Source: Chlorobiaceae bacterium (GTDB lineage Bacteria; Bacteroidota; Chlorobiia; Chlorobiales; Chlorobiaceae). Taken from it: a DNA stretch of 64,000 bases. Below are positions 1-64,000 of this stretch, in pieces; the stretch's first letter is position 1; each line of letters opens with the position of its first letter. The position numbers and the translations under genes are program-made. The notes beneath the pieces were generated by a model. It saw only the letters and a program-made list of their open reading frames with translations. It made no database searches and had not been told where the DNA came from. Location: positions 248,001-312,000 of the forward strand of contig JAAXWQ010000001.1 of NCBI GenBank assembly GCA_013335115.1, written 5' to 3'.

Positions 1-148
1 TATAAGACATTAATGGGTCATTAGGTAACAAGGCGATGAACGCCCCCGCCGCCGGCAGGGCGCGGCAGATCGAGTTACATTTCAGGGAATATTGTCGTAC
101 ATTCTTGCGTCAATGCAATTTTCCACCAATGAATACCGAGAAGCGATC

Positions 149-904
149 GTGCTAGCCAAAAGGATCATCCCGTGCCTCGACGTCCGCGACGGGCGTGTCG
201 TCAAAGGCATCAATTTCGAAGGTTTGAGGGACGCAGGCTCCATTCTCGAACAGGCGCAGTTCTATAACGGCGAGATGGCCGACGAACTGGTCTTCCTCGA
301 CATATCGGCATCGATCGAATCCCGAAGGACAACACTCGGGGAGGTCCTGAAAGTTTCCGGCGAGGTCTTCATCCCGCTGACGGTCGGCGGCGGCATCAGC
401 TCGGTGGAAAGGGCGCGCGACGCCTTCCTGCACGGCGCCGACAAGGTGTCGGTGAACACGGCTGCCGTCAACGAACCGGAACTGATTTCGCGGATCGCCG
501 AAAAATTCGGGTCCCAGGCGGTTGTCGTCGCCATCGACGTTAAAAAGGTCGACGGCCGCTACATCGTCCATACCCATTCCGGAAAGAGTTCGACGGGCAT
601 CGAAGCGATCGAGTGGGCCCACCGCGTCGAGAAGCTGGGCGCCGGCGAGATCCTCCTGACCAGCATGGACCGCGACGGGACGAAAGAGGGATACGACAAC
701 GTCATCCTTCGCCAGATCTCGACCTCGGTGCACATCCCGGTCATCGCATCCGGCGGCGCCGGAAACCTCGAACACCTCTACGAAGGGTTCGCCGAAGGCC
801 ATGCCGATGCAGCCCTGGCGGCATCGATCTTCCACTTCCGCCAGCACTCCGTCCGCGAGGCCAAGGAGTACCTGCGCGACCGCGGCATCCCCGTGAGGCT
901 GTAA
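149..904 (+). CDS. hisF: Imidazole glycerol phosphate synthase, cyclase subunit HisF
   Basis: HisF makes imidazole glycerol phosphate and AICAR from PRFAR with ammonia delivered by HisH, in histidine biosynthesis in the cytoplasm. The 251-residue protein is a (beta/alpha)8 barrel: it opens [14 protein letters not shown] with the catalytic Asp of the first strand, has VGGGI in the middle, and carries the second catalytic Asp in [10 protein letters not shown] and the phosphate-binding ASGGAG loop. I chose GTG at 149 because the family begins exactly at VLAKRIIP; an upstream in-frame ATG at 92 would add 19 residues unlike the family. No other his gene is in the window. It converges on corA with 39 bp between them. 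Confidence 0.95.
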
Positions 905-932
905 AAAGGAAACAAGGGACGACTCCTTTTCT
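904..932. terminator. Bidirectional terminator between hisF and corA
   Basis: A 7-bp stem (AAAAGGA at 904-910 with TCCTTTT at 924-930) lies between the convergent hisF and corA. Its A-rich and T-rich arms would provide a U tract for both transcripts. The stem is weak and the loop is 13 nt, so this rests on position as much as on structure. Confidence 0.45.
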
Positions 933-943
933 TCCCATGCCCC

Positions 944-2068
944 TCAATACCACTTCCGGGTCCGGTAGAACCAGACCATGCCGGCGAAGATAAGGCCCAT
1001 GACGCCGAGGACGGCGAAATATCCCCAGCGCCACGCCAACTCCGGCATGTAGCGGAAGTTCATGCCGTACAGCCCGGCGATGAAGGAGAGGGGCATGAAG
1101 ATCGTGGCGATCATGGTCAGGAACTTCATCACCTCGTTCATGCGGTTGTTGACCATGGCCAGATAGGTCTCCTGCATGCCGGTCACGATGTCGCGGAACA
1201 CCTCGACCGTATCGATGACCAGGATGATATGGTCGTAGACGTCCCGGAAATAGGGCTCGACCGTGTCGCCGATAACCCTGAAATCGTCGCGCATGAGGCT
1301 CCCCACCGCCTCGCGGAGTGGCCAGACCGACTTCCGGAGGATGATCAGCTCCCGCTTCAGGCTGTAGATGGACTCGAAAGCTTCGCGGTCGTAGTGGTCC
1401 AGCAGCCCCTCCTCAAGCCGGTCGATGATGCTTTCGATCTCTTCAAGTATCGTCAGGCAGTGGTCGACGACCGCGTCAACGAGTGCATAGGCAAGGAAGT
1501 CCGCCCCGAACCGCCTGAGCCTCGTGGCCGAATTGCCGATCCGCTGGCGGACCGCGTCGAACATGTCGCCGGGCTTCTCCTGGAAGGTGACGACGAGCCC
1601 ATCGGCCAGGATCACGCTAAGTTGTTCCCGCGAAACGGCGGCGCCATCACCCTCGAGCTCGAGCATCTGAAGCACCAGGTAGAGATAGCGGTCGAAATCC
1701 TCGACCTTGGCCCGCTGGCCAGTGTGCAGGATATCCTCAAGCGTCAGCGGCTCGATGCCGAAGAGCTCACCGGCCCGGGCGATCAGCACGGTGTCGTGCA
1801 GGCCGTCGATATTGACCCACACCACCTTTCGGCTCTTGCGGAATGGCAGGCACTCATCCAGGGTGGTAAGGTTCCGCACCGTCACCTCAGCGTCGTCGTA
1901 GGCAATCATCGTGATGACCGGATGCTCCACCTGCCGGTCGCCGACGTGGATCAGGCTACCCGGAGGCTGTCCAACGGTCTTCGTACGGCTTTTCAGCACC
2001 TTTGCGGCTGCATCGATACGGCCGCGTTCGTTCGGCCGGACCGGTTTGCCCTGACGATCTCTCTTCAT
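944..2068 (-). CDS. corA: CorA-family magnesium/cobalt transporter
   Basis: Inner-membrane Mg2+ (and Co2+) channel of the CorA/MIT family. The 374-residue protein has the usual order: a long acidic cytoplasmic domain, a long helical stalk (about residues 180-300) and two C-terminal membrane helices, the first followed by the diagnostic YGMN motif (YGMNFRYMPEL). It ends with the short basic tail RTRKWY, also typical. I start at the ATG at 2068, giving MKRDRQGK; an in-frame TTG at 2113 would add 15 residues and has no better ribosome-binding site. It is a single gene. With the mgtA and Nramp-like genes at the right edge, it is one of several divalent-cation transporters in the window. Confidence 0.93.
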   Translation of the reverse strand: MKRDRQGKPVRPNERGRIDAAAKVLKSRTKTVGQPPGSLIHVGDRQVEHPVITMIAYDDAEVTVRNLTTLDECLPFRKSRKVVWVNIDGLHDTVLIARAGELFGIEPLTLEDILHTGQRAKVEDFDRYLYLVLQMLELEGDGAAVSREQLSVILADGLVVTFQEKPGDMFDAVRQRIGNSATRLRRFGADFLAYALVDAVVDHCLTILEEIESIIDRLEEGLLDHYDREAFESIYSLKRELIILRKSVWPLREAVGSLMRDDFRVIGDTVEPYFRDVYDHIILVIDTVEVFRDIVTGMQETYLAMVNNRMNEVMKFLTMIATIFMPLSFIAGLYGMNFRYMPELAWRWGYFAVLGVMGLIFAGMVWFYRTRKWY

Positions 2069-2240
2069 GCTGTCGATTAAAATGATATGACGCTTTACAT
2101 GAAAGATACGCAAAGCAAACCCGGTCCGCCACCGTCCCGGGATGCGGATTCGATGGGCGAATAAAAGATTTTACGCCATTCAGCGTCAAACCTTTAGATT
2201 ATCCATTATAAAGAATCGGAACCATACCGGAGGCTACCCC

Positions 2241-2834
2241 ATGAAAACCAGGTCTATGTCGGGTGCGCTCATCGCACTGCTGCTGCTCATGCTTGCAGGA
2301 TGCTCCTCCTATTCGATTGTCAGCGACTACGACCGGGGCATGCCGTTCGGATTATACAAAACCTACCGCTGGTCCGGCGAAGGCGCTTCGGGGATCGACG
2401 ACGACGTACTGGCCAGGAACCCGCTGATCTTCAAGCACATCAAGGCCGCCGTAAACCGTGAGCTCAGGTATAAAGGATTTGTGCTGAAGGAGACGGGCCC
2501 GGTCGACTTCACCGTTACCACCCATGCGGGAATCAGGGAGCGCGTGACCGTGGGCCAACCGACCGTGGCCTTCTCCTATCACCGCGGATTCCACCACCGG
2601 GGACCAGGCTACGCCACCTTCTGGTATGACACGTACGGCCCCTATCCGAGAGTGGCCTATTACGAAGAGGGCACGCTCATCATCGACGTCATCGACACGA
2701 AAAGCGACGACCTTGCCTGGCGCGGCGTGGTGAGCGGCATCCTGAGGGATTACGGTTCGACGGACGACATGCACCATGAGATCGACACGGTCGTCGGCCG
2801 GGTGCTCGCCAGGTTCCCTCCCCTGTCGAGGTAA
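2241..2834 (+). CDS. Putative lipoprotein, DUF4136-like
   Basis: A 197-residue predicted lipoprotein. The N terminus is a signal peptide with a lipobox (LLLLMLAGCSS) and lipidation Cys at about residue 21. The mature part has the YDRG(M/T)PF...YKTYRW start and the later HRGFHHRG and IIDVIDTKSDDLAWRG segments that I associate with DUF4136 envelope proteins. The function is unknown; the DLAWRG segment and acidic beta-rich character suggest a periplasm-facing protein. The ATG at 2241 is preceded by CGGAGG at good spacing, and the signal peptide begins there, so the in-frame upstream ATG at 2142 is not used. The downstream boundary is the long inverted repeat at 2853-2924. Confidence 0.8.
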   Translation: MKTRSMSGALIALLLLMLAGCSSYSIVSDYDRGMPFGLYKTYRWSGEGASGIDDDVLARNPLIFKHIKAAVNRELRYKGFVLKETGPVDFTVTTHAGIRERVTVGQPTVAFSYHRGFHHRGPGYATFWYDTYGPYPRVAYYEEGTLIIDVIDTKSDDLAWRGVVSGILRDYGSTDDMHHEIDTVVGRVLARFPPLSR

Positions 2835-2852
2835 CGAACGAAGAAGAAAGAA

Positions 2853-2924
2853 GAAGGGGACGTTGATGACTCCTAGCACAAACGCAAACGAGCGTTTGTG
2901 CTAGGAGTCATCAACGTCCCCTTC
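2853..2924. repeat. 33-bp perfect inverted repeat (REP-like or strong terminator)
   Basis: Arms at 2853-2885 and 2892-2924 are perfectly complementary over 33 bp, with a 6-nt loop (AAACGA). The element fills the gap between the lipoprotein gene and the convergent phosphoketolase gene, and its right arm covers the first two bases of the xfp stop codon. It lacks a long T tract. The length, perfection and GGGGACGTTG/CAACGTCCCC ends resemble the mobile hairpins linked to REP-associated tyrosine transposases (inference). It could also serve as a bidirectional terminator. Confidence 0.85.
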
Positions 2925-5304
2925 ACATCTCCCAGCGCCAGTCGCGTATCTCCGGCATATCTTCGCCATAGGTGCGGATGTACTCCTTGTGCCCGATGAG
3001 CCGGTCGCGCACGAACTGCTTGAGGTAGGCAGCCCGGTGCCCGAGCTTCGGCACCCGGTCCGCCACGTCGGCCACCAGGTGGAAACGGTCGAGGTCGTTC
3101 ATCACCACCATGTCGAACGGCGTGGTGGTGGTCCCCTCCTCCTTGTAGCCTCGCACATGCAGGTTGTGGTGGTTGGTGCGCCGGTAGGTGAGCCGGTGGA
3201 TCAGCCACGGATAGCCGTGGTAGGCGAAGATGACCGGTTTATCGGTGGTAAACAGGTCGTCGAACTCCCGGTCGTCGAGGCCGTGCGGATGCTCCTCCTT
3301 CGGTTGCAGGGTCATGAGGTCGACCACGTTGACTACACGGATCTTCAGGTCCGGGGCATGGCGGCGGAGGATGTCCACGGCAGCCAGGGTCTCGAGCGTC
3401 GGCACGTCCCCAGCACAGGCCATGACGACGTCGGGCTCACCGTCTTCACGGTCGTTGGAGGCCCATTCCCAGATACCGATCCCGCTGGAACAGTGCCGGA
3501 CGGCCGACTCCATGTCGAGCCACTGCCATGCCGGTTGCTTGCCGGCCACGATGACGTTGATGTAGTTGCGGGACCGCAGGCAATGGTCGGTGACCGACAA
3601 CAGCGTGTTGGCATCCGGGGGCAGGTAGACCCTGATCACCTCGGCCTTCTTGTTGACCACGTGGTCGATGAAACCGGGGTCCTGGTGCGTGAATCCGTTG
3701 TGGTCCTGCCTCCAGACGTGCGAGGTCAGGAAATAGTTCAGCGAGGCGATCGGCCGCCGCCAGGGGATCTCGCTGTCGGTCACCTTGAGCCACTTGGCGT
3801 GCTGGTTGAACATCGAGTCGACGATGTGGATGAAGGCCTCATAGCAGGAGAAGAAACCGTGGCGGCCGGTCAGCAGGTACCCTTCGAGCCACCCCTGGCA
3901 GGTATGCTCAGAAAGGATCTCCATCACCCGGCCATCCGGCGAGAGGTGGTCATCACCCGGCAGGCGCTCCGCCATCCAGCTCCGGTCCGTCTCCTCGAAA
4001 AGCTCGCCGAGACGGTTCGAGGCCGTCTCGTCCGGGCCGAACACCCGGAAGTTGGCACTCGCCTCGTTCAGCTTCATCACGTCGCGCAGGAACCGCGCCA
4101 TCGGCTTCGGAGCCTCGGCCTCGACCGATCCGGGCGCAGGAACATCGAGGGCATAATCGCGGAAATCGGGCAGGCGCAGCGCCCTGAGCAACAGGCCGCC
4201 GTTGGCGTGCGGGTTGTCGCCCATGCGCCGCTTCCCGGTCGGAGCCAGCGCCTGGAGCTCGGGCAGCAGGACGCCGTCGGGAGTGAACAGCTCTTCGGCG
4301 TGGTAACCCTTCATCCAGGATTCGAGCAGCTTCAGGTGCCCGGGATTGCCCCGCACCTCGCTGAACGGCACCTGGTGCGAGCGCCAGGTGCCCTCGGAAG
4401 GCTTGCCGTCCACCTCCTTCGGGCCGGTCCACCCCTTGGGCGAGCGCAACACGACCATCGGCCAGCGCGGTCGATCGAGCACCCCCTCTTCACGTGCCCG
4501 ACGCTGGATGCCTGCTATCTCGTCGAAGCAGCGGTCGAAGGCGGCGGCCATCGCCTGGTGCATCGACGCGGGATCGTCCCCCTCGACGAAAAAGGGTTGG
4601 TACCCATACCCCGTCATGAGGCTTTCGAGTTCATCATGCGGGATGCGCGCCAGCACGGTCGGATTGGCGATCTTGTAGCCATTCAGGTGCAGGATCGGCA
4701 GGACGGCCCCGTCGCGCTTCGGGTTCAGGAACTTGTTGCCGTGCCATGACGTGGCCAGCGGCCCGGTCTCCGCCTCTCCGTCGCCGATGACGCACGCCGC
4801 AACCAGCCCCGGGTTGTCGAACACCGCCCCGTAAGCGTGCGAGAGGGCGTAGCCGAGTTCGCCGCCCTCGTGGATCGAACCGGGGGTCTCCGGCGCCACA
4901 TGGCTCGGGATGCCTCCGGGAAAGGAGAACTGCCGGAAAAGCCGCCGCATCCCCTCCTCGTCGAAGGAGACGTCGGGGTAGTATTCGCTGTAGGTGCCTT
5001 CGAGCCAGACGTTGGCCACCAGCGCCGGACCTCCGTGACCCGGGCCGGCGACGTAGATGATGTCGAGGTCGCGACGACGGATGATCCGGTTCAGGTGCAC
5101 GTAGATGAAGTTCAGCCCGGGCGTCGTGCCCCAGTGGCCGAGCAGGCGGGGCTTGACCTGATCGGCAAGCAGCGGCTCCTTCAGCAGCGGGTTGTCGAGC
5201 AGGTAGATCTGGCCTACCGAAAGGTAGTTGGCCGCGCGCCACCAGGCGTTCATCAACTCTAACTCTTTCGAGGAGAGGGGTTGTCCTGCGGTTTTCGTAT
5301 CCAT
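2923..5304 (-). CDS. xfp: Xylulose-5-phosphate/fructose-6-phosphate phosphoketolase
   Basis: Thiamine-diphosphate enzyme that cleaves xylulose 5-phosphate (and usually fructose 6-phosphate) with phosphate to acetyl phosphate plus glyceraldehyde 3-phosphate or erythrose 4-phosphate. The protein has 793 residues, normal for the family. Visible motifs are the N-terminal [26 protein letters not shown], the phosphoketolase signature [15 protein letters not shown], the ThDP motif [15 protein letters not shown], and the C-terminal [21 protein letters not shown] start at the ATG at 5304 (MDTKTAG) after an AAGGTG ribosome-binding site. ackA lies 53 bp upstream on the same strand, so acetyl phosphate made here can yield ATP and acetate. 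The stop codon overlaps the big hairpin. Confidence 0.96.
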
Positions 5305-5357
5305 GCAATCACCTTCGGATTCGGTTGACGGGAATCGTCGAAGAGGCCGGGCAGGCC

Positions 5358-6545
5358 TCAACGCGCTTCAAGAAGCTGCCGGGTCTGGCGGACGATGGCC
5401 AGCTCCTCGTTGGTTTTCATGACCCTGACACTGACGGAAGACGAATCGTGCGAAATGACGGCGAGCCCCTCACGGTTCCTTTCGGGATCGAGGCGGATGC
5501 CGAGATGCTCAAGCCCGGAACAGATGCGATACCGGACCTCGGGCGCATGTTCGCCGATCCCCCCCGTGAAAACCAGCATGTCGACGCCCCCCAGCACCGC
5601 CGCAAGTGCCCCGGCATGCTTGCGCGCCTGGTAGCAGAAAAGCTCCACGGCCTCGCGCGCCCCCTTGTCGCGCTTCCCTGCTGCCAGCAGGTCGCGCATG
5701 TCGTCGCTACTGCCCGAGACGCCGAGCATCCCCGACCTTCGGTTCACCAGGTCCCTGAGCCCTTCGACGGAAAGGTGCCCCTGCTGCAGGAGGAACAGGA
5801 CGGCACCGGGGTCGAGGTCGCCGGTCCGGGTGCCCATGACGAGCCCGCCGGCCGGGGAGAACCCCATCGTCGTCTCGACGCTTTGACCATCCTTGACCGC
5901 CACCATGCTGGCGCCGTGGCCAAGATGGGCGATGATCAGCCGCCCCTTCCCGGCGACCCGCTCGTCCGCACCCGCCAGTTCGCCGAGGATATACCCATAG
6001 GAGAGGCCGTGGAAACCGTAGCGCCTCACCCCCGCGCTGCGGTAAGGCTCGGGAAGCGCGTACAGCCTCGCGACCGGGGGCATGGACCCATGGAAAGCCG
6101 TATCGAAGCAGGCGACCTGGAACACCCCGGGGAACACCTCTGCGGCATGACGGACCGCATGCAGCGCTTGTGGAAGGTGTTCAGGAGCGTAGGGAATCAG
6201 TTCGGCAACTGAGGAGAGCAGTTCGGCAGAGACCCTTTCCGGCGCAGCATGGTGCGGTCCGCCATGCACGATCCGATGCCCTACCGCATCAGGCATGCCC
6301 GGCCCGCGGGCCTTTATCCACGAAAAAACGTTCAGGCAGGCATCCGCATGGTCGACGGCCTCAAGGCGTCGGCACTCGATGAACCGCCCGTCGGGATCGG
6401 TAACCGAAAACCGCCCATCCCTGAGCCCTATCCTGGTCAGGCTCCCCGAAAACAGCAACTCATCCCCCTCCCCGCTTTCGAAAAGGGAGAACTTGATGCT
6501 CGAAGAGCCGGTATTGACGGCAAGAATCGTAATCGTCGGCCTCAT
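5358..6545 (-). CDS. ackA: Acetate kinase
   Basis: Interconverts acetyl phosphate plus ADP with acetate plus ATP in the cytoplasm. It is 395 residues, the usual length, with the ASKHA-fold signatures [16 protein letters not shown] at the N terminus, [16 protein letters not shown] (phosphoryl-transfer region), [18 protein letters not shown] and [13 protein letters not shown]. The ATG at 6545 is preceded by a strong AAGGAGGGCG ribosome-binding site, and the protein begins [13 protein letters not shown] as expected. It is the first gene of a two-gene operon with xfp, the classic phosphoketolase-acetate kinase pairing, and is transcribed divergently from hpt across about 210 bp. Confidence 0.97.
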
Positions 6546-6754
6546 CGGCTCGCCCTCCTTCATAAGCTGTCGAAATAGCCTGTCCCGGGGATAATGGAGG
6601 ACCCTGGCCAGCGGGACATACCCGATCCTCAATACTAACCCCACGTAGCAGGCGTTACGTTCCTGAAAAAAAGCCGGTATGGCATCGCGACGAATCCCAC
6701 ATAGGCCGCCACTCCGGTTGGTTGCAATAATGGGATGAGGTAAATTAACGCAAC

Positions 6755-7330
6755 ATGGACGACGATAAACAGCAAAGTCCTGATGGAAACATGACAGCCC
6801 CCCCTGTTGAAAAAGTGCCAAAGGAGCTCATCTCCGCCGACAGGATCCACATCCGTGTCGGCGAACTCGGCGCGGCCATCACGGCCGATCATGCCGGGGA
6901 CCCGGAGATCGTGGTGGTCTGCGTGCTCAAGGGCGGGTTCATCTTCGCGGCCGACCTCGTCCGCCATATCGGCCGGCCATGCCGTATCGAATTCATCAGG
7001 GCATCGAGCTACGGCAACCGCCACACCTCCGCCGGCAGGGTTGCACTCGGCCACGATATCGATTTCGATATTGCGGGATGCCATGTGCTCCTGGTCGAAG
7101 ACATCGTGGATACCGGCCAGACCATCTCCCGCGTCACGGACGAACTCCGCAAACGCGCCCCCGCATCGCTGAAAATCTGCTGCCTTCTCGACAAACCCTC
7201 CGCCAGGAAGGTAACTGTCGGTATCGATTACACCGGATTCACGATACCAGGCCACTTCGTCGTCGGTTACGGCCTCGACGACGCGGAAAAGTACCGCGAG
7301 CTCCCCTTCATCGGTATCGCCACCACGTGA
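6755..7330 (+). CDS. hpt: Hypoxanthine phosphoribosyltransferase
   Basis: Purine salvage enzyme that transfers ribose phosphate from PRPP to hypoxanthine or guanine. The 191-residue type I phosphoribosyltransferase shows the PP loop VLKGGFIF, the RASSYG flexible loop region, the PRPP motif VLLVEDIVDTGQT, and the C-terminal FVVGYGLDDAEKYRELPFIG shared by HPRTs. The ATG at 6755 has only a weak upstream purine run; an ATG at 6791 (MTAPPVEK) is an alternative that would leave the conserved part intact. It is a single gene, closed by the hairpin at 7387-7410. Confidence 0.95.
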   Translation: MDDDKQQSPDGNMTAPPVEKVPKELISADRIHIRVGELGAAITADHAGDPEIVVVCVLKGGFIFAADLVRHIGRPCRIEFIRASSYGNRHTSAGRVALGHDIDFDIAGCHVLLVEDIVDTGQTISRVTDELRKRAPASLKICCLLDKPSARKVTVGIDYTGFTIPGHFVVGYGLDDAEKYRELPFIGIATT

Positions 7331-7386
7331 CACCCCGGCAGGCCAAGCTGCCGGCCCCGGCCAGGAAAACCGGCACCAGAGCCGTC

Positions 7387-7418
7387 AAGCCCACATCCCT
7401 ATGTGGGCTTACTACATT
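7387..7418 (+). terminator. Rho-independent-type terminator after hpt
   Basis: A perfect 10-bp stem (AAGCCCACAT at 7387-7396 with ATGTGGGCTT at 7401-7410) and 4-nt loop are followed by a T-rich stretch. It lies between hpt and nifV and separates the purine gene from the nitrogen fixation block. Confidence 0.75.
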
Positions 7419-7453
7419 TTCGTCTTTATTAGCCAGACAAAGCGCTTTCTTTA

Positions 7454-7468
7454 CCTAATTTTATTAGG
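7454..7468. promoter_or_regulatory. Short palindrome in the AT-rich leader of nifV
   Basis: CCTAAT-TTT-ATTAGG is a perfect 6-3-6 inverted repeat in the only AT-rich part of the hpt-nifV gap (7411-7527). TATATT-like boxes follow it at about 7470-7480. Its position, about 60 bp before the nifV start, fits an operator or the upstream edge of a promoter. I see no sigma-54 consensus here, so nifV-nifA may use a housekeeping sigma factor. Confidence 0.35.
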
Positions 7469-7527
7469 ATTATATTTATATTGACCTTAATTAACACAAG
7501 CGCAACACACAAAAAGAAGCAACACCA

Positions 7528-8700
7528 ATGCCCGCCGGCAAAAATGTCACGCCCGGACCGACATCGGGCCCATGGATCATCGATACGACCCTCAGGGATG
7601 GGGAACAGGCCCCCGGCGTGGTCTTCAGCCATCATGAAAAGAGGCACATCGCACGACTGCTTGCCGATACCGGCGTCGACGAGATCGAAGTGGGCTACCC
7701 CGCCATCGGGCCATTGGAACGAGATGCCATCAGGGAGATCGTCTCGATGGATCTGCCGGCAAGGCTGACCTCGTGGTCCCGGGCGAACCGCAACGACATC
7801 GAACATGCGGCATCCTGCGGCACCGGGGCGGTACATATCAGCTTTCCGCTCTCGCCGCTCTACCTGGGGCTCATGAAGAGGGATTACGAATGGGTCCGGG
7901 AGCAGTTGCATGAACTGGTACGCCATGCGCGGAACATGTTCGGGTACGTGAGCGTCGGCGGCCAGGATGCCACCAGGGCGGGCCAGGACCTGCTTGAGCA
8001 GTTCGTCGACGACGCCGCTGCGGCAGGAGCCGACAGGGTCAGGATCGCCGATACCGTTGGCGTTGCCACGCCGCCCTCGGTCATCGAAATGCTCTCGGGC
8101 CTTCGCTCCCGTTCGGCGATTCCCCTCGAGTTCCACGCCCACAACGACCTGGGCATGGCCACGGCCAACGCATTCACGGCTCTCCGCGCAGGCTGCCAGG
8201 CGGTAAGCGTTTCAGTGACCGGGCTCGGGGAGCGGGCCGGGAACGCCGCCCTCGAGGAGCTTGCCATGGCCCTCACCCTGTCGGACGGGCCGGCATGCAG
8301 GCTCGACACGACCATGCTTGCCGTGCTTTGCGAAGCGGTCTCGGCGGCCTCCGGCAGGCCGATCCAGGAGCAGAAAGCGGTGGTGGGGAAATCGGCTTTC
8401 CAGCATGAATCGGGAATACACTGCGCTGCACTGCTGCAGGAACCGCTCTCCTACCAGCCGTTCCTCCCGTCCGCGGTCGGCAGGAAAAGCTTCGAAATGG
8501 TCATCGGCAAGCATTCGGGATCGGCCGCCATCAGGGAACACTTCCGGAAACGGGGGGTCACCCTCAGCAGGGAGGAGGCCTTCGGCATGATCGAACTGGT
8601 CCGGATGGCTGCCGATGACCGGAAACGAGGCCTTTGCGAGGAAGAACTCGACGAGATTCACCGTCAGTATCGTGAGACACGCATCAACCAGCCTACATAG
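7528..8700 (+). CDS. nifV: Homocitrate synthase
   Basis: Condenses acetyl-CoA with 2-oxoglutarate to (R)-homocitrate, the organic ligand of FeMo-co. The 390-residue protein has the DRE-TIM metallolyase N terminus WIIDTTLRDGEQAPGVVFS with catalytic DRE-type residues, the metal-binding LEFHAHNDLGMATANA, and the glycine-rich VTGLGERAGNAALEELAMAL typical of isopropylmalate/homocitrate synthases. Its length matches NifV and not LeuA, which has an extra regulatory domain. The ATG at 7528 follows an AAAAGAAG purine run. nifA begins 2 bp after its stop codon, so the two are probably co-transcribed; this context supports NifV over a general homocitrate synthase. Confidence 0.92.
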   Translation: MPAGKNVTPGPTSGPWIIDTTLRDGEQAPGVVFSHHEKRHIARLLADTGVDEIEVGYPAIGPLERDAIREIVSMDLPARLTSWSRANRNDIEHAASCGTGAVHISFPLSPLYLGLMKRDYEWVREQLHELVRHARNMFGYVSVGGQDATRAGQDLLEQFVDDAAAAGADRVRIADTVGVATPPSVIEMLSGLRSRSAIPLEFHAHNDLGMATANAFTALRAGCQAVSVSVTGLGERAGNAALEELAMALTLSDGPACRLDTTMLAVLCEAVSAASGRPIQEQKAVVGKSAFQHESGIHCAALLQEPLSYQPFLPSAVGRKSFEMVIGKHSGSAAIREHFRKRGVTLSREEAFGMIELVRMAADDRKRGLCEEELDEIHRQYRETRINQPT

Positions 8701-8702
8701 TC

Positions 8703-10319
<1,617 letters not shown>

Positions 10320-10555
10320 CCTTCCGACACGGGATTTCCTACATATCGGTATCTTTTTACCCCCATACCACTCCATGCCAACCTGCCGGAATACCCGGGG
10401 GATCGAAATCGATAGCCCCGGAGGGGCGACATGTTGGTTCTTGGGCAAAAAGTGGACCTCCTCAATCGGGCTTGAAAACGATTCTTTCCACCCACGTTAC
10501 CAATGGAGTTCGATGTCGATTTCGATGATGTGAAGTGTGTGCCCAACATCCGACA
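10320..10555. other. Intergenic stretch with a CCCCGGAGGGGCG element
   Basis: First half of the nifA-nifH gap. It holds no convincing gene. Around 10408-10432 is the sequence GATAGCCCCGGAGGGGCGAC, whose GCCCC/GGGGC core can pair. I recognise similar text as a recurrent intergenic sequence in some bacterial genomes (memory, not checked). A TGT-N12-ACA near 10538-10555 misses the NifA consensus spacing by two bases. Confidence 0.35.
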
Positions 10556-10587
10556 AAAAGGTAGGATAAGTCAACTTCCTACCTTTT
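10556..10587. terminator. Hairpin terminator downstream of nifA
   Basis: An 11-bp perfect stem (AAAAGGTAGGA at 10556-10566 with TCCTACCTTTT at 10577-10587) has a 10-nt loop. The last four T residues of the right arm give a short U tract. It lies 237 bp after nifA and should separate nifVA transcripts from the nifH promoter region. Confidence 0.6.
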
Positions 10588-10659
10588 CGTAGCCTCCTTC
10601 AGACACTCCAAAGCCTTCGCAGAAGCTTCCGGCCGAGCCCGACATACCACACCGCCTTT

Positions 10660-10726
10660 TTTCACTCCCCCATAAGGCATTGCGTTACCATCGCTTACCA
10701 AGGCATCAGTCGCAGAGGGAGTGAAA
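10660..10726. promoter_or_regulatory. Candidate enhancer region of the nifH promoter
   Basis: An inverted repeat (TTTCACTCCC at 10660-10669, GGGAGTGAAA at 10717-10726) encloses two direct repeats of AAGGCAT (10674-10680 and 10700-10706) and two TTACCA motifs (10685-10690, 10695-10700). The centre lies about 80 bp upstream of the predicted transcription start, a usual position for an activator of a sigma-54 promoter. No canonical TGT-N10-ACA site exists in the leader, so this may be the site NifA (or another regulator) binds; that is inference. Confidence 0.4.
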
Positions 10727-10748
10727 CCAGCCTTTCCATCCTTACTTC

Positions 10749-10764
10749 TGGCACGCTAATTGCA
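10749..10764 (+). promoter_or_regulatory. Sigma-54 promoter of the nifH operon
   Basis: TGGCAC-N5-TTGCA is a full match to the -24/-12 consensus, with GG at 10750-10751 and GC at 10762-10763 exactly 12 bp apart. Transcription should begin near 10775, giving a leader of about 75 nt before nifH. An AT-rich run follows directly. The presence of nifA just upstream supports the call. Confidence 0.92.
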
Positions 10765-10779
10765 CTCTTTTATTTAATT

Positions 10780-10809
10780 ATTCAGGAACATTAAGGTGAA
10801 AGCCTGAAT
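10780..10809 (+). promoter_or_regulatory. Hairpin in the nifH mRNA leader
   Basis: ATTCAGG (10780-10786) pairs with CCTGAAT (10803-10809) over 7 bp with a 16-nt loop, close to the expected 5' end of the transcript. Such a structure could stabilise the abundant nifH message. It is not followed by a long enough U run to be a convincing terminator. Confidence 0.4.
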
Positions 10810-10838
10810 TTTTCACAGATAAAGATCGGATAACCTAA

Positions 10839-11675
<837 letters not shown>

Positions 11676-11776
11676 CCACATGGGGGATTGCTTCACGGCA
11701 CGCTGCGCTACCCATAGCGCGCCCCTCCGGGGCTGTTGAAAAAAAACAGAATTAAAAGCATAAGGAGAACACACAC

Positions 11777-12127
11777 ATGTTGATGATCAGAACAATCGTC
11801 AGGCCGGAGAAAGTCCATGAGGTCATGCAGGGCCTGCTCGACGCAGGATACCCGGCCGTCACCAAGATTTCGGTGGTCGGACGCGGCAAGCAGCGCGGCC
11901 TGCGCGTTGGCGACGTAGTCTACGACGAACTCCCGAAGGAGATGCTCTTCGTCGTGGTTCCCGATACCGACAAGGATTTCGTGATCCGGGCGATCCTGGA
12001 CCATGCAAAGACCGGCGAAGGCAAATTCGGCGACGGCAAGATTTTCGTCTCGGCAGTCGAAGAGGTCTACACCATCAGCTCCGGAACCAAAGAGAGCGAA
12101 CCGCTGCTGGCAGCAAAGGAGGCCTGA
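11777..12127 (+). CDS. nifI1: Nitrogen regulatory PII-like protein NifI1
   Basis: PII-superfamily protein of the NifI1 branch, 116 residues, which with NifI2 forms a complex that blocks nitrogenase when 2-oxoglutarate falls (known from methanogens; inferred here). The sequence begins LMIRTIVRPEKVHEVMQGLLDAG and has the T-loop region VVGRGKQRGLRVGDVVYDELPKEML, shorter and different from GlnB and without its uridylylated-Tyr context, then GEGKFGDGKIFVSAVEEVYTI of the C-terminal nucleotide site. AAGGAG lies 9 bp before the ATG. It sits between nifH and nifD, the diagnostic position, and its stop overlaps the nifI2 start. Confidence 0.94.
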   Translation: MLMIRTIVRPEKVHEVMQGLLDAGYPAVTKISVVGRGKQRGLRVGDVVYDELPKEMLFVVVPDTDKDFVIRAILDHAKTGEGKFGDGKIFVSAVEEVYTISSGTKESEPLLAAKEA

Positions 12128-12504
12128 TGAAAGAGATTATTTCTGTCATCCGGATCAACAAGGTGAACGAGACCAAGAAAGCGCTCATCGACGCCGGCAT
12201 CCCCGCCTTCACGGCAACAGGAAGGGTTATGGGACGTGGAAAGGGCCAGGTGCACTTCGACATCCTCCATGGTGCGGAAGCAGGCCACCCGGAGGCCATC
12301 GCCCAGCTGGGCAATGCCCCGAGGCTCGTGGCCAAGAGGATTCTGACCGTGGTCGTTTCGGACGATCAATGCCAGATGGCCATCGACACGATCATCAAAA
12401 CCAACCAGACCGGAAAACCGGGCGACGGCAAGATCTTTGTCACCCCGATCCTCGATACCGTCAGGGTAAGGACCGGTGAAGAAGGCGACGAAGCGCTGAA
12501 CTGA
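12127..12504 (+). CDS. nifI2: Nitrogen regulatory PII-like protein NifI2
   Basis: Second PII-like subunit, 125 residues, partner of NifI1 in post-translational nitrogenase switch-off. Visible are KEIISVIRINKVNETKKALIDAGI at the N terminus, the T-loop TGRVMGRGKGQVHFDIL, and GKPGDGKIFVTPILDTVRVRTGE at the C terminus. The T-loop is longer than in NifI1, which is the usual difference between the two. ATG overlaps the nifI1 stop by one base (TGATG), so translation is coupled. It is followed by the 83-bp palindromic element and then nifD. Confidence 0.94.
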   Translation: MKEIISVIRINKVNETKKALIDAGIPAFTATGRVMGRGKGQVHFDILHGAEAGHPEAIAQLGNAPRLVAKRILTVVVSDDQCQMAIDTIIKTNQTGKPGDGKIFVTPILDTVRVRTGEEGDEALN

Positions 12505-12530
12505 ATGGCGATCAACCGTCGAGAGCGGCT

Positions 12531-12613
12531 CGATTGCGAGGCAGCCGGAGCGCAGAAACCGGAGCGTACAGCGCGTACGTGAGGATTTCGAGCACCGAAC
12601 AACGAAGCAATCG
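12531..12613. repeat. 83-bp palindromic element between nifI2 and nifD
   Basis: The element begins CGATTGC and ends GCAATCG, and has an inner GTAC-AGCGC-GTAC palindrome at its centre; the two halves (39 nt each) are imperfect inverted copies. The text (AACCGGAGCGTAC ... GTACGTGAGGATTTCGAGCACCG) resembles a recurrent intergenic repeat I associate with Chlorobi and Geobacter relatives, which would need a genome search. It contains no ORF. Inside the nif transcript it could form a long hairpin between the regulatory nifI genes and nifDK. Confidence 0.65.
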
Positions 12614-12666
12614 AATCGCGTAACAGGTTGAAAATATCAAACAAGGTGTAAACGGAGAGATACACA

Positions 12667-14295
12667 ATGGAGGCGAAAATTCATTTACCGGATCCGTCCC
12701 TCATCAAGGAGGAACTGATCAACAGATATCCGGCGAAGGTTGCCAAAAAGCGCAGCAAGTCGATCGTGATCAACGATCCGGAGACCATCCCCGAAGTACA
12801 GGCGAACGTCCGCACCGTACCGGGCATCATCACGCAGCGAGGCTGTTCCTATGCCGGCTGCAAAGGCGTCGTGCTCGGCCCGACCAGGGACATCGTCAAC
12901 ATCACGCACGGCCCGATCGGCTGCAGCTTCTACAGCTGGCTGACTCGCCGCAACCAGACCAGGCCCGAGAACCCGACCGATGCGAACTACATCACCTACT
13001 GCTTCTCGACCGACATGCAGGAAGAGAACATCGTGTTCGGCGGCGAAAAGAAGCTGAAGCAGGCGATCCAGGAGGCTTACGACCTGTTCCACCCGAAGGC
13101 CATCGCCATCTTCTCGACCTGCCCGGTCGGCCTGATCGGCGACGACGTCCATGCCGCCTCAAGGGAGATGAAGGAGAAGCTCGGCGACTGCAACGTGTTC
13201 GGATTCAGCTGCGAAGGCTACCGCGGCGTCAGCCAGTCGGCGGGCCACCACATCGCCAACAACGGCGTGTTCAAGCACATGGTCGGGAACAATAACACCC
13301 CGGCGGAAGGCAAGTTCAAGCTGAACCTGCTCGGCGAGTACAACATCGGCGGCGACGCCTTCGAAATCGAACGCCTGTTCGAGAAGTGCGGCATCACGCT
13401 GGTCGCCTCGTTCAGCGGCAACTCGACGGTCGGTGCGATTGAAAACTCGCACATGGCCGACCTGAACGTCATCCTCTGCCACCGCTCGATCAACTACATG
13501 GGCGACATGATGGAGACCAAATACGGCATACCGTGGATGAAGGTCAACTTCGTCGGCGCCGAATCGAGCGCCAAGTCGCTGCGCAAGATCGCCGAGTACT
13601 TCGGTGACGCCGGGCTCAAGGCCCGTGTCGAAGAGGTGATTGCCGAGGAGATGCCGAAGGTGAAGGCGATCGTCGACGAGATCCGCCCGAGGACCGAAGG
13701 CAAGACCGCCATGCTTTTCGTCGGCGGATCGCGCGCCCACCACTACCAGGACCTCTTCACGGAGCTTGGCATGACGACGGTGGCCGCAGGTTACGAGTTC
13801 GCGCACCGCGACGACTACGAAGGCCGCGAGGTACTGCCGAACATCAAGATCGATGCCGACAGCAAGAACATCGAGGAGCTGAAGGTGACGGCCGACCCCG
13901 TGCTCTACAATCCCAGGAAAAGCGAAGCCGAACTGGAAGAGCTGAAAGCCAAGGGGCTGGAGATCAACGGCTACGAGGGCATGATGAAGCAGATGGCCAG
14001 CAAGTCGCTCGTCATCGACGACGTCAGCCACTACGAGTCTGAAAAGCTCATCGAGCTCTACAAGCCCGACATCTTCTGCGCCGGCATCAAGGAGAAGTAC
14101 GTGGTCCAGAAAATGGGCGTGCCGCTCAAGCAGCTCCACAGCTACGACTACGGCGGTCCCTACACCGGGTTCGAGGGTGCGGTGAACTTCTACAAGGATA
14201 TCGACCGCATGGTCAACAACCCCGTGTGGAAGCTCATCAAGGCCCCCTGGGAAAAGGAGAACACCGAGGCCCTGGAAGCCAGCTACGGAGCATAA
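12667..14295 (+). CDS. nifD: Nitrogenase MoFe protein alpha chain
   Basis: Alpha subunit of dinitrogenase, carrying FeMo-co and half of the P-cluster. The 542-residue protein has the P-cluster cysteines Cys60 (QRGCSYAGCKG), Cys86 (HGPIGCSFY) and Cys152 (STCPVGLIGDD), and the FeMo-co ligands Cys271 (VILCHRSINYMGD) and His491 (LKQLHSYDYGGPY). It is longer than the proteobacterial form because of an insertion at about residues 410-460 (VLYNPRKSEAELEELK...), a mark of the group that includes Clostridium and Chlorobium. The ATG at 12667 follows a GGAGAGA purine run. nifK starts 67 bp downstream. Confidence 0.98.
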   Translation: MEAKIHLPDPSLIKEELINRYPAKVAKKRSKSIVINDPETIPEVQANVRTVPGIITQRGCSYAGCKGVVLGPTRDIVNITHGPIGCSFYSWLTRRNQTRPENPTDANYITYCFSTDMQEENIVFGGEKKLKQAIQEAYDLFHPKAIAIFSTCPVGLIGDDVHAASREMKEKLGDCNVFGFSCEGYRGVSQSAGHHIANNGVFKHMVGNNNTPAEGKFKLNLLGEYNIGGDAFEIERLFEKCGITLVASFSGNSTVGAIENSHMADLNVILCHRSINYMGDMMETKYGIPWMKVNFVGAESSAKSLRKIAEYFGDAGLKARVEEVIAEEMPKVKAIVDEIRPRTEGKTAMLFVGGSRAHHYQDLFTELGMTTVAAGYEFAHRDDYEGREVLPNIKIDADSKNIEELKVTADPVLYNPRKSEAELEELKAKGLEINGYEGMMKQMASKSLVIDDVSHYESEKLIELYKPDIFCAGIKEKYVVQKMGVPLKQLHSYDYGGPYTGFEGAVNFYKDIDRMVNNPVWKLIKAPWEKENTEALEASYGA

Positions 14296-14362
14296 GGACT
14301 GAATCAAAAAAATCACAGGCATCTCCGGCACCCGTCGGAGATGCAACAAGGAGATTACAGGA

Positions 14363-15742
14363 ATGTTATTACGACACACACCAAAAGAGGTCAAGGAGCG
14401 CGAGGGGCTGACGATCAATCCGGCAAAGACCTGCCAGCCGATCGGAGCCATGTACGCCGCGCTCGGCATCCACGGTTGCCTGCCGCACAGCCATGGCTCA
14501 CAGGGTTGCTGCTCCTACCACCGCAGCACCCTGACCCGGCACTACAAGGAGCCGGTCATGGCTGCCACGAGTTCGTTCACTGAAGGTGCTTCGGTGTTCG
14601 GGGGCCAGGCAAACCTGCTCCAGTCGATCGAGACCATTTTCGCGGTCTACGATCCCGACATCATCGCCGTGCACTCGACCTGCCTGTCCGAAACGATTGG
14701 CGACGACTTGCAGCAGATTACCAAGAAAGCGAAGGACGACAGCAAGATCCCTGAGGGCAAGTACGTCATCTATGCCAGCACCCCGAGCTTCATCGGCTCG
14801 CACATCACCGGCTACGCCAACATGGTGACCGGCATGGCCGAGCAGTTCTCGGTCTCGACCGGCGAAAAGAAGGATCAGGTCAACATCGTCGCCGGTTGGA
14901 TGGAGCCATCCGACATGCGCGAGATCAAGGACATCTCCAAAGCCATGGGGGCGAAAATCGTGCTCTTCCCGGACACCTCGGACGTGCTGGACGCGCCCCA
15001 GACCGGCAAGCACGAAATCTACCCGAAGGGTGGCGTCACCGTGGAGGAGCTGAAGAGCACCGGTGACAGCAAATGCTCGCTTGCGCTCGGATGCATCAGC
15101 GCCGAACCGGCAGCCATCGCACTCGACAAGAAGCACAAGGTGCCGTTCGAAACACTCGACATGCCCATCGGCCTGTCGGCGACCGACCGCTTCATCATGT
15201 CGCTCAGCAAGGCGGCCGGCGTGAAGGTCCCTGCCGAAATCACCGCAGCACGCGGACGCCTCGTGGACGTGATGGCCGACATGGAGCAGTACTTCCACGG
15301 CAAGAAGGTGGCGCTGTTCGGCGACCCCGACCAGCTCATTCCGCTCGTCGAGTTCCTGCTCGACCTGAACATGAAGCCGGTGCACATCGTCAGCGGCACC
15401 CCGGGCCAGAGGTTCGAGAAGCGCATGAAGGAGGTCCTCGTGAGGGCGCCGGGCGCGAACTTCAAGAACGGCCTCAACGCCGACATGTTCCTGCTCCACC
15501 AGTGGATCAAGAACGAGCCGGTCGACCTGCTCATCGGCAACACCTACGGCAAGTACATCGCCCGTGATGAAGACATCCCGTTCATCAGGTTCGGCTTCCC
15601 GATCCTGGACCGCATCGGCCACAGCTACTTCCCGAACGTCGGGTACAACGGCGCACTGAGGCTGGTCGAGAAAATCCTCAGCGTCCTGATGGACCGTCAG
15701 GACCGGACAGCGCTGGAGGAGAAGTTCGAGCTGGTGATGTAA
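14363..15742 (+). CDS. nifK: Nitrogenase MoFe protein beta chain
   Basis: Beta subunit of dinitrogenase. The 459-residue protein shows the P-cluster cysteines in NPAKTCQPIGAMYAALGIHGC, GSQGCCSYHRSTLTRHYKEP and VHSTCLSETIGDD, and the beta-Ser/VASSFTEGASVFGG region typical of NifK. It lacks the about 50-residue N-terminal extension of Azotobacter NifK, as in the other short-beta nitrogenases. A good AAGGAG lies before the ATG at 14363. A 9-nt tandem repeat and a GC-rich hairpin follow its stop codon and separate the structural genes from nifEN. Confidence 0.98.
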   Translation: MLLRHTPKEVKEREGLTINPAKTCQPIGAMYAALGIHGCLPHSHGSQGCCSYHRSTLTRHYKEPVMAATSSFTEGASVFGGQANLLQSIETIFAVYDPDIIAVHSTCLSETIGDDLQQITKKAKDDSKIPEGKYVIYASTPSFIGSHITGYANMVTGMAEQFSVSTGEKKDQVNIVAGWMEPSDMREIKDISKAMGAKIVLFPDTSDVLDAPQTGKHEIYPKGGVTVEELKSTGDSKCSLALGCISAEPAAIALDKKHKVPFETLDMPIGLSATDRFIMSLSKAAGVKVPAEITAARGRLVDVMADMEQYFHGKKVALFGDPDQLIPLVEFLLDLNMKPVHIVSGTPGQRFEKRMKEVLVRAPGANFKNGLNADMFLLHQWIKNEPVDLLIGNTYGKYIARDEDIPFIRFGFPILDRIGHSYFPNVGYNGALRLVEKILSVLMDRQDRTALEEKFELVM

Positions 15743-15743
15743 G

Positions 15744-15788
15744 GAAAGGGACTTAAGGGACAGCAAGGACAAAAAGGACAACAGGGAC
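15744..15788 (+). repeat. Five-unit 9-nt tandem repeat after nifK
   Basis: Directly after the nifK stop codon come five consecutive 9-nt units ending in GGAC: GAAAGGGAC, TTAAGGGAC, AGCAAGGAC, AAAAAGGAC, AACAGGGAC (consensus NNNARGGAC). A second five-unit copy of the same repeat lies at 29629-29673, so this is a dispersed family with a fixed period. Confidence 0.85.
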
Positions 15789-15789
15789 G

Positions 15790-15808
15790 GCCCCGGAACC
15801 TCCGGGGC
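15790..15808 (+). promoter_or_regulatory. GC-rich hairpin between nifK and nifE
   Basis: GCCCCGGA (15790-15797) pairs with TCCGGGGC (15801-15808) over 8 bp with a 3-nt loop and no U tract. Lying after nifHDK and before nifEN, it could act as a partial terminator or 3'-end stabiliser so that structural subunits exceed the scaffold proteins (inference). Confidence 0.5.
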
Positions 15809-15838
15809 TACTCCTGAAATACGGAAAAAGAGGTAACC

Positions 15839-17203
15839 ATGGCTGAAATGATTGGCATACTCGAAGGCAGGGAGGGCCAGGTATATGAGAAGCGGCAGGA
15901 CGGCCCCGAGATCGACATCGCCTGCGATACGAAGAGCCTGTCGGGCTCGGTCAGCCAGCGGGCATGCGTCTTCTGCGGTTCCCGCGTGGTGCTCTACCCG
16001 GTCGCCGACGCCATCCACATCGTCCACGGCCCTATCGGCTGCGCCGCCTACACCTGGGACATACGGGGAGCCGTCTCATCAGGCCCCGAGCTGCACCGGC
16101 TGAGCTTTTCGACCGACCTGCAGGAGATGGACGTCATCTACGGCGGCGAGAAGAAGCTCTACCGCTCGCTCGTCGAACTCATCGACCAGTACCAGCCGAA
16201 CGCAGCGTTCATCTATTCGACCTGCATCATCGGCCTGATCGGCGACGATATCGACGCCGTCTGCAAGAAAGTGGCCAAAGAGAAAGGAATCCCGGTCATG
16301 CCGGTGCATTCCGAAGGATTCAAGGGAACCAAGAAGGACGGCTACAAGGCCGCCTGCTCGGCCCTCATGAAGCTGATCGGCACCGGTCCTACCGAGGGGA
16401 TCAGCAAATACAGCATCAACATCCTCGGCGAATTCAACCTCGCAGGGGAAGCCTGGATCATCCGGGAATATTATGAAAAGATGGGCATCGAGGTGGTAGC
16501 CACCATGACCGGCGACGGCAGGATCGACGCCATCAGGCGCTCGCACGGAGCATCGCTGAACGTGGTGCAATGCTCCGGATCGATGACTTCGCTGGCCAAG
16601 GATATGGAGGAGAAGTACGGCATTCCCTACATCCGCGTCTCCTACTTCGGCTTCGAGGACATGTCAAAGTCGCTCTACGACGTGGCGGCCCTCTTCCCCG
16701 ACAGGCCCGAGATCATGAAACGGGCAAAGGAGATCGTGCGCGACGAGATTCGGAAATACTATCCGGAGATGCAGAAGTTCAAGGCCGCCCTGACCGGCAA
16801 AAAGGCCGCGATCTACGTCGGCGGCGCCTTCAAGACCTTCTCGCTCATCAAGGCCCTGCGGACGATCGGCATGTCGGTGGTGCTCGCCGGCTCGCAGACC
16901 GGCAACAAGGACGACTACCGACGGCTGAAGGAGATGTGCCAGGAGGGCACGGTGATCGTCGACGACTCGAACCCGGTGGAGCTCTCGAAGTTCGTGCTCG
17001 AAAAGGAGGCCGACCTGCTCATCGGCGGCGTCAAGGAGCGCCCGATCGCCTTCAAGCTCGGCGTCGGATTCTGCGACCACAACCACGAGCGGAAGATCCC
17101 GCTGGCAGGATTCGTCGGCATGTACAATTTCGCAAAAGAGGTTTATGAATCGGTGATGAGCCCCGTATGGCAGTTCGCCCCGAGAAAAGGAGGTCTCAGA
17201 TGA
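15839..17203 (+). CDS. nifE: FeMo-cofactor biosynthesis scaffold NifE
   Basis: NifE, with NifN, forms the scaffold on which the NifB-co cluster is matured to FeMo-co. The 454-residue protein is NifD-like, with cysteines at QRACVFCGSRVVLYPV, VHGPIGCAAYTWDIRG and YSTCIIGLIGDD, and the VVQCSGSMTSLAKDMEEKYGIP segment at the place of the NifD cofactor Cys. AAGAGGT lies before the ATG at 15839. Its stop codon overlaps the nifN start (ATGA), implying translational coupling and matched amounts of the two subunits. Confidence 0.97.
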   Translation: MAEMIGILEGREGQVYEKRQDGPEIDIACDTKSLSGSVSQRACVFCGSRVVLYPVADAIHIVHGPIGCAAYTWDIRGAVSSGPELHRLSFSTDLQEMDVIYGGEKKLYRSLVELIDQYQPNAAFIYSTCIIGLIGDDIDAVCKKVAKEKGIPVMPVHSEGFKGTKKDGYKAACSALMKLIGTGPTEGISKYSINILGEFNLAGEAWIIREYYEKMGIEVVATMTGDGRIDAIRRSHGASLNVVQCSGSMTSLAKDMEEKYGIPYIRVSYFGFEDMSKSLYDVAALFPDRPEIMKRAKEIVRDEIRKYYPEMQKFKAALTGKKAAIYVGGAFKTFSLIKALRTIGMSVVLAGSQTGNKDDYRRLKEMCQEGTVIVDDSNPVELSKFVLEKEADLLIGGVKERPIAFKLGVGFCDHNHERKIPLAGFVGMYNFAKEVYESVMSPVWQFAPRKGGLR

Positions 17204-18573
17204 CGACGGCAGCACCAGCGGCCACGACCGCCAAAGCGGCTACGCAGAACGCCTGCAAGCTCTGCAACCCCCTGGGCGCCTGCCTGGCCTTCAGGGGCAT
17301 CGAAAAGTGCGTACCCTTCCTGCACGGATCGCAAGGGTGCGCGACCTACATCCGGCGTTACCTGATCAGCCACTACAAGGAGCCGATCGACATCGCCTCG
17401 TCGAACTTCAACGAAGAGACCGCCGTGTTCGGCGGCAGCCACAACCTGAAGCTCGGCCTGAAGAACGTGACGCAGCAGTACCGGCCGGAGGTGATCGGCA
17501 TCGCCACGACCTGCCTTTCCGAGACCATCGGCGACGACGTGCCCATGATCCTCAGGGAGTATGCCGCGATGATGGGCAGCGAAGGGCCGATGCCGACGAT
17601 GATCTTCGCCTCGACGCCGAGCTACAGCGGCACGCACATCGACGGATTCCACGCCGCCGTCCTCTCGGCCGTCAGGACACTCGCCGAGGAGGGGCCGAAA
17701 AGGAACCTCGTGAACATCTTCCCCGGCATGGTCTCGCCGGCGGACATCCGCTACCTGAAGGAGATCCTGAATGCCTTCGGCATCCCCTTCGTGCTGCTGC
17801 CCGACTACTCGCAGACGCTCGACGGCGGCCCCTGGGCCGAGTACCACCGGATCCCTCCGGGAGGCACCCCGACGAGCGCCATTGCCACCACGGGCAGCGC
17901 CGCGGAGAGCATCGAGTTCGGTTCGACGCTCGAAGCCGGCAAATCCGCCGCCGGGTACCTGGAGGCAAAGTTCGGCGTACCGCGCCACCACCTGCCCCTG
18001 CCCATCGGCATCAAGTCGAGCGACCGCTTCTTCGCCGCCCTGGAGCAGCTGACCGGAAAGCCGATGCCCGAGATCTACGAAGACGAACGCCGCCGGCTCG
18101 TGGATGCCTATGCGGACGGTCACAAGTATGTGTTCGGCCAAAGGGCGATCCTGTACGGCGAGGAGGACCTGGTGATCCCGATGGCCGCCTTCCTCCGCGA
18201 GATCGGGGTACTGCCGGTACTCTGCGCCTCGGGCGGCAAGAGCGGCCTCATGAAGAAGCGCCTGCTCGAGCTCGTGCCCGACATGGAGGAGCTCGGCATC
18301 AAGGTGCGTGAGGGACTGGACTTCGTCGACATCGAAAAGGAGGCCGATGAACTCCAGCCCGACCTTCTCATCGGCAACAGCAAGGGGTTCGCCATGTCGA
18401 AGAGGCATCAGCTGCCGCTCATCAGGATCGGCTTCCCCATCCACGACCGCTTCGGCGGCCAGCGCCTGCACCACCTCGGCTACCGGGGCACGCAGGAACT
18501 CTTCGACCGTATCGTCAACACCGTGATCGAACAACGCCAGAACGCCTCACCAATCGGCTACACCTACATGTAA
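17200..18573 (+). CDS. nifN: FeMo-cofactor biosynthesis scaffold NifN
   Basis: NifN is the NifK-like partner in the NifEN scaffold. The 457-residue protein has NACKLCNPLGACLAFRGIEKC near the N terminus, LHGSQGCATYIRRYLISHYKEP, TTCLSETIGDDV and the C-terminal RIGFPIHDRFGGQRLHHLGYRG. I start at ATG 17200, with AAAAGGAGG just upstream and a 4-base overlap with the nifE stop; an in-frame ATG at 17167 lies inside nifE and lacks such a site. nifB follows after 12 bp. Confidence 0.96.
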   Translation: MTTAAPAATTAKAATQNACKLCNPLGACLAFRGIEKCVPFLHGSQGCATYIRRYLISHYKEPIDIASSNFNEETAVFGGSHNLKLGLKNVTQQYRPEVIGIATTCLSETIGDDVPMILREYAAMMGSEGPMPTMIFASTPSYSGTHIDGFHAAVLSAVRTLAEEGPKRNLVNIFPGMVSPADIRYLKEILNAFGIPFVLLPDYSQTLDGGPWAEYHRIPPGGTPTSAIATTGSAAESIEFGSTLEAGKSAAGYLEAKFGVPRHHLPLPIGIKSSDRFFAALEQLTGKPMPEIYEDERRRLVDAYADGHKYVFGQRAILYGEEDLVIPMAAFLREIGVLPVLCASGGKSGLMKKRLLELVPDMEELGIKVREGLDFVDIEKEADELQPDLLIGNSKGFAMSKRHQLPLIRIGFPIHDRFGGQRLHHLGYRGTQELFDRIVNTVIEQRQNASPIGYTYM

Positions 18574-18585
18574 GGGAGATCAACC

Positions 18586-19860
18586 ATGACACTGAATATC
18601 AAGAACCATCCCTGTTTCAACGACTCGTCGAGGCACAAGTTCGGACGCATCCACCTGCCGGTCGCACCGAAATGCAACATCCAGTGCAACTACTGCAACC
18701 GCAAGTTCGACTGCATGAACGAGAACCGGCCCGGCGTCACCAGCAAGGTGCTGTCGCCGAAGCAGGCACTCCACTACCTCGAAGGGGCGCTCAAGCTCTC
18801 ACCGAACATCTCGGTGGTGGGCATCGCCGGCCCCGGCGACCCCTTTGCCAACCCCGAGGAGACCATGGAGACGTTGCGCCTCGTCAGGGAGCACTATCCC
18901 GAAATGCTGCTCTGCGTCGCCACCAACGGCCTCGACGTGCTGCCCTACATCGACGAACTGGCCGAACTCCAGGTCAGCCACGTCACCCTGACGATCAACG
19001 CCATCGATCCGCGGATCGGCGCCGAGATCTATGCCTGGGTGCGTTACCAGAAACGCATGTACCGCGACCTGCAGGGTGCGCAGCTCCTGCTCGAAAACCA
19101 GCTCGCCGCACTGCAGAAGCTCAAGCGGCTCGGCGTGACGGCCAAGGTGAACTCGATCATCATCCCCGGCGTCAACGACACCCATGTGGTCGACGTGGCC
19201 CGCCAGGTCGCCGCCATGGGGGCCGACATCCTGAACGCCCTGCCCTACTACAACACCACAGGAACCGTGTTCGAGAACATTGCCGAGCCGGACCCCGGCA
19301 TGGTGAAGGAGATCCAGGATGAAGCCGGCAAGCTGCTGCCGCAGATGAAGCACTGCGCACGATGCCGCGCCGATGCGGTCGGCATCATCGGCGAGGTCAA
19401 CAACGAAGAGATCATGCAGAAGATGGCCGAAGCCTCCCGACTGCCGAAAAACCCCGAAGAGCACCGCCCGTTCATCGCCGTGGCCAGCATCGAAGGGGTG
19501 CTCGTCAACCAGCACCTCGGAGAGGCCGACCGCTTCCTGGTCTACGCGCTCGACGAACAGAAGCGGAGCTGCACGCTCGTCGACTCACGCGAAGCCCCGC
19601 CACCCGGAGGCGGCAGGGATCGCTGGGAAGCCCTCGCCGAGCGGCTCGCCGACTGCAGGGCCCTGTTGGTGAACAGCGCCGGCGATTCGCCGAAAAACGT
19701 GCTCAACGCCCGGGGCATCGACGTCATGTCGCTCGAGGGGGTGATCGAGGAGGCGGTCTACGGCGTCTTCACCGGCCAGGACCTGAAGCACCTGATGAAG
19801 AGCAGCCAGATCCACGCCTGCAAGTCAGGGTGTGGAGGGACGGGGAATGGGTGCGATTAA
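18586..19860 (+). CDS. nifB: NifB radical SAM enzyme fused to a NifX-like domain
   Basis: Makes the carbide-containing 8Fe precursor (NifB-co) for nitrogenase cofactors. Of its 424 residues, the first about 280 form the radical SAM domain with the CNIQCNYC cluster motif (residues about 30-37) after HLPVAPK, then VVGIAGPGDPFAN and MKHCARCRADAVG. A C-terminal domain (about residues 300-410, FIAVASIEGVLVNQHLGEADRF ...) belongs to the NifX/NafY cofactor-binding family. It ends in a Cys-rich tail, CKSGCGGTGNGCD. No separate nifX is present, so this domain may take that role. AAGGGAGA precedes the ATG; the stop TAA is also the start of a heptamer repeat. Confidence 0.97.
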   Translation: MTLNIKNHPCFNDSSRHKFGRIHLPVAPKCNIQCNYCNRKFDCMNENRPGVTSKVLSPKQALHYLEGALKLSPNISVVGIAGPGDPFANPEETMETLRLVREHYPEMLLCVATNGLDVLPYIDELAELQVSHVTLTINAIDPRIGAEIYAWVRYQKRMYRDLQGAQLLLENQLAALQKLKRLGVTAKVNSIIIPGVNDTHVVDVARQVAAMGADILNALPYYNTTGTVFENIAEPDPGMVKEIQDEAGKLLPQMKHCARCRADAVGIIGEVNNEEIMQKMAEASRLPKNPEEHRPFIAVASIEGVLVNQHLGEADRFLVYALDEQKRSCTLVDSREAPPPGGGRDRWEALAERLADCRALLVNSAGDSPKNVLNARGIDVMSLEGVIEEAVYGVFTGQDLKHLMKSSQIHACKSGCGGTGNGCD

Positions 19861-19871
19861 TGGACAATGGA
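19858..19871 (+). repeat. Two solo heptamer repeats at the nifB stop codon
   Basis: TAATGGA-CAATGGA, the reverse complement of the TCCATTR heptamer seen around the four-helix-bundle gene at 24 kb, begins exactly with the TAA stop codon of nifB. The remaining 57-bp gap to the ferredoxin gene contains nothing else recognisable. Confidence 0.75.
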
Positions 19872-19917
19872 TAAGGATAGTTGAAGATTTTTAAAGAACG
19901 TCTAACACACCATCATC

Positions 19918-20226
19918 ATGGACAAGCCGAAACATCACATCTTTGTCTGCGCGAGCTTCAGGGCGCAGGGCGCACCGCAGGGCATCTGCCACAAAAAGGA
20001 GTCGCTCGGGCTCATCCCGTACCTTGAAAGCGAACTGTCGGACCGCGGCATGTCGGACGTCGCCGTGTCGGCCACGGCCTGCCTGAACCTCTGCGAGAAA
20101 GGGCCGATCGTGGTCGTCTACCCCGAGAACTTCTGGTATGGCGAGATCGACAGCGAAGAAAAAGTGGACGAGATCCTCGACGCCCTCGAAGAGGGAGAGG
20201 CCTGTGAAGATCACCTGATCAACTGA
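19918..20226 (+). CDS. Thioredoxin-like [2Fe-2S] ferredoxin
   Basis: A 102-residue ferredoxin of the thioredoxin-fold [2Fe-2S] type (as in Clostridium pasteurianum and Azotobacter FdI-like proteins). Four cysteines in the family spacing can be seen: Cys11 (HIFVCASFR), Cys24 (QGICHKK), Cys55 and Cys59 (ATACLNLCEKGP), followed by the conserved VVVYPENFWYGEI. In nif clusters this protein is thought to serve nitrogenase electron transfer or cofactor assembly; the exact role is not known. It lies 57 bp after nifB on the same strand and is followed by a good terminator, so it ends the nif transcript. Confidence 0.9.
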   Translation: MDKPKHHIFVCASFRAQGAPQGICHKKESLGLIPYLESELSDRGMSDVAVSATACLNLCEKGPIVVVYPENFWYGEIDSEEKVDEILDALEEGEACEDHLIN

Positions 20227-20242
20227 CCCTCCCCCTCATCCG

Positions 20243-20283
20243 TACCGCCCGAAGGAACTGGAGCCGGAGGGCGGTATTTTTTA
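20243..20283 (+). terminator. Rho-independent terminator of the nif operon
   Basis: TACCGCCC (20243-20250) pairs perfectly with GGGCGGTA (20269-20276), followed by a run of seven T with one interruption. The 18-nt loop may form a small inner stem. It lies between the ferredoxin gene and modE, so modE is probably transcribed mainly from its own start. Confidence 0.85.
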
Positions 20284-20326
20284 TCTATGATGTCGAGGCA
20301 TATCCACATCAAACCGACCCGCCATC

Positions 20327-21136
20327 GTGAACAGGACTACAAAGGAGATCGGACTCGAAGGATCCATCTGGTTCCAGAAATCGCAGAACAGGTTCCTCGG
20401 CGGAGACAGGATCGCCCTGCTTGAAAAGATCGACGAACTCGGCTCGATCAACAGCGCGGCAAAAGTGATCGGCATCAGCTACAAGACCGCCTGGCACCTG
20501 GTGAACATGATGAACAACCTGTCGGAAAAGCCGCTGGTCGAGCGCATGACCGGCGGGAAAGGAGGGGGAGGCACCGTGCTGACCCGCGAAGGCAAGCAGG
20601 TGATCGAACAGTACCGGATCGTGCAGGACGAGCACCGCAAGTTCCTCGAAAACCTCGAGGAGCGGCTCGGGGATACGGCAAACCTGTACAGCTTCCTCAG
20701 GAGGATCTCCATGCGGATCAGCGCCCGCAACATCTTTTCGGGCACGATCGAAGAGGTGAAGCCGGGGGCGGTCAATGCCGAAGTGCTCATCACCCTCACC
20801 GGCGGCCAGAAGATCGCCTCGATCATCACCAACGGCGCCGTGGACAACCTCGGACTGAAACAGGGAATGAGCGCATACGCCATCGTCAAATCCAACTCGG
20901 TCATCGTCGGCCGGGAACTGCACGAGGCGAAGCTCAGCGCGAGGAACATCATGTGCGGCACCGTGCAACGGATCATCAACGGTTCCGTCAGCAGCGAGGT
21001 CGACATCGAAATCGGCGGCGGCAACATCATCTCTGCCATCATTACCCACACCAGCAGCGAACGGCTCGAACTCATGGAGGGAGAGCATGCCTGCGCCCTG
21101 TTCAAGGCCTCGAGCGTGATCATCGGCGTGAACTGA
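20327..21136 (+). CDS. modE: ModE-type molybdate-responsive regulator
   Basis: A 269-residue protein with the full ModE layout. Residues about 1-115 are a LysR-like winged helix (LEKIDELGSINSAAKVIGISYKTAWHLVNMMNN, then GGKGGGGTVLTREGKQVIEQY). Two tandem Mop/TOBE molybdate-binding domains follow (SARNIFSGTIEEVKPGAVNAEV and SARNIMCGTVQRIINGSVSSEV). In E. coli ModE binds molybdate and controls transport and molybdoenzyme genes; here it would tie molybdenum supply to nitrogenase. The start is a GTG at 20327, the only plausible one before the domain. It converges on hypE with a 37-bp gap. Confidence 0.93.
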   Translation: MNRTTKEIGLEGSIWFQKSQNRFLGGDRIALLEKIDELGSINSAAKVIGISYKTAWHLVNMMNNLSEKPLVERMTGGKGGGGTVLTREGKQVIEQYRIVQDEHRKFLENLEERLGDTANLYSFLRRISMRISARNIFSGTIEEVKPGAVNAEVLITLTGGQKIASIITNGAVDNLGLKQGMSAYAIVKSNSVIVGRELHEAKLSARNIMCGTVQRIINGSVSSEVDIEIGGGNIISAIITHTSSERLELMEGEHACALFKASSVIIGVN

Positions 21137-21173
21137 AGAATCGTTACGCGTTACGTGTCACGCTTCCCTCTTC

Positions 21174-22211
21174 TCAGCAGATCCTCGGCAACTGCTCGCC
21201 CAGCGGCATCTCGACGATCCTCCTGCTGCCGAAGGGGGTCCGCATCACCACCATGCCGGGATGGTCGTCGACCACCCTTCCGATGAGCGCGGCATCGCGG
21301 CCGTGTTCGTGGGCCCTCATGATTGCAAGCACTTCGCCGGAATCGGCTTCAGGCACGATAAGGAGCAGCTTCCCCTCGTTGGCGATGGTGAGCGGGTCGA
21401 TGCCGAGCAGTTCGGCGGCGCCCCGCACCTCTTCGCGTACCGGTATGGCCGACTCGTCGAGCTCGATGCCGACCGACGACGACGAGGCCAGCTCGTTGAG
21501 CGTGGCCGCCACGCCGCCCCTGGTGGGGTCGCGCATGGCGTGGACTCCGGGCACGACGTCGAGCACGGCGTGGACCATGCCGTTCAGGGCGGCCGTATCG
21601 CTCGATATGCGGCTCTGGAACGAGAGCCCCTCGCGGGTGGTCATCACGGCCATGCCGTGGTCGCCGATGCTGCCCGACACGATGACCGCATCCCCGGCCT
21701 TGAGGTTGCGGCAGGAGAGCTCGATCCCCTTCCTGACGTAACCAACCCCCGAGGTGTTGATGAAGATTTTGTCGCACTGCCCCTTCTGCACCACCTTGGT
21801 GTCGCCGCAGACGATCATGACCCCCGCCTTGCGGGCCGATTCGGCCATGCTCCTGACGATCTCCTCCAGTTCGGCGAGAGCCAGGCCCTCCTCAAGCACG
21901 AAACCGGCGCTGAGGTACTGCGGCACGGCGCCGCCGACAGCAAGGTCGTTGACCGTCCCGTTGACCGCAAGCTCGCCGATATTGCCGCCGGGGAAAAAAA
22001 GCGGGGAAACGACGTAGGTGTCGGTGGAGAAGGCCATCCGGCCGGAGACGACCTCGAACTTCGCCTGGTCGTCCATCTGGTCGAGGAAGGTGTTGCGCAG
22101 GTGCGGCATGAAGACCCGCTTCGTGAGCTCCTGCGAGAGCCGGCCACCGGCTCCGTGGGCCATCTGGACGGTTTCATGGCTGAGGATGGGGGCGGGACAG
22201 ACGGGGTGCAT
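21174..22211 (-). CDS. hypE: Hydrogenase maturation protein HypE
   Basis: HypE dehydrates the carbamoyl group on its C-terminal Cys to a thiocyanate, the cyanide source for the NiFe(CN)2CO site of [NiFe]-hydrogenases. The 345-residue PurM/ThiL-fold protein has MAHGAGG, the ATP-binding STDTYVVSPLFFPGGNIGELAVNGTVND-type region, VRDPTRGGVAATLNE and the essential C-terminal PRIC. I start at ATG 22211, 2 bp after the hypD stop; a longer reading would run deep into hypD. It is the last gene of the minus-strand hyp operon. Confidence 0.97.
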   Translation of the reverse strand: MHPVCPAPILSHETVQMAHGAGGRLSQELTKRVFMPHLRNTFLDQMDDQAKFEVVSGRMAFSTDTYVVSPLFFPGGNIGELAVNGTVNDLAVGGAVPQYLSAGFVLEEGLALAELEEIVRSMAESARKAGVMIVCGDTKVVQKGQCDKIFINTSGVGYVRKGIELSCRNLKAGDAVIVSGSIGDHGMAVMTTREGLSFQSRISSDTAALNGMVHAVLDVVPGVHAMRDPTRGGVAATLNELASSSSVGIELDESAIPVREEVRGAAELLGIDPLTIANEGKLLLIVPEADSGEVLAIMRAHEHGRDAALIGRVVDDHPGMVVMRTPFGSRRIVEMPLGEQLPRIC

Positions 22212-22213
22212 GG

Positions 22214-23308
22214 CTATGGGATTGCATTGCGGTGATACTTGTAATAGGCCGCGCAGGCGCCTTCCGACGACACCATGGTGGCGCCGAGCGGAGTCAGCGG
22301 GGTGCACTCGCGGCCGAAAGCCGGGCATCCGGATGGCTTCAGGTGCCCCTGCAGCACCTCGCCGCTACGGCAGAGGGGGGACTCCTGCGGGGCGATGTGG
22401 CCCACGTCGAAACGTTTTTCGGCATCGAATCGGGCGAAGGCTTCGCGCAGCACGAGGCCGCTTTGCGGAATGACGCCGATACCGCGCCAGGGGCGGTCGG
22501 CCACCTCGAACACTTCGTTCATGACGCGCCGGGCAGCGGTATTGCCCTCGCGGGTAACGATCCGGCCATAGGCGTTCTCGACGCCGGCCGTGCCTGCTTC
22601 GAGCATCTCGACGACCTTCAGGATGCCGGCGAGCAGATCAACCGGTTCGAAGCCGGCAGGTACGACCGGGACGCCGAATTCGGCCGACACCGGCTCGTAC
22701 TCCTCCCAGCCCATGATGGCGCAAACGTGGCCTGCGGCCAGGAACCCCTGCACGCGATTGCCCGGCGACGACAGGATGGCGCGCATGGCCGGGGGCACCA
22801 TGACCTGGCTGACCAGCTCACTGAAGTTGCCGATCCCCTCCCTGCCAGCCTGCCTGACGGCCATCGCGTTGGCCGGGGCCGTGGTCTCGAAACCCACAGC
22901 AAGGAACACGACCTCGCGGTCAGGGTTGTCGCGCGCAATCTGCAGCGCTTCGAGGGGTGAAAAGACGATGCGCACATCGGCCCCTTCGCTCCGCGCCATG
23001 AAGAGGTCCTTCGAGCTGCCGGGAACGCGGAGCATGTCGCCGAAGCTGGTGAGGATCACGCCGGGACGGGCGGCGACAGCAAGGGCGCGTTCGATGGTTT
23101 CGAGCGGCGTGACGCAAACCGGGCAACCGGGCCCGTGAACGAGCTGCACGTTGGGCGGCAGGAGCTGGTCGATGCCGTTGCGCATGATGGAGTGGGTCTG
23201 GCCGCCGCAGATCTCCATGATGGTCCACTCGCGCACCGCCACGCGCCGGATCTCGTCGAGCAGGGCCCTTGCACGCAGCGGGTCGCGGTATTCGTCGATA
23301 TACTTCAT
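22214..23308 (-). CDS. hypD: Hydrogenase maturation protein HypD
   Basis: HypD holds the Fe(CN)2CO unit together with HypC during [NiFe]-hydrogenase assembly. The 364-residue protein has the conserved cysteine motifs [14 protein letters not shown] and [12 protein letters not shown], then [21 protein letters not shown] and the C-terminal [4Fe-4S] cysteines in [43 protein letters not shown]. The ATG at 23308 ([10 protein letters not shown]) matches the family start. hypC ends 10 bp upstream. Confidence 0.97.
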
Positions 23309-23318
23309 GAGGCCGGTA

Positions 23319-23588
23319 TCAGATGGATGACGAAGGCAGCTCGTCGCCGGTGTCGAACGCACCGCTCCTGATCAGTTCGTCCCAGAGCTTCAGGCTCTCG
23401 GCAGCCTCATCCTCGTCGATGACCTTCAGGGCGAACCCGGCATGGACGATGGTGTACTGGCCAACCACGATGTCGGGCACATACTCGAGGCACGCCTTGG
23501 TCAGCGTGCCGCTGATGTCGACCGTACCCATCTTCAAGCCGTTCTCTTCACGGATGTCGATCACTTTTCCGGGGATTGCAAGACACAT
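23319..23588 (-). CDS. hypC: Hydrogenase maturation chaperone HypC
   Basis: Small chaperone (89 residues) that carries the iron-ligand unit and the hydrogenase large-subunit precursor. It begins MCLAIPGKV, where Cys2 is essential and the rest is the family signature; it also has the OB-fold [24 protein letters not shown]. It lies directly upstream of hypD and downstream of the inserted four-helix-bundle gene; heptamer repeats begin 3 bp before its start codon. Confidence 0.96.
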
Positions 23589-23590
23589 AA

Positions 23591-23618
23591 CAATGGATAA
23601 TTGACAATGGATAATGAA
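23591..23618 (-). repeat. Four heptamer repeats, right border of the inserted cassette
   Basis: Read on the minus strand these are TTCATTA, TCCATTG, TCAATTA, TCCATTG: four consecutive 7-nt units. They lie between the four-helix-bundle gene and hypC and are opposite in orientation to the eight units at 24003-24058 on the other side of that gene. Confidence 0.8.
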
Positions 23619-23626
23619 AAGAGAGA

Positions 23627-23992
23627 TCAGTGGCTATCGACATGCGTCTGTTTTGACGACTTAACAATGGTTATCAACAATTTGAGCAGTTCAACAACAT
23701 CCTGCTTTATCGAATCAAATGCTTTCTTTTCATGTAGTTGTGACTGATAAAGCAGCTCCGGCCAATACTCCGTCTCATTGGCTTCCTTCAAAGCGATGGC
23801 CATTTTATGTATAAAATCGGCCTTACTCTCGGCGTGTTCGGCTTCACGAACCAGAGCACCAATCGAGGTACCGGATTTCAAAATTTGCCGGCTGAGCACA
23901 TACGCCTTTTTCTCCTGCTCCAATAAGTGGCAGAGTTTTATAATTCGAAGCGCAAAGGCAAACGAGAGTTCCTTGACTCTATTTCCATTCAT
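23627..23992 (-). CDS. Four-helix-bundle protein (S23/Avd-like family)
   Basis: A 121-residue, all-helical protein of the family known as four helix bundle protein or S23-like, whose relatives include proteins encoded in 23S rRNA intervening sequences and the Avd factor of diversity-generating retroelements. Family features are VKELSFAFALRIIKLCHLLEQEKKAYVLSRQILKSGTSIGALVREAEHAESKADF given in pieces: the SGTSIGA.V.EA centre, FIHKMAIALKEANETEYWPELL and a final hydrophobic helix. The ATG at 23992 has GAGGTGGAG before it. It interrupts the hyp operon between hypF and hypC and is bounded by inverted heptamer arrays; its codon and base composition (AT-richer than hypF or hypD) also differs from its neighbours. 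Function here is unknown. Confidence 0.85.
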   Translation of the reverse strand: MNGNRVKELSFAFALRIIKLCHLLEQEKKAYVLSRQILKSGTSIGALVREAEHAESKADFIHKMAIALKEANETEYWPELLYQSQLHEKKAFDSIKQDVVELLKLLITIVKSSKQTHVDSH

Positions 23993-24002
23993 CTCCACCT
24001 CT

Positions 24003-24058
24003 TCCATTATCCATTGTCCATTATCCATTATCCATTATCCATTGTCCATTGTCCATTA
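24003..24058 (-). repeat. Eight perfect heptamer repeats, left border of the inserted cassette
   Basis: Eight consecutive units TCCATT(A/G) without a mismatch (plus strand order A, G, A, A, A, G, G, A in the last position). They cover the end of the hypF reading frame and stop 10 bp before the four-helix-bundle start codon. With the four units at 23591-23618 they form an inverted pair of arrays around that gene. Confidence 0.95.
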
Positions 24059-26384
24059 CGCCCCCATAACGGCCTTTGAGGAACTCCCTGCCGATCACGG
24101 CCTGGCCGAGGGAGAGGCCGCCGTCGTTCGAGGGGACCTGGGCCGGCACCAGCACCTTGAAACCGTTGGGTTCAAGGTCGTGCACCAGGGTTTCGAGCAG
24201 CAGCGCGTTCTGGAATACCCCGCCGCCGAGCGCGACGGTCTTGAGGCCCGTCTCAAGATAGGCCAACCTCGCCACTTCTGAAAACATGCCGCAGAGCGTG
24301 CGGTGGAAACGGCGGCTCACGGTGCCCGGGTCCATGCCGGCACGCACCGATGCGGCCAGCTCACCGATCATGGGGGAAACCAGCATCAGCCAGCGTCCGT
24401 GCCTCCGTTCAAAGCCGAAACTAAAGCCCTCCGCGGCGACAAGGCCCCCTGCGGCCTGCATCAGCTCTACGGCCGCCTGGCCTTCGTACGTCGCCTCGTG
24501 GCGAAGGCCGCAGATGGAGGCGACGGCGTCGAAAAGCCTGCCGCAGCTCGACGTTTCGGCGCACCCGACACCGCGATCGAGCAGTTCGGCGACCATTCCC
24601 GCACCCTGCTGCAGGCCACACGGGAGCTCCCTGGCCTCCACGCCGCTCCGGTGGAGATATCCGAGGGCCGCCCGCCAGACGTGGCGCACGGCCGCATCTC
24701 CGCCGGGCAACGGCATGGGTTCGAGGGAGGCGAACCGCTTCGCTCCCTTTGCATCGCCAACCAGCACCTCCCCGCCCCAGACCGTCCCGTCGGTGCCGTA
24801 TCCGGAACCGTCAAGAATTATTCCGATGGCCGGGCCGTCATGGCGGTGTTCGGCGAGGCATGAGGCGAGATGGGCGTGATGGTGCTGCACGCCGAGGGCC
24901 GGAACCTCCCTGGCGAGAGCCCATTGCGTCGTCAGGTAGGAGGGGTGGAGATCGTGCACCACCAACTCGGGCCGGGTCCGGAAGATCTTCTGCAGATGGG
25001 CCGCGACGGCGTCGAAATGGCGGTATGCCTCGTAGTTCTTCATGTCGCCGATATGCTGGCTCATGATCGCCTCCGCGCCTTTCAGGAGGCACAGCGCATT
25101 CTTCAGCTCGCCTCCCGTGCCGAGCACCACCGGACCGTCATCGCCGAGGAAAACCGGCGCCGGCACATAGCCACGGCTCCGCCGGACCATGCGCATCCCT
25201 CCGGCGAGGCGCACGACCACCGAGTCGTCGCATCGCTGGGCTATCGACCGGTCGTGCAGGAGGAATCCGTCCGCAATCCCCTCGAGCCGTTCGAGCGCCT
25301 CGCCATTCTCGCCGGCAAGCGGCTCCTCGCTGAGGTTGGCGCTGGTCATGACCAGCACGGCCGGCCCTTCGCGCAGGAGCATGTGGTGCAGCGGCGAGTA
25401 GGGCAGCATCACGCCGAGCCGGTCGTTGCCGGGCGCCACCGAGGGGGCGACGCCATTTTCGTCCCGCTTGCGGAGCAGCACGATGGGGGCCTCGCGGGAA
25501 GCAAGCGCGGCAGCCTCCTCTTCAACGAATGCGCAGAGCGAGCGGGCCTTGTCGATATCGCGGACCATCACGGCAAAAGGCTTCTCCTCCCTGCCCTTGC
25601 GCTGGCGAAGGCGCCGGACGGCATCGTCGTTCGAAGCGTCCACGGCAAGGTGGAACCCGCCGATCCCCTTGACGGCGAGGATGGCGCCCGTTGAGAGCAG
25701 CCTTGCCGCAGCTCTCAACGGGTCCGATTCGCCGACAGACGTGCCGGAGGCATCGCAAAGCGTGAGGCGGGGACCGCAGGCCGGGCAGGCGTTCGGCTGG
25801 GCATGGAACCTCCGGTCGGCTGGATTGCGGTACTCCCCCTCGCAATCGGGACAGAGGGTGAACCCCTTCATGGTGGTGAATGGGCGATCGTACGGGACGG
25901 CTTCGATGATCGAGTACCGGGGGCCGCAGTTGGTGCAGTTGGTGAACGGGTAACGGTGACGGCGGCCGGAGGGGTCGCCCAGATCGCGGAGGCAGTCGTC
26001 GCAGGTCGCGATGTCGGGCGAGATCATGGTCTCGACCGCATCCCCGCCGTCAGATCCTGCGATTTCAAAAACGACGGCCTCGCCAAGCGGTTCGATATCG
26101 ACACACTCGATCGAGGTGATCCGGGCGAGCGGCGGCGCCTCGCTCCGAAGGGCCTCAACGAACCCGTCAAGCGCGGATGCGGCTCCCTCGACTTCGATCA
26201 CGACTCCCGCGGCGGTGTTCCGGATGAAACCGGCAAGCCGGAACCGACCGGCAAGCCGCCAGGCAAAGGGCCGGAAGCCAACCCCCTGCACGATGCCGCC
26301 GACCCTGATGCGCCGGCGGGCGGGGCCTTCAGGCATTTGCCGGGGGAAGTTGCTCAGATCCGCTCCAGTCTTGAGGTCAGCCAT
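24021..26384 (-). CDS. hypF: Carbamoyltransferase HypF
   Basis: HypF turns carbamoyl phosphate and ATP into carbamoyl-AMP and carbamoylates HypE, the first step to the cyanide ligands. The protein is about 787 residues. Domains in order: acylphosphatase (RVGGIVQGVGFRPFAWRLA), two zinc fingers (CDDCLRD ... CTNCGPRY; CPDCEGEY ... CPACGPRL), a YrdC-like domain (LLSTGAILAVKGIGGFHLAVDA ... KGREEKPFAVM) and a Kae1-like domain with VQHHHAHLASCLAEH and VALGGGVFQN. I start at ATG 26384, overlapping hypB by 31 bp; ATG 26336 (MPEGPARRR) is equally possible. The last 12 residues (VMDNGQWIMDNG) are encoded by the heptamer array. Confidence 0.95.
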   Translation of the reverse strand: MADLKTGADLSNFPRQMPEGPARRRIRVGGIVQGVGFRPFAWRLAGRFRLAGFIRNTAAGVVIEVEGAASALDGFVEALRSEAPPLARITSIECVDIEPLGEAVVFEIAGSDGGDAVETMISPDIATCDDCLRDLGDPSGRRHRYPFTNCTNCGPRYSIIEAVPYDRPFTTMKGFTLCPDCEGEYRNPADRRFHAQPNACPACGPRLTLCDASGTSVGESDPLRAAARLLSTGAILAVKGIGGFHLAVDASNDDAVRRLRQRKGREEKPFAVMVRDIDKARSLCAFVEEEAAALASREAPIVLLRKRDENGVAPSVAPGNDRLGVMLPYSPLHHMLLREGPAVLVMTSANLSEEPLAGENGEALERLEGIADGFLLHDRSIAQRCDDSVVVRLAGGMRMVRRSRGYVPAPVFLGDDGPVVLGTGGELKNALCLLKGAEAIMSQHIGDMKNYEAYRHFDAVAAHLQKIFRTRPELVVHDLHPSYLTTQWALAREVPALGVQHHHAHLASCLAEHRHDGPAIGIILDGSGYGTDGTVWGGEVLVGDAKGAKRFASLEPMPLPGGDAAVRHVWRAALGYLHRSGVEARELPCGLQQGAGMVAELLDRGVGCAETSSCGRLFDAVASICGLRHEATYEGQAAVELMQAAGGLVAAEGFSFGFERRHGRWLMLVSPMIGELAASVRAGMDPGTVSRRFHRTLCGMFSEVARLAYLETGLKTVALGGGVFQNALLLETLVHDLEPNGFKVLVPAQVPSNDGGLSLGQAVIGREFLKGRYGGVMDNGQWIMDNG

Positions 26385-27160
26385 GCCTTCCAGAGATCCA
26401 TGCCTTCGCCGGTCTTTGCCGATACTTCGATCCATTCGAGGTGGTGGTTCACCTGCATGGCGTATTCGCGGCACTTTTCGACGTCGAAGTCGAGGTACGG
26501 CAACAGGTCGGTCTTGTTCAACAGGACCAGGTCTGCGTGGTGGAACATGGTCGGGTACTTCAGGGGCTTGTCCTCCCCTTCGGTCACACTGATCACCACC
26601 ACCCTTGCCGCCTCGCCGAGGTCGAACATGGCCGGGCAGACCAGGTTGCCCACGTTCTCGATGCAGAGCAGCGATCGCTCCTGCAGGTCGAGCTCCCGGA
26701 CGGCGCGCTGCACCATCTGGGCGTCGAGGTGGCAACCGGTGCCGGTATTGACCTGGATGACCGGCACGCCGAGGGCGTGGATGCGGTCGGCGTCGTTGGT
26801 GGTCTGCTGGTCCCCCTCCACGACGGCTACCGGCCACTCGCCGGAGAGCAGGGGAACGGTCTTTTCGAGGATGGTGGTCTTGCCCGATCCGGGTGAGCTC
26901 AGGAAGTTGAGGGCGAGCACCCGCTTGGCCTGGAACCAGCCACGGTTGCGCTCGGCAAGCAGGTTGTTCTTCTGCAGCACGTCCAGCTCGACCTCGACCT
27001 TGCGGGCGTTGCCGTGACTGTGGCCGTGATCATGGCCATGGCCGTGGTCGTGATGGTGGTGATGGCCGGCCTCATCGCCGATATGGACGTGATAGCCCTC
27101 CTCGCCGGGCTTGCGGAGCACCGCTCCCCCCTCTGGCGAACAACCGCAGGTATCGCACAT
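26354..27160 (-). CDS. hypB: Hydrogenase nickel incorporation GTPase HypB
   Basis: Nickel-binding GTPase of the SIMIBI class that inserts Ni into the hydrogenase large subunit with HypA. The 268-residue protein has the N-terminal high-affinity site MCDTCGC, a His-rich stretch of about 25 residues (HHHHHDHGHGHDHGHSHG) for nickel storage, Walker A SSPGSGKT, the metal-binding GTGCHLDAQM, and NKTDLLPYLDFD for guanine recognition. It lies 67 bp after hypA and overlaps the start of hypF. Confidence 0.97.
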   Translation of the reverse strand: MCDTCGCSPEGGAVLRKPGEEGYHVHIGDEAGHHHHHDHGHGHDHGHSHGNARKVEVELDVLQKNNLLAERNRGWFQAKRVLALNFLSSPGSGKTTILEKTVPLLSGEWPVAVVEGDQQTTNDADRIHALGVPVIQVNTGTGCHLDAQMVQRAVRELDLQERSLLCIENVGNLVCPAMFDLGEAARVVVISVTEGEDKPLKYPTMFHHADLVLLNKTDLLPYLDFDVEKCREYAMQVNHHLEWIEVSAKTGEGMDLWKAWLTSRLERI

Positions 27161-27227
27161 GACTGTATCCTCTGTTGGTATTCTTGGTAGTGTTCCGAAC
27201 GGCTGCCGGGCGGATTCCCGGAGGCCG

Positions 27228-27569
27228 TCACTCGATGGTAATGGTCTTTACGGCAAGCTCCTCGCCCGACACGATCCTGACCCTGAAGAGGCCGCACACC
27301 GGGCAGCAGGCATGGAATCCCGCCACGGGGAACTCCGCACCGCACGCGTCGCAAGCGCCGGACGGCTCGCGGTCCTCGATGGAGAGTTCCGCCCCCTCGA
27401 CCGGCGTACCCCTCGTCGCCGCATCGAAGCAGAACCTGAGCGACTCGACCTGGACACCGGAAAGCCGGCCGACGACGATCTCGATGCCGGTGACCCGTTC
27501 GCACCCCTCCTGCCGGGCCCGTTCGGCGACGGATTCGACGATCGACATGGCTATGGACATTTCGTGCAT
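27228..27569 (-). CDS. hypA: Hydrogenase nickel metallochaperone HypA
   Basis: Nickel chaperone of 113 residues acting with HypB. The N terminus MHEMSIAMSIVE carries the nickel-binding His2; the zinc site is formed by CDACGAEF and CPVCGLFRV. The ATG at 27569 gives the required MHE start; a longer in-frame reading from 27704 would add 45 residues that are the translation of an intergenic REP-like hairpin. First gene of the minus-strand hyp operon; its promoter must lie in the gap shared with the divergent pyrB. No hydrogenase structural gene is in the window. Confidence 0.96.
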   Translation of the reverse strand: MHEMSIAMSIVESVAERARQEGCERVTGIEIVVGRLSGVQVESLRFCFDAATRGTPVEGAELSIEDREPSGACDACGAEFPVAGFHACCPVCGLFRVRIVSGEELAVKTITIE

Positions 27570-27621
27570 GGCGTCAGGATTTTCGCTTAAACTGAAAGAA
27601 AGCAAAAAAAAGCAAAACACT

Positions 27622-27680
27622 GGGGCCAAGCCTTGCAAAACTTGCAGTTTCAACAACGCAAGTCGTGCAAGGCCTGACCC
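27622..27680. repeat. REP-like hairpin between hypA and pyrB
   Basis: GGGGCCAAGCCTTGCA (27622-27637) pairs with TGCAAGGCCTGACCCC (27665-27680) at 14 of 16 positions, and an inner ACTTGC/GCAAGT stem extends it. The GGGGTCAGGCCTTGCA-type ends match hairpins that I associate with REP-associated tyrosine transposases in many genomes (from memory). It sits in the divergent hypA-pyrB region. Confidence 0.75.
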
Positions 27681-27774
27681 CGGGGAGGGAGTGCCATGAG
27701 ACATGCACGGTCTGCAAATTTTTTGTAAATTGAACGCACGTCCGTACCGGCCAAACAGAAATCAATACGCTGTC

Positions 27775-28701
27775 TTGAAACATCTTACGGGATTATACGG
27801 GGTTTCGGCGGAATCACTCGGAGATCTCCTCGACCTGGCTGCCAGCTACCGTGCAGGCCTTAAGGAAGCCAAACCGGCCTTCCTGCCGGTGCTTGCCAAC
27901 CGCCGTATCGCGCTGGTCTTCTTCGAAAATTCCACCCGTACCCGGTTTTCGTTCGAACTCGCCGCACGGAACCTCGGCGCCAGTACGCTCAGTTTTGCGG
28001 CCGCATCGAGCAGCGTCAGCAAGGGCGAGACCCTTTCGGACACTATCAGGAACCTCGAAGCCATGCAGGTCGACGCCTTCGTGCTGCGCCACCCCTCGTC
28101 GGGAGCCGCAGAGTTCGTCGCCTCGCTGACCGGCCGGCCGGTAGTCAACGCCGGCGACGGCACGCACGAACACCCGACCCAGGCGCTGCTCGACATCCTC
28201 ACGTTGAGGGAATATTTCGGCAAGGTGGAGGGGATCAGGGTCATGATCCTCGGTGATATCCTGCACAGTCGCGTGGCCCGCTCGAACATCTTCGGGCTGA
28301 AGACCCTCGGCGCTGAAATTGCCGTCTGCGGCCCGTCGACACTCCTGCCCGGGGGTATCAACGACATGGGTATCAAAGTCTTCACGAAGCTCGACGAGGC
28401 GATCGCCTGGGCAGATGCGGCCATCGTCCTGCGCCTCCAGCTCGAACGCGCGACCGGCGGCTACATCCCCTCCCTGCAGGAGTACTCGGCATCGTACGGC
28501 CTGACCGATGAAAAGCTCGACCGCCTGCGCAAGCACCTTCCAGTCCTCCACCCGGGGCCGATCAACCGGGAGATCGAAATATCGAACAACGTGGCCGACC
28601 GCATCCAGCCCCCCGGATATTCGAGCAGCATGCTCATGGAGCAGGTGACCAACGGCGTGGCGGTCCGCATGGCCGTCCTCCACAGCCTCCTCGGAGGCTG
28701 A
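27775..28701 (+). CDS. pyrB: Aspartate carbamoyltransferase catalytic subunit
   Basis: Condenses carbamoyl phosphate with aspartate in pyrimidine synthesis. The protein is 308 residues from the TTG at 27775, which gives KHLTGLYGVSAESL, the family start; an in-frame ATG at 27703 would add 24 residues reaching the REP-like hairpin. Motifs are FFENSTRTRFSFELAA (carbamoyl phosphate site), RHPSSGAAEF, NAGDGTHEHPTQALLDI, LGDILHSRVARSNI and HPGPINREIEISNNVAD. AT-rich sequence at 27715-27735 could hold its promoter. No pyrI follows. The outer-membrane protein gene starts 37 bp downstream. Confidence 0.95.
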   Translation: MKHLTGLYGVSAESLGDLLDLAASYRAGLKEAKPAFLPVLANRRIALVFFENSTRTRFSFELAARNLGASTLSFAAASSSVSKGETLSDTIRNLEAMQVDAFVLRHPSSGAAEFVASLTGRPVVNAGDGTHEHPTQALLDILTLREYFGKVEGIRVMILGDILHSRVARSNIFGLKTLGAEIAVCGPSTLLPGGINDMGIKVFTKLDEAIAWADAAIVLRLQLERATGGYIPSLQEYSASYGLTDEKLDRLRKHLPVLHPGPINREIEISNNVADRIQPPGYSSSMLMEQVTNGVAVRMAVLHSLLGG

Positions 28702-28738
28702 CCGGTCCGACAACCAACAACCACAACGACCCGACACC

Positions 28739-29623
28739 ATGAACCTTCGCCGCCACCCCCTGCTCAAAGCCGCGCTGCTTGCCTGCGTGACCGCGTTCGC
28801 GCCAGCCTGTCAGGCCATGGCCGAATCCGCGATCCATGCGACCCTCGACACGCTGTTCGAACCGCTGCTGGCCGATCCGACCTACCCGCACATCGCCGTC
28901 ATGGGCAAGCTCGACAAAAAAGAGGTGCAGCTCGACATCGGCGCACCGGTCGACCTCTACCAGGACCGCGACCGCAACTTCGCCGTCGGCGTCGATTTCG
29001 GCACCTGGTCGCTGCTCAGGCGCAACGACGACTTCAAGTTCCCGGTCGACGCCATCGACTACCTCTTCGGCGTCAATGCGACCTGGAAACGCAAGCTCGA
29101 CGACTTCGTGCTGCCGTTCAACACCATGAGCACCAAACTGCGCATCAGCCACATCTCGGCGCACTTCGAAGACGGCCATTACGACGAGGCAACAAATGCA
29201 TGGCTCCACCCGGAAGAGGCGCCGCAGGGAAAAATCCCCTTTACCTACAGCCGCGAGTTCATCAACCTCACCACCGCCCTGAGTGCTCCCGGAGGCAAGG
29301 TCTACCTCGGTTACCAGTATATGTTCCACACCATCCCCGGTGACATCAACCCGCACTCCATCCAGGCCGGCGCCGAAGTCGGCCTGCCCGCCAACAGCTA
29401 CCTGGCGGCCGACTTCAAGCTGCTTCCGGTATGGGACAACGTGAAGCAGAAAACTGATGCGTTCAGGGGAACCTGGAACCTGCAGGCCGGCATGCGCCTC
29501 ACCTCGATCGGCCTCGACCAGGTCAGGGTTGCCGCCAACTACTTCACCGGTATCAGCCGCCAGGGCATGTACCTCAACAAGGCAGAGACCTACACCTCGC
29601 TGGGCATGATCATCGACCTGTGA
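28739..29623 (+). CDS. Predicted outer-membrane beta-barrel protein of unknown function
   Basis: A 294-residue protein with a Sec signal peptide (basic NLRRHPLLKAALLACVTAF, cleavage likely after CQAMA at about residue 28). The rest has alternating hydrophobic residues and many aromatic ends (FAVGVDFGTWSLLRR, VYLGYQYMFHTIPGD, VRVAANYFTGISRQG), and finishes LGMIIDL, which fits a beta-barrel though the last residue is not aromatic. It resembles conserved Chlorobi outer-membrane proteins, possibly DUF1207-like, but I do not recognise a function. It may share a transcript with pyrB, 37 bp upstream. A 9-nt tandem repeat starts 6 bp after its stop codon. Confidence 0.6.
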   Translation: MNLRRHPLLKAALLACVTAFAPACQAMAESAIHATLDTLFEPLLADPTYPHIAVMGKLDKKEVQLDIGAPVDLYQDRDRNFAVGVDFGTWSLLRRNDDFKFPVDAIDYLFGVNATWKRKLDDFVLPFNTMSTKLRISHISAHFEDGHYDEATNAWLHPEEAPQGKIPFTYSREFINLTTALSAPGGKVYLGYQYMFHTIPGDINPHSIQAGAEVGLPANSYLAADFKLLPVWDNVKQKTDAFRGTWNLQAGMRLTSIGLDQVRVAANYFTGISRQGMYLNKAETYTSLGMIIDL

Positions 29624-29628
29624 AGAAA

Positions 29629-29673
29629 GAAAAAGACTAAAAGGACTGAAGCGACAGCAGGGACATCAAGGAA
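29629..29673 (+). repeat. Second five-unit 9-nt tandem repeat
   Basis: Five consecutive 9-nt units: GAAAAAGAC, TAAAAGGAC, TGAAGCGAC, AGCAGGGAC, ATCAAGGAA. The period and consensus equal those of the repeat after nifK at 15744-15788. Like that copy, it lies immediately after a stop codon. It is followed by a short AGCCTTCCGGGCACCGGGAGGCT hairpin described separately. Confidence 0.8.
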
Positions 29674-29678
29674 AAAGA

Positions 29679-29708
29679 GCCTTCCGGGCACCGGGAGGCT
29701 CTTTTGAT
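29679..29708. terminator. Hairpin terminator between the outer-membrane gene and the Nudix gene
   Basis: AAGAGCCTTCC pairs with GGGAGGCTCTT (one mismatch) around a short loop, followed by TTTGATG. It lies between two convergent genes (28739-29623 plus, 29711-30238 minus) and could terminate both. Confidence 0.7.
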
Positions 29709-29710
29709 GT

Positions 29711-30238
29711 TCAGCGCGGGGAGCTGAAATACTCGGGGCAGCGGATGTCGAAGCCATTGCGGAGCCCCTCCTCGATGTAGCCGGGCAGGAAGGGGGGATA
29801 GAGGCTGAATTCGCCGAGGGTGTCCAGCGGAAGCCACCTGGTTTCGATGATCACCTGGCGGTCGTCGGGGAACTCGGGATCCCGTCCGGTCGTGAGCGTG
29901 CCTCCCGTCACGTCGCAATGGAAGCAGAGGGTGACCGAATGGTGGCGGCTGCCCTGCTCCTGCCCAGCCTTTCCGGGATGGGGGTAGAGCAGCTCCTTGA
30001 CGAAGATCATCCCGCCGACGCTGCACTCGAGCCCGGTCTCCTCGACCATCTCCCGCCTTACCGCATCCTCGAGGGTCTCCCCTCGCTCGACCACGCCGCC
30101 GGGCAGTATCCAGTAGCTCTCCGGCATGCCCGGCTCCCCCGGGGCGAAACTGCGGTGCTCGACCATCAGGATGTGCCCGTCCTGCACGCACAGGGCGCAG
30201 ACGCGAAGATCGACGGTATTCCTCTGATACGACGGCAT
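29711..30238 (-). CDS. Nudix hydrolase
   Basis: A 175-residue Nudix-fold hydrolase. The Nudix box is complete: GGVVERGE followed seven residues later by REMVEETG, with the preceding WILPGG. Substrates of such proteins are nucleoside diphosphate derivatives; nothing here points to one. The C-terminal part (LPLDTLGEFSLYPPFLPGYIEEG) is typical of ADP-ribose-pyrophosphatase-like members. I take ATG 30238 (MPSYQRNT); ATG 30280 would add 14 residues, and neither has a clear ribosome-binding site. Transcribed divergently from the BciB-like gene through a 130-bp AT-rich gap. Confidence 0.88.
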   Translation of the reverse strand: MPSYQRNTVDLRVCALCVQDGHILMVEHRSFAPGEPGMPESYWILPGGVVERGETLEDAVRREMVEETGLECSVGGMIFVKELLYPHPGKAGQEQGSRHHSVTLCFHCDVTGGTLTTGRDPEFPDDRQVIIETRWLPLDTLGEFSLYPPFLPGYIEEGLRNGFDIRCPEYFSSPR

Positions 30239-30370
30239 AGGCAAGGGGGATTCGTTTACACAGGCAGATAGAGCAAGCATTACTTATATTATATAACATT
30301 AATAATCGCCAGCAAGGGTCCGGGCAGAACGGAATAACCCCTCGTTGTAAATCACCTACGCACACCTCAC

Positions 30371-31621
30371 ATGGAAACCCCCCGCAAAATAGCCAAGCCA
30401 AGTTTCGATGAACCGCTCTGCAGCCATTGCGGGCTCTGCATGGGCAACGCGTGGCCCGAAGAGGAGAGCCTCCGCAGCTGCGTCTTCAATACCGGCTGGC
30501 TCGGCCGGCACGAGGAGCGCCTCTTCGGACGCAGGCGCAACCCCGCGGACGAAGACGAGCTCGCCTTCGGCATCTGTCGCAGCCGCTTCAACGCACGGAT
30601 GAAAACGCCGGTCGAGGGGGCGCAGTGGGGCGGGATCATCACCAGCATCGCCGTCCGCGCCCTGGAGACCGGCCTGGTCGAAGGGGTGGTGACGCTCCAC
30701 GGCACCATGCTGCACCCGAAGGCGGCCCTGGCGAAGACCAGGTCGGAAGTGCTCGAAGGGCGCGGCAACAAGCCGGTGCTCTCCCCGACCCTGATGGCCC
30801 TGCACGCCGCATGGCGCGCCGGCCTGAAGAAGCTGCTCGTCATCGGGGCACCCTGCCATGTGCACGCGCTCAGGGACTTCCACGCATCCAGCCCCCTCCT
30901 CAGGGAGATGGAGCTCCACGTCGTGGGCATCCCCTGCACGGACAACCTTGAATCCGCCCACCTTCGCTGGGTGCTCGGCCACATCAGCAAGAGTCCGGAC
31001 ACCATCACGAGCATGGAGTTCATGCAGGACTACCGGGTGCATATCAAGCACACCGGCAAAAAAATCGAGAAAGTCCCCTTCTTCAGCCTCCCTGCCGACG
31101 TGCAACGGCCGGGTGTATTCTCATCAAGCTGCATGAGCTGCTTCGACTACGCCAACGGCCTTGCGGACATCACCGTCGGCTACTTCGGCGCGCCCTTCAG
31201 CAAGGACTGGAAAACGCAGTGGGTCATCGTGCGCACCGAAAAGGGGGATCGGCTCTTCGACCTCGTCCGTGAGGGAATCGACACCTCGCCCGAAGAGAAA
31301 GGCGGAAACGCCGTCCCGTCGGTCGAGGCATCGATGGAGGCGACCATCCGGGCCGTGCTGGACCCGGAGAGCCTTGCGGCGCGCAAAAAGCTGCCGAAAG
31401 CTGCCGGAAATGTCCTGTGCCTCATCAGCGCACTGCGGGGTCCGAAAGGCATCGAGTTCGCCCGCTACTCCATCCATATCCACGCCCTGAGGAACTACTG
31501 CTTCGTCCGGCGGCACACACCGGAAAAGTTCGACACGCTGGTACCGGAACATGTCCGCGAACTGGCAAAACGCTACCGTATCGACCGGATCTTCGACAGC
31601 CCGGAGGCCACCGAAGGATGA
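30371..31621 (+). CDS. bciB: BciB-like 3,8-divinyl chlorophyllide 8-vinyl reductase (FrhB family)
   Basis: A 416-residue flavin/iron-sulfur protein of the coenzyme F420 hydrogenase beta-subunit family. It has an N-terminal CSHCGLC cluster motif, the family segment MKTPVEGAQWGGIITSIAVRALE, APCHVHALR, GIPCTDN, and SSSCMSCFDYANGLADITVGYFG. This layout matches BciB, which reduces the 8-vinyl group of divinyl (proto)chlorophyllide with reduced ferredoxin in most green sulfur bacteria and many cyanobacteria. Related enzymes (7-hydroxymethyl chlorophyll a reductase, FrhB) share the fold, so the exact step is inferred. It stands alone, with no other pigment gene in the window. Confidence 0.8.
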   Translation: METPRKIAKPSFDEPLCSHCGLCMGNAWPEEESLRSCVFNTGWLGRHEERLFGRRRNPADEDELAFGICRSRFNARMKTPVEGAQWGGIITSIAVRALETGLVEGVVTLHGTMLHPKAALAKTRSEVLEGRGNKPVLSPTLMALHAAWRAGLKKLLVIGAPCHVHALRDFHASSPLLREMELHVVGIPCTDNLESAHLRWVLGHISKSPDTITSMEFMQDYRVHIKHTGKKIEKVPFFSLPADVQRPGVFSSSCMSCFDYANGLADITVGYFGAPFSKDWKTQWVIVRTEKGDRLFDLVREGIDTSPEEKGGNAVPSVEASMEATIRAVLDPESLAARKKLPKAAGNVLCLISALRGPKGIEFARYSIHIHALRNYCFVRRHTPEKFDTLVPEHVRELAKRYRIDRIFDSPEATEG

Positions 31622-31869
31622 GCGTCGGTGACGGCATGGGGGCCATCCGGACTACTGCATAACCAACAAGTTCTATAACCCCCAAAACAACCAAATCATC
31701 TTTTATTTGGACTAATGGATAATATTTCCTTAATTTAACGTTATCCATAACCACACTTGTTCTTTTGCATCGTTTCGTTGCCATTGAATCCCAGGCAACC
31801 GGTCGCCATAAACGGCCACGCTTTGTCTTAGCATTTCGCATCACACACAACCTAACGGAGAACAGAAAG

Positions 31870-32979
31870 ATGAAAAAAATGCTGTCCCTTGCTGCGATGT
31901 TCGCAGCACTGTCGTACGCAGCCCCCGCTTCCGCGGCACTGAACCTCAGCGGCGACGCTGGCGTCAGGCTCAGGAACGAGAGCCTGTCCGGCACGACGGT
32001 AACCCCCGCGCAGAGGGATACCAACGACCTTCTCTGGCAGTACCGTGTCCGCCTGAACGCCGCAGCCGACCTCGGCGATGGGTACTACTTCAAGGCAATG
32101 GCCACCCAGGAAAATGCTGGCGGCGGCTGGGTAACCGTATCTGCCAATGCCCAGGCCGATTACAACCTTCAGGTCTCCAACTTCTACTTCGGCCGCCAGA
32201 CTGCTGACAACGGCTATGCCATGGGCCGCCTGCCGCTGAACGCCTTCAACAACCCGATCTTCGATCTGACCCTTGTGCCGTTCATGCCGCTCGAAAACCC
32301 GGTAGCAAACGCATCAATGGATCGCGTCTACGGCCTGAACTACAACACGAAGTTCCTGTCTGGCAACCTCAGGGGAACCCTCGTTGTGCTGGACAACGCC
32401 TCAGCGAACAACACCGGCGCTGAAGGCGACGGCAAGCTCAACGACGGCTACGCAATACATCTTGCCTACACCGACAAGATTGGAGACGTAACCATCGAAC
32501 CGCAGTTCATCAGGGCAATCACCAGCGGGGATCTCGCAGGCGCCTACACCAACGTGACCCCCTGGACCACCGGCGCGAACATCACCGTACCTGCTGGCGA
32601 TGTCAAGCTCGGCTTCAGCGGCTTCTACACCCATGCCAAGAACAGCACCGTCAGCAACGTCGGCACCAGGGTTGGCGACGTGAACTACAGCGGCTATGAG
32701 TTCAGGGTAAAGGCCGAGTACGGCAACCTCCTCTGCTTCTGGGACTACAACCGCACCACGGACAAGACCCCTGGCAACGTTGCTTCCGGCGCACTTGACA
32801 ACAAGTACACCAACAACTTCGTGTGGGCATCCTACAAGATCCCGGTGCACAAGTCCGCCACAGGCAGCTTCACGATCCAGCCGACCCTCCGTTACCTGAC
32901 CAACAAGGTAGAGGGGACTGCCACGAACGTAAACAAGCAGCGCCTCCGCACGGAGCTCTGGGCTACCGTCACCTTCTAA
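31870..32979 (+). CDS. Porin-like outer-membrane protein
   Basis: A 369-residue protein with a clear signal peptide (MKKMLSLAAMFAALSYAAPASA, cleavage about residue 22) and a beta-barrel body: repeated amphipathic strands such as YRVRLNAAADLGDGYYFKA, YNLQVSNFYFGRQT and YEFRVKAEYGNLLCFWDYN, ending in LRTELWATVTF with the C-terminal Phe required for Omp85 insertion. This is the pattern of a 16-strand-type general or phosphate-type porin; the substrate cannot be read. ATG 31870 follows GGAGAACAG. A 248-bp AT-rich gap upstream suggests its own promoter, and a strong terminator follows, so it is monocistronic. Codon use looks biased as for a highly expressed gene. Confidence 0.85.
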   Translation: MKKMLSLAAMFAALSYAAPASAALNLSGDAGVRLRNESLSGTTVTPAQRDTNDLLWQYRVRLNAAADLGDGYYFKAMATQENAGGGWVTVSANAQADYNLQVSNFYFGRQTADNGYAMGRLPLNAFNNPIFDLTLVPFMPLENPVANASMDRVYGLNYNTKFLSGNLRGTLVVLDNASANNTGAEGDGKLNDGYAIHLAYTDKIGDVTIEPQFIRAITSGDLAGAYTNVTPWTTGANITVPAGDVKLGFSGFYTHAKNSTVSNVGTRVGDVNYSGYEFRVKAEYGNLLCFWDYNRTTDKTPGNVASGALDNKYTNNFVWASYKIPVHKSATGSFTIQPTLRYLTNKVEGTATNVNKQRLRTELWATVTF

Positions 32980-32994
32980 GGTTTATCCTACAAC

Positions 32995-33028
32995 CTGAAA
33001 AAGCCGCAGGAAACTGCGGCTTTTTTTT
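32995..33028 (+). terminator. Strong rho-independent terminator after the porin gene
   Basis: AAGCCGCAG (33001-33009) pairs with CTGCGGCTT (33014-33022) with a GAAA loop; three more A-T pairs extend the stem, and a run of T reaches 33028. The structure is ideal for a highly expressed single gene. Confidence 0.95.
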
Positions 33029-33412
33029 GCCCCATTCCGGCTTCGCGACGAAAATAATCAGCCAGGAAGTTTTGCGCTTTTGCTTCGTATAATTATATTA
33101 CTCTTGAAGCATATCGTTGATTTTCGCTGACCACCACCTGACACGTCGAACCGGCAAGGGTGCTCTCCCGACCCCCTGGTAATTACGGAGCGTTGTTACA
33201 GCTCTGCTCGAAGTACACTGTTCTTTACGCCGCCACCCGTCATATCGGCGGCTTTATTTCAGAAGACATACCGCAACAGCACCAGATTCCATTACCGGCC
33301 ATCCGGGTCGGCAAGGATTTCTTACCCTCTTTTGCAGAAGGCAAATGGGGGTGTTACATCGTTTTTTTCTGAAGATCACGTAGTTCAATAAACCAAAACC
33401 CAATGACTGGCT
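33029..33412. other. Intergenic region upstream of the stress protein gene
   Basis: About 380 bp without a credible gene. AT-rich sequence at 33080-33110 (TATAATTATATTACTC) could be a promoter, giving a leader of about 300 nt. A GCCGCC/GGCGGC stem at 33229-33252 followed by TTTATTT looks like a weak terminator or attenuator. A 70-codon frame at 33160-33372 has no ribosome-binding site or family resemblance and is not called. Confidence 0.4.
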
Positions 33413-33850
33413 ATGATTAAAATCAAAAAAATCATCTGCCCGGTTGACTTTTCCGAGCTGTCACGCAAGGCGATGCAGTACGCGAACGAGTTCGCACGCC
33501 TTTCGGATGCGAAGGTCTTCCTGGTAGGCGTCGTTGAAAACGACCCCACGATCAACTACTCCCACGGCCTCGAGAAGGAGGGCGCTGATGAAGAGCAGAA
33601 GCTCGCCGCCCTGATCGACGAGGAGCAGATGGCCGGCATCGTCGCCGACTATGCCATCTACGAAGGTTCCGCCGAAGAGTGCATCCTCGACTATGCGAAG
33701 CGTCAGGAAGCAGACGTCATCATCATGGGCTCGCACGGCCGCCGTGGCCTGAAGCGCATGATCCTCGGCAGCGTCGCGGAGCATGTGATCCGCCGCGCCC
33801 CCTGCCCGGTGCTCATCGTCAAGGAGAACGAACACGAGTTCATCCAGTAA
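33413..33850 (+). CDS. Universal stress protein (UspA family)
   Basis: A 145-residue single-domain Usp. It has the N-terminal strand KIKKIICPVDFSELSRKAMQYANEFA and the ATP-binding motif GSHGRRGLKRMILGSVAEHVIRRAPCPVLIV, in pieces G-x2-G-x9-GS, so it is of the nucleotide-binding type. Such proteins bind ATP/AMP and respond to stress or to membrane transporter state. It is 73 bp upstream of the MHS transporter gene and on the same strand, which suggests a shared transcript and possible regulation of the transporter (inference). Confidence 0.92.
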   Translation: MIKIKKIICPVDFSELSRKAMQYANEFARLSDAKVFLVGVVENDPTINYSHGLEKEGADEEQKLAALIDEEQMAGIVADYAIYEGSAEECILDYAKRQEADVIIMGSHGRRGLKRMILGSVAEHVIRRAPCPVLIVKENEHEFIQ

Positions 33851-33923
33851 ACCGGCAGGCTGCCCTGGCAGCAAAAGCTTTTCATCAATCAGAATTACCG
33901 TTAAATCGTCAAGGAGCAATTGT

Positions 33924-35498
33924 ATGGCACAAAATCTCTCTGCCTCCCACTCCGAAGAGGTATCCAGCACGCGGAAGGTCATTGCGGCCTCTTCCGTTGG
34001 TACCCTCATCGAGTGGTATGACTTCTATATCTTCGGTTCGCTCGCGAAGATCATCTCAGAACAGTTCTTCCCGAAAGACAACCCGACCGCAGCGTTGCTG
34101 GCGACCCTCGCCACCTTCGCCGCTGGCTTCGTGGTCCGTCCCTTCGGCGCACTCTTCTTCGGCCGCCTCGGCGACATCATCGGCCGTAAGTACACCTTCC
34201 TCGTGACGCTCGTCATCATGGGCGGTTCGACCTTCGTGATCGGCCTTGTCCCCGGCTACGCCACCATCGGCTTCTGGGCCCCGGCGATCGTCTTCGTGCT
34301 TCGACTCCTGCAGGGCCTTGCGCTTGGCGGCGAGTACGGTGGCGCGGCAACCTACGTTGCGGAGCACTCCCCCGACAACCAGCGCGGCTACTGGACGAGC
34401 TTCATCCAGACCACCGCTACCTTCGGCCTTTTCGTTTCGCTCGGCGTGATCCTGGTTGTCCGCCAGTCGCTGGGTATCGAGAAGTTCACCGAGTGGGGCT
34501 GGCGCGTGCCGTTCCTGCTCTCGATCTTCCTGGTCGCCGTCTCGGTCTTCATCCGCATGAAGATGTCCGAGTCGCCGCTGTTCGCCAAGCTGAAGAAGGA
34601 GGGCAAGACCTCCGCGAACCCGCTGGCCGAGAGCTTCCAGAAGAAGGACAACCTGAAGATGGTCCTGCTCGCCCTCCTCGGCGCCACCGCCGGCCAGGGT
34701 GTGGTGTGGTACACCGGCCAGTTCTATGCGCTCTCCTTCCTGCAGAACGCCTGTAACGTCGAGTTCGTCCAGAGCAACCTGATCATCTCGATCGCCCTGG
34801 TCATCGGCACCCCGTTCTTCGTCATCTTCGGCTCCCTCTCCGACAAGATCGGCAGGAAGTGGATCATGATGCTCGGCATGCTGATCGCCTTCGTCTCCTA
34901 CAGGCCGATCTACACCCTGATGTACGCCGACGCCAACCTGAAGAACAAGACCGAGATCACCGAACAGACCACGGTCGAAACCAAGGAAGCGGTCAAAGGT
35001 GACAACAACGTGACGACCACCGTCACCAAGAAGACTTACACCGACGGCACCACCTACAAAGAGACCAAGAAGCTGACCGTCCCGCTCGACGAGGCCAAGA
35101 AGGCAGCGCTCGCCGAAGCCGGCAAGCTGAAACCCGAGACCAAGAAGGAGACCGTCCTTTCGCAGAACATCTTCTACAAGATGATCGGCTACGTGCTAAT
35201 CCAGGTGATCTTCGTGACCATGGTCTACGGCCCGATCGCCGCATTCCTCGTGGAGCTTTTCCCGACCAGGATTCGCTACACGTCGATGTCGCTCCCTTAC
35301 CACATCGGTAACGGCGTGTTCGGCGGACTCGTACCGCTCATCTCGACCAGGCTCGTCGAAGCGACCCGTCCCGGTCCGGACCTTCCGCCGTCTGATCCGC
35401 TCGCAGGCCTCTGGTACCCGATACTGATCGCTGCCGTCAGCTTCGTGATCGGCTCGCTCTATATTTCGAACAAGCCGGCCGCGATGGACGTCGACTAA
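33924..35498 (+). CDS. MFS transporter, metabolite:H+ symporter family, with a large extra loop
   Basis: A 524-residue transporter of the MHS family (relatives of ProP, KgtP, ShiA). The N-terminal half is standard: SSVGTLIEWYDFYIFGSLA, RPFGALFFGRLGDIIGRKYTF, LRLLQGLALGGEYGGAATYVAEHSP. Between predicted TM9 and TM10, residues about 338-415 form a hydrophilic Thr/Lys/Glu-rich insertion (KTEITEQTTVETKEAVKGD ... PLDEAKKAALAEAGKL) that family members usually lack; topology would place it in the periplasm. Family substrates are organic acids, proline or betaine; none can be assigned. AAGGAG precedes ATG 33924. A two-TM protein gene follows after 26 bp. Confidence 0.85.
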   Translation: MAQNLSASHSEEVSSTRKVIAASSVGTLIEWYDFYIFGSLAKIISEQFFPKDNPTAALLATLATFAAGFVVRPFGALFFGRLGDIIGRKYTFLVTLVIMGGSTFVIGLVPGYATIGFWAPAIVFVLRLLQGLALGGEYGGAATYVAEHSPDNQRGYWTSFIQTTATFGLFVSLGVILVVRQSLGIEKFTEWGWRVPFLLSIFLVAVSVFIRMKMSESPLFAKLKKEGKTSANPLAESFQKKDNLKMVLLALLGATAGQGVVWYTGQFYALSFLQNACNVEFVQSNLIISIALVIGTPFFVIFGSLSDKIGRKWIMMLGMLIAFVSYRPIYTLMYADANLKNKTEITEQTTVETKEAVKGDNNVTTTVTKKTYTDGTTYKETKKLTVPLDEAKKAALAEAGKLKPETKKETVLSQNIFYKMIGYVLIQVIFVTMVYGPIAAFLVELFPTRIRYTSMSLPYHIGNGVFGGLVPLISTRLVEATRPGPDLPPSDPLAGLWYPILIAAVSFVIGSLYISNKPAAMDVD

Positions 35499-35524
35499 AC
35501 AGGAAACTTCAAAAAGATTACACT

Positions 35525-35749
35525 ATGTCAGCAATTCAGAAATTAATGGGTATCGTCTGGGCAGCCATGGGCGTGGGAATCATCCCGATCGCCATCAGGC
35601 AGGCCATGACCGAGATCGCAAAAAAGCCGAGTGAAGAAAACTGGATCTTCTGGTCCATCGTGCTGGTGGTGCTCATGCCCATCATCGCCTTCAGCCTGAT
35701 CACCTTCGGCGTATTCGCCCTCAAAGGGGAATACGAATCGATCGACTGA
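35525..35749 (+). CDS. Small two-TM membrane protein, probable transporter partner
   Basis: A 74-residue protein with two predicted membrane helices (about 8-25, MGIVWAAMGVGIIPIAI, and 41-66, IFWSIVLVVLMPIIAFSLITFGVFAL) joined by a polar loop (TEIAKKPSEEN). It starts 26 bp after the MHS transporter and ends at a strong terminator, so it belongs to that transcript. Small proteins like this accompany MHS transporters in some Bacteroidetes (memory; a DUF6814-like family). A role as accessory subunit is inference. Confidence 0.75.
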   Translation: MSAIQKLMGIVWAAMGVGIIPIAIRQAMTEIAKKPSEENWIFWSIVLVVLMPIIAFSLITFGVFALKGEYESID

Positions 35750-35791
35750 TCCCGGCGTAACAACTCCCACCTTTCAGGCCGATCCGTCGGC

Positions 35792-35825
35792 AGAGGCACC
35801 GTGCAATGCGGTGCCTCTTTTTTTT
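35792..35825 (+). terminator. Rho-independent terminator after the transporter operon
   Basis: AGAGGCACCG (35792-35801) pairs perfectly with CGGTGCCTCT (35809-35818) around a 7-nt loop, followed by seven more T residues. It ends the usp-transporter-small protein unit and precedes uvrC. Confidence 0.95.
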
Positions 35826-35885
35826 ACCCCCGGATTGGCTACATTCATTTTAGTGACGAGTGACGCATCAAACCACACCCCATCC

Positions 35886-37751
35886 ATGCCCTCAACCGGC
35901 AACACATCACCCGACATGGCTCCGGAGCTCCGGGAAAAACTGGCGAGCCTGCCGACCTCACCGGGCGTGTACCGCTTCATGAACGCGAAGGGGGTGGCGA
36001 TCTATGTCGGCAAGGCGAAGAACCTGCGAAACAGGGTCCGCTCCTATTTCCAGGACCGCTCCCGGCTGAACGGCAAAACCGCCGTGATGGTGGGCCACAT
36101 CGTGAACCTTGAGGTGATCATCACCTCGTCGGAGGTCGAGGCGCTCATCCTCGAAAACAACCTGATCAAGGAACTCCGGCCCCGCTACAACGTCAGCCTG
36201 AAGGACGACAAGAGCTACCCCTACCTGGTGATCACGAACGAGCGGTTCCCTCGGATATTCCTGACGCGCCAGGTCCGGCGCGACGGTTCCCTCTATTTCG
36301 GCCCCTACACCGAGGCGCACCAGCTCCGGCTGATCCTCGACCTCATCGGATCGATCTTCCCGGTCAGGAGCTGCAAGTACCGGCTGACCGAAGAGGCGGT
36401 GGCGGCAAGGAAGTACAAGGTCTGCCTGGACTTCCATATCCACAAGTGCAAAGGCCCCTGCGAAGGATTGCAGGACGAGGAGGAGTACGCCGGGATGATC
36501 CGCGAGATCGTCCAGCTCCTGAAGGGCAGGATCTCCGGCCTCGTCCGGTCGCTCGGCGCCGAGCAGCAGCGCAAGGCGGCGGAGTTGAAGTTCGAGGAGG
36601 CGGCCGCGCTGAAGGCGCAGATCGACGGCCTGAAACGCTACGCCGACCGCCAGAAGGTGGTCAGCGCCGATCCGGTCGACCGTGACCTCTTCGCCATCGC
36701 CGCCGGGGAGGACGATGCCTGCGGCGTAGTGTTCAAAATCCGCGAGGGCAAGCTGATCGGCTCGCAGCACCTTTACCTGACCAACACGGGAAGCGTTGAC
36801 ACGGCCGCCCTGCTCGCCACCCTCCTGGGGCACTACTACCTCGAGACGCCGGACCTGATGCCGGAAGAGATCCTGCTGCAGGAACCCCTGGGCGATGATG
36901 AGGCCGAGGCGTTGCGCCAACTCGTCTCCTCCCGCCAGCTGGAGCGCAAAACGGTGCGCTTCGTCGTCCCGAAGATCGGCGAAAAGGCGCAGTTGCTCGC
37001 CATGTGCCACCAGAACGCCGAGCACCACCTGCACGAGTTCATGCTGCAGAAGCAGCAGCGCGGCGAGATCGCCCGTATCCCCGCGTCGCTCGAGGCCCTG
37101 AAGAAGGTCCTGCGCCTCGAAAAGCTTCCCGAACGGATCGAGTGCTTCGACAACTCGCACATCCAGGGTTCGGACTACGTCAGCGCCATGGTCACTTTTG
37201 TATCGGGAAAACCGAGGAAGTCGGACTACCGGAAGTTCAGGCTGAAGAGCTTTGAGGGATCGGACGACTACGCAGCGATGCACGAAGCGGTCACGAGGCG
37301 TTACGGCGCATCGCTGGCAGGAGAGCTCCCCATGCCCGACCTGGTGATCGTCGACGGGGGCAAGGGCCAGGCGAACGTGGCTGCCGCCGCCCTTCGGGAG
37401 CTCGGCCTCGACATCCCTGTCGCCGGCCTGGCCAAGCGGCTCGAGGAGATCTGGCTGCCGCACGAGCGGGACCCGTACAACCTCCCGAAGACCTCCCCGG
37501 CCCTCAAGCTGCTCCAGCAGATGCGCGACGAGGCGCATCGCTTCGCGGTTACCTACCACCGGAAGCTGCGGACGGAGCGTACGATCCGCACGGAATTGAC
37601 CGGAATCCCCGGCATCGGCGAAAAAACGGCCGAACGCCTGCTACGTCAATTCGGCTCGGTCGAAGCCATCGCTTCGCTGCCGGAAGAAGAAATTTCTTCG
37701 GTTGCCGGAAAGAAAAACGCCGCAAGCATTTACCGCCATTTCCACCCCTGA
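35886..37751 (+). CDS. uvrC: Excinuclease ABC subunit C
   Basis: UvrC makes both incisions in nucleotide excision repair after UvrAB damage recognition. The 621-residue protein contains the GIY-YIG nuclease domain (SPGVYRFMNAKGVAIYVGKAKNLRNRV, catalytic Arg and Tyr visible), the Cys-rich region (YKVCLDFHIHKCKGPCEG), a UVR motif (AAELKFEEAAALKAQIDGLK), the RNase H-like endonuclease domain (ECFDNSHIQGSDYVSAMVTF, DLVIVDGGKGQ) and C-terminal helix-hairpin-helix motifs (LTGIPGIGEKTAERLLRQFGS). I chose ATG 35886; an upstream in-frame GTG at 35811 lies inside the preceding terminator. Confidence 0.97.
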   Translation: MPSTGNTSPDMAPELREKLASLPTSPGVYRFMNAKGVAIYVGKAKNLRNRVRSYFQDRSRLNGKTAVMVGHIVNLEVIITSSEVEALILENNLIKELRPRYNVSLKDDKSYPYLVITNERFPRIFLTRQVRRDGSLYFGPYTEAHQLRLILDLIGSIFPVRSCKYRLTEEAVAARKYKVCLDFHIHKCKGPCEGLQDEEEYAGMIREIVQLLKGRISGLVRSLGAEQQRKAAELKFEEAAALKAQIDGLKRYADRQKVVSADPVDRDLFAIAAGEDDACGVVFKIREGKLIGSQHLYLTNTGSVDTAALLATLLGHYYLETPDLMPEEILLQEPLGDDEAEALRQLVSSRQLERKTVRFVVPKIGEKAQLLAMCHQNAEHHLHEFMLQKQQRGEIARIPASLEALKKVLRLEKLPERIECFDNSHIQGSDYVSAMVTFVSGKPRKSDYRKFRLKSFEGSDDYAAMHEAVTRRYGASLAGELPMPDLVIVDGGKGQANVAAAALRELGLDIPVAGLAKRLEEIWLPHERDPYNLPKTSPALKLLQQMRDEAHRFAVTYHRKLRTERTIRTELTGIPGIGEKTAERLLRQFGSVEAIASLPEEEISSVAGKKNAASIYRHFHP

Positions 37752-37866
37752 GCCGCCGCCGGATCGGGGATACGGGCCCCGTCAGGCTCTGGATTAGAAG
37801 AATTTTCTGCTATATTTCGTAGAATAGAGCCAATGCGGCCGTGTCAATTGCCATGAATGAGTGCGT

Positions 37867-39264
37867 ATGAGTTTGCTTGATTATTTCGATGATGAACATA
37901 CCCTGCCGGAGGAGCCGTTCGAGGATCGTCCGGATGGACCGACCGACCCTGAATCCATATCCGATTCCGAAGAGCTGATCGACCTGGTCAACCGGCTCAA
38001 CGAGGAGGGGAAGCAGGATGAAGCCCTTCTTGCCGCCCGCCGACTCGAATCCGTCGCCCCGTTCAACACCGAAACCTGGTTCCACCTCGGCAACTGCCTG
38101 ACGTTGAACGGACTGTTCGACGAAGCCCTCGATGCCTTCAGGCAGGCATCCGTGCTCAGCCCTTCGGACGGCGAGACGGCCCTGAACCTCGCCCTTGCCC
38201 TGTTCAACACGGGCAGGATGGAGGAGGCCCTCGAAGAGATCGAAAGCATCGTGCCCGACTCCTCGACCGAAAAGGAGGCCAACTTCTACCGCGGACTGGT
38301 ACTACAGCGCCTCGAGCGCTTCGCGGAGGCGGAGGAGAACTTCACCCGGTGCCTCGACGTCGATCCGGAGTTCGGCGAAGCGTGGTACGAGCTTGCCTAT
38401 TCGCAGGACCTCCTCGGCAACCTGGACAAGAGCCTCGAATCCTACCGCAAGGCGATCGACCTCGACCCTTACAATATCAATGCCTGGTACAACAGCGGCC
38501 TGGTGCTCAGCAAGCTCAAGCAGTACGATGAGGCCCTTTCGTCCTACGACATGGCCCTGGCCATCTCCGATGAGTTCAGCTCCGCCTGGTACAACCGGGC
38601 GAACGTGCTGGCCATCATCGGGCGCATCGAGGAGGCTGCCGAAAGCTACCTCAAGACCCTCGAGTTCGAACCCGACGACATCAACGCACTCTACAACCTC
38701 GGCATCGCCCGCGAAGAGCTGGAGCAGTATGGCGAGGCCGTCTCCTGTTATCGCCACTGCATCGAGCTGAACCCGGAGTTCGCCGATGCCTGGTTCGCGC
38801 TGGCCTGCTGCCACGAGGCTGTCGAGGATTACGACCTCTCGCTTGAGGCCATCGGCCATGCCCTGGTCGAAATGCCGGACTGCATCGAATACCTGCTGCT
38901 CAAGGCGGAGATCGAGTACAACCTCGGACTGCTGGACGAATCGCTTCTCACCTACCGGTCGATCATCGCCATCGATCCCGAAAGCCCGCAGATCTGGCTC
39001 GACTACGCCATGGTGCTGCGCGATGCCGGTTCCGTGAACGAGTCCATCCAGGCGCTGGAGGAGTCGATAGTCCTGCAGCCGATGTCGGCCGAAGCCCATT
39101 TCGAGATCGCCGCCGCCTACTTCGCCATGGGGGACAAGCAGAGCACCCTCAAGGCGCTCAGCAATGCGTTCAGGATCGACCCCGACAAGAAACAGCTCTT
39201 CCAGAGCACCTTCCCCGAGCTTTACCAGCAGGATGCCGTGCGCAACCTGCTCGGCATCTCCTGA
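37867..39264 (+). CDS. TPR-repeat protein
   Basis: A 465-residue acidic cytoplasmic protein made almost wholly of tetratricopeptide repeats, about eleven from residue 45 on (for example [55 protein letters not shown], each 34 residues). The N terminus is a short acidic lead ([16 protein letters not shown]). TPR arrays bind other proteins; no partner can be named. ATG 37867 is preferred over a GTG two codons upstream. TATATT at about 37811 may be its -10 box. aroE follows 20 bp later on the same strand, so a joint transcript with aroE-lspA-tatD is possible. Confidence 0.88.
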
Positions 39265-39284
39265 ACCCCGCTCCGAACCCGACC

Positions 39285-40184
39285 ATGACGACGCTCCAGA
39301 CCAGAAAGGTGTTCGGGCTGATCGGCAGGAACGTCGACTACTCCTGGTCGCCGCTCATCCACAACACCGCCTTCGAGGCGCTCGGCATGCCCTGCGTCTA
39401 CACGATCTTCGACATCGCCACGCCGGAGCTGGTGGGTGACGCCCTCAGGGGAGCGCGGGCGCTCGGCATCCAGGGCTTCAGCGTCACCATCCCCTACAAG
39501 AAGGTCGTCGTGCCATTCCTTGACGAGCTCTCCCCGGAAGCACAATCCATCGGCGCGGTCAACACCATCGTCAACGAGAACGGACGGCTGACAGGCCATA
39601 ACACCGACATCGCCGGCTTCGCGGCGCCGCTCCTGCCCTGGGCCGACCGGATTCGCGGCAAGCGGGTCTGCATCTTCGGCAACGGGGGTGCTGCGCTGGC
39701 CGCCATCGAGGCATTCAGGACCCTGCTCCGCCCGTCATCGGTACTGCTCTTCGTCAGGGACCTGCACAAGGCCGACGAACTGCTTGAGGGCTACGGGCAC
39801 CGTGAACTGGTCGTCCCCTGCCGCACAGGCGACCTCGACCTGCCGCTCGGTAGCCAGCAGCTCCAGGAGTGCAGCGTCATCGTCAACGCCACCCCCATCG
39901 GCACCTCCGGTCGGACGGACCCGATCCGGAGCATCGTCCCGACAGGCCGCGAGCTCTTCCACCCCGGCCAGGTCGTCTACGACATGGTCTACAACCCCCT
40001 GGAAACCACCCTGCTCGCCGACGCCCGCGCCGCAGGCGCTGCCACCGTTCCGGGCATCGAAATGCTCATCGCCCAGGCGGCCCGGGCCTTTTTCATCTGG
40101 ACAGGAAGGGAGATGCCCGTCGAGGCCGTCAGGAGCGTGCTCATGCGGGAAATCGGGCAACCGGCACCATCCGTTCGAGGGTAA
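39285..40184 (+). CDS. aroE: Shikimate dehydrogenase
   Basis: Reduces 3-dehydroshikimate to shikimate with NADPH in aromatic amino acid synthesis. The 299-residue protein has the substrate-binding [30 protein letters not shown] with catalytic Lys, [19 protein letters not shown] with the catalytic Asp, the nucleotide fold [10 protein letters not shown] and [10 protein letters not shown], and [18 protein letters not shown] near the end. The ATG at 39285 gives [14 protein letters not shown]. lspA begins 70 bp downstream. Confidence 0.96.
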
Positions 40185-40254
40185 ATTGCCCGGAGGGTTT
40201 GAAAACGCACCGTTCATTGATACATTCTCCTTTTTGCAATTTCCGCCTGCTCCG

Positions 40255-40782
40255 ATGAAAACAAACACACGCCCGGCGTCGCCCACCATGGCGATGTTCT
40301 CCAGTCTCGCACTGCTCTTCGCCGTCATGGACCGGCTGACCAAGCTCCTTGCCGTCCGCTACCTGCGGGAACTCGACCACAGCATCGTCATCATCCCGGA
40401 CTGGCTCAAGCTGACCTACGCGGAGAACCTGGGCATCGCCTTCGGCGTCCGCTTCATCCCGCCCCAGGGGCTCCTCCTGCTCACGTTCGCGATCTCGATA
40501 GGCGTTATCGTCTATGTCTGGAAGAGCGGCAACCGCACCAACCTGCTGGTGACCTCCTTCGCCCTCATCCTCGGCGGCGGTGTCGGCAACCTTATCGACC
40601 GGGTGGTACTGGGGCACGTCGTCGACTTCATCCATGTCGACCTCTACCAGGGGATGCTGTTCGGCAAGCCGGTGATGCTCTGGCCGATCTTCAACGTGGC
40701 CGACTCCTGCATCACCATCGGGGCCTGCATGCTCATCCTGTTCCACGACCGCATCTTCCCCGCCGGGGACCCGAAGCCATGA
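40255..40782 (+). CDS. lspA: Lipoprotein signal peptidase
   Basis: Inner-membrane aspartyl protease that removes signal peptides from prolipoproteins such as those encoded at 2.2 and 59 kb. The 175-residue protein has four predicted helices, the conserved Asn in LTYAENLGIAFG, and the two catalytic Asp in GGGVGNLIDRVVLGHVVDFI and IFNVADSCITIG. ATG 40255 gives a normal length. Its stop codon overlaps the tatD start (ATGA), so the two are translationally coupled. Confidence 0.95.
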   Translation: MKTNTRPASPTMAMFSSLALLFAVMDRLTKLLAVRYLRELDHSIVIIPDWLKLTYAENLGIAFGVRFIPPQGLLLLTFAISIGVIVYVWKSGNRTNLLVTSFALILGGGVGNLIDRVVLGHVVDFIHVDLYQGMLFGKPVMLWPIFNVADSCITIGACMLILFHDRIFPAGDPKP

Positions 40783-41573
40783 CCGTGCACGCCGACGTCC
40801 ACTGCCACCTCTCGTTCCCGGAGTTCGACGCCGACCGGGACGCGGTGCTCGCCCGCCTCCGGGAGGCAGGCATCGGCCTCCTGATCGACCCCGGCACCGA
40901 TGCTGCAACCAGCCGACGCTCGATCGCGCTTGCCGCAAGCCAAGATTTCGTGTACGCCAACGTCGGCCTGCACCCGAGCGAAGTCACGACCCCCTTCTCG
41001 CCAGAGTTGTACGATGAACTCCGCACGCTGGCAAGGGCGGACAAAGTCGTCGGCATCGGCGAAATCGGGCTCGACTACCATTGGCCCGACCACAGCCCGG
41101 AGCTCCAGCTCGACGCCTTCCGCGAAATGCTGCGGCTGGCATCCTCGCTTGACCTCCCGGTGGTCATCCACTGCCGCGACGCATGGCCCGACATGCTGCG
41201 CGTGCTCTCGGAGGAGCGCTCCTCCGGGCTCAGGGGCATGATGCACTGCTTCTCCGGCGACCTCGACATCGCCCGCCGATGCATCGGCTTCGGCCTGAAG
41301 ATCTCGATCCCCGGCACCATCACCTACAAAAGGTCTCCCCTGCCGGAGGTCGTGGCGGCAATCGGCCTGCAGGAGCTGCTCTCCGAAACGGATGCCCCCT
41401 ATCTTTCGCCCGTGCCCATGCGAGGCAAGCGAAACGAGCCGGCCCATGTAGCCCTGACGGTCCGGGCCATCGCCGACTCTCGCCCCGAGCCGTTCGACAA
41501 CGTGGCCGACGCCCTCCTGCGCAACGCCTGCGACCTGTTCGGCATTCCCCTCCCCCCTTCCGGAGGAAGCTGA
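40779..41573 (+). CDS. tatD: TatD-family metal-dependent hydrolase
   Basis: A 264-residue TIM-barrel hydrolase of the TatD DNase family. Metal ligands are visible: HCHL at residues 8-11, Glu in VGIGEIGLDYHW, His in VIHCRDAWP, His in GMMHCFSGD and Asp in LSETDAPYLSP. Family members are 3'-5' exonucleases linked to DNA repair, but the true substrate is often unclear. It overlaps lspA by 4 bases. The following 378 bp carry no gene. Confidence 0.94.
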   Translation: MTVHADVHCHLSFPEFDADRDAVLARLREAGIGLLIDPGTDAATSRRSIALAASQDFVYANVGLHPSEVTTPFSPELYDELRTLARADKVVGIGEIGLDYHWPDHSPELQLDAFREMLRLASSLDLPVVIHCRDAWPDMLRVLSEERSSGLRGMMHCFSGDLDIARRCIGFGLKISIPGTITYKRSPLPEVVAAIGLQELLSETDAPYLSPVPMRGKRNEPAHVALTVRAIADSRPEPFDNVADALLRNACDLFGIPLPPSGGS

Positions 41574-41951
41574 CCTTCCATTAAATTGCCCAAGGCGTCA
41601 GCCTCGTACATTCTGGAGATCCCGACATGTCGGGACGACGGACACTCAACCTCTTGCTTTCATTGCCTCGGGCTTTAGCCCGGGGGTGACAGCCCCCGCA
41701 GTTCACCTCTTCAACTGGAGAGAGTAGTGTCCGGAGGAAAAAATGGCGAATCCGGAACCATGGACACGCTGTGCTTTAATATACTAAGTTAACGTTTTCA
41801 GGAACGTCCCCGAGTTTTCCCCGGGCTTCGGTCCTCGCGGCAACCTGCATTTTGAAATTCAGCGCAACTTGCTTAGGTTGATTTCCACCGGCGACGTAGG
41901 CCCTGAGGGGTTGGGGCCGCATCACGAACATTCAAGACATAACCGACGCTA
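41574..41951. other. Non-coding region with competing GC hairpins
   Basis: I see no credible gene. At 41670-41699 two hairpins overlap: CGGGCT/AGCCCG (41670-41683) and CGGGGG/CCCCCG (41682-41699). They share two bases, so only one can form fully at a time. The text (GGGCTTTAGCCCGGGGGTGACAGCCCCC) looks like a recurrent intergenic element. The sequence CTAAGTTAACGTTTTC near 41784 is AT-rich and could contain a promoter for the following gene. Confidence 0.45.
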
Positions 41952-42620
41952 ATGAACGAACAGAATACCGCCCACGCCGTGCAGGCGCTGCCGAAACCGA
42001 CCATCATCGACCTGCTGCTCGAAAAGAAGCAGCTGCTCATCGGCATCTTCGTGGCCCTCGCCGTCATTGTCGGCGGCGTGCTCTTCTGGATGCAGAAGAC
42101 AAAGGCCGACGAAGAAAATGCCTCACTGGCGCTTTCTAAAGCGGCCGTCTGGATCCAGGCCGGGGACTCCGAAAGGGCGACCAAGGCGCTGAAAGGGATC
42201 GTCGACAGCTACGGCGGGACCGCAAGCGGCAACATGGCCCGGCTGTACCTCGGCACCATCTACTACACCATGAACCGGCCCGACGAGGCGCTCGCCATGT
42301 ACCGCGCCTTCTCCAGCGGCAACAAAGACCTGCAGGCATCCGCGCTTGCCGGGGCCGCTTCCTGCAACGTGCAGAAAAAAGCTTTTGCCGCAGCTGCCGA
42401 AGGGTTCCAGAAGGCCTCGGATACAGCAGAGAACGAATCCCTGAAGGCGATGTACCTCAACAAGGCGGCTGAAAACGACATCACCGCAGGCAAGCCGGCC
42501 GATGCCGTGAAGCTCCTTGACAAGGTCGTCAAGAGCTGGCCGGGCACCTCGTCGGCCGCGGTCGCCCAGCGGACCATGTGGCGCCTCTCCGGACAGGGCG
42601 TCCAGGTACCCGCACCGTAA
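41952..42620 (+). CDS. YfgM-like membrane-anchored tetratricopeptide protein
   Basis: A 222-residue protein with one N-terminal membrane helix (about 28-46, LLIGIFVALAVIVGGVLFW) and a periplasmic TPR domain (SLALSKAAVWIQAGDSERATKALKGIVDSYGG, MARLYLGTIYYTMNRPDEALAMYRAF). This is the layout of YfgM/TPR_21 proteins, which in E. coli associate with the SecYEG translocon and PpiD. A cyclophilin gene starts 38 bp downstream, so both may help folding of exported proteins (inference). Confidence 0.82.
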   Translation: MNEQNTAHAVQALPKPTIIDLLLEKKQLLIGIFVALAVIVGGVLFWMQKTKADEENASLALSKAAVWIQAGDSERATKALKGIVDSYGGTASGNMARLYLGTIYYTMNRPDEALAMYRAFSSGNKDLQASALAGAASCNVQKKAFAAAAEGFQKASDTAENESLKAMYLNKAAENDITAGKPADAVKLLDKVVKSWPGTSSAAVAQRTMWRLSGQGVQVPAP

Positions 42621-42658
42621 CGGCAATTCCAGAAACAATCCGAATACACCATCATCCT

Positions 42659-43150
42659 ATGGCACAGAAATTCATCATCAAGACCAGCATGGGCGACATC
42701 TCCATCGCGCTCCATGACGATACCCCGCAACACCGGGACAACTTCGCGAAGCTCGTCGGCGAAGGCTACTACGACGGCATCCGTTTCCACCGGGTCATCG
42801 AAGGCTTCATGGTCCAGACGGGCGACCCCCTTTCGCGCCATGACGAAAAGCGCATGCTGCACGGCACCGGCGGGCCCGACTACCGGGTACCGGCCGAGAT
42901 CAGGCACGCCAACAAGAAAGGCACCCTGGCGGCCGCACGTGACAACAACCCCGAAAAAGCCTCCTCGGGCAGCCAGTTCTACATCAACCAGGCCGACAAC
43001 GCCTTCCTCGACGGCCAGTACACCGTCTTCGGCGTCGTGGAATCGGGCATCGAGGTGGTCGACCAGATCGCCACGGTCGAGACCGACATGCGCGACAATC
43101 CCGTGAAGCCGGTGACCATCGAAACCATCACCCCGGCCACTGAAGCCTGA
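42659..43150 (+). CDS. Peptidyl-prolyl cis-trans isomerase, cyclophilin type
   Basis: A 163-residue cyclophilin without a signal peptide, hence cytoplasmic. The active-site segment IRFHRVIEGFMVQTGDP has the catalytic Arg and Phe; later come GTGGPDYRVPAEI, ASSGSQFYINQADNAFLDGQYTVFG and VVDQIATVETD. I start at ATG 42659 (MAQKFIIKTSMGDI), the family start. yggS begins 4 bp after the stop codon. Confidence 0.94.
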   Translation: MAQKFIIKTSMGDISIALHDDTPQHRDNFAKLVGEGYYDGIRFHRVIEGFMVQTGDPLSRHDEKRMLHGTGGPDYRVPAEIRHANKKGTLAAARDNNPEKASSGSQFYINQADNAFLDGQYTVFGVVESGIEVVDQIATVETDMRDNPVKPVTIETITPATEA

Positions 43151-43154
43151 ACCG

Positions 43155-43844
43155 ATGGAGGACATTGCGGAAAACCTGGCTTCAGTAAAGGAGCAGATCG
43201 CATCGGCCTGCCGCAATGCCGGCAGGCGCCCCGAAGAGGTGCGGCTCATCGCGGTCTCGAAGACCAAGAGCGCCGCAGCTGTCCGCGAAGCCTGGGATGC
43301 GGGCCAGCGGGTGTTCGGCGAAAGCTACGTGCAGGAGTTCCTCGACAAGCTCGGGGACCCGCAACTCGAAGACCTGCCGATCGAGTGGCACTTCATCGGG
43401 CACCTGCAGTCCAACAAGATCCGCCAGGTCGCCGGCAAGGTTGCCATGATCCACGGCATCGACAAGCCGGGCACGGTCGGGGAGCTTTCCAGGCGCGCCG
43501 TGCAGCACGGCATCGTCATGGACTACCTGCTCGAGGTGAATACCTCCCGCGAAAGCTCGAAGTACGGCCTCGACCCGTCGTCCGTCATGCTTGCCGCCGA
43601 AACCTGCTTCGGGCTCCCCAACGTCAGGCTGAGGGGACTTATGACCATAGCATCGCCCGACCCCGCACTGGCCCGCCGAGAATTCGCCGAGCTGCGAGGA
43701 TGCCTCGAAAAGCTCAGGTCCAATGCCCCCGACCCCGCCCTGCTCACCGAACTCTCCATGGGCATGAGCCAGGATTTCGAAGAGGCCGTCATGGAGGGCG
43801 CCACCCTGATCCGGATCGGCACCGCCATCTTCGGCTGGAGATAA
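43155..43844 (+). CDS. yggS: YggS/PROSC-family pyridoxal phosphate homeostasis protein
   Basis: A 229-residue alanine-racemase-fold protein that binds PLP without known catalysis and keeps PLP and amino acid pools in balance. The PLP-binding Lys is in LIAVSKTKSA; other marks are FGESYVQEFLDKL, WHFIGHLQSNKIRQVAG, LRGLMTIASP and ELSMGMSQDFEEAVMEGATLIRIGTAIFG. ATG 43155 follows the cyclophilin stop by 4 bp. Heptamer repeats follow its stop codon. Confidence 0.95.
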   Translation: MEDIAENLASVKEQIASACRNAGRRPEEVRLIAVSKTKSAAAVREAWDAGQRVFGESYVQEFLDKLGDPQLEDLPIEWHFIGHLQSNKIRQVAGKVAMIHGIDKPGTVGELSRRAVQHGIVMDYLLEVNTSRESSKYGLDPSSVMLAAETCFGLPNVRLRGLMTIASPDPALARREFAELRGCLEKLRSNAPDPALLTELSMGMSQDFEEAVMEGATLIRIGTAIFGWR

Positions 43845-43845
43845 T

Positions 43846-43915
43846 CAATGGATGGTTGAAAATATCGGGGAGCCCTTCCTGACATTATCCATTATCAATT
43901 ATCCATTGTCAATCA
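43846..43915. repeat. Degenerate pair of heptamer repeats in the yggS-phosphorylase gap
   Basis: One CAATGGA unit at 43846-43852 faces an array at 43881-43915 (GACATTA, TCCATTA, TCAATTA, TCCATTG, TCAATCA). The two parts are in inverted orientation, as around the four-helix-bundle gene, but only 28 bp lie between them. It looks like an empty or decayed copy of the same element. Confidence 0.7.
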
Positions 43916-43972
43916 TATATTTATGGTCTTTATAGCGGGCCTACTCAAGAAACATCAAACCACAGGGATATC

Positions 43973-44794
43973 ATGACCGAACAGAGGCAGAAAATCAGGG
44001 AAGCCGTAGCGTTCATCAGGAAGAAAACCAGCACCGACTACCCGGTGGGCATCGTGCTCGGAACCGGACTGGGCGGCCTGGTCAAGGAGATCGAGATCGA
44101 TTTCGCGCTCGATTATGCCGATATCCCGTTCTTTCCGATCTCGACCGTCGAGACGCACCACGGCAAACTGATTTTCGGCACGCTGGCAGGGAAGAAGGTC
44201 GTCGCCATGCAGGGACGATTCCACTTCTACGAAGGCTACTCGATGACGCAGATCGTCTTCCCGATCAGGGTCATGAAAGCGCTTGGCGTCAAGACCCTCG
44301 GCATCACCAACGCCTGCGGAGGAATGAACCCCGGCTACCGCAAGGGCGACATCATGCTGATCGACGACCACATCAACCTGCTCGGCGGAAACCCGCTCAT
44401 CGGCCCCAACGATCCTGATATCGGCCCGCGCTTCCCCGACATGTGCGCCCCCTATTCACCGAGGATCCTCGAAATTGCCGAAAAGATCGCCCTCGAAAAC
44501 GGCATCAAGGTGCAGCGAGGCGTGTACATTGCCGTCCCCGGCCCCTGCCTCGAAACCCGCGCCGAATACCGCATGCTCAGGGCACTCGGCGCCGACGTGG
44601 TCGGCATGTCGACGGTGCCTGAAGTGATCGCGGCCGTACACCAGGGCACCGAGGTGTTCGGCATGTCCATCGTCACCGACGAGTGCTTCCCGGACTGCCT
44701 CGTGCCGGTCGGCATCGAAGAGATCATCGAGGTCTCAAAGCATGCCGAACCAAAGATGACCACCATTTTCAGGAACGTGGTCGCCAACATTTAA
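43973..44794 (+). CDS. Purine nucleoside phosphorylase
   Basis: A 273-residue trimeric-type (class II) purine nucleoside phosphorylase. Motifs are VGIVLGTGLGGL, STVETHHGKL (phosphate site His), MQGRFHFYEGY, TNACGGMNPGYRKGDIMLIDDHIN, and GPCLETRAEYRMLRALGADVVGMSTVPEVIAA. The residues in the base site resemble PNP more than methylthioadenosine phosphorylase. However, mtnA lies 25 bp downstream, so a role in methylthioadenosine or methylthioinosine breakdown is possible. No other methionine-salvage gene is seen. Confidence 0.88.
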   Translation: MTEQRQKIREAVAFIRKKTSTDYPVGIVLGTGLGGLVKEIEIDFALDYADIPFFPISTVETHHGKLIFGTLAGKKVVAMQGRFHFYEGYSMTQIVFPIRVMKALGVKTLGITNACGGMNPGYRKGDIMLIDDHINLLGGNPLIGPNDPDIGPRFPDMCAPYSPRILEIAEKIALENGIKVQRGVYIAVPGPCLETRAEYRMLRALGADVVGMSTVPEVIAAVHQGTEVFGMSIVTDECFPDCLVPVGIEEIIEVSKHAEPKMTTIFRNVVANI

Positions 44795-44819
44795 CCCTGA
44801 ACGGAACCATACGCACACC

Positions 44820-45884
44820 ATGATCGACGCCATATCCTTCAAGAACGGAACGTTCCGTTACCTCGACCAGCGATTCCTCCCCCTGCAGGAGCTCCATGTG
44901 GAGACCCGGGACCACCAGGAGGCCATCGAGGCCATCAAGACCCTCGCCGTCAGGGGCGCACCGCTGATCGGCGCTTCGGCCGGCTACACCGTGATCCTCG
45001 GCATCAACGCATTCAATGGCTCCAAAGAGGAGTTCCCGGCATATTTCGGCAAGCTCATCACGGACGTCGAAGCCTCGCGCCCGACCGCCGTGAACCTCTT
45101 CTTCGCCACCAGGAAGCTGAAGGCGGTCTATGATGCCAACTTCGCCGCCGACTCCCTCGACGAGCTCTTCGCGAAGATGACGGCAGAGGCCCACAAGATC
45201 TACCTTGACGAGGTGGACAACTGCGACCGCATTTCGCGTCACGGCGTCGAGCTGATCAAGCGCGATTTTGCCGACGTGCTCAAGACCCGCAAGCTCACCG
45301 TCCTGACCCACTGCAACACCGGAACGCTCGCCTGCTGCGGCACCGGAACGGCGCTCGGCGTTATTCGCCTGGCGTGGCAGGAGGGCCTCATCGAACGGGT
45401 CATCTCTTCCGAGAGCCGCCCGCTCCTGCAGGGGCTCCGCCTGACCGCATGGGAACTCGAGCATGACGGCATCCCGTTCGTCTCGATCTCCGACTCCTCG
45501 TCGGCGTTCATCATGCAGCACGGCATGATCGACTTCGCCGTCGTCGGCGCGGACCGCATCACGGCCAACGGCGATACGGCCAACAAGATCGGCACCTACG
45601 CCCACGCCGTCAGCGCACGGCACCACGGCATCCCGTTCTACATCGCAGCCCCGGTGTCGACCATCGACATCTCGATGGCCGAAGGCGCGATGATCCCGAT
45701 CGAGGAGCGGAACGCCGACGAATTGCGCACCATCTTCGGCACCCAGGTCGCCACGCCGACCACCCCGGTGCTGAACTACGCGTTCGACGTCACCCCCGGC
45801 ACCCTCATCCGTGGCATCATCACCGAGAAGGAGGCCGTCGTGGGCAACTACAACGAATCGCTCGCCCGCATCTGCAAAGGTTAA
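44820..45884 (+). CDS. mtnA: S-methyl-5-thioribose-1-phosphate isomerase
   Basis: Isomerises methylthioribose 1-phosphate to methylthioribulose 1-phosphate in methionine salvage. The 354-residue eIF2B-like protein shows IKTLAVRGAPLIGASAGYT, RPTAVNLFFA, the catalytic Cys in THCNTGTLACCGTGTALG, RPLLQGLRLTAWEL, the catalytic Asp in VVGADRITANGDTANKIGTY and PVSTIDISMAEG. It is 25 bp after the phosphorylase gene. Green sulfur bacteria commonly process methylthioadenosine this way; which downstream enzymes are present cannot be seen here. A terminator follows. Confidence 0.95.
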   Translation: MIDAISFKNGTFRYLDQRFLPLQELHVETRDHQEAIEAIKTLAVRGAPLIGASAGYTVILGINAFNGSKEEFPAYFGKLITDVEASRPTAVNLFFATRKLKAVYDANFAADSLDELFAKMTAEAHKIYLDEVDNCDRISRHGVELIKRDFADVLKTRKLTVLTHCNTGTLACCGTGTALGVIRLAWQEGLIERVISSESRPLLQGLRLTAWELEHDGIPFVSISDSSSAFIMQHGMIDFAVVGADRITANGDTANKIGTYAHAVSARHHGIPFYIAAPVSTIDISMAEGAMIPIEERNADELRTIFGTQVATPTTPVLNYAFDVTPGTLIRGIITEKEAVVGNYNESLARICKG

Positions 45885-45909
45885 TACCGGCAGTCCGCTC
45901 CTCTTTTCA

Positions 45910-45940
45910 AAACCCCGGCTTCGTCGGGGTTTCTTTTTTG
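45910..45940 (+). terminator. Rho-independent terminator after mtnA
   Basis: AAACCCCG (45910-45917) pairs with CGGGGTTT (45925-45932), with a short GC-rich loop, followed by CTTTTTT. It separates the housekeeping block from the cytochrome oxidase cluster. Confidence 0.92.
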
Positions 45941-46179
45941 GGGAGGAGTGCGTTAACGATGCATCTCGGATTTCATGCAACGAATGTCCGCAGGGTTGAT
46001 ATATCCAACCCATGCTCTTATCACGACTTGGTATATTATTACCTTGATGGTGGCCGGAATAGTTTTGTAAATTATGGGCAGATGCCATTATTACCTACTT
46101 CGTAGCTGTTCCTTCCTATCGCCGCCACGGGCACCCGTCTTTACCCATTTTTTCCCCAACCACAACCCAGGAGGAGGGC
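45941..46179. promoter_or_regulatory. Leader and probable promoter region of the cco operon
   Basis: About 240 bp of AT-richer sequence before ccoN. TTGATATATCCAAC at 45996-46009 is a half match to the FNR/CRP-type palindrome TTGAT-N4-ATCAA, and TATATTATTA at about 46031-46040 could serve as -10 region. The region is likely to hold the oxygen-responsive promoter, but the second half-site is poor, so the regulator is uncertain. Confidence 0.35.
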
Positions 46180-47586
46180 ATGAAAGAAGACCACGGTTAC
46201 GACTATTCAATCGTGCGGGGGTTTGCGTTTTCGGCGCTATTCTGGCTTATCGTCGGACTGACGATCGGCCTGTGGATAGCGTTCGAGATGTTCAACCCGG
46301 CGCTGAACATCACACCATGGCTCAGCTTCGGCAGGCTGCGCGTCGTGCACACCAACGGCCTCGGCGTAGGGTTCGGCATGTCGGGCATCTTCGCGACGGC
46401 CTACTACATGCTCCAGCGCCTCACCCGTACACCGTTGCCCTTCCCGAAACTCGCCAAAGCCCACCTGTACGTCTTCAACCTCGCCATAGCTGCCGCCGCC
46501 GTAAGCCTCATGGCCGGCATGAACACCACCAGGGAGTATGCCGAGCTTGAATGGCCGCTCGACATCGGCGTGGTGGTCATGTGGGTGATGTTCGCCATCA
46601 ACGTGTTCGCCATCCTCGTCAGGCGCCGGGAGAAGCAGATGTACATCTCCCTCTGGTACCTGGTCGCCATGACCGTGACCGTCGCGGTGCTCTACATCGT
46701 CAACAACCTCGAGATCCCGGTTACCCTCACCAAATCCTACAGCCTCTACGCCGGCGGCAACGACGCCAATGTCGAATGGTGGTACGGGCACAATATCGTG
46801 GGATTCATCTTCACCGTCCCGGTGCTGGCGATGTTCTACTACTTCCTGCCCAAGGCCACCGGATTGCCGATCTACAGCCACCGGCTCTCGATCGTCTCCT
46901 TCTGGTCGCTGATCTTCGCCTACCTCTGGACCGGCGCGCACCACCTGATGCTGACCCCGCTGCCGGAGTGGATCCAGACCGTCGCCATCGCCTTCAGCAT
47001 CTTCCTGATCGCCCCCTCCTGGGGTTCGGTGCTCAATGGCTACTACACCCTCCAGGGCAACTGGGACCAGATGCGGTCGAACTACCTGACCAAGTTCTTC
47101 ATCATCGGCATTACGTTTTACGGCCTGCAGACGCTGCAGGGGCCGCTGCAGGGACTCAGGACGCTGAACGCATTCTTCCACTACACCGACTGGGTGGTCG
47201 GCCATGTGCACATGGGCACGATGGGATGGGTGGCCATGGTCATTTCGGCCTCCTTCTACTACATGATCCCGAAAATCAGCGACCGCAACCTCTACAGCAT
47301 CAGGCTGGCGAACATCCACTTCTGGCTCATCCTCGTCGGCCAGCTCGCCTGGACGATCACCATGTGGATCGGCGGTATCCAGCAGGGCGCCATGTGGAAG
47401 GCGACCAATCCTGACGGTTCGCTCATGTACAGCTTCCTTGATGGCCTGACCTCGCTCTATCCCTATTACCGTCTGCGCTTCGCCGCTGGTGTCGTCTACT
47501 TCATCGGCATCCTGATCTTCGCCTGGAACCTCGTCCAGACCGTCAGGCAGCCTGCAGAAGCAGAAGCGTCAACCACCAAACCTTAA
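46180..47586 (+). CDS. ccoN: cbb3-type cytochrome c oxidase subunit I
   Basis: Catalytic subunit of the high-affinity C-type haem-copper oxidase, in the inner membrane. The 468-residue protein has about 12 helices with all metal ligands: His57 (VVHTNGLG) and His344 (GHVHMG) for low-spin haem b, His204 (EWWYGHN), His254 and His255 (TGAHHLM) for CuB, and His342 for haem b3. The helix FFIIGITFYGLQTLQGP carries the Tyr that forms the His-Tyr crosslink in this class. AGGAGGAG precedes ATG 46180. ccoO follows after 15 bp. Confidence 0.97.
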   Translation: MKEDHGYDYSIVRGFAFSALFWLIVGLTIGLWIAFEMFNPALNITPWLSFGRLRVVHTNGLGVGFGMSGIFATAYYMLQRLTRTPLPFPKLAKAHLYVFNLAIAAAAVSLMAGMNTTREYAELEWPLDIGVVVMWVMFAINVFAILVRRREKQMYISLWYLVAMTVTVAVLYIVNNLEIPVTLTKSYSLYAGGNDANVEWWYGHNIVGFIFTVPVLAMFYYFLPKATGLPIYSHRLSIVSFWSLIFAYLWTGAHHLMLTPLPEWIQTVAIAFSIFLIAPSWGSVLNGYYTLQGNWDQMRSNYLTKFFIIGITFYGLQTLQGPLQGLRTLNAFFHYTDWVVGHVHMGTMGWVAMVISASFYYMIPKISDRNLYSIRLANIHFWLILVGQLAWTITMWIGGIQQGAMWKATNPDGSLMYSFLDGLTSLYPYYRLRFAAGVVYFIGILIFAWNLVQTVRQPAEAEASTTKP

Positions 47587-47601
47587 AAAGGAGCCTGCAT
47601 C

Positions 47602-48273
47602 ATGGGGATCTATTCAAAACCGTTCGTCTTCGCCATCACGGCGACGCTGGTCATCCTTATCGGGACGGTGGCTACGGTGTTCGTACCGATGTTCATGCCG
47701 TCGACCCAGCCGGCCAGCGGTTTCGTAAAACCCTACACGGCCATCGAACAGGAGGGGCGCGACCTCTACATGCGTGAAGGCTGCAACAACTGCCACACCC
47801 AGACCGTGCGTCCGCTCAGGACCGAGGTGCTGCGCTACGGCGAGTACTCGAAAGCAGAAGAGTTCGCCTGGGACAGGCCGTTCCTCTGGGGATCCCGCCG
47901 CACGGGCCCGGACCTGAACCGCGTTGGCGGCAAGTACCCCGACTCTTGGCACTACAGGCACATGAACAAGCCGCAGGACATGTTCGCCCAGTCGAACATG
48001 CCTCCCTACGACTGGATGGCAGCCAACAAACTCGACACCTCAATCTCTTTCAAGAAGACCAAAGTCCTCGGCTACGGCTACACCGAAGAAGAGGTCAAGC
48101 AGCAGATCGCCGACTACAGGTCCAGGGTGACCGCTGCCGGCTACGACTCGAAGGATACCCGCGACCAGGTGACGCCGGCCGACCTCAGGGGGGAGCTCAC
48201 CGAAATGGACGCCATGGTCGCCTACCTGCAGAAACTTGGTCGTGACGTCAAGTCGATGGAGGCAAAGCAATGA
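47602..48273 (+). CDS. ccoO: cbb3-type cytochrome c oxidase subunit II (monohaem)
   Basis: Membrane-anchored cytochrome c subunit of 223 residues. One N-terminal helix (about 8-31, FVFAITATLVILIGTVATVFVPM) is followed by a periplasmic domain with the haem c motif CNNCH (residues 61-65), in the family context DLYMREGCNNCHTQTVRPLRTEVLRYGEYS and the later GSRRTGPDLNRVGGKY and NMPPYDWM with the Met ligand. AAAGGAG precedes the ATG. Its stop overlaps the ccoQ start. Confidence 0.97.
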   Translation: MGIYSKPFVFAITATLVILIGTVATVFVPMFMPSTQPASGFVKPYTAIEQEGRDLYMREGCNNCHTQTVRPLRTEVLRYGEYSKAEEFAWDRPFLWGSRRTGPDLNRVGGKYPDSWHYRHMNKPQDMFAQSNMPPYDWMAANKLDTSISFKKTKVLGYGYTEEEVKQQIADYRSRVTAAGYDSKDTRDQVTPADLRGELTEMDAMVAYLQKLGRDVKSMEAKQ

Positions 48274-48413
48274 ACTTCCAGTCCATCGCCTATACGATGT
48301 TCACCTTCGCCCTGGCGGCGGTAATGGCAGGCATCATCGCCTACTATTACAACCCGTCGCGAAAGAAAGAAGTCGAGGAACCGAAACACCGGATGCTCCG
48401 CGACGATGAGTGA
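48270..48413 (+). CDS. ccoQ: Small cbb3 oxidase subunit CcoQ/FixQ
   Basis: A 47-residue protein starting MNFQSIAYTMFTF, with one membrane helix (about 7-27) followed by YYYNPSRKKEVEEPKHRMLRDDE. The helix plus tyrosine-proline-basic-acidic tail is the CcoQ pattern, as is its position between ccoO and ccoP. The ATG at 48270 overlaps the ccoO stop (ATGA). CcoQ stabilises the oxidase complex, especially the CcoP interaction, in other bacteria. The terminal ...HRMLRDDE resembles the tail of CcoS here. Confidence 0.9.
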   Translation: MNFQSIAYTMFTFALAAVMAGIIAYYYNPSRKKEVEEPKHRMLRDDE

Positions 48414-48471
48414 CGGCAGCATGACGGAACGATTGTCAACAGTTCAAGAAATCCATCAGGAGGAGCCTCAC

Positions 48472-48933
48472 ATGAATGATTCCGGAATACCGCAGGAAGG
48501 CCACAACAAGATCCCGAAGGGGTGGTTGGCGTTCTTTTTCGGAGTGATCGTCTTTCTCGTCTGGTATATCGCATCCTTCACGCCGGCGATATCGGGCTGG
48601 TCATTCTACAAAGAGTTCGAAGCCGAGATGAAGGCTGGCGAAAAGGCCGCCGCTTCGGCAACGGTCGACCCGGGCAAGTACCTGGGGAAAGCCGATGCGA
48701 TCGCCGAAGGCAAGGGCGAGTTCGGAACCACCTGCGCGGCATGTCACATGGCGGACGCCAGCGGCGGAATCGGACCGAACCTCAAGGTCGCGCTCAAGTA
48801 CGGGTCGACCCCGGACAAGCTCTTCGAATCGGTCTCCATGGGCAGGCCGAACGGCATGCCCCCGTTCCAGCAGCAGCTTGGCAACGACAAAATCCTCAAA
48901 GTCGTTTCCTTTATCGAAAGCCTGAGGAAATAA
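48472..48933 (+). CDS. ccoP: cbb3 oxidase subunit III, short monohaem form
   Basis: Membrane-bound cytochrome c subunit of only 153 residues. N terminus HNKIPKGWLAFFFGVIVFLVWY is the family CcoP helix region with its usual W-x-F-x3-FGVIF-like pattern. One c-type haem site, CAACH (residues 88-92), and a Met ligand in GRPNGMPPF (about residue 129) are present. Typical proteobacterial CcoP is about 300 residues with two CxxCH motifs; here the second haem domain is missing, and the reading frame is intact to a clean stop. I start at ATG 48472 after CAGGAGGAG; an ATG at 48406 would overlap ccoQ. Confidence 0.93.
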   Translation: MNDSGIPQEGHNKIPKGWLAFFFGVIVFLVWYIASFTPAISGWSFYKEFEAEMKAGEKAAASATVDPGKYLGKADAIAEGKGEFGTTCAACHMADASGGIGPNLKVALKYGSTPDKLFESVSMGRPNGMPPFQQQLGNDKILKVVSFIESLRK

Positions 48934-48964
48934 GCCAAAGCCGCTGAATATCAACAGAAGTACC

Positions 48965-50080
48965 ATGAAGCAGATCGTCTGGCGACATTACCGAAGGATG
49001 GTGGAAATCCTGCAGGCCCTGCTCCTGACCGGCCTGCCCTTCCTGAAGGTCAATGGACAGAGCGCCCTGAGGTTCGACATCGGGGAACTCAACCTCTACT
49101 TTTTCGGTACCGTCATCAGGATCGGCGAGTTCTACCTGATCCTCGGGGCCACCCTGTTCCTGCTCCTCTTCATCGGCACGGTAACGGTCATCCTCGGCCG
49201 CGTCTGGTGCGGCTGGCTCTGTCCCCAGACCGTGCTGCTCGACCTCGCCGATGTCCTGGCGTCGCCCTTCGGCAAGAAGCACGCCAAAACCATGCAGAAA
49301 CTCATCCTGCTCCCCGTATCGGCCCTGGTCGCGATCACCATGATCTGGTACTTCGTGCCACCGGCAGAAGCGATACGGCAGCTAACCTCCTCCCCGCTCA
49401 TCACCAGCTTCTTCCTGGTGCTCTGGACGCTCGTCTACCTTGAGCTGGCTATGCTCGGCAGGGGCTTCTGCACCTCGATCTGCCCCTATGCCATGATGCA
49501 GAACGCGCTGTTCGACAAGGATACCCTCGTGATCGAATACGACCAGTCGCGCGACGACACCTGCATGAAATGCGACGACTGCGTGCGGGCCTGCCCGGTG
49601 GGCATCGACATCAAGGAGGGGCTCAGCAACCGTTGCATCGCCTGCGCCGAATGCATCGACGCCTGCTGGCCGAAAAGCAGGAAGCGAAACCTGCCGCCTT
49701 TCCCGCACTACAAGGGAAAGGTCATGCGTCCCAAGTCCTGGCTGCTGGGAGGCGTCACGCTCGCCTCGGCGCTGGTACTGGCACTCTTCATCGCCGGCCG
49801 GCCAACGGTCGACTTCATGGTCAACCGGGTACAGGAACCCCTTCCTGCCGGCCTGAACCGGTACGCCTACTCGATCTACAACAACAGCCCCCGGCCGCTC
49901 GAACTCGAACTTTCCGCGCCAGACGGCGCCACGGTGATCGGCGAAAGCAGGATCGTACTCAAGCCCTTCGGCGTCGTCCGGGGCAAACTGCTGCTCAAGG
50001 CAAGCCCCGGCCGTGACAAGGTCACGCTGAACCTCAGGGGCAACGGCGTTTCGTTAACCAGGGAAACGGGATTCCTATGA
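48965..50080 (+). CDS. ccoG: Cytochrome oxidase accessory iron-sulfur protein CcoG/RdxA
   Basis: A 371-residue polyferredoxin-like membrane protein that reduces copper during cbb3 oxidase maturation. It has several membrane helices, RVWCGWLCPQTVLLDL and RGFCTSICPYAMMQNALFDKD with conserved Cys, and two [4Fe-4S] motifs, CMKCDDCVRACPVGIDI and CIACAECIDACWP. The C-terminal periplasmic part (YAYSIYNNSPRPLELELSAPDG) is the Ig-like FixG domain. Its stop codon overlaps the ccoH start (ATGA). Confidence 0.96.
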   Translation: MKQIVWRHYRRMVEILQALLLTGLPFLKVNGQSALRFDIGELNLYFFGTVIRIGEFYLILGATLFLLLFIGTVTVILGRVWCGWLCPQTVLLDLADVLASPFGKKHAKTMQKLILLPVSALVAITMIWYFVPPAEAIRQLTSSPLITSFFLVLWTLVYLELAMLGRGFCTSICPYAMMQNALFDKDTLVIEYDQSRDDTCMKCDDCVRACPVGIDIKEGLSNRCIACAECIDACWPKSRKRNLPPFPHYKGKVMRPKSWLLGGVTLASALVLALFIAGRPTVDFMVNRVQEPLPAGLNRYAYSIYNNSPRPLELELSAPDGATVIGESRIVLKPFGVVRGKLLLKASPGRDKVTLNLRGNGVSLTRETGFL

Positions 50081-50514
50081 AACCTTTCATCGCTGCCATA
50101 TTCGCACTCTTCCTTATCGCCATGGGCTGCGGCATCTTCTTCGCCTACCGCAACGCCGAAGGACTCGTGGAGGCGAACTACTACGAACGGGGCAGCAGCT
50201 GGTTCCAGGCAAAGGCCGAAGAACGCCGGATGGGGCTCGAAGTCGCCGGGCCCGCCCTCCTGGCCACAGGGAAGAACGAGGTGAAATTCGTCCTGACCGA
50301 GCACGGACGTCCCCTCCGCGACGCCGGGGTGAAGCTTTTCGTCGGCAACGTCTCGTCGAAGGCACAAGACTTCTCGAGCCCCATGCGGGAAACTGCCCCC
50401 GGAATCTACGAAGCGAGCGCCGTAGTTCCAGCCAAAGGCAAATGGCTGATGAGGATGAACCTCGACGCCGGGAAACTCAAAACCAGCAGGTCATGGTTCT
50501 TCGACGTCAGGTAA
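50077..50514 (+). CDS. ccoH: FixH/CcoH-family protein
   Basis: A 145-residue protein with one N-terminal membrane helix (IAAIFALFLIAMGCGIFFAYRNAEGLVEANYYERG) and a periplasmic beta domain, the FixH layout. The sequence after the helix, VEANYYERGSSWFQAKAEERRMGL, is highly typical. CcoH is needed for stable assembly of CcoNOP. It overlaps ccoG by 4 bases and the next small gene by 22 bases. Confidence 0.92.
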   Translation: MKPFIAAIFALFLIAMGCGIFFAYRNAEGLVEANYYERGSSWFQAKAEERRMGLEVAGPALLATGKNEVKFVLTEHGRPLRDAGVKLFVGNVSSKAQDFSSPMRETAPGIYEASAVVPAKGKWLMRMNLDAGKLKTSRSWFFDVR

Positions 50515-50924
50515 GCCGCGCCGCCCTGCTCAGCTTCGCCGCGTTCGCCATGGCGGCGGCAACGTCGCGGGCCGACTCCCCGGCCGACAGCAATGCCATC
50601 CATGCGGGCCCGTGCACCAAGCGGGCGGATGGCCGGCTGGTGACGCTGGAGATCGACCCGAAACCGGTCAGGCACATGCGGGAACTGACCTTCAGGGTCA
50701 CTATCGAGCCATGCGACGGCATGCCGCAGCACCTGCTGCTCGACCTTGCCATGCCGGGCATGGTGATGGGCAGGAACCAGGTCAGGCTGTCGAGGAGGAA
50801 CGGCTGCACCTGGGAAGGCAGGGGCCTCATCGTCCGCTGCATGAGCGGCCGGACGCTCTGGCGGGCAACACTCCTCTCCCCCGGACCGGGCAACCCCGTA
50901 TTCACCTTCGATGTCCGCGACTAA
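50493..50924 (+). CDS. Second FixH/YtkA-like exported protein
   Basis: A 143-residue protein with a signal peptide (VLRRQVSRAALLSFAAFAMAAATSRA, cleavage about residue 27). The mature part has EIDPKPVRHMRELTFRVTIEPC, DLAMPGMVMGRNQVRL and TLWRATLLSPGPGNPVFTFDVRD, in which the MPGMxMGxN element resembles YtkA-like/FixH domains. Met and Cys residues (Cys near 50, 82, 115, 126) could bind copper, but that is inference. It starts 22 bp inside ccoH and ends inside the likely N terminus of ccoI, so it belongs to the oxidase operon. I do not know a named function. Confidence 0.75.
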   Translation: MVLRRQVSRAALLSFAAFAMAAATSRADSPADSNAIHAGPCTKRADGRLVTLEIDPKPVRHMRELTFRVTIEPCDGMPQHLLLDLAMPGMVMGRNQVRLSRRNGCTWEGRGLIVRCMSGRTLWRATLLSPGPGNPVFTFDVRD

Positions 50925-50943
50925 ACGGCAAGGACAGGCCGCC

Positions 50944-53334
50944 ATGCGCTGCGACCACTGCCTCCAGGAGCTCTCGGGCTCCGCAACCGTCGCGGTGACA
51001 ATCGGCGGGCAGGAGCGGCGATTCTGCTGCCATGGTTGCCTGGGGGTCTATGAGCTGATCCACCGCCAGTCGCTCGACGCCTTTTACTCCCGGCGGTGTG
51101 ACTGGCAGCCGGGACGGCCGGCCTTCGCGGCAGTCGACGCCAGGGACTTCGCCGCAGATGTCGTGAGCGCCGGCGGAACCAGCCGGATTGATGTCGTGCT
51201 CTCCGGGATCCGTTGCGCCTCCTGCGTCTGGCTCATCGAAAAGGTGCTCAGCCGGCTCGAAGGCGTGGTATCGGCAAGGGTGAATTACGCGACCCGCCGG
51301 GCTTCCATCGAATGGCGGCCCGATTCGCTCCAACTGGAGGCAATCCTCAGGACGGTGGCGGGTCTCGGCTACATCCCGAGGCCCGCCAGCCACTCGGCAT
51401 CGATGGACGCGTTCGCTGAAGAGAAGCGGGACCTCTTGCTGCGGTTCGGAACGGCCGGGTTCTTCTCGATGCAGCTGATGCTGGTCAGCGCCGCCCTCTA
51501 CGCCGGTTTCTTCCAGGGCATCGAATCGACCTACCGCCTTGCATTCCAGCTCATCTCCTGGGCGCTGGCGACCCCGGTCGTCCTCTACTCGGCCACCCCA
51601 TTCATCTCGAACGCCCTGCGCTCGATCAGGAACCGCAACCTCAACATGGACGTCCTGGTGGCGATCGGATCCCTCGCCGCCTACCTTTACAGCATCGCCA
51701 TGGTCTTCACCGGGGGCGAGGTCTTCTTCGACACTTCGGCCATGATCGTCACCTTCATCCTCCTCGGGCGCTTCCTGGAGGCCGGCTCCAGGCTCAAGGC
51801 GGGGAGCGCACTTGAGGCCCTGGCCGAACTCCAGCCGAAGGAGGCGATGCTGGTCGGTGATTCCGGCAAGGCCGCGCTCGTTCCGCTGGAACGGATCGTC
51901 AGCGGTGAACTGATCGAGGTGCTGCCCGGATCGAGGGTGCCGCTCGACGGCACGGTCGTCGAAGGCACGGCCGACGTCGACGAGTCGATGCTGACCGGCG
52001 AGTCCGCACCCGTGCCGAAGGGCGAAGGCAGCGAACTCTATGCCGGCACCTGCGCGGTCACCGGCCGGCTGACGATACGGGTCACCGGGAACGCGAAGGA
52101 GACGCTGCTCTCGAGGATCATCAGGACGGTCGAGGAGGCCCAGGCGCGCAAAGCCCCGATCCAGGGGCTGGCCGACCGGGTTTCGGGCTGGTTCGTACCG
52201 GTCGTCCTGCTCCTGGCTTCGGCCACCTTCGCCTGGTGGAAGCTCTCGGGAGCCTCAGCCGTGACGTCGCTCATGACCGCCGTGTCGGTGCTGGTCATCG
52301 CCTGCCCCTGCGCGCTCGGCCTGGCCACGCCGCTCGCCATCCTGGTCGGGACCACGGCCGTCGGCAGGAAAGGCATTCTCGTCAAGGGTGGCGACATTTT
52401 CGAATCGGTTTCGAAAACCACCGTCGTGGCGCTCGACAAGACCGGGACCATCACCCGGGGGAAGCCCTCGGTCGTGGACACCTTCGACTTCGGCGTCGAG
52501 GAGCGGTTCATGCAGTGCTGCGCCTCCCTTGAGCAGTGGTCCGGACACCCGGCAGGCCATGCGATCACCTCGGCCTGGAACGAGGAACTCCTGCCTGTTG
52601 AAAGCTTCCGTGCCCTGCCGGGCCAGGGGGTCGCCGGGACGATCGGCGGCCAGGCCTGGCTTGCCGGCTCGCCATTGCTCCTCGAAGGCAACGGCATCGC
52701 CATCGATCCGTCATGCCGCCAAGAGGCGGCGCGGCTCGAACGGGAGGGGAAGAGCACGGTGTTCGTCGCCTGCGGCGGGCGCGTCGCCGGCCTGTTCGGC
52801 CTGATCGACGACCTTCGGGAGGATGCCCCCGGCATGGTCGCCGCACTCAAGGCGCAGGGGCTCCGCCCGATCATCCTCACGGGGGACAACGAAGGGGTAG
52901 CCAGGTACGTCGCCGAGAAATGCGGCATCGAAGAGGTCCGTTCCGAGCTGAGCCCCATCGGCAAGGCCGAGGCGGTAAGGGAGCTGAAAGCTGCAGGCGA
53001 GACCGTGCTGATGACCGGCGACGGTATCAACGACGCTCCGGCGCTCACGGAGGCCGACACCGGGGTCACCTTCGGCACGGCGACCGGCATCGCCATCGAA
53101 AGCGCCGGCGTCACCATCCTGAACGACGACCTCAGGCTGCTCGGCGAGCTCTTCTCGGGCTCGAGGAAAAGCTTCTCGGTCATCCGCCAGAACCTCGCCT
53201 GGGCCTTCGGCTACAACCTGCTTGCCGTACCGCTCGCCGTCGCCGGGCTGCTGCACCCGATCGTCTCCGCCCTGCTCATGGCTTCGAGCTCCCTGGTGGT
53301 CGTGGGCAACTCGCTTAGGCTGAAAAAAATCTGA
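50944..53334 (+). CDS. ccoI: Copper-translocating P-type ATPase CcoI
   Basis: P1B-type ATPase supplying copper to cbb3 oxidase. About 796 residues. N-terminal metal-binding Cys motifs CDHC and CCHGCLGVY are followed by a heavy-metal domain with GIRCASC. The core has the transmembrane CPC (VIACPCALGLATP), the actuator TGES, the phosphorylated Asp in DKTGTIT, TGDN and MTGDGINDAPALTEADTGV. The AAGGAC run favours ATG 50944 (MRCDHC); ATG 50911 would add 11 residues and overlap the gene before. ccoS follows after 9 bp. Confidence 0.95.
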   Translation: MRCDHCLQELSGSATVAVTIGGQERRFCCHGCLGVYELIHRQSLDAFYSRRCDWQPGRPAFAAVDARDFAADVVSAGGTSRIDVVLSGIRCASCVWLIEKVLSRLEGVVSARVNYATRRASIEWRPDSLQLEAILRTVAGLGYIPRPASHSASMDAFAEEKRDLLLRFGTAGFFSMQLMLVSAALYAGFFQGIESTYRLAFQLISWALATPVVLYSATPFISNALRSIRNRNLNMDVLVAIGSLAAYLYSIAMVFTGGEVFFDTSAMIVTFILLGRFLEAGSRLKAGSALEALAELQPKEAMLVGDSGKAALVPLERIVSGELIEVLPGSRVPLDGTVVEGTADVDESMLTGESAPVPKGEGSELYAGTCAVTGRLTIRVTGNAKETLLSRIIRTVEEAQARKAPIQGLADRVSGWFVPVVLLLASATFAWWKLSGASAVTSLMTAVSVLVIACPCALGLATPLAILVGTTAVGRKGILVKGGDIFESVSKTTVVALDKTGTITRGKPSVVDTFDFGVEERFMQCCASLEQWSGHPAGHAITSAWNEELLPVESFRALPGQGVAGTIGGQAWLAGSPLLLEGNGIAIDPSCRQEAARLEREGKSTVFVACGGRVAGLFGLIDDLREDAPGMVAALKAQGLRPIILTGDNEGVARYVAEKCGIEEVRSELSPIGKAEAVRELKAAGETVLMTGDGINDAPALTEADTGVTFGTATGIAIESAGVTILNDDLRLLGELFSGSRKSFSVIRQNLAWAFGYNLLAVPLAVAGLLHPIVSALLMASSSLVVVGNSLRLKKI

Positions 53335-53343
53335 ACCACACGT

Positions 53344-53520
53344 ATGGCAAGCACCTTTTTCCTCATCGCCATCGGCTTCATCTTCGGGCTTGCCGGCTGG
53401 GCACTGTTCCTCTGGGCGGTACGGAGCGGGCAGTTCGACGATGCCGAAGCGCCAAAATACCGCATGCTCGACGACGACGACGAAACGCCCTCGACAAAAA
53501 CGAAGGACCATGGGCACTGA
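53344..53520 (+). CDS. ccoS: cbb3 oxidase maturation protein CcoS
   Basis: A 58-residue protein starting MASTFFLIAIGFIFGLAGW, with one membrane helix (about 5-26), then AVRSGQFDDAEAPKYRMLDDDDE, the CcoS signature W-x3-SGQFDD-x4-RxLxDDD. It is required for cofactor insertion into the oxidase in other bacteria. It follows ccoI directly and overlaps the next gene by 11 bases. Confidence 0.93.
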   Translation: MASTFFLIAIGFIFGLAGWALFLWAVRSGQFDDAEAPKYRMLDDDDETPSTKTKDHGH

Positions 53521-54190
53521 AGCCATTGCCATGCTCATGGCGGGCATCTTCGGCGGATTCGGGCACTGCGTCGGCATGTGCGGGCCGGTGGTATCCTCGC
53601 TCTGCCTGGGGGAAACCCGTCGGGGGATCGTGCACCTCCTGCTCTACAACCTCGGCAGGATCATGACTTACGCCATGCTCGGGGCACTGGTTGGATTCAC
53701 CGGATCGTTCATCGGCCTCACCTCGTCGATTGCCGCCGTCCAGACCGCCGTCATGGCGCTCTCGGGCCTCTTCATCATGCTGATGGGCCTTGCCTCCGCA
53801 GGATGGCTCCCCTTCGGCAAGGAGCTCGTCAGCTGCGCGCCGGCCATGCCCCTCATCCGGAAAGCCCTGTCGCTCTTCAGCGGGCCGGGTTCGGTCGGGG
53901 CATGGTTCCCGATGGGGGTCGCGCTCGGTCTCCTTCCCTGCGGGCTCGTCTACACCGCGCTCCTGACGGCGGCCCGCGCGGCCATGAAGGCGCCCGACCA
54001 CTTCGCCGGCATGGCAACGGGCGGGTTGCTGATGCTCATCTTCGGCATCGGCACGGCGCCGGCGCTCCTGCTGGTCGGCAAGGCCGCCGGCCTGTTCGGC
54101 GAAACGACCCGCCGGCGATTCTACCGCCTGGCCAGCATCGTCATGATTGGTACCGGCGCATGGTTCATGGTCGGTGCAGTCAGGATGTAA
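53510..54190 (+). CDS. TauE/SafE-family membrane protein of the cco cluster
   Basis: A 226-residue protein with about six helices of the sulfite exporter TauE/SafE superfamily, in the subgroup often next to ccoI/ccoS (COG2836). Visible: MLMAGIFGGFGHCVGMCGPVVSSL with paired Cys, GRIMTYAMLGALVGFTGS, and PMGVALGLLPCGLVYTALLTA. The Cys motifs GHCVGMCGP and LPCGL resemble those of copper importer CcoA-independent helpers and suggest metal or thiol transport, but substrate is unknown. ATG 53510 overlaps ccoS; it closes the cco operon. Confidence 0.85.
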   Translation: MGTEAIAMLMAGIFGGFGHCVGMCGPVVSSLCLGETRRGIVHLLLYNLGRIMTYAMLGALVGFTGSFIGLTSSIAAVQTAVMALSGLFIMLMGLASAGWLPFGKELVSCAPAMPLIRKALSLFSGPGSVGAWFPMGVALGLLPCGLVYTALLTAARAAMKAPDHFAGMATGGLLMLIFGIGTAPALLLVGKAAGLFGETTRRRFYRLASIVMIGTGAWFMVGAVRM

Positions 54191-54292
54191 CCTGCAGGCA
54201 GGGTTGTATTACAGCACGGAATTCGGTAGAATAATGGTACAGTAAAACGCATCAGTATCGATTTTGCCGCAGGCGTTGAAGGACCCCAGGAC

Positions 54293-56035
54293 ATGAACAT
54301 CGACAGGAACCTCATCAGGCTTCTCAAAGAGGAGAAGCGGCCGTTCGTCCTGTCGGGCGTCGCCGGTTCCGTTGGCGCGTTGCTGCTCGTAGCCCAGTCC
54401 TGGAGCCTCGCCACGGTGGTCGAACAGCTTTTCAGGACCGAGGGCGGCTGGCCAGCCGTCCTGCCCTCCCTGTCGCTCTTCGCGCTGTCCAGCACCCTTC
54501 GGCTGCTGCTCAACCAGGCCGCGCACCACTCCGCCAAACGGGGAACGCTCGCCATCCGGAACAGGCTCTCCGCCCGCCTCGCCGGCACGGTGGCCGGCCT
54601 CGGCCCGTCGTTCGCCCGCTCCGAACAGAGCGGACGGCTCGTGACCACCATGCTCAAGGCGGTCGAATCGGTCGATCCCTACCTGAGCCAGTACCTTCCC
54701 CAGCTCCTGACGGCCCTGGTGACCCCGGTAGTGATCCTCGCCGCCATCTTCCCTTCCGACTGGATCTCCGGCCTCATCCTGCTCCTGTCAGCGCCGCTGG
54801 TCCCGGCATTCATGATCATCATCGGCAAGCGCTCCAGCGCCGCAACCGAGAAGCAGTGGAGCACCATGAGCCGCATGAGCGGCTACTTCCTCGACATGCT
54901 GCAGGGCCTGGCCACCCTGAAACTCTTCGCCCAGGAAAAGGCAAGGCGGGACGGGATCGGCGAGGCGAGCGAGGAGTTCCGGCGTTCGACCATGCAGGTG
55001 CTGAAAATTGCCTTCCTCTCGTCGCTGGCCCTCGAACTGGTCGGTACTGCAGGCACCGCGCTCGTGGCCGTCAGCATCGGCCTCCGGCTTGCTGCCGGCG
55101 CCATGCCGTTCCGGCCGGCCGTGTTCATCCTGCTGCTGATCCCCGATTTCTACCTGACGCTTCGCCAGCTCGGCACCAGGTTCCATGCCGGCATGGAAGG
55201 GGTTTCGGCATCGAAGGAGATGCACGGGATCTTCGATCGTGCCGCCGCCGAACCCCGTCCTCCGGGCGGTCGCAGCCTTGCCGCCGATGAGGCCGCATCG
55301 CAACCGATTGTCGTCGACAACATTTCCCATACCTTCCCCGGCGCGGCGAAACCGGCGCTGGACGGCGTCTCATGCACCCTTGAGCCCGGCACGGTCACGG
55401 CCCTGACCGGACCAAGCGGGGCGGGGAAGAGCACCTTGCTCAACCTTCTGCTCCGGTTCATCGAACCGCAGGGCGGGACGATCTCGCTCGGCCCTACCCC
55501 GATCGGCCAGTACCGCGATGAGGCCTGGTACCACCTCATCGCCTGGGTGCCGCAACATCCGTTCCTGTTCAACGCATCCATCAGAGAGAACCTGCTCATG
55601 GCCCGGCCGGAATCCGGCGAAGCGGAGATAGAAGAGGCGCTACGGCAGGCTGGCCTCTCCGACATGGTTCGCTCGCTCCCCAACGGGCTCGACACCATGA
55701 TCGGCGAGCAGGGCTCCCGCCTGAGTGGCGGCGAAGCGCAACGCCTCTCACTGGCCCGGGCGTTCCTGAAAGATGCGCCGATCCTCCTGCTCGACGAACC
55801 GACCTCGCATACCGACCCGCTCCTCGAGTCCCGGCTACGCTCGTCGATGGAAACGCTCATGCGGGGGCGCACCGTGGTCATGATCGCCCACCGGCTCGAA
55901 AGCATCAGGAAGGCCGACGCCATCCTCGTGCTCGAAGAGGGCAAGATTTCGCAGTCGGGCACGCACGAAGAGCTGTTGGCGACGGAGGGCTTCTACCGCC
56001 GAGCCATGCTCTCGTCGATCGAGGAGGCCGCATGA
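54293..56035 (+). CDS. cydD: Thiol reductant ABC exporter subunit CydD
   Basis: A 580-residue half-transporter: six-helix membrane domain (residues about 1-310), then an ABC domain with Walker A TGPSGAGKST, signature LSGGEAQRLSLARAFL and Walker B PILLLDEPTSHTD. With CydC it exports cysteine and glutathione to the periplasm and is needed for cytochrome bd and c-type cytochrome assembly in E. coli. The order cydD then cydC and the 4-base overlap (ATGA) match that system. Because no cydAB is in the window and the cco cluster ends 102 bp upstream, it may serve the cbb3 oxidase haem c subunits. Confidence 0.92.
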   Translation: MNIDRNLIRLLKEEKRPFVLSGVAGSVGALLLVAQSWSLATVVEQLFRTEGGWPAVLPSLSLFALSSTLRLLLNQAAHHSAKRGTLAIRNRLSARLAGTVAGLGPSFARSEQSGRLVTTMLKAVESVDPYLSQYLPQLLTALVTPVVILAAIFPSDWISGLILLLSAPLVPAFMIIIGKRSSAATEKQWSTMSRMSGYFLDMLQGLATLKLFAQEKARRDGIGEASEEFRRSTMQVLKIAFLSSLALELVGTAGTALVAVSIGLRLAAGAMPFRPAVFILLLIPDFYLTLRQLGTRFHAGMEGVSASKEMHGIFDRAAAEPRPPGGRSLAADEAASQPIVVDNISHTFPGAAKPALDGVSCTLEPGTVTALTGPSGAGKSTLLNLLLRFIEPQGGTISLGPTPIGQYRDEAWYHLIAWVPQHPFLFNASIRENLLMARPESGEAEIEEALRQAGLSDMVRSLPNGLDTMIGEQGSRLSGGEAQRLSLARAFLKDAPILLLDEPTSHTDPLLESRLRSSMETLMRGRTVVMIAHRLESIRKADAILVLEEGKISQSGTHEELLATEGFYRRAMLSSIEEAA

Positions 56036-57750
56036 AGACGTTCCTGAGACTCGTCGGCCTCGTGAGGCCATTCGCCTGGTGGATGCTGCTTTCCGCCATC
56101 ATCGGCTTCGCCACCATCGGCAGCGGCATCGGGCTCCTGATGGCCTCCGGCTGGCTGATTTCGAGGGGCGCGATGCTGCTCCCCGTCACGGCTTTGCAAT
56201 CCGGCATCGTCGGGGTGAGGATCTTTGGCGTCGCCAGGGGGATCCTGCGCTATGCCGAACGACTCATCTCGCACAACACCACCTTCAGGATCCTGACCAG
56301 GCTGCGCCTCTGGTTCTACGAATCCATCGAACCGCTGGCTCCGGCGCGCACGGCCTCGTTCAGGAGCGCCGACCTGCTGAAACGCATCGTGGACGACATC
56401 CAGAGCCTCGAAAACATCTACTCCAGGGTCATCGCACCCCCGGTCACGGCATTGATGGTGACCGCCCTGATATGGCTGATCGTCGGATCATACTCGACCG
56501 GCGCGGCCGTCGGCGTGCTCGCCTGCCAGCTCATCGCCGGCGTTGCCGTGCCCGTCGCGGCAGCCTTCATGGCAAGAGGCACGGCGCGGCAGATTGCCGG
56601 GCTGCAGAACGAACAACAGCTGCTTGCGGTGGATATGGTCCAGGGACTCGGCGAACTGCGGGTGTTCGGCATGCTCGGCACGCACCTCGACCGGATGCAG
56701 GAAACCGAAGGGCGGAAGCTCGGCCTCGAAAGGAAGGCGGCGTTCATCGGGGGGGTACAGGAGGCGATCAGCGGGGTCGCCATGAACGCGGCCGTCGTGT
56801 GGATCATCTGGCAAATGCTTCCGATGGTCAGGAGCGGCAGCATCACCACGGTCGCGATGACGGCCGTCATCTTCGGCGTCACGGCATCGTTCGAGGCCTT
56901 CCTGCCGCTCACCGGCTCGATCCAGCACATCGAGGCCGACATCCGGGCCGGTGAACGCCTGTTCGAAATCATCGACGCCGAACCCGATGTGACCTCCCCG
57001 GAGCACCCGGAACCCTTCCCGGGAAAAACCGGCATCGAAGCCCGGCACCTGGGGTTCACCTATCCGGGGAGCGTCAGGCCTACCCTGCACGACGTATCGT
57101 TCTCGCTCCCGCAAGGCGGGCGCGTAGCCATCGTCGGTCCGAGCGGAGCCGGCAAATCGACCATCACCTCGCTACTCGTGCGATTCTGGAATCCCTCGGA
57201 AGGAAGCCTTGCCATCGGCGGCCGGGCCATCTCCGCCTTCGAACCCGAAACGCTCCGCCGCAACATTTCGGTCGTCTCGCAGAGGACTTACATCTTCGGC
57301 CAGAGCATCCGCGAAAACCTCCTGCTTGCCGCACCCGAAGCCACCGACGAGGAGCTGAAAAGCGCCCTCACTGCCGCCGGGCTCGACGAGCTGCACCCAC
57401 GCCTCGACGACTGGGCCGGGCAGCACGGCATGAACCTGAGCGGTGGAGAACAGCAACGCCTCGCCATCGCCCGCATGATCCTCCAGGACGCACCGGTCAT
57501 CGTGCTCGACGAAGCCACGGCCAACCTCGACGCCATCACCGAACAGGCCGTGCTCGACGCCATCGACCGCACCGCCGAAGGCCGCACCCTGCTCGCCATC
57601 ACCCATCGGCTGCACCGCATGGAGCGCTTCGACGACATCGTCGTGCTGCATGAAGGCAAGGTGGTCGAGCGTGGCCGCCACGACGAGTTACTGGCCCTTG
57701 ACGGCTTCTACGCCGGCATGTGGCGCCTCCAGCACGAAACGGGGGTGTGA
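56032..57750 (+). CDS. cydC: Thiol reductant ABC exporter subunit CydC
   Basis: A 572-residue partner of CydD with the same layout. Membrane part: LVGLVRPFAWWMLLSAIIGFATIGSGIGLLMASGWLISRGA, given in parts, is highly typical of CydC, followed by VGVRIFGVARGILRYAERLISHN. ABC part: Walker A GPSGAGKST, LSGGEQQRLAIARMIL, Walker B PVIVLDEATANLD, and HRLHRMERFDDIVVL. It converges on pfkA with only 10 bp between the stop codons and no obvious terminator. Confidence 0.92.
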   Translation: MKTFLRLVGLVRPFAWWMLLSAIIGFATIGSGIGLLMASGWLISRGAMLLPVTALQSGIVGVRIFGVARGILRYAERLISHNTTFRILTRLRLWFYESIEPLAPARTASFRSADLLKRIVDDIQSLENIYSRVIAPPVTALMVTALIWLIVGSYSTGAAVGVLACQLIAGVAVPVAAAFMARGTARQIAGLQNEQQLLAVDMVQGLGELRVFGMLGTHLDRMQETEGRKLGLERKAAFIGGVQEAISGVAMNAAVVWIIWQMLPMVRSGSITTVAMTAVIFGVTASFEAFLPLTGSIQHIEADIRAGERLFEIIDAEPDVTSPEHPEPFPGKTGIEARHLGFTYPGSVRPTLHDVSFSLPQGGRVAIVGPSGAGKSTITSLLVRFWNPSEGSLAIGGRAISAFEPETLRRNISVVSQRTYIFGQSIRENLLLAAPEATDEELKSALTAAGLDELHPRLDDWAGQHGMNLSGGEQQRLAIARMILQDAPVIVLDEATANLDAITEQAVLDAIDRTAEGRTLLAITHRLHRMERFDDIVVLHEGKVVERGRHDELLALDGFYAGMWRLQHETGV

Positions 57751-57760
57751 ACCTCCCGTC

Positions 57761-58780
57761 CTACCTGTTCAGGAGCTGGTGGAGTGCAATCAGGTCGGTG
57801 TCGATGCAGTGGTTCAGTTTCACCGCCTTGTTGAATGGCACCAGCACGATTTTTTCATTGGTGATGCCGATCATCACGCTTTGCTGGTCATCGAGCAGGG
57901 CGTCGACGGCAGCGACGCCCATCCTGGTCGCGTTCACCCGGTCTTTGGCCGTGGGGCTTCCGCCCCGCTGGATATGGCCCAGGATCGAAACCCGCACATC
58001 CAGGTCCGGATGTGCCTTGCGTACCTCTTCGGCTTTGCACATGGCGCCCCCGCACGGGTCCCCTTCGGCTACGATGACGATCCCGCTGCTCTCTTTGCTC
58101 TTGTACCCTTTCTTCAGGAACCGGTTCAACTCATCGTTCTGTTCTGTCGACTCGGGAATCAGGATCACCTCGGCGCCGCAGGCAATACCGCTGGTCAGGG
58201 CAAGCAGGCCGGCCTCCCGGCCCATCACCTCGACAAAAAATATCCGTCCGTGTGACCGGGCGGTATCCCTGATCTTGTCGACCGCTTCGACGACGGTGTT
58301 CAGCGCGGTTTCATAACCTACGGTGTAATCGGTGCCGTACATGTCGTTATCGATCGTGCCGGGAATACCGACAAACGAAATATCGTACTCCTGCGACATC
58401 ACCAGGGCTCCCGTGAACGAACCGTCGCCACCAATGACGACGACAGCGTCGATCTCCGCCTTCTTCAACTGCTCATAGGCTTTCCTGCGGCCCTCTGAAG
58501 TCCTGAACTCCTCGCTGCGCGCTGTCTTGAGCATCGTCCCGCCAAGGTGGAGGATCCCGCTGACATCGGAGGTCTTGAGCGGTATGAAGTCGCCCTCGAT
58601 CATCCCCTGGTAGCCCCGGCGGATACCGACCACCTTGAGCTTGTTGGCCAGGGCCGCCCGGGTAACGGCGCGAATGGCCGCATTCATCCCCGGGGCGTCA
58701 CCTCCGGAGGTGAACACACCGATCTTCTTCAATTTTCTTCTTTTTGGCGACACTTCCCGACTTATGCTGATAGCGGTCAT
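57761..58780 (-). CDS. pfkA: ATP-dependent 6-phosphofructokinase
   Basis: Phosphorylates fructose 6-phosphate in glycolysis. The 339-residue PfkA has KKIGVFTSGGDAPGMNAAIRA, GTMLKTARSEEF, IGGDGSFTGA, the catalytic GIPGTIDNDMYGTDYTVGYETAL (Asp of TIDND), MGREAG, and SILGHIQRGGSPTAKDR. The GGDGS form marks an ATP-dependent enzyme, since PPi-dependent ones have Asp in place of the first Gly after GGD. ATG 58780 gives a normal length with a short N-terminal lead. Together with xfp it points to active use of stored sugar, such as glycogen. Confidence 0.95.
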   Translation of the reverse strand: MTAISISREVSPKRRKLKKIGVFTSGGDAPGMNAAIRAVTRAALANKLKVVGIRRGYQGMIEGDFIPLKTSDVSGILHLGGTMLKTARSEEFRTSEGRRKAYEQLKKAEIDAVVVIGGDGSFTGALVMSQEYDISFVGIPGTIDNDMYGTDYTVGYETALNTVVEAVDKIRDTARSHGRIFFVEVMGREAGLLALTSGIACGAEVILIPESTEQNDELNRFLKKGYKSKESSGIVIVAEGDPCGGAMCKAEEVRKAHPDLDVRVSILGHIQRGGSPTAKDRVNATRMGVAAVDALLDDQQSVMIGITNEKIVLVPFNKAVKLNHCIDTDLIALHQLLNR

Positions 58781-58986
58781 GATACTGGGGGTAGAGGTAA
58801 TGAAATATCCAAAGGACTGTGCGGAAAGATAGCATTATGGTAGCGGGGAAATACCGGAAGTCAGCTTTTCTTTCCTCAGGCAAAAAGCTCACGAAAATGA
58901 AACAGGGCACGGCATGCGCTGCAATTTCGGGCATAGGGAAATATTCGGACAGCTTGGAAGGGATGCTCAATGCCTTCCCTGGAAGC

Positions 58987-59508
58987 TTACGGCTGCGCAG
59001 GCCTCGGCCGGATCACCCTGAGGGTGTCGAACCCTTTGGCGTGGGCTTCGGCCATCAGCCTGGCTAAAACGATCCTGTCCATCTGCGGCGTCCTCGACAG
59101 GATCCAGAAGTAGTCGCGGCTGTTGCCGGCGACCATCGCCCACGAGTAGTTTTCCCGGTCGAGGTCGAAGACATGGTAACCGCCGTAGAAGGGCCCGAAA
59201 AACGATACTGCGAGGGCGCCGACGCTGGTGTCGCCGGCAAATCTGGCCTTCCCCTCGGCGCTTTTCCACCTCTTCTGCACCGGGTCGTAACCCTTGTTGA
59301 GGACCTTCACCATCCCGTCCTCCCTGAGGGAATAATTGGCCGACACCTGTTCGGTGCCTCGCTCGAAACGGTTCTCTATCCTCGCGACCTCGTACCATGT
59401 TCCGAGGTATCGGTTCAGGTCGAAGCGGTCGACCGCAACGATGCCTTCCGGGGCACCAACACAACCGGCAAGGGCCAAAAACAGAAGGAATATGATGAGG
59501 CGCTTCAT
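58987..59508 (-). CDS. blc: Outer-membrane lipocalin lipoprotein (Blc family)
   Basis: A 173-residue bacterial lipocalin. Signal peptide with lipobox LALAGC (lipidated Cys16), then the lipocalin signature DLNRYLGTWYEVARIENRFERG, VSANYSLREDG, VLNKGY, and YSWAMVAGNSRDYFWILSRTPQMD, all as in Blc. The beta-barrel binds hydrophobic ligands and is expected at the outer membrane. ATG 59508 follows GGAGAGATATC. It is a single minus-strand gene between pfkA and the CDF transporter; a weak GGAAGG/CCTTCC stem at 58956-58978 could end its transcript. Confidence 0.92.
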   Translation of the reverse strand: MKRLIIFLLFLALAGCVGAPEGIVAVDRFDLNRYLGTWYEVARIENRFERGTEQVSANYSLREDGMVKVLNKGYDPVQKRWKSAEGKARFAGDTSVGALAVSFFGPFYGGYHVFDLDRENYSWAMVAGNSRDYFWILSRTPQMDRIVLARLMAEAHAKGFDTLRVIRPRPAQP

Positions 59509-59559
59509 TGATATCTCTCCTTTAGATAAGGGTTTAATGAATTTTTCAACGACAGGGAG

Positions 59560-60474
59560 TCACCTTGGCGGCAATACGTTCCGGCAGGCTTCTCCGGAAA
59601 ATTCGATCTCTACCGTGGAGTGGTAGAGGCCATGCCGACGGACGATGGCGCGCATCTCGTCCTTGACGGAGGCGTACACTTCCGGCAGCGGCTGGCAGTC
59701 GAGCTCGAGATGGGCCGTAAAGACGTTGTGCTCGCCGTCGAGCGACCAGATGTGGGCATGGTGCACGGCCCTGACCCGCGCCATGCCTTCAATCTCGTGG
59801 ACGATCGTGTCGAGGCTGACATCGTCTGGCACAGCCTGCAGGAAGATCGGCAGCATCGATTTGAGGTTCCTGACGACGTTTGAAAGGATGTACAGGGTGA
59901 TCAGTACGGCGAGGATGGGATCGAGCGCCGGGAAATCCACGAACAGGAGCACAACCGAAACCACGAGCACGGCCACCCACCCGAGGACATCCTCAAGCAG
60001 GTGCAGCGCCACGACCCTGGTGTTCATCCCCTTCTCCTTCGACAGGCGCATCATGGCCATGCCGTTGACGGCCACTCCGACGATGGCGAGCATGACCATG
60101 CCTCCGGCATCGGGTCGGGTGGGTTCGAGGATGCGGGGCACCGCTTTCGAGAGGATGAACACTGAACTGAGCAGCAGCAGCACCGTGCTGACAAGGGCAC
60201 CGAAGGTCGAAAAACGCTTGTAGCCGTAAGTGTAGCGGGCGTTGCCCTTCTCACCGGAAAGGCGTTCGAAATACCAGGCCTGCCCGAGGGCGAAGCAGTC
60301 TCCGAGGTCGTGAGCGGCATCGGCAAGGATCGCCGTGCTGTTGGTCAGGAAACCGCCGACGATCTCGACGACGGTGAATCCCAGGTTCAGGAAAAAAGCA
60401 GTCCTGATGTTTCCCGCGGCATGGTGATGGGGACCGTGGTGATGCCCGTGGTCGTGATCGTGGTGTGCCGTCAT
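59560..60474 (-). CDS. Cation diffusion facilitator (zinc-type efflux)
   Basis: A 304-residue CDF transporter exporting Zn2+ or similar ions by proton antiport. The N terminus is His-rich (HHDHDHGHHHGPHHHAAG). Six helices follow with site-A residues in TNSTAILADAAHDLGD (helix II) and in LHLLEDVLGWVAVLV (helix V), then the cytoplasmic domain with VHHAHIWSLDGEHNVFTAHLELD. The combination resembles ZitB/CzcD. ATG 60474 is the only start that keeps the His-rich lead. It is divergent from the Nramp-like gene across about 140 bp, where metal-dependent promoters may lie. Confidence 0.92.
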   Translation of the reverse strand: MTAHHDHDHGHHHGPHHHAAGNIRTAFFLNLGFTVVEIVGGFLTNSTAILADAAHDLGDCFALGQAWYFERLSGEKGNARYTYGYKRFSTFGALVSTVLLLLSSVFILSKAVPRILEPTRPDAGGMVMLAIVGVAVNGMAMMRLSKEKGMNTRVVALHLLEDVLGWVAVLVVSVVLLFVDFPALDPILAVLITLYILSNVVRNLKSMLPIFLQAVPDDVSLDTIVHEIEGMARVRAVHHAHIWSLDGEHNVFTAHLELDCQPLPEVYASVKDEMRAIVRRHGLYHSTVEIEFSGEACRNVLPPR

Positions 60475-60616
60475 TTCCTGCGAATTTTTTTATGGATGGC
60501 CATGCAGGAAAATACGTCCGGGATCGTTCCGCATGAAGCGATATCGTAGGCGGAAACTTATTTTCGATGTAAAGCCTTTCCGGATTGAACCGACCGGCCA
60601 TGGAGACAGGGAACCT

Positions 60617-61894
60617 ATGAAGTTCATTCGATTTCTGGTATCGCGGCTCAGGGAACACCCGCTCGCCCGGATAGGTCCGGGCCTGATTACCGGCGTCGCG
60701 GATGACGACCCTGGTGGCATCGCCACCTATGCACAGGCCGGCGCGCGGTTCGGCTTCGACATGCTCTGGACGATGCCGCTCGCCTACCCGCTCATGTCGG
60801 CCATCCAGTCGCTGTGTGCCCGCATCGGCCGCGTTACGGGCAAAGGGCTGGCGGCGAACATCAAGGATGCATTCCCTCCGGTGGTGCTGAAAATCGTCGT
60901 GCTGCTGCTGCTCGTCGCCAATACCCTTAACATCGCTGCCGACGTGGCGGCAATGGGCGAGGTCGCGGAACTGGTGTCGGGCATCGACCGCCATGTCATG
61001 ACGGCATTGTTCGTCTTCGGTACGCTACTGCTGCAGGTGTTCGTCCCGTACCACCGCTACGTCTTCTTCCTGAAATGGCTGACCCTTACGCTGCTGGCCT
61101 ATTCGGCGGTGCTCTTCACCGTGCACGTACCCTGGGCGCTGGTGGCGCGACGCACCTTCCTGCCGCACTTCGTCGCCAACGCCGAGGCCGCCGCCATGAT
61201 CGTGGGGGTGTTCGGCACGACCATCAGCCCCTACCTCTTCTTCTGGCAGGCCTCCGAGGAGGTCGAGGAGATGCAGCGGGAGACCGCCTCCCGACCGCTT
61301 GTGCTCGACCCTTCCAGTGCCGGCAAAGAGCTCCGCCGTATCCGCTGGGACACCTGGAGCGGTATGTTCTATTCGGATATCACAGCATGGTTCATCATTT
61401 TGGCGACCGCCGTCACCCTGCACACTTCGGGTGTCAGGGACATTGAAACGGCAGCCCAGGCGGCAAGCGCCCTCAGGCCACTTGCCGGGAAGTTCGCCTA
61501 CCTGCTCTTCGCCCTGGGGATCCTCGGGGTCGGATTGATCGGCGTGCCGGTACTGGCGGGTTCGGGCGCCTACGCCCTTTCTGAGGCCATGGGCTGGAAC
61601 GAGGGCCTGGAACGCAAGGCGAAGGATGCGAAAGGCTTCTATGGCATCATCGCCCTCAGCGTGCTGGTGGGCCTAGCCGTCCAGTATTCACCGGTCAGCC
61701 CGATGAAGGCCCTCTTCTGGAGCGCGGTCATCAACGGCGTGATCGCGGTGCCACTCATGGTGGTGATCCTCATCCTGGCAACGAAAACATCGGTCATGGG
61801 CCAATTCACCGCGAGCCGCCCGATCCTCGTGCTTGGATGGATCGCCACGATCGTCATGGGCGCCGCCTCCATCAGGATGCTCATTCCCGGATAG
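60617..61894 (+). CDS. Nramp-related divalent metal transporter with non-canonical metal site
   Basis: A 425-residue membrane protein of the Nramp (SLC11) superfamily with about 11 helices. It starts RLREHPLARIGPGLITGVADDDPGGIATYAQAGARFG in pieces. The helix 1 motif is DPGG where Nramp proteins have DPGN, and the helix 6 segment GTTISPYLFFWQASEEVEE lacks the MPH motif. Both changes hit residues that coordinate Mn2+ or Fe2+, so the substrate may differ (for example Mg2+, as known for Nramp-related magnesium transporters). I start at ATG 60617 (MKFIRFLVSR); an upstream ATG at 60533 is less likely. It converges on the EIIA-like gene. Confidence 0.88.
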   Translation: MKFIRFLVSRLREHPLARIGPGLITGVADDDPGGIATYAQAGARFGFDMLWTMPLAYPLMSAIQSLCARIGRVTGKGLAANIKDAFPPVVLKIVVLLLLVANTLNIAADVAAMGEVAELVSGIDRHVMTALFVFGTLLLQVFVPYHRYVFFLKWLTLTLLAYSAVLFTVHVPWALVARRTFLPHFVANAEAAAMIVGVFGTTISPYLFFWQASEEVEEMQRETASRPLVLDPSSAGKELRRIRWDTWSGMFYSDITAWFIILATAVTLHTSGVRDIETAAQAASALRPLAGKFAYLLFALGILGVGLIGVPVLAGSGAYALSEAMGWNEGLERKAKDAKGFYGIIALSVLVGLAVQYSPVSPMKALFWSAVINGVIAVPLMVVILILATKTSVMGQFTASRPILVLGWIATIVMGAASIRMLIPG

Positions 61895-61911
61895 ATGCAC
61901 GGCGGGCTTCT

Positions 61912-62709
61912 TCAGGCAGACCGGTTCTTGAGCCTGATAGCGATGCAGTCGTAGGCCACCCGGTCGCCGACATAGGCGGTCGACCCCTTCAGCACCACCA
62001 TCCACCCTTGCAACTGGTACCGGTTCCCTGCTGCGATGGCGGCGACAAGCCCCCGATCACTTCCCGCAAGCGTCGCAAGATCCCTGTTCCGGGTCAGCAC
62101 GACCGGCTCGATGCCGGGCCCCGCCACGACGGTCATCGCGTCGACCTCCACCCCTTCGAGCCTGAGGCCCTCCTGCAGGGCGGCGCCCTTGGTGAGGGCT
62201 TCGAGGCGGATCATGCGCGCCCGGGCGTCCGGGGCCCCACCCTCGATGGCGAGGTGGACCATGTCAAGCAGGTTGTGCCGCGCCGTGTCGAGGTCGGGAA
62301 AAGCCCCGGACGACCGGTACCGGGGATTGTCCCTGAGCACCCGGGCCAGGGACGACACCTCCTTGAGGTAGGTGTTCAGCTGGTTGCCAGGCACGAGGTA
62401 CATGACGACCATGTGCACGGGTGGCTCGCCGTGAACACCGTAATCGATGCCCTCCGGGCTCCAGCCGACGGCGCAGACGAGGTCTCCGTCGAAATCCACC
62501 CGCGCATGCGGGCAGGCCCATCCCTCCCCGAGCGAGGTGTTCGAAACTTTCTCGTGCTCCAGCACGGCCTCGACGATGCCGGTGCCGGAAGGGATCGTCG
62601 GGACGGCTTCGAGCATCGTCGCCAGGAACTGGAGGGCGTCGCCCTTGTCGTTGTCCGGGAGTTCGACCAGCCGCCCCCGCTGGAGGGCGTCGAGTATACT
62701 TTTCAGCAT
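61912..62709 (-). CDS. PtsN-like EIIA protein coupled to the P-type ATPase gene
   Basis: A 265-residue protein. Residues 1-155 form a PTS EIIA type 2 (mannitol/Ntr) domain: LVEAVLEHEKVSNTSLGEGWACPHARVDF contains the phospho-accepting His68 in its normal context, then HMVVMYLVPGNQLNTYLKEVSSLARVL. Residues about 165-265 are an extra domain (LEGVEVDAMTVVAGPG ... RVAYDCIAIRLKNRSA) that I do not recognise. It starts 1 bp after the stop codon of the MgtA-type ATPase, so the two are co-expressed, and it may regulate that pump. ATG 62709 is clear. No other PTS gene is in the window. Confidence 0.82.
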   Translation of the reverse strand: MLKSILDALQRGRLVELPDNDKGDALQFLATMLEAVPTIPSGTGIVEAVLEHEKVSNTSLGEGWACPHARVDFDGDLVCAVGWSPEGIDYGVHGEPPVHMVVMYLVPGNQLNTYLKEVSSLARVLRDNPRYRSSGAFPDLDTARHNLLDMVHLAIEGGAPDARARMIRLEALTKGAALQEGLRLEGVEVDAMTVVAGPGIEPVVLTRNRDLATLAGSDRGLVAAIAAGNRYQLQGWMVVLKGSTAYVGDRVAYDCIAIRLKNRSA

Positions 62710-62710
62710 G

Positions 62711-64000
62711 TCAGTTTCCTCCGAAACGTTTGAAGAACCACGATTTGACGGTATGGGTCATGGCCCCGTACGCCAACAGGAACGCCGTGATCCACAGGAA
62801 ATAGGAGGCCGGGAGCGGCACCATGCCGAACAACGATGCGAACGGCGAGTACGGGAGCCAGGCGGCGACGGCCATGGCCGAGATCGTGGTTAGCAGCATC
62901 GGCACCGAAGCGCGGCTCTGCAGGAACGGGATCCTGCCGGTCCGGATGATATGGACGATCAGGGTCTGGGTCAGCAGGGACTCGACGAACCAGCCGGTCT
63001 GGAACATCCTGACGGCATGCTCCCGAACGGGGGCGCCGACCGAGGGATCGACAGAGAGGCTTGCCCCGAACACGAACCACATGAGGGCGAAGGTGGCATA
63101 ATCGAAGATCGAACTGATCGGTCCGACCACCATCATGAACCACTTGATGTTGCCGATATCCCAGCTCCTCGGCCGGGCGACCTGCTCCTCGTCTACCCGG
63201 TCGGAAGGGATGCCGGTCTGGGAGAAGTCGTACAGCAGGTTGTTGAGCAGGATCTGGATCGGCTGCATGGGAAGGAAGGGCAGCAGGAAGCTCGCGCCGA
63301 CGACGCTGAACATGTTGCCGAAATTGGAGCTCGCCCCCATCCGGATATACTTGATGATGTTGGCGAAGACGCGGCGCCCCTCGCAGATGCCGTCGGAGAG
63401 CACCATGAGGCTTTTTTCGAGCAGCACGATATCGGCCGACTCCTTGGCGACGTCCACGGCCGTGTCGACCGAGATGCCCACATCGGCCGCGCGCAGGGCC
63501 GGAGCGTCGTTGATGCCGTCTCCCATGAAACCGATGACATGGCCGTTCTTCCGGAGCGACTGCACCACCTGCTCCTTCTGCATGGGTGAGAGCTTGGCAA
63601 GCACCTCTGCCGACTCGACCGTGCGGTCGAACTCCTCCGGATTCATCCTGGACAGTTCGTCACCGGTCGCGAAATGGTTCACGACGAGGCCGACGTCCCT
63701 GCAGATCTTCCTCGTCACCAGGGCGTTGTCACCGGTCAGGATCTTGACCCGCACGCCGGCATCCCCGAGGCTGACCAGCGCCTGGGCCGTCGAGTCCTTC
63801 GGCGGGTCGAGGAAGGCGATATATCCAAGGAGGATCAGGTTCCGTTCGTCCTCATGGGTGAAGTGCCTGCGTTCGGAGGGAAAATCATTGTAGGCGATGG
63901 CGAGCACGCGGTAGCCGTTGCCGTTCAGGCCGGCGACTTCCTCGAACAGGTCGTCGCGGATCATGCCGATCAGCGGGTAGATGCCATCGTCGATCTGGTA
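62711..64000 (-). CDS. mgtA: Magnesium-importing P-type ATPase, MgtA type (3' part only)
   Basis: The last 429 residues of a P3B-type ATPase; the 5' end lies beyond the right window edge and the frame stays open to base 64000. Visible are FLDPPKDSTAQALVSL, VKILTGDNALVT, MGDGINDAPALRAADVGISVDTAVDVAKESADIVLLEKSL, and six C-terminal helices with MGASSNFGNMFSVVGASFLLPFLPMQPIQILLNNLLYD in pieces and the TGIPSDRVDEE loop, all characteristic of MgtA/MgtB. It imports Mg2+ with ATP. The phosphorylated Asp domain is outside the window. The EIIA-like gene follows immediately. Confidence 0.93.
   Translation of the reverse strand, partial: YQIDDGIYPLIGMIRDDLFEEVAGLNGNGYRVLAIAYNDFPSERRHFTHEDERNLILLGYIAFLDPPKDSTAQALVSLGDAGVRVKILTGDNALVTRKICRDVGLVVNHFATGDELSRMNPEEFDRTVESAEVLAKLSPMQKEQVVQSLRKNGHVIGFMGDGINDAPALRAADVGISVDTAVDVAKESADIVLLEKSLMVLSDGICEGRRVFANIIKYIRMGASSNFGNMFSVVGASFLLPFLPMQPIQILLNNLLYDFSQTGIPSDRVDEEQVARPRSWDIGNIKWFMMVVGPISSIFDYATFALMWFVFGASLSVDPSVGAPVREHAVRMFQTGWFVESLLTQTLIVHIIRTGRIPFLQSRASVPMLLTTISAMAVAAWLPYSPFASLFGMVPLPASYFLWITAFLLAYGAMTHTVKSWFFKRFGGN

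Follow-up and report, generated by a model that had tools for sequence, protein, structure and literature searches.

A cbb3 oxidase operon with a monohaem CcoP in a Chlorobiaceae genome, and a probable loss of the outer CcoO haem domain in green sulfur bacteria

RESULTS

The cbb3 operon and its ccoP gene

The stretch of DNA that we analyzed as a whole (64 kb, here called the window) lies on contig C25 of a 2.1-Mb Chlorobiaceae genome (G000) and carries a cbb3 oxidase operon in the order ccoN-O-Q-P-G-H-I-S, with the following features:

46180..47586, + strand: ccoN, cbb3 catalytic subunit, 468 aa (COX1, 338 bits)
47602..48273, + strand: ccoO, 223 aa, one haem c motif CNNCH (FixO, 250 bits)
48270..48413, + strand: ccoQ, 47 aa (open reading frame with a homologue in operons of green sulfur bacteria, GSB)
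48472..48933, + strand: ccoP, 153 aa, FixP_N anchor and one cytochrome c domain
48965..50080, + strand: presumed ccoG, ferredoxin-type assembly protein, 371 aa (open reading frame adjoining ccoP in GSB loci, conserved)
50077..50514, + strand: presumed ccoH, FixH family, 145 aa (open reading frame conserved in GSB loci)
50442..50924, + strand: open reading frame of 160 aa between ccoH and ccoI
50911..53334, + strand: presumed ccoI, copper P-type ATPase, 807 aa (open reading frame conserved in GSB loci)
53344..53520, + strand: presumed ccoS, 58 aa (open reading frame)

We take the names ccoG and ccoS from operon order. The catalytic subunit CcoN together with a FixO-type CcoO places the enzyme among the C-family (cbb3) oxidases; the CcoO passes the cut-off of its model (TIGR00781, 204 bits), the ccoN model TIGR00780 gives CcoN 523 bits, under its cut-off of 583, and a profile search of the whole genome found one COX1 match, the CcoN of the window. 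The ccoQ frame overlaps ccoO by 4 nt. A Pfam search with the 160-aa frame found no match; it may correspond to the "remote homolog of CcoH" mentioned for GSB operons in passages of PMC10158934.

The first-pass annotation had described ccoP as an intact frame of 153 residues with one CxxCH and a normal N-terminal helix, and all of this is borne out by translation, by Pfam and by the 31 nt between the ccoP stop and the ccoG start at 48965. The single motif is CAACH at residues 88-92, FixP_N (PF14715) matches residues 8-36 (2e-6; 27.8 bits against a cut-off of 24.9), and one Cytochrome_CBB3 domain (PF13442) spans residues 76-148 (1.7e-11), both matches exceeding the gathering score. Cys88, Cys91, His92 and Met129 are invariant across an alignment of 32 sequences, and the cytochrome c domain is of the His/Met type. 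A GGAGG sits immediately 5' of the ATG at 48472; a longer frame of 175 aa could begin at an ATG at 48406, inside ccoQ, and relatives' CcoPs are mostly 152-155 aa. Because only 31 nt separate ccoP from ccoG, no second haem domain has been cut off or hidden by a frameshift, and a sequencing error that masks such a domain is ruled out by that gap together with the like lengths in other Chlorobiaceae.

The predicted structure of the protein (mean pLDDT 80) has an anchor helix at residues 16-36 and a class-I cytochrome c fold, and its best fold match is the CcoP of 3mk7 (3mk7_C; Z 15.4, rmsd 1.4, 88 residues). The FixP_N anchor, the Cytochrome_CBB3 domain with its CxxCH and Met ligand, and the gene order ccoN-O-Q-P identify it as a CcoP/FixP protein, while the dihaem CcoP equivalog TIGR00782 gives this one-CxxCH protein 49.0 bits against a curated 179.95.

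Monohaem CcoP across the Chlorobiaceae

Loci gathered by CcoO numbered 59 in the Chlorobiaceae; four end before ccoP (L018, L040, L051, L066) and one has a broken ccoP frame (L046), and all of the intact CcoPs (54/54) have one CxxCH. A two-motif count for the CcoO of L056 is an artefact of an out-of-frame 5' extension. Across the class Chlorobia, 68 of 98 genomes encode a CcoP homologue, and none of these reading frames is long enough to encode a dihaem protein; this spread, with the four invariant positions, argues that the short CcoP is no chance product. The genome that holds the window has a single CcoP homologue and no CcoP paralogue.

A second monohaem CcoP, encoded away from the ccoP position of the operon, is present in two other Chlorobiaceae genomes (G063, L145 10571-11047; and G296:C209:9387-9803) and is 45-49% identical to the window CcoP; the copy in G063 adjoins genes that we take from their appearance to be cydA- and cydB-like. 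Two Chlorobiaceae loci carry a second, divergent ccoN directly upstream of ccoNOQP (L003 2789-4303 and L013 2749-4170; 712 and 778 bits against the window CcoN), and orphan catalytic subunits of this kind are known in pseudomonads. Relatives of the Chlorobiaceae at the order level (G079, G233, G316, G317; loci L218-L221) encode a divergent FixO-like protein (E about 1e-28, frames of 195-197 aa).

A GSB CcoP of half length and one domain was reported in 2023 for Prosthecochloris (PMC10158934), and passages of that report make the one-haem CcoP of GSB already known.

Placement of c haems in other cbb3 oxidases

Of 36 distinct genomes sampled in the Bacteroidota, 35 have a single haem on each of CcoO and CcoP, usually in loci with a CcoN-CcoO fusion, and in the remaining one a CcoP was not found; this sample is non-random, consisting of the best 30 of 217 FixO-matching genomes, five hand-picked lower scorers and one plasmid, with duplicates counted once (L137 = L102, L138 = L107). 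The same one-and-one arrangement, unfused, occurs in 7/7 loci of one Nitrospirota set (L194-L200), and CcoP is monohaem in most Desulfuromonadales and Nitrospira-type loci. A dihaem CcoP was found at five loci only, four on alphaproteobacterial plasmids and one in a Desulfobacterota genome (L147, L149, L150, L151, L153). Low-scoring FixO matches (L159-L181, L203-L211) stayed outside the scoring of architectures, three-motif fusions (L201, L202) entered the tally only, and a Halomonas locus whose ccoP is split into two one-haem open reading frames (L148) appears as one-and-one in the automatic tally and was excluded from the trees.

Other lineages carry a further haem on CcoO. Desulfuromonadales, L055, L063 and L193 combine a monohaem CcoP with a CcoO of about 285-335 aa that has a second, C-terminal haem c domain, and a two-haem CcoO is paired with a haemless CcoP stub at 13 Nitrospirota loci, after removal of one duplicate (L058, L060-L062, L183, L185-L192), and likewise in the Desulfobacterota genome L156. 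In these stubs the anchor part alone is kept. Predicted haem arrangements in cbb3 oxidases would include two haems on CcoO combined with a monohaem CcoP, two on CcoO combined with a haemless stub, and one on each subunit.

The window CcoP had been called half of the usual dihaem protein, which holds against the proteobacterial textbook enzyme but not against its own relatives, which are monohaem. As these loci read, the short CcoP was not shortened within its own branch, and monohaem is the common state there and in the sampled Bacteroidota; the protein belongs to a real cbb3 oxidase, whose monohaem type is the usual one in its branch.

Loss or gain of a CcoO haem domain

The CcoO of GSB stops where the linker to the second haem domain starts in its relatives. 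A tree of CcoN and the CcoO core (65 rows) places GSB as sister to L055, whose CcoO has 324 aa and two motifs (support 100), with L193, also a two-motif CcoO, joining next (93); a careful tree of 47 rows gives 100/99 and 93/91 for the same nodes. A CcoO insert of about 28-30 residues is common to GSB and L055 and absent from L193 and L063. Inheritance of the GSB oxidase with the main Bacteroidota clade was rejected (AU test, p 4e-45), as was its grouping with the L068 type (AU test, p 7e-4).

The CcoO state needs three changes on the careful tree, in a history that by our reading includes loss of the CcoO haem domain in GSB, and four if each relative gained the domain separately; this margin of one step depends mainly on L055, a metagenome-assembled contig, and L193, both flagged as long branches. 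The haem absent relative to the nearest relatives is the C-terminal CcoO haem, and most simply GSB would have lost that domain. The first-pass annotation had placed the missing haem in CcoP; the extra haem of the nearest relatives is at the CcoO C-terminus. Its count of one haem c fewer stands against the textbook enzyme, given one CcoP homologue and one COX1 match in the genome, but not as a CcoP loss in the lineage.

With a probability of about 0.7, we favor a monohaem-CcoP oxidase that came from outside the main Bacteroidota line: the Chlorobiaceae would have taken it from a relative whose oxidase had three c haems (a pair on CcoO, a single one on CcoP), after which the C-terminal haem domain of CcoO was lost and CcoP kept its single domain, leaving two c haems per oxidase, one on each subunit. 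The strongest competitor, in our view unlikely though far from negligible, is that the C-terminal domain was gained several times and that GSB keep an ancestral two-haem state with no loss. A tree of 56 domains (84 columns) gives the CcoO C-terminal domains no single origin (four changes), so repeated fusion is possible, and a single clade of all two-haem CcoOs is rejected (AU p 1.3e-12); but repeated gain costs one step more than a GSB loss on the careful tree, and the AU result fits both histories, since a single clade is unexpected if GSB arose within it.

Neither loss of the CcoO haem nor the haemless CcoP stub is described in the open-licence literature searched, a scope outside which the account of cbb3 evolution by Ducluzeau et al. 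(2008) falls. Drawing on the 65 rows, we suggest as a new angle, with no claim to first description, that it is CcoO which lacks a haem and that the position of the outer haem varies among cbb3 lineages.

Electron path and candidate donors

In Rhodobacter capsulatus, passages of PMC7876108 trace electrons from cytochrome c2 through haems cp2, cp1, co and b to b3-CuB, and propose that the anchored cytochrome cy enters at cp1. The GSB path would run from the donor to the CcoP haem, the CcoO haem, haem b and haem b3/CuB, with the CcoP haem as sole outer relay. Because CcoP has a single haem, the donor must directly reduce that haem or CcoO. The genome encodes a small cytochrome c of 110 aa with a signal-like N-terminus and three lipoprotein-like monohaem cytochromes c (141 aa at L133, 155 aa at L134, 149 aa at L132), their lipoprotein status being our reading of the N-termini. 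The first-pass annotation had offered a small soluble cytochrome c of sulfide oxidation as a possible donor; the small cytochromes of this genome are candidates only, both for feeding the oxidase and for a part in sulfide oxidation.

Lipoprotein-like cytochromes of this kind might dock permanently on the oxidase and restore a third haem. We consider it improbable that a separate anchored cytochrome c associates with the complex and provides the outer haem in trans: the lipoprotein-like candidates and the second CcoPs of G063 and G296 are what such a mechanism would draw on, but the candidate genes show no linkage to the cbb3 operon, the genome has no CcoP paralogue of its own, and the 64-kb window holds no other CxxCH open reading frame of at least 70 aa. 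A second haem c domain encoded elsewhere, which the first-pass annotation had named as a finding that would overturn its view, has a counterpart in those two genomes and none in this one.

Three Rieske-domain matches occur in the genome, one at C25:393712. At L132 (G000:C21, 1624-7369), Rieske and 4Fe-4S ferredoxin genes lie with a cytochrome b split into N and C parts, an octahaem cytochrome c (873 aa, with FixO-like and Cytochrome_CBB3 stretches) and the lipoprotein-like monohaem cytochrome; by its gene content, this cluster is a predicted alternative Rieske/cytochrome b complex. The octahaem cytochrome is present in 35 of 98 class-Chlorobia genomes. Among good-quality Chlorobiaceae it occurs in 25/52 with ccoP versus 1/13 without (Fisher p 0.01, kinship ignored), and across all 86 genomes in 31/68 versus 3/18 (p 0.03, kinship ignored). 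The only good-quality genome that departs from this pattern, G024, does contain part of a ccoO, at the edge of a contig; outside the Chlorobiaceae, G087 has the octahaem protein and is without ccoP. This co-occurrence ties the octahaem/Rieske cluster weakly to the oxidase. A broader reading, which we hold as tentative and would put short of an even chance, is that cbb3 oxidases shift or drop their outer haem c and that GSB have a minimal two-haem relay, with the CcoO haem lost from a three-c-haem form, electrons entering straight at CcoP, and possibly with anchored donors fed by the Rieske/octahaem cluster.

Affinity of the single CcoP haem domain

Profiles of domain 2 of dihaem CcoP outscore those of domain 1 for 8/8 GSB and for 31/32 single-haem domains, and the CcoP fold alignment reaches the chain end of 3mk7_C. 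Mean identity of the single domain is 31% to domain 2 versus 28% to domain 1, which may have diverged faster, and in its attachment to the anchor the single domain resembles domain 1. The two dihaem CcoP domains cluster together (94/83) in the 56-domain tree, midpoint rooted.

Shortening of a dihaem CcoP ancestor within the Chlorobiaceae, as an adaptation to another electron donor, is very unlikely: the short length of CcoP and its one haem against two in proteobacterial CcoP prompt the idea, and the domain 2 scores and fold match would leave room for domain 1 having been deleted long ago, at the base of the whole monohaem group, but near relatives are all monohaem, and distant ones outside the dihaem group mostly so, which argues against a CcoP loss on the GSB branch, and the grouping of the two dihaem domains fits a tandem duplication in the dihaem lineage.

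DISCUSSION

The GSB lineage should not be measured against the dihaem CcoP of the textbook enzyme. Oxidases that carry three or two c haems in different positions form a natural series in which the function of the outer cbb3 haem could be tested, and these arrangements bear on the route by which electrons may reach oxygen in phototrophs that are commonly described as strict anaerobes. Our reading of the CcoO haem deserves denser sampling.

Prosthecochloris is among the closest known systems: passages of PMC10158934 give GSB a ccoNOQP-GHIS operon that also includes a tauE-like gene and an additional gene resembling CcoH, and a CcoP with one Cytochrome_CBB3 domain and half the length of the PAO1 protein, at 138 aa compared with 153 aa in the window. 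CcoPs of P. stutzeri, P. aeruginosa and R. capsulatus (3mk7, 8smr, 6xkw) have the FixP_N anchor and class-I cytochrome c fold found here, but with two haem c domains rather than one. PRK14486 (NCBIfam, bifunctional cbb3 subunit II/cytochrome c) describes a CcoO fused to a C-terminal cytochrome c; the window CcoO scores 276.4 bits against its curated 447 and the CcoP haem domain matches its C-terminus (49.5 bits), whereas in the window these are separate genes, with a CcoO that has one CxxCH and no extension. Finally, the cbb3 oxidases of Desulfuromonadales, of the Myxococcota-like L055 and of Nitrospirota share a CcoN and CcoO clade with GSB but differ in having two haems on CcoO, and, in one Nitrospirota group, a haemless CcoP stub.
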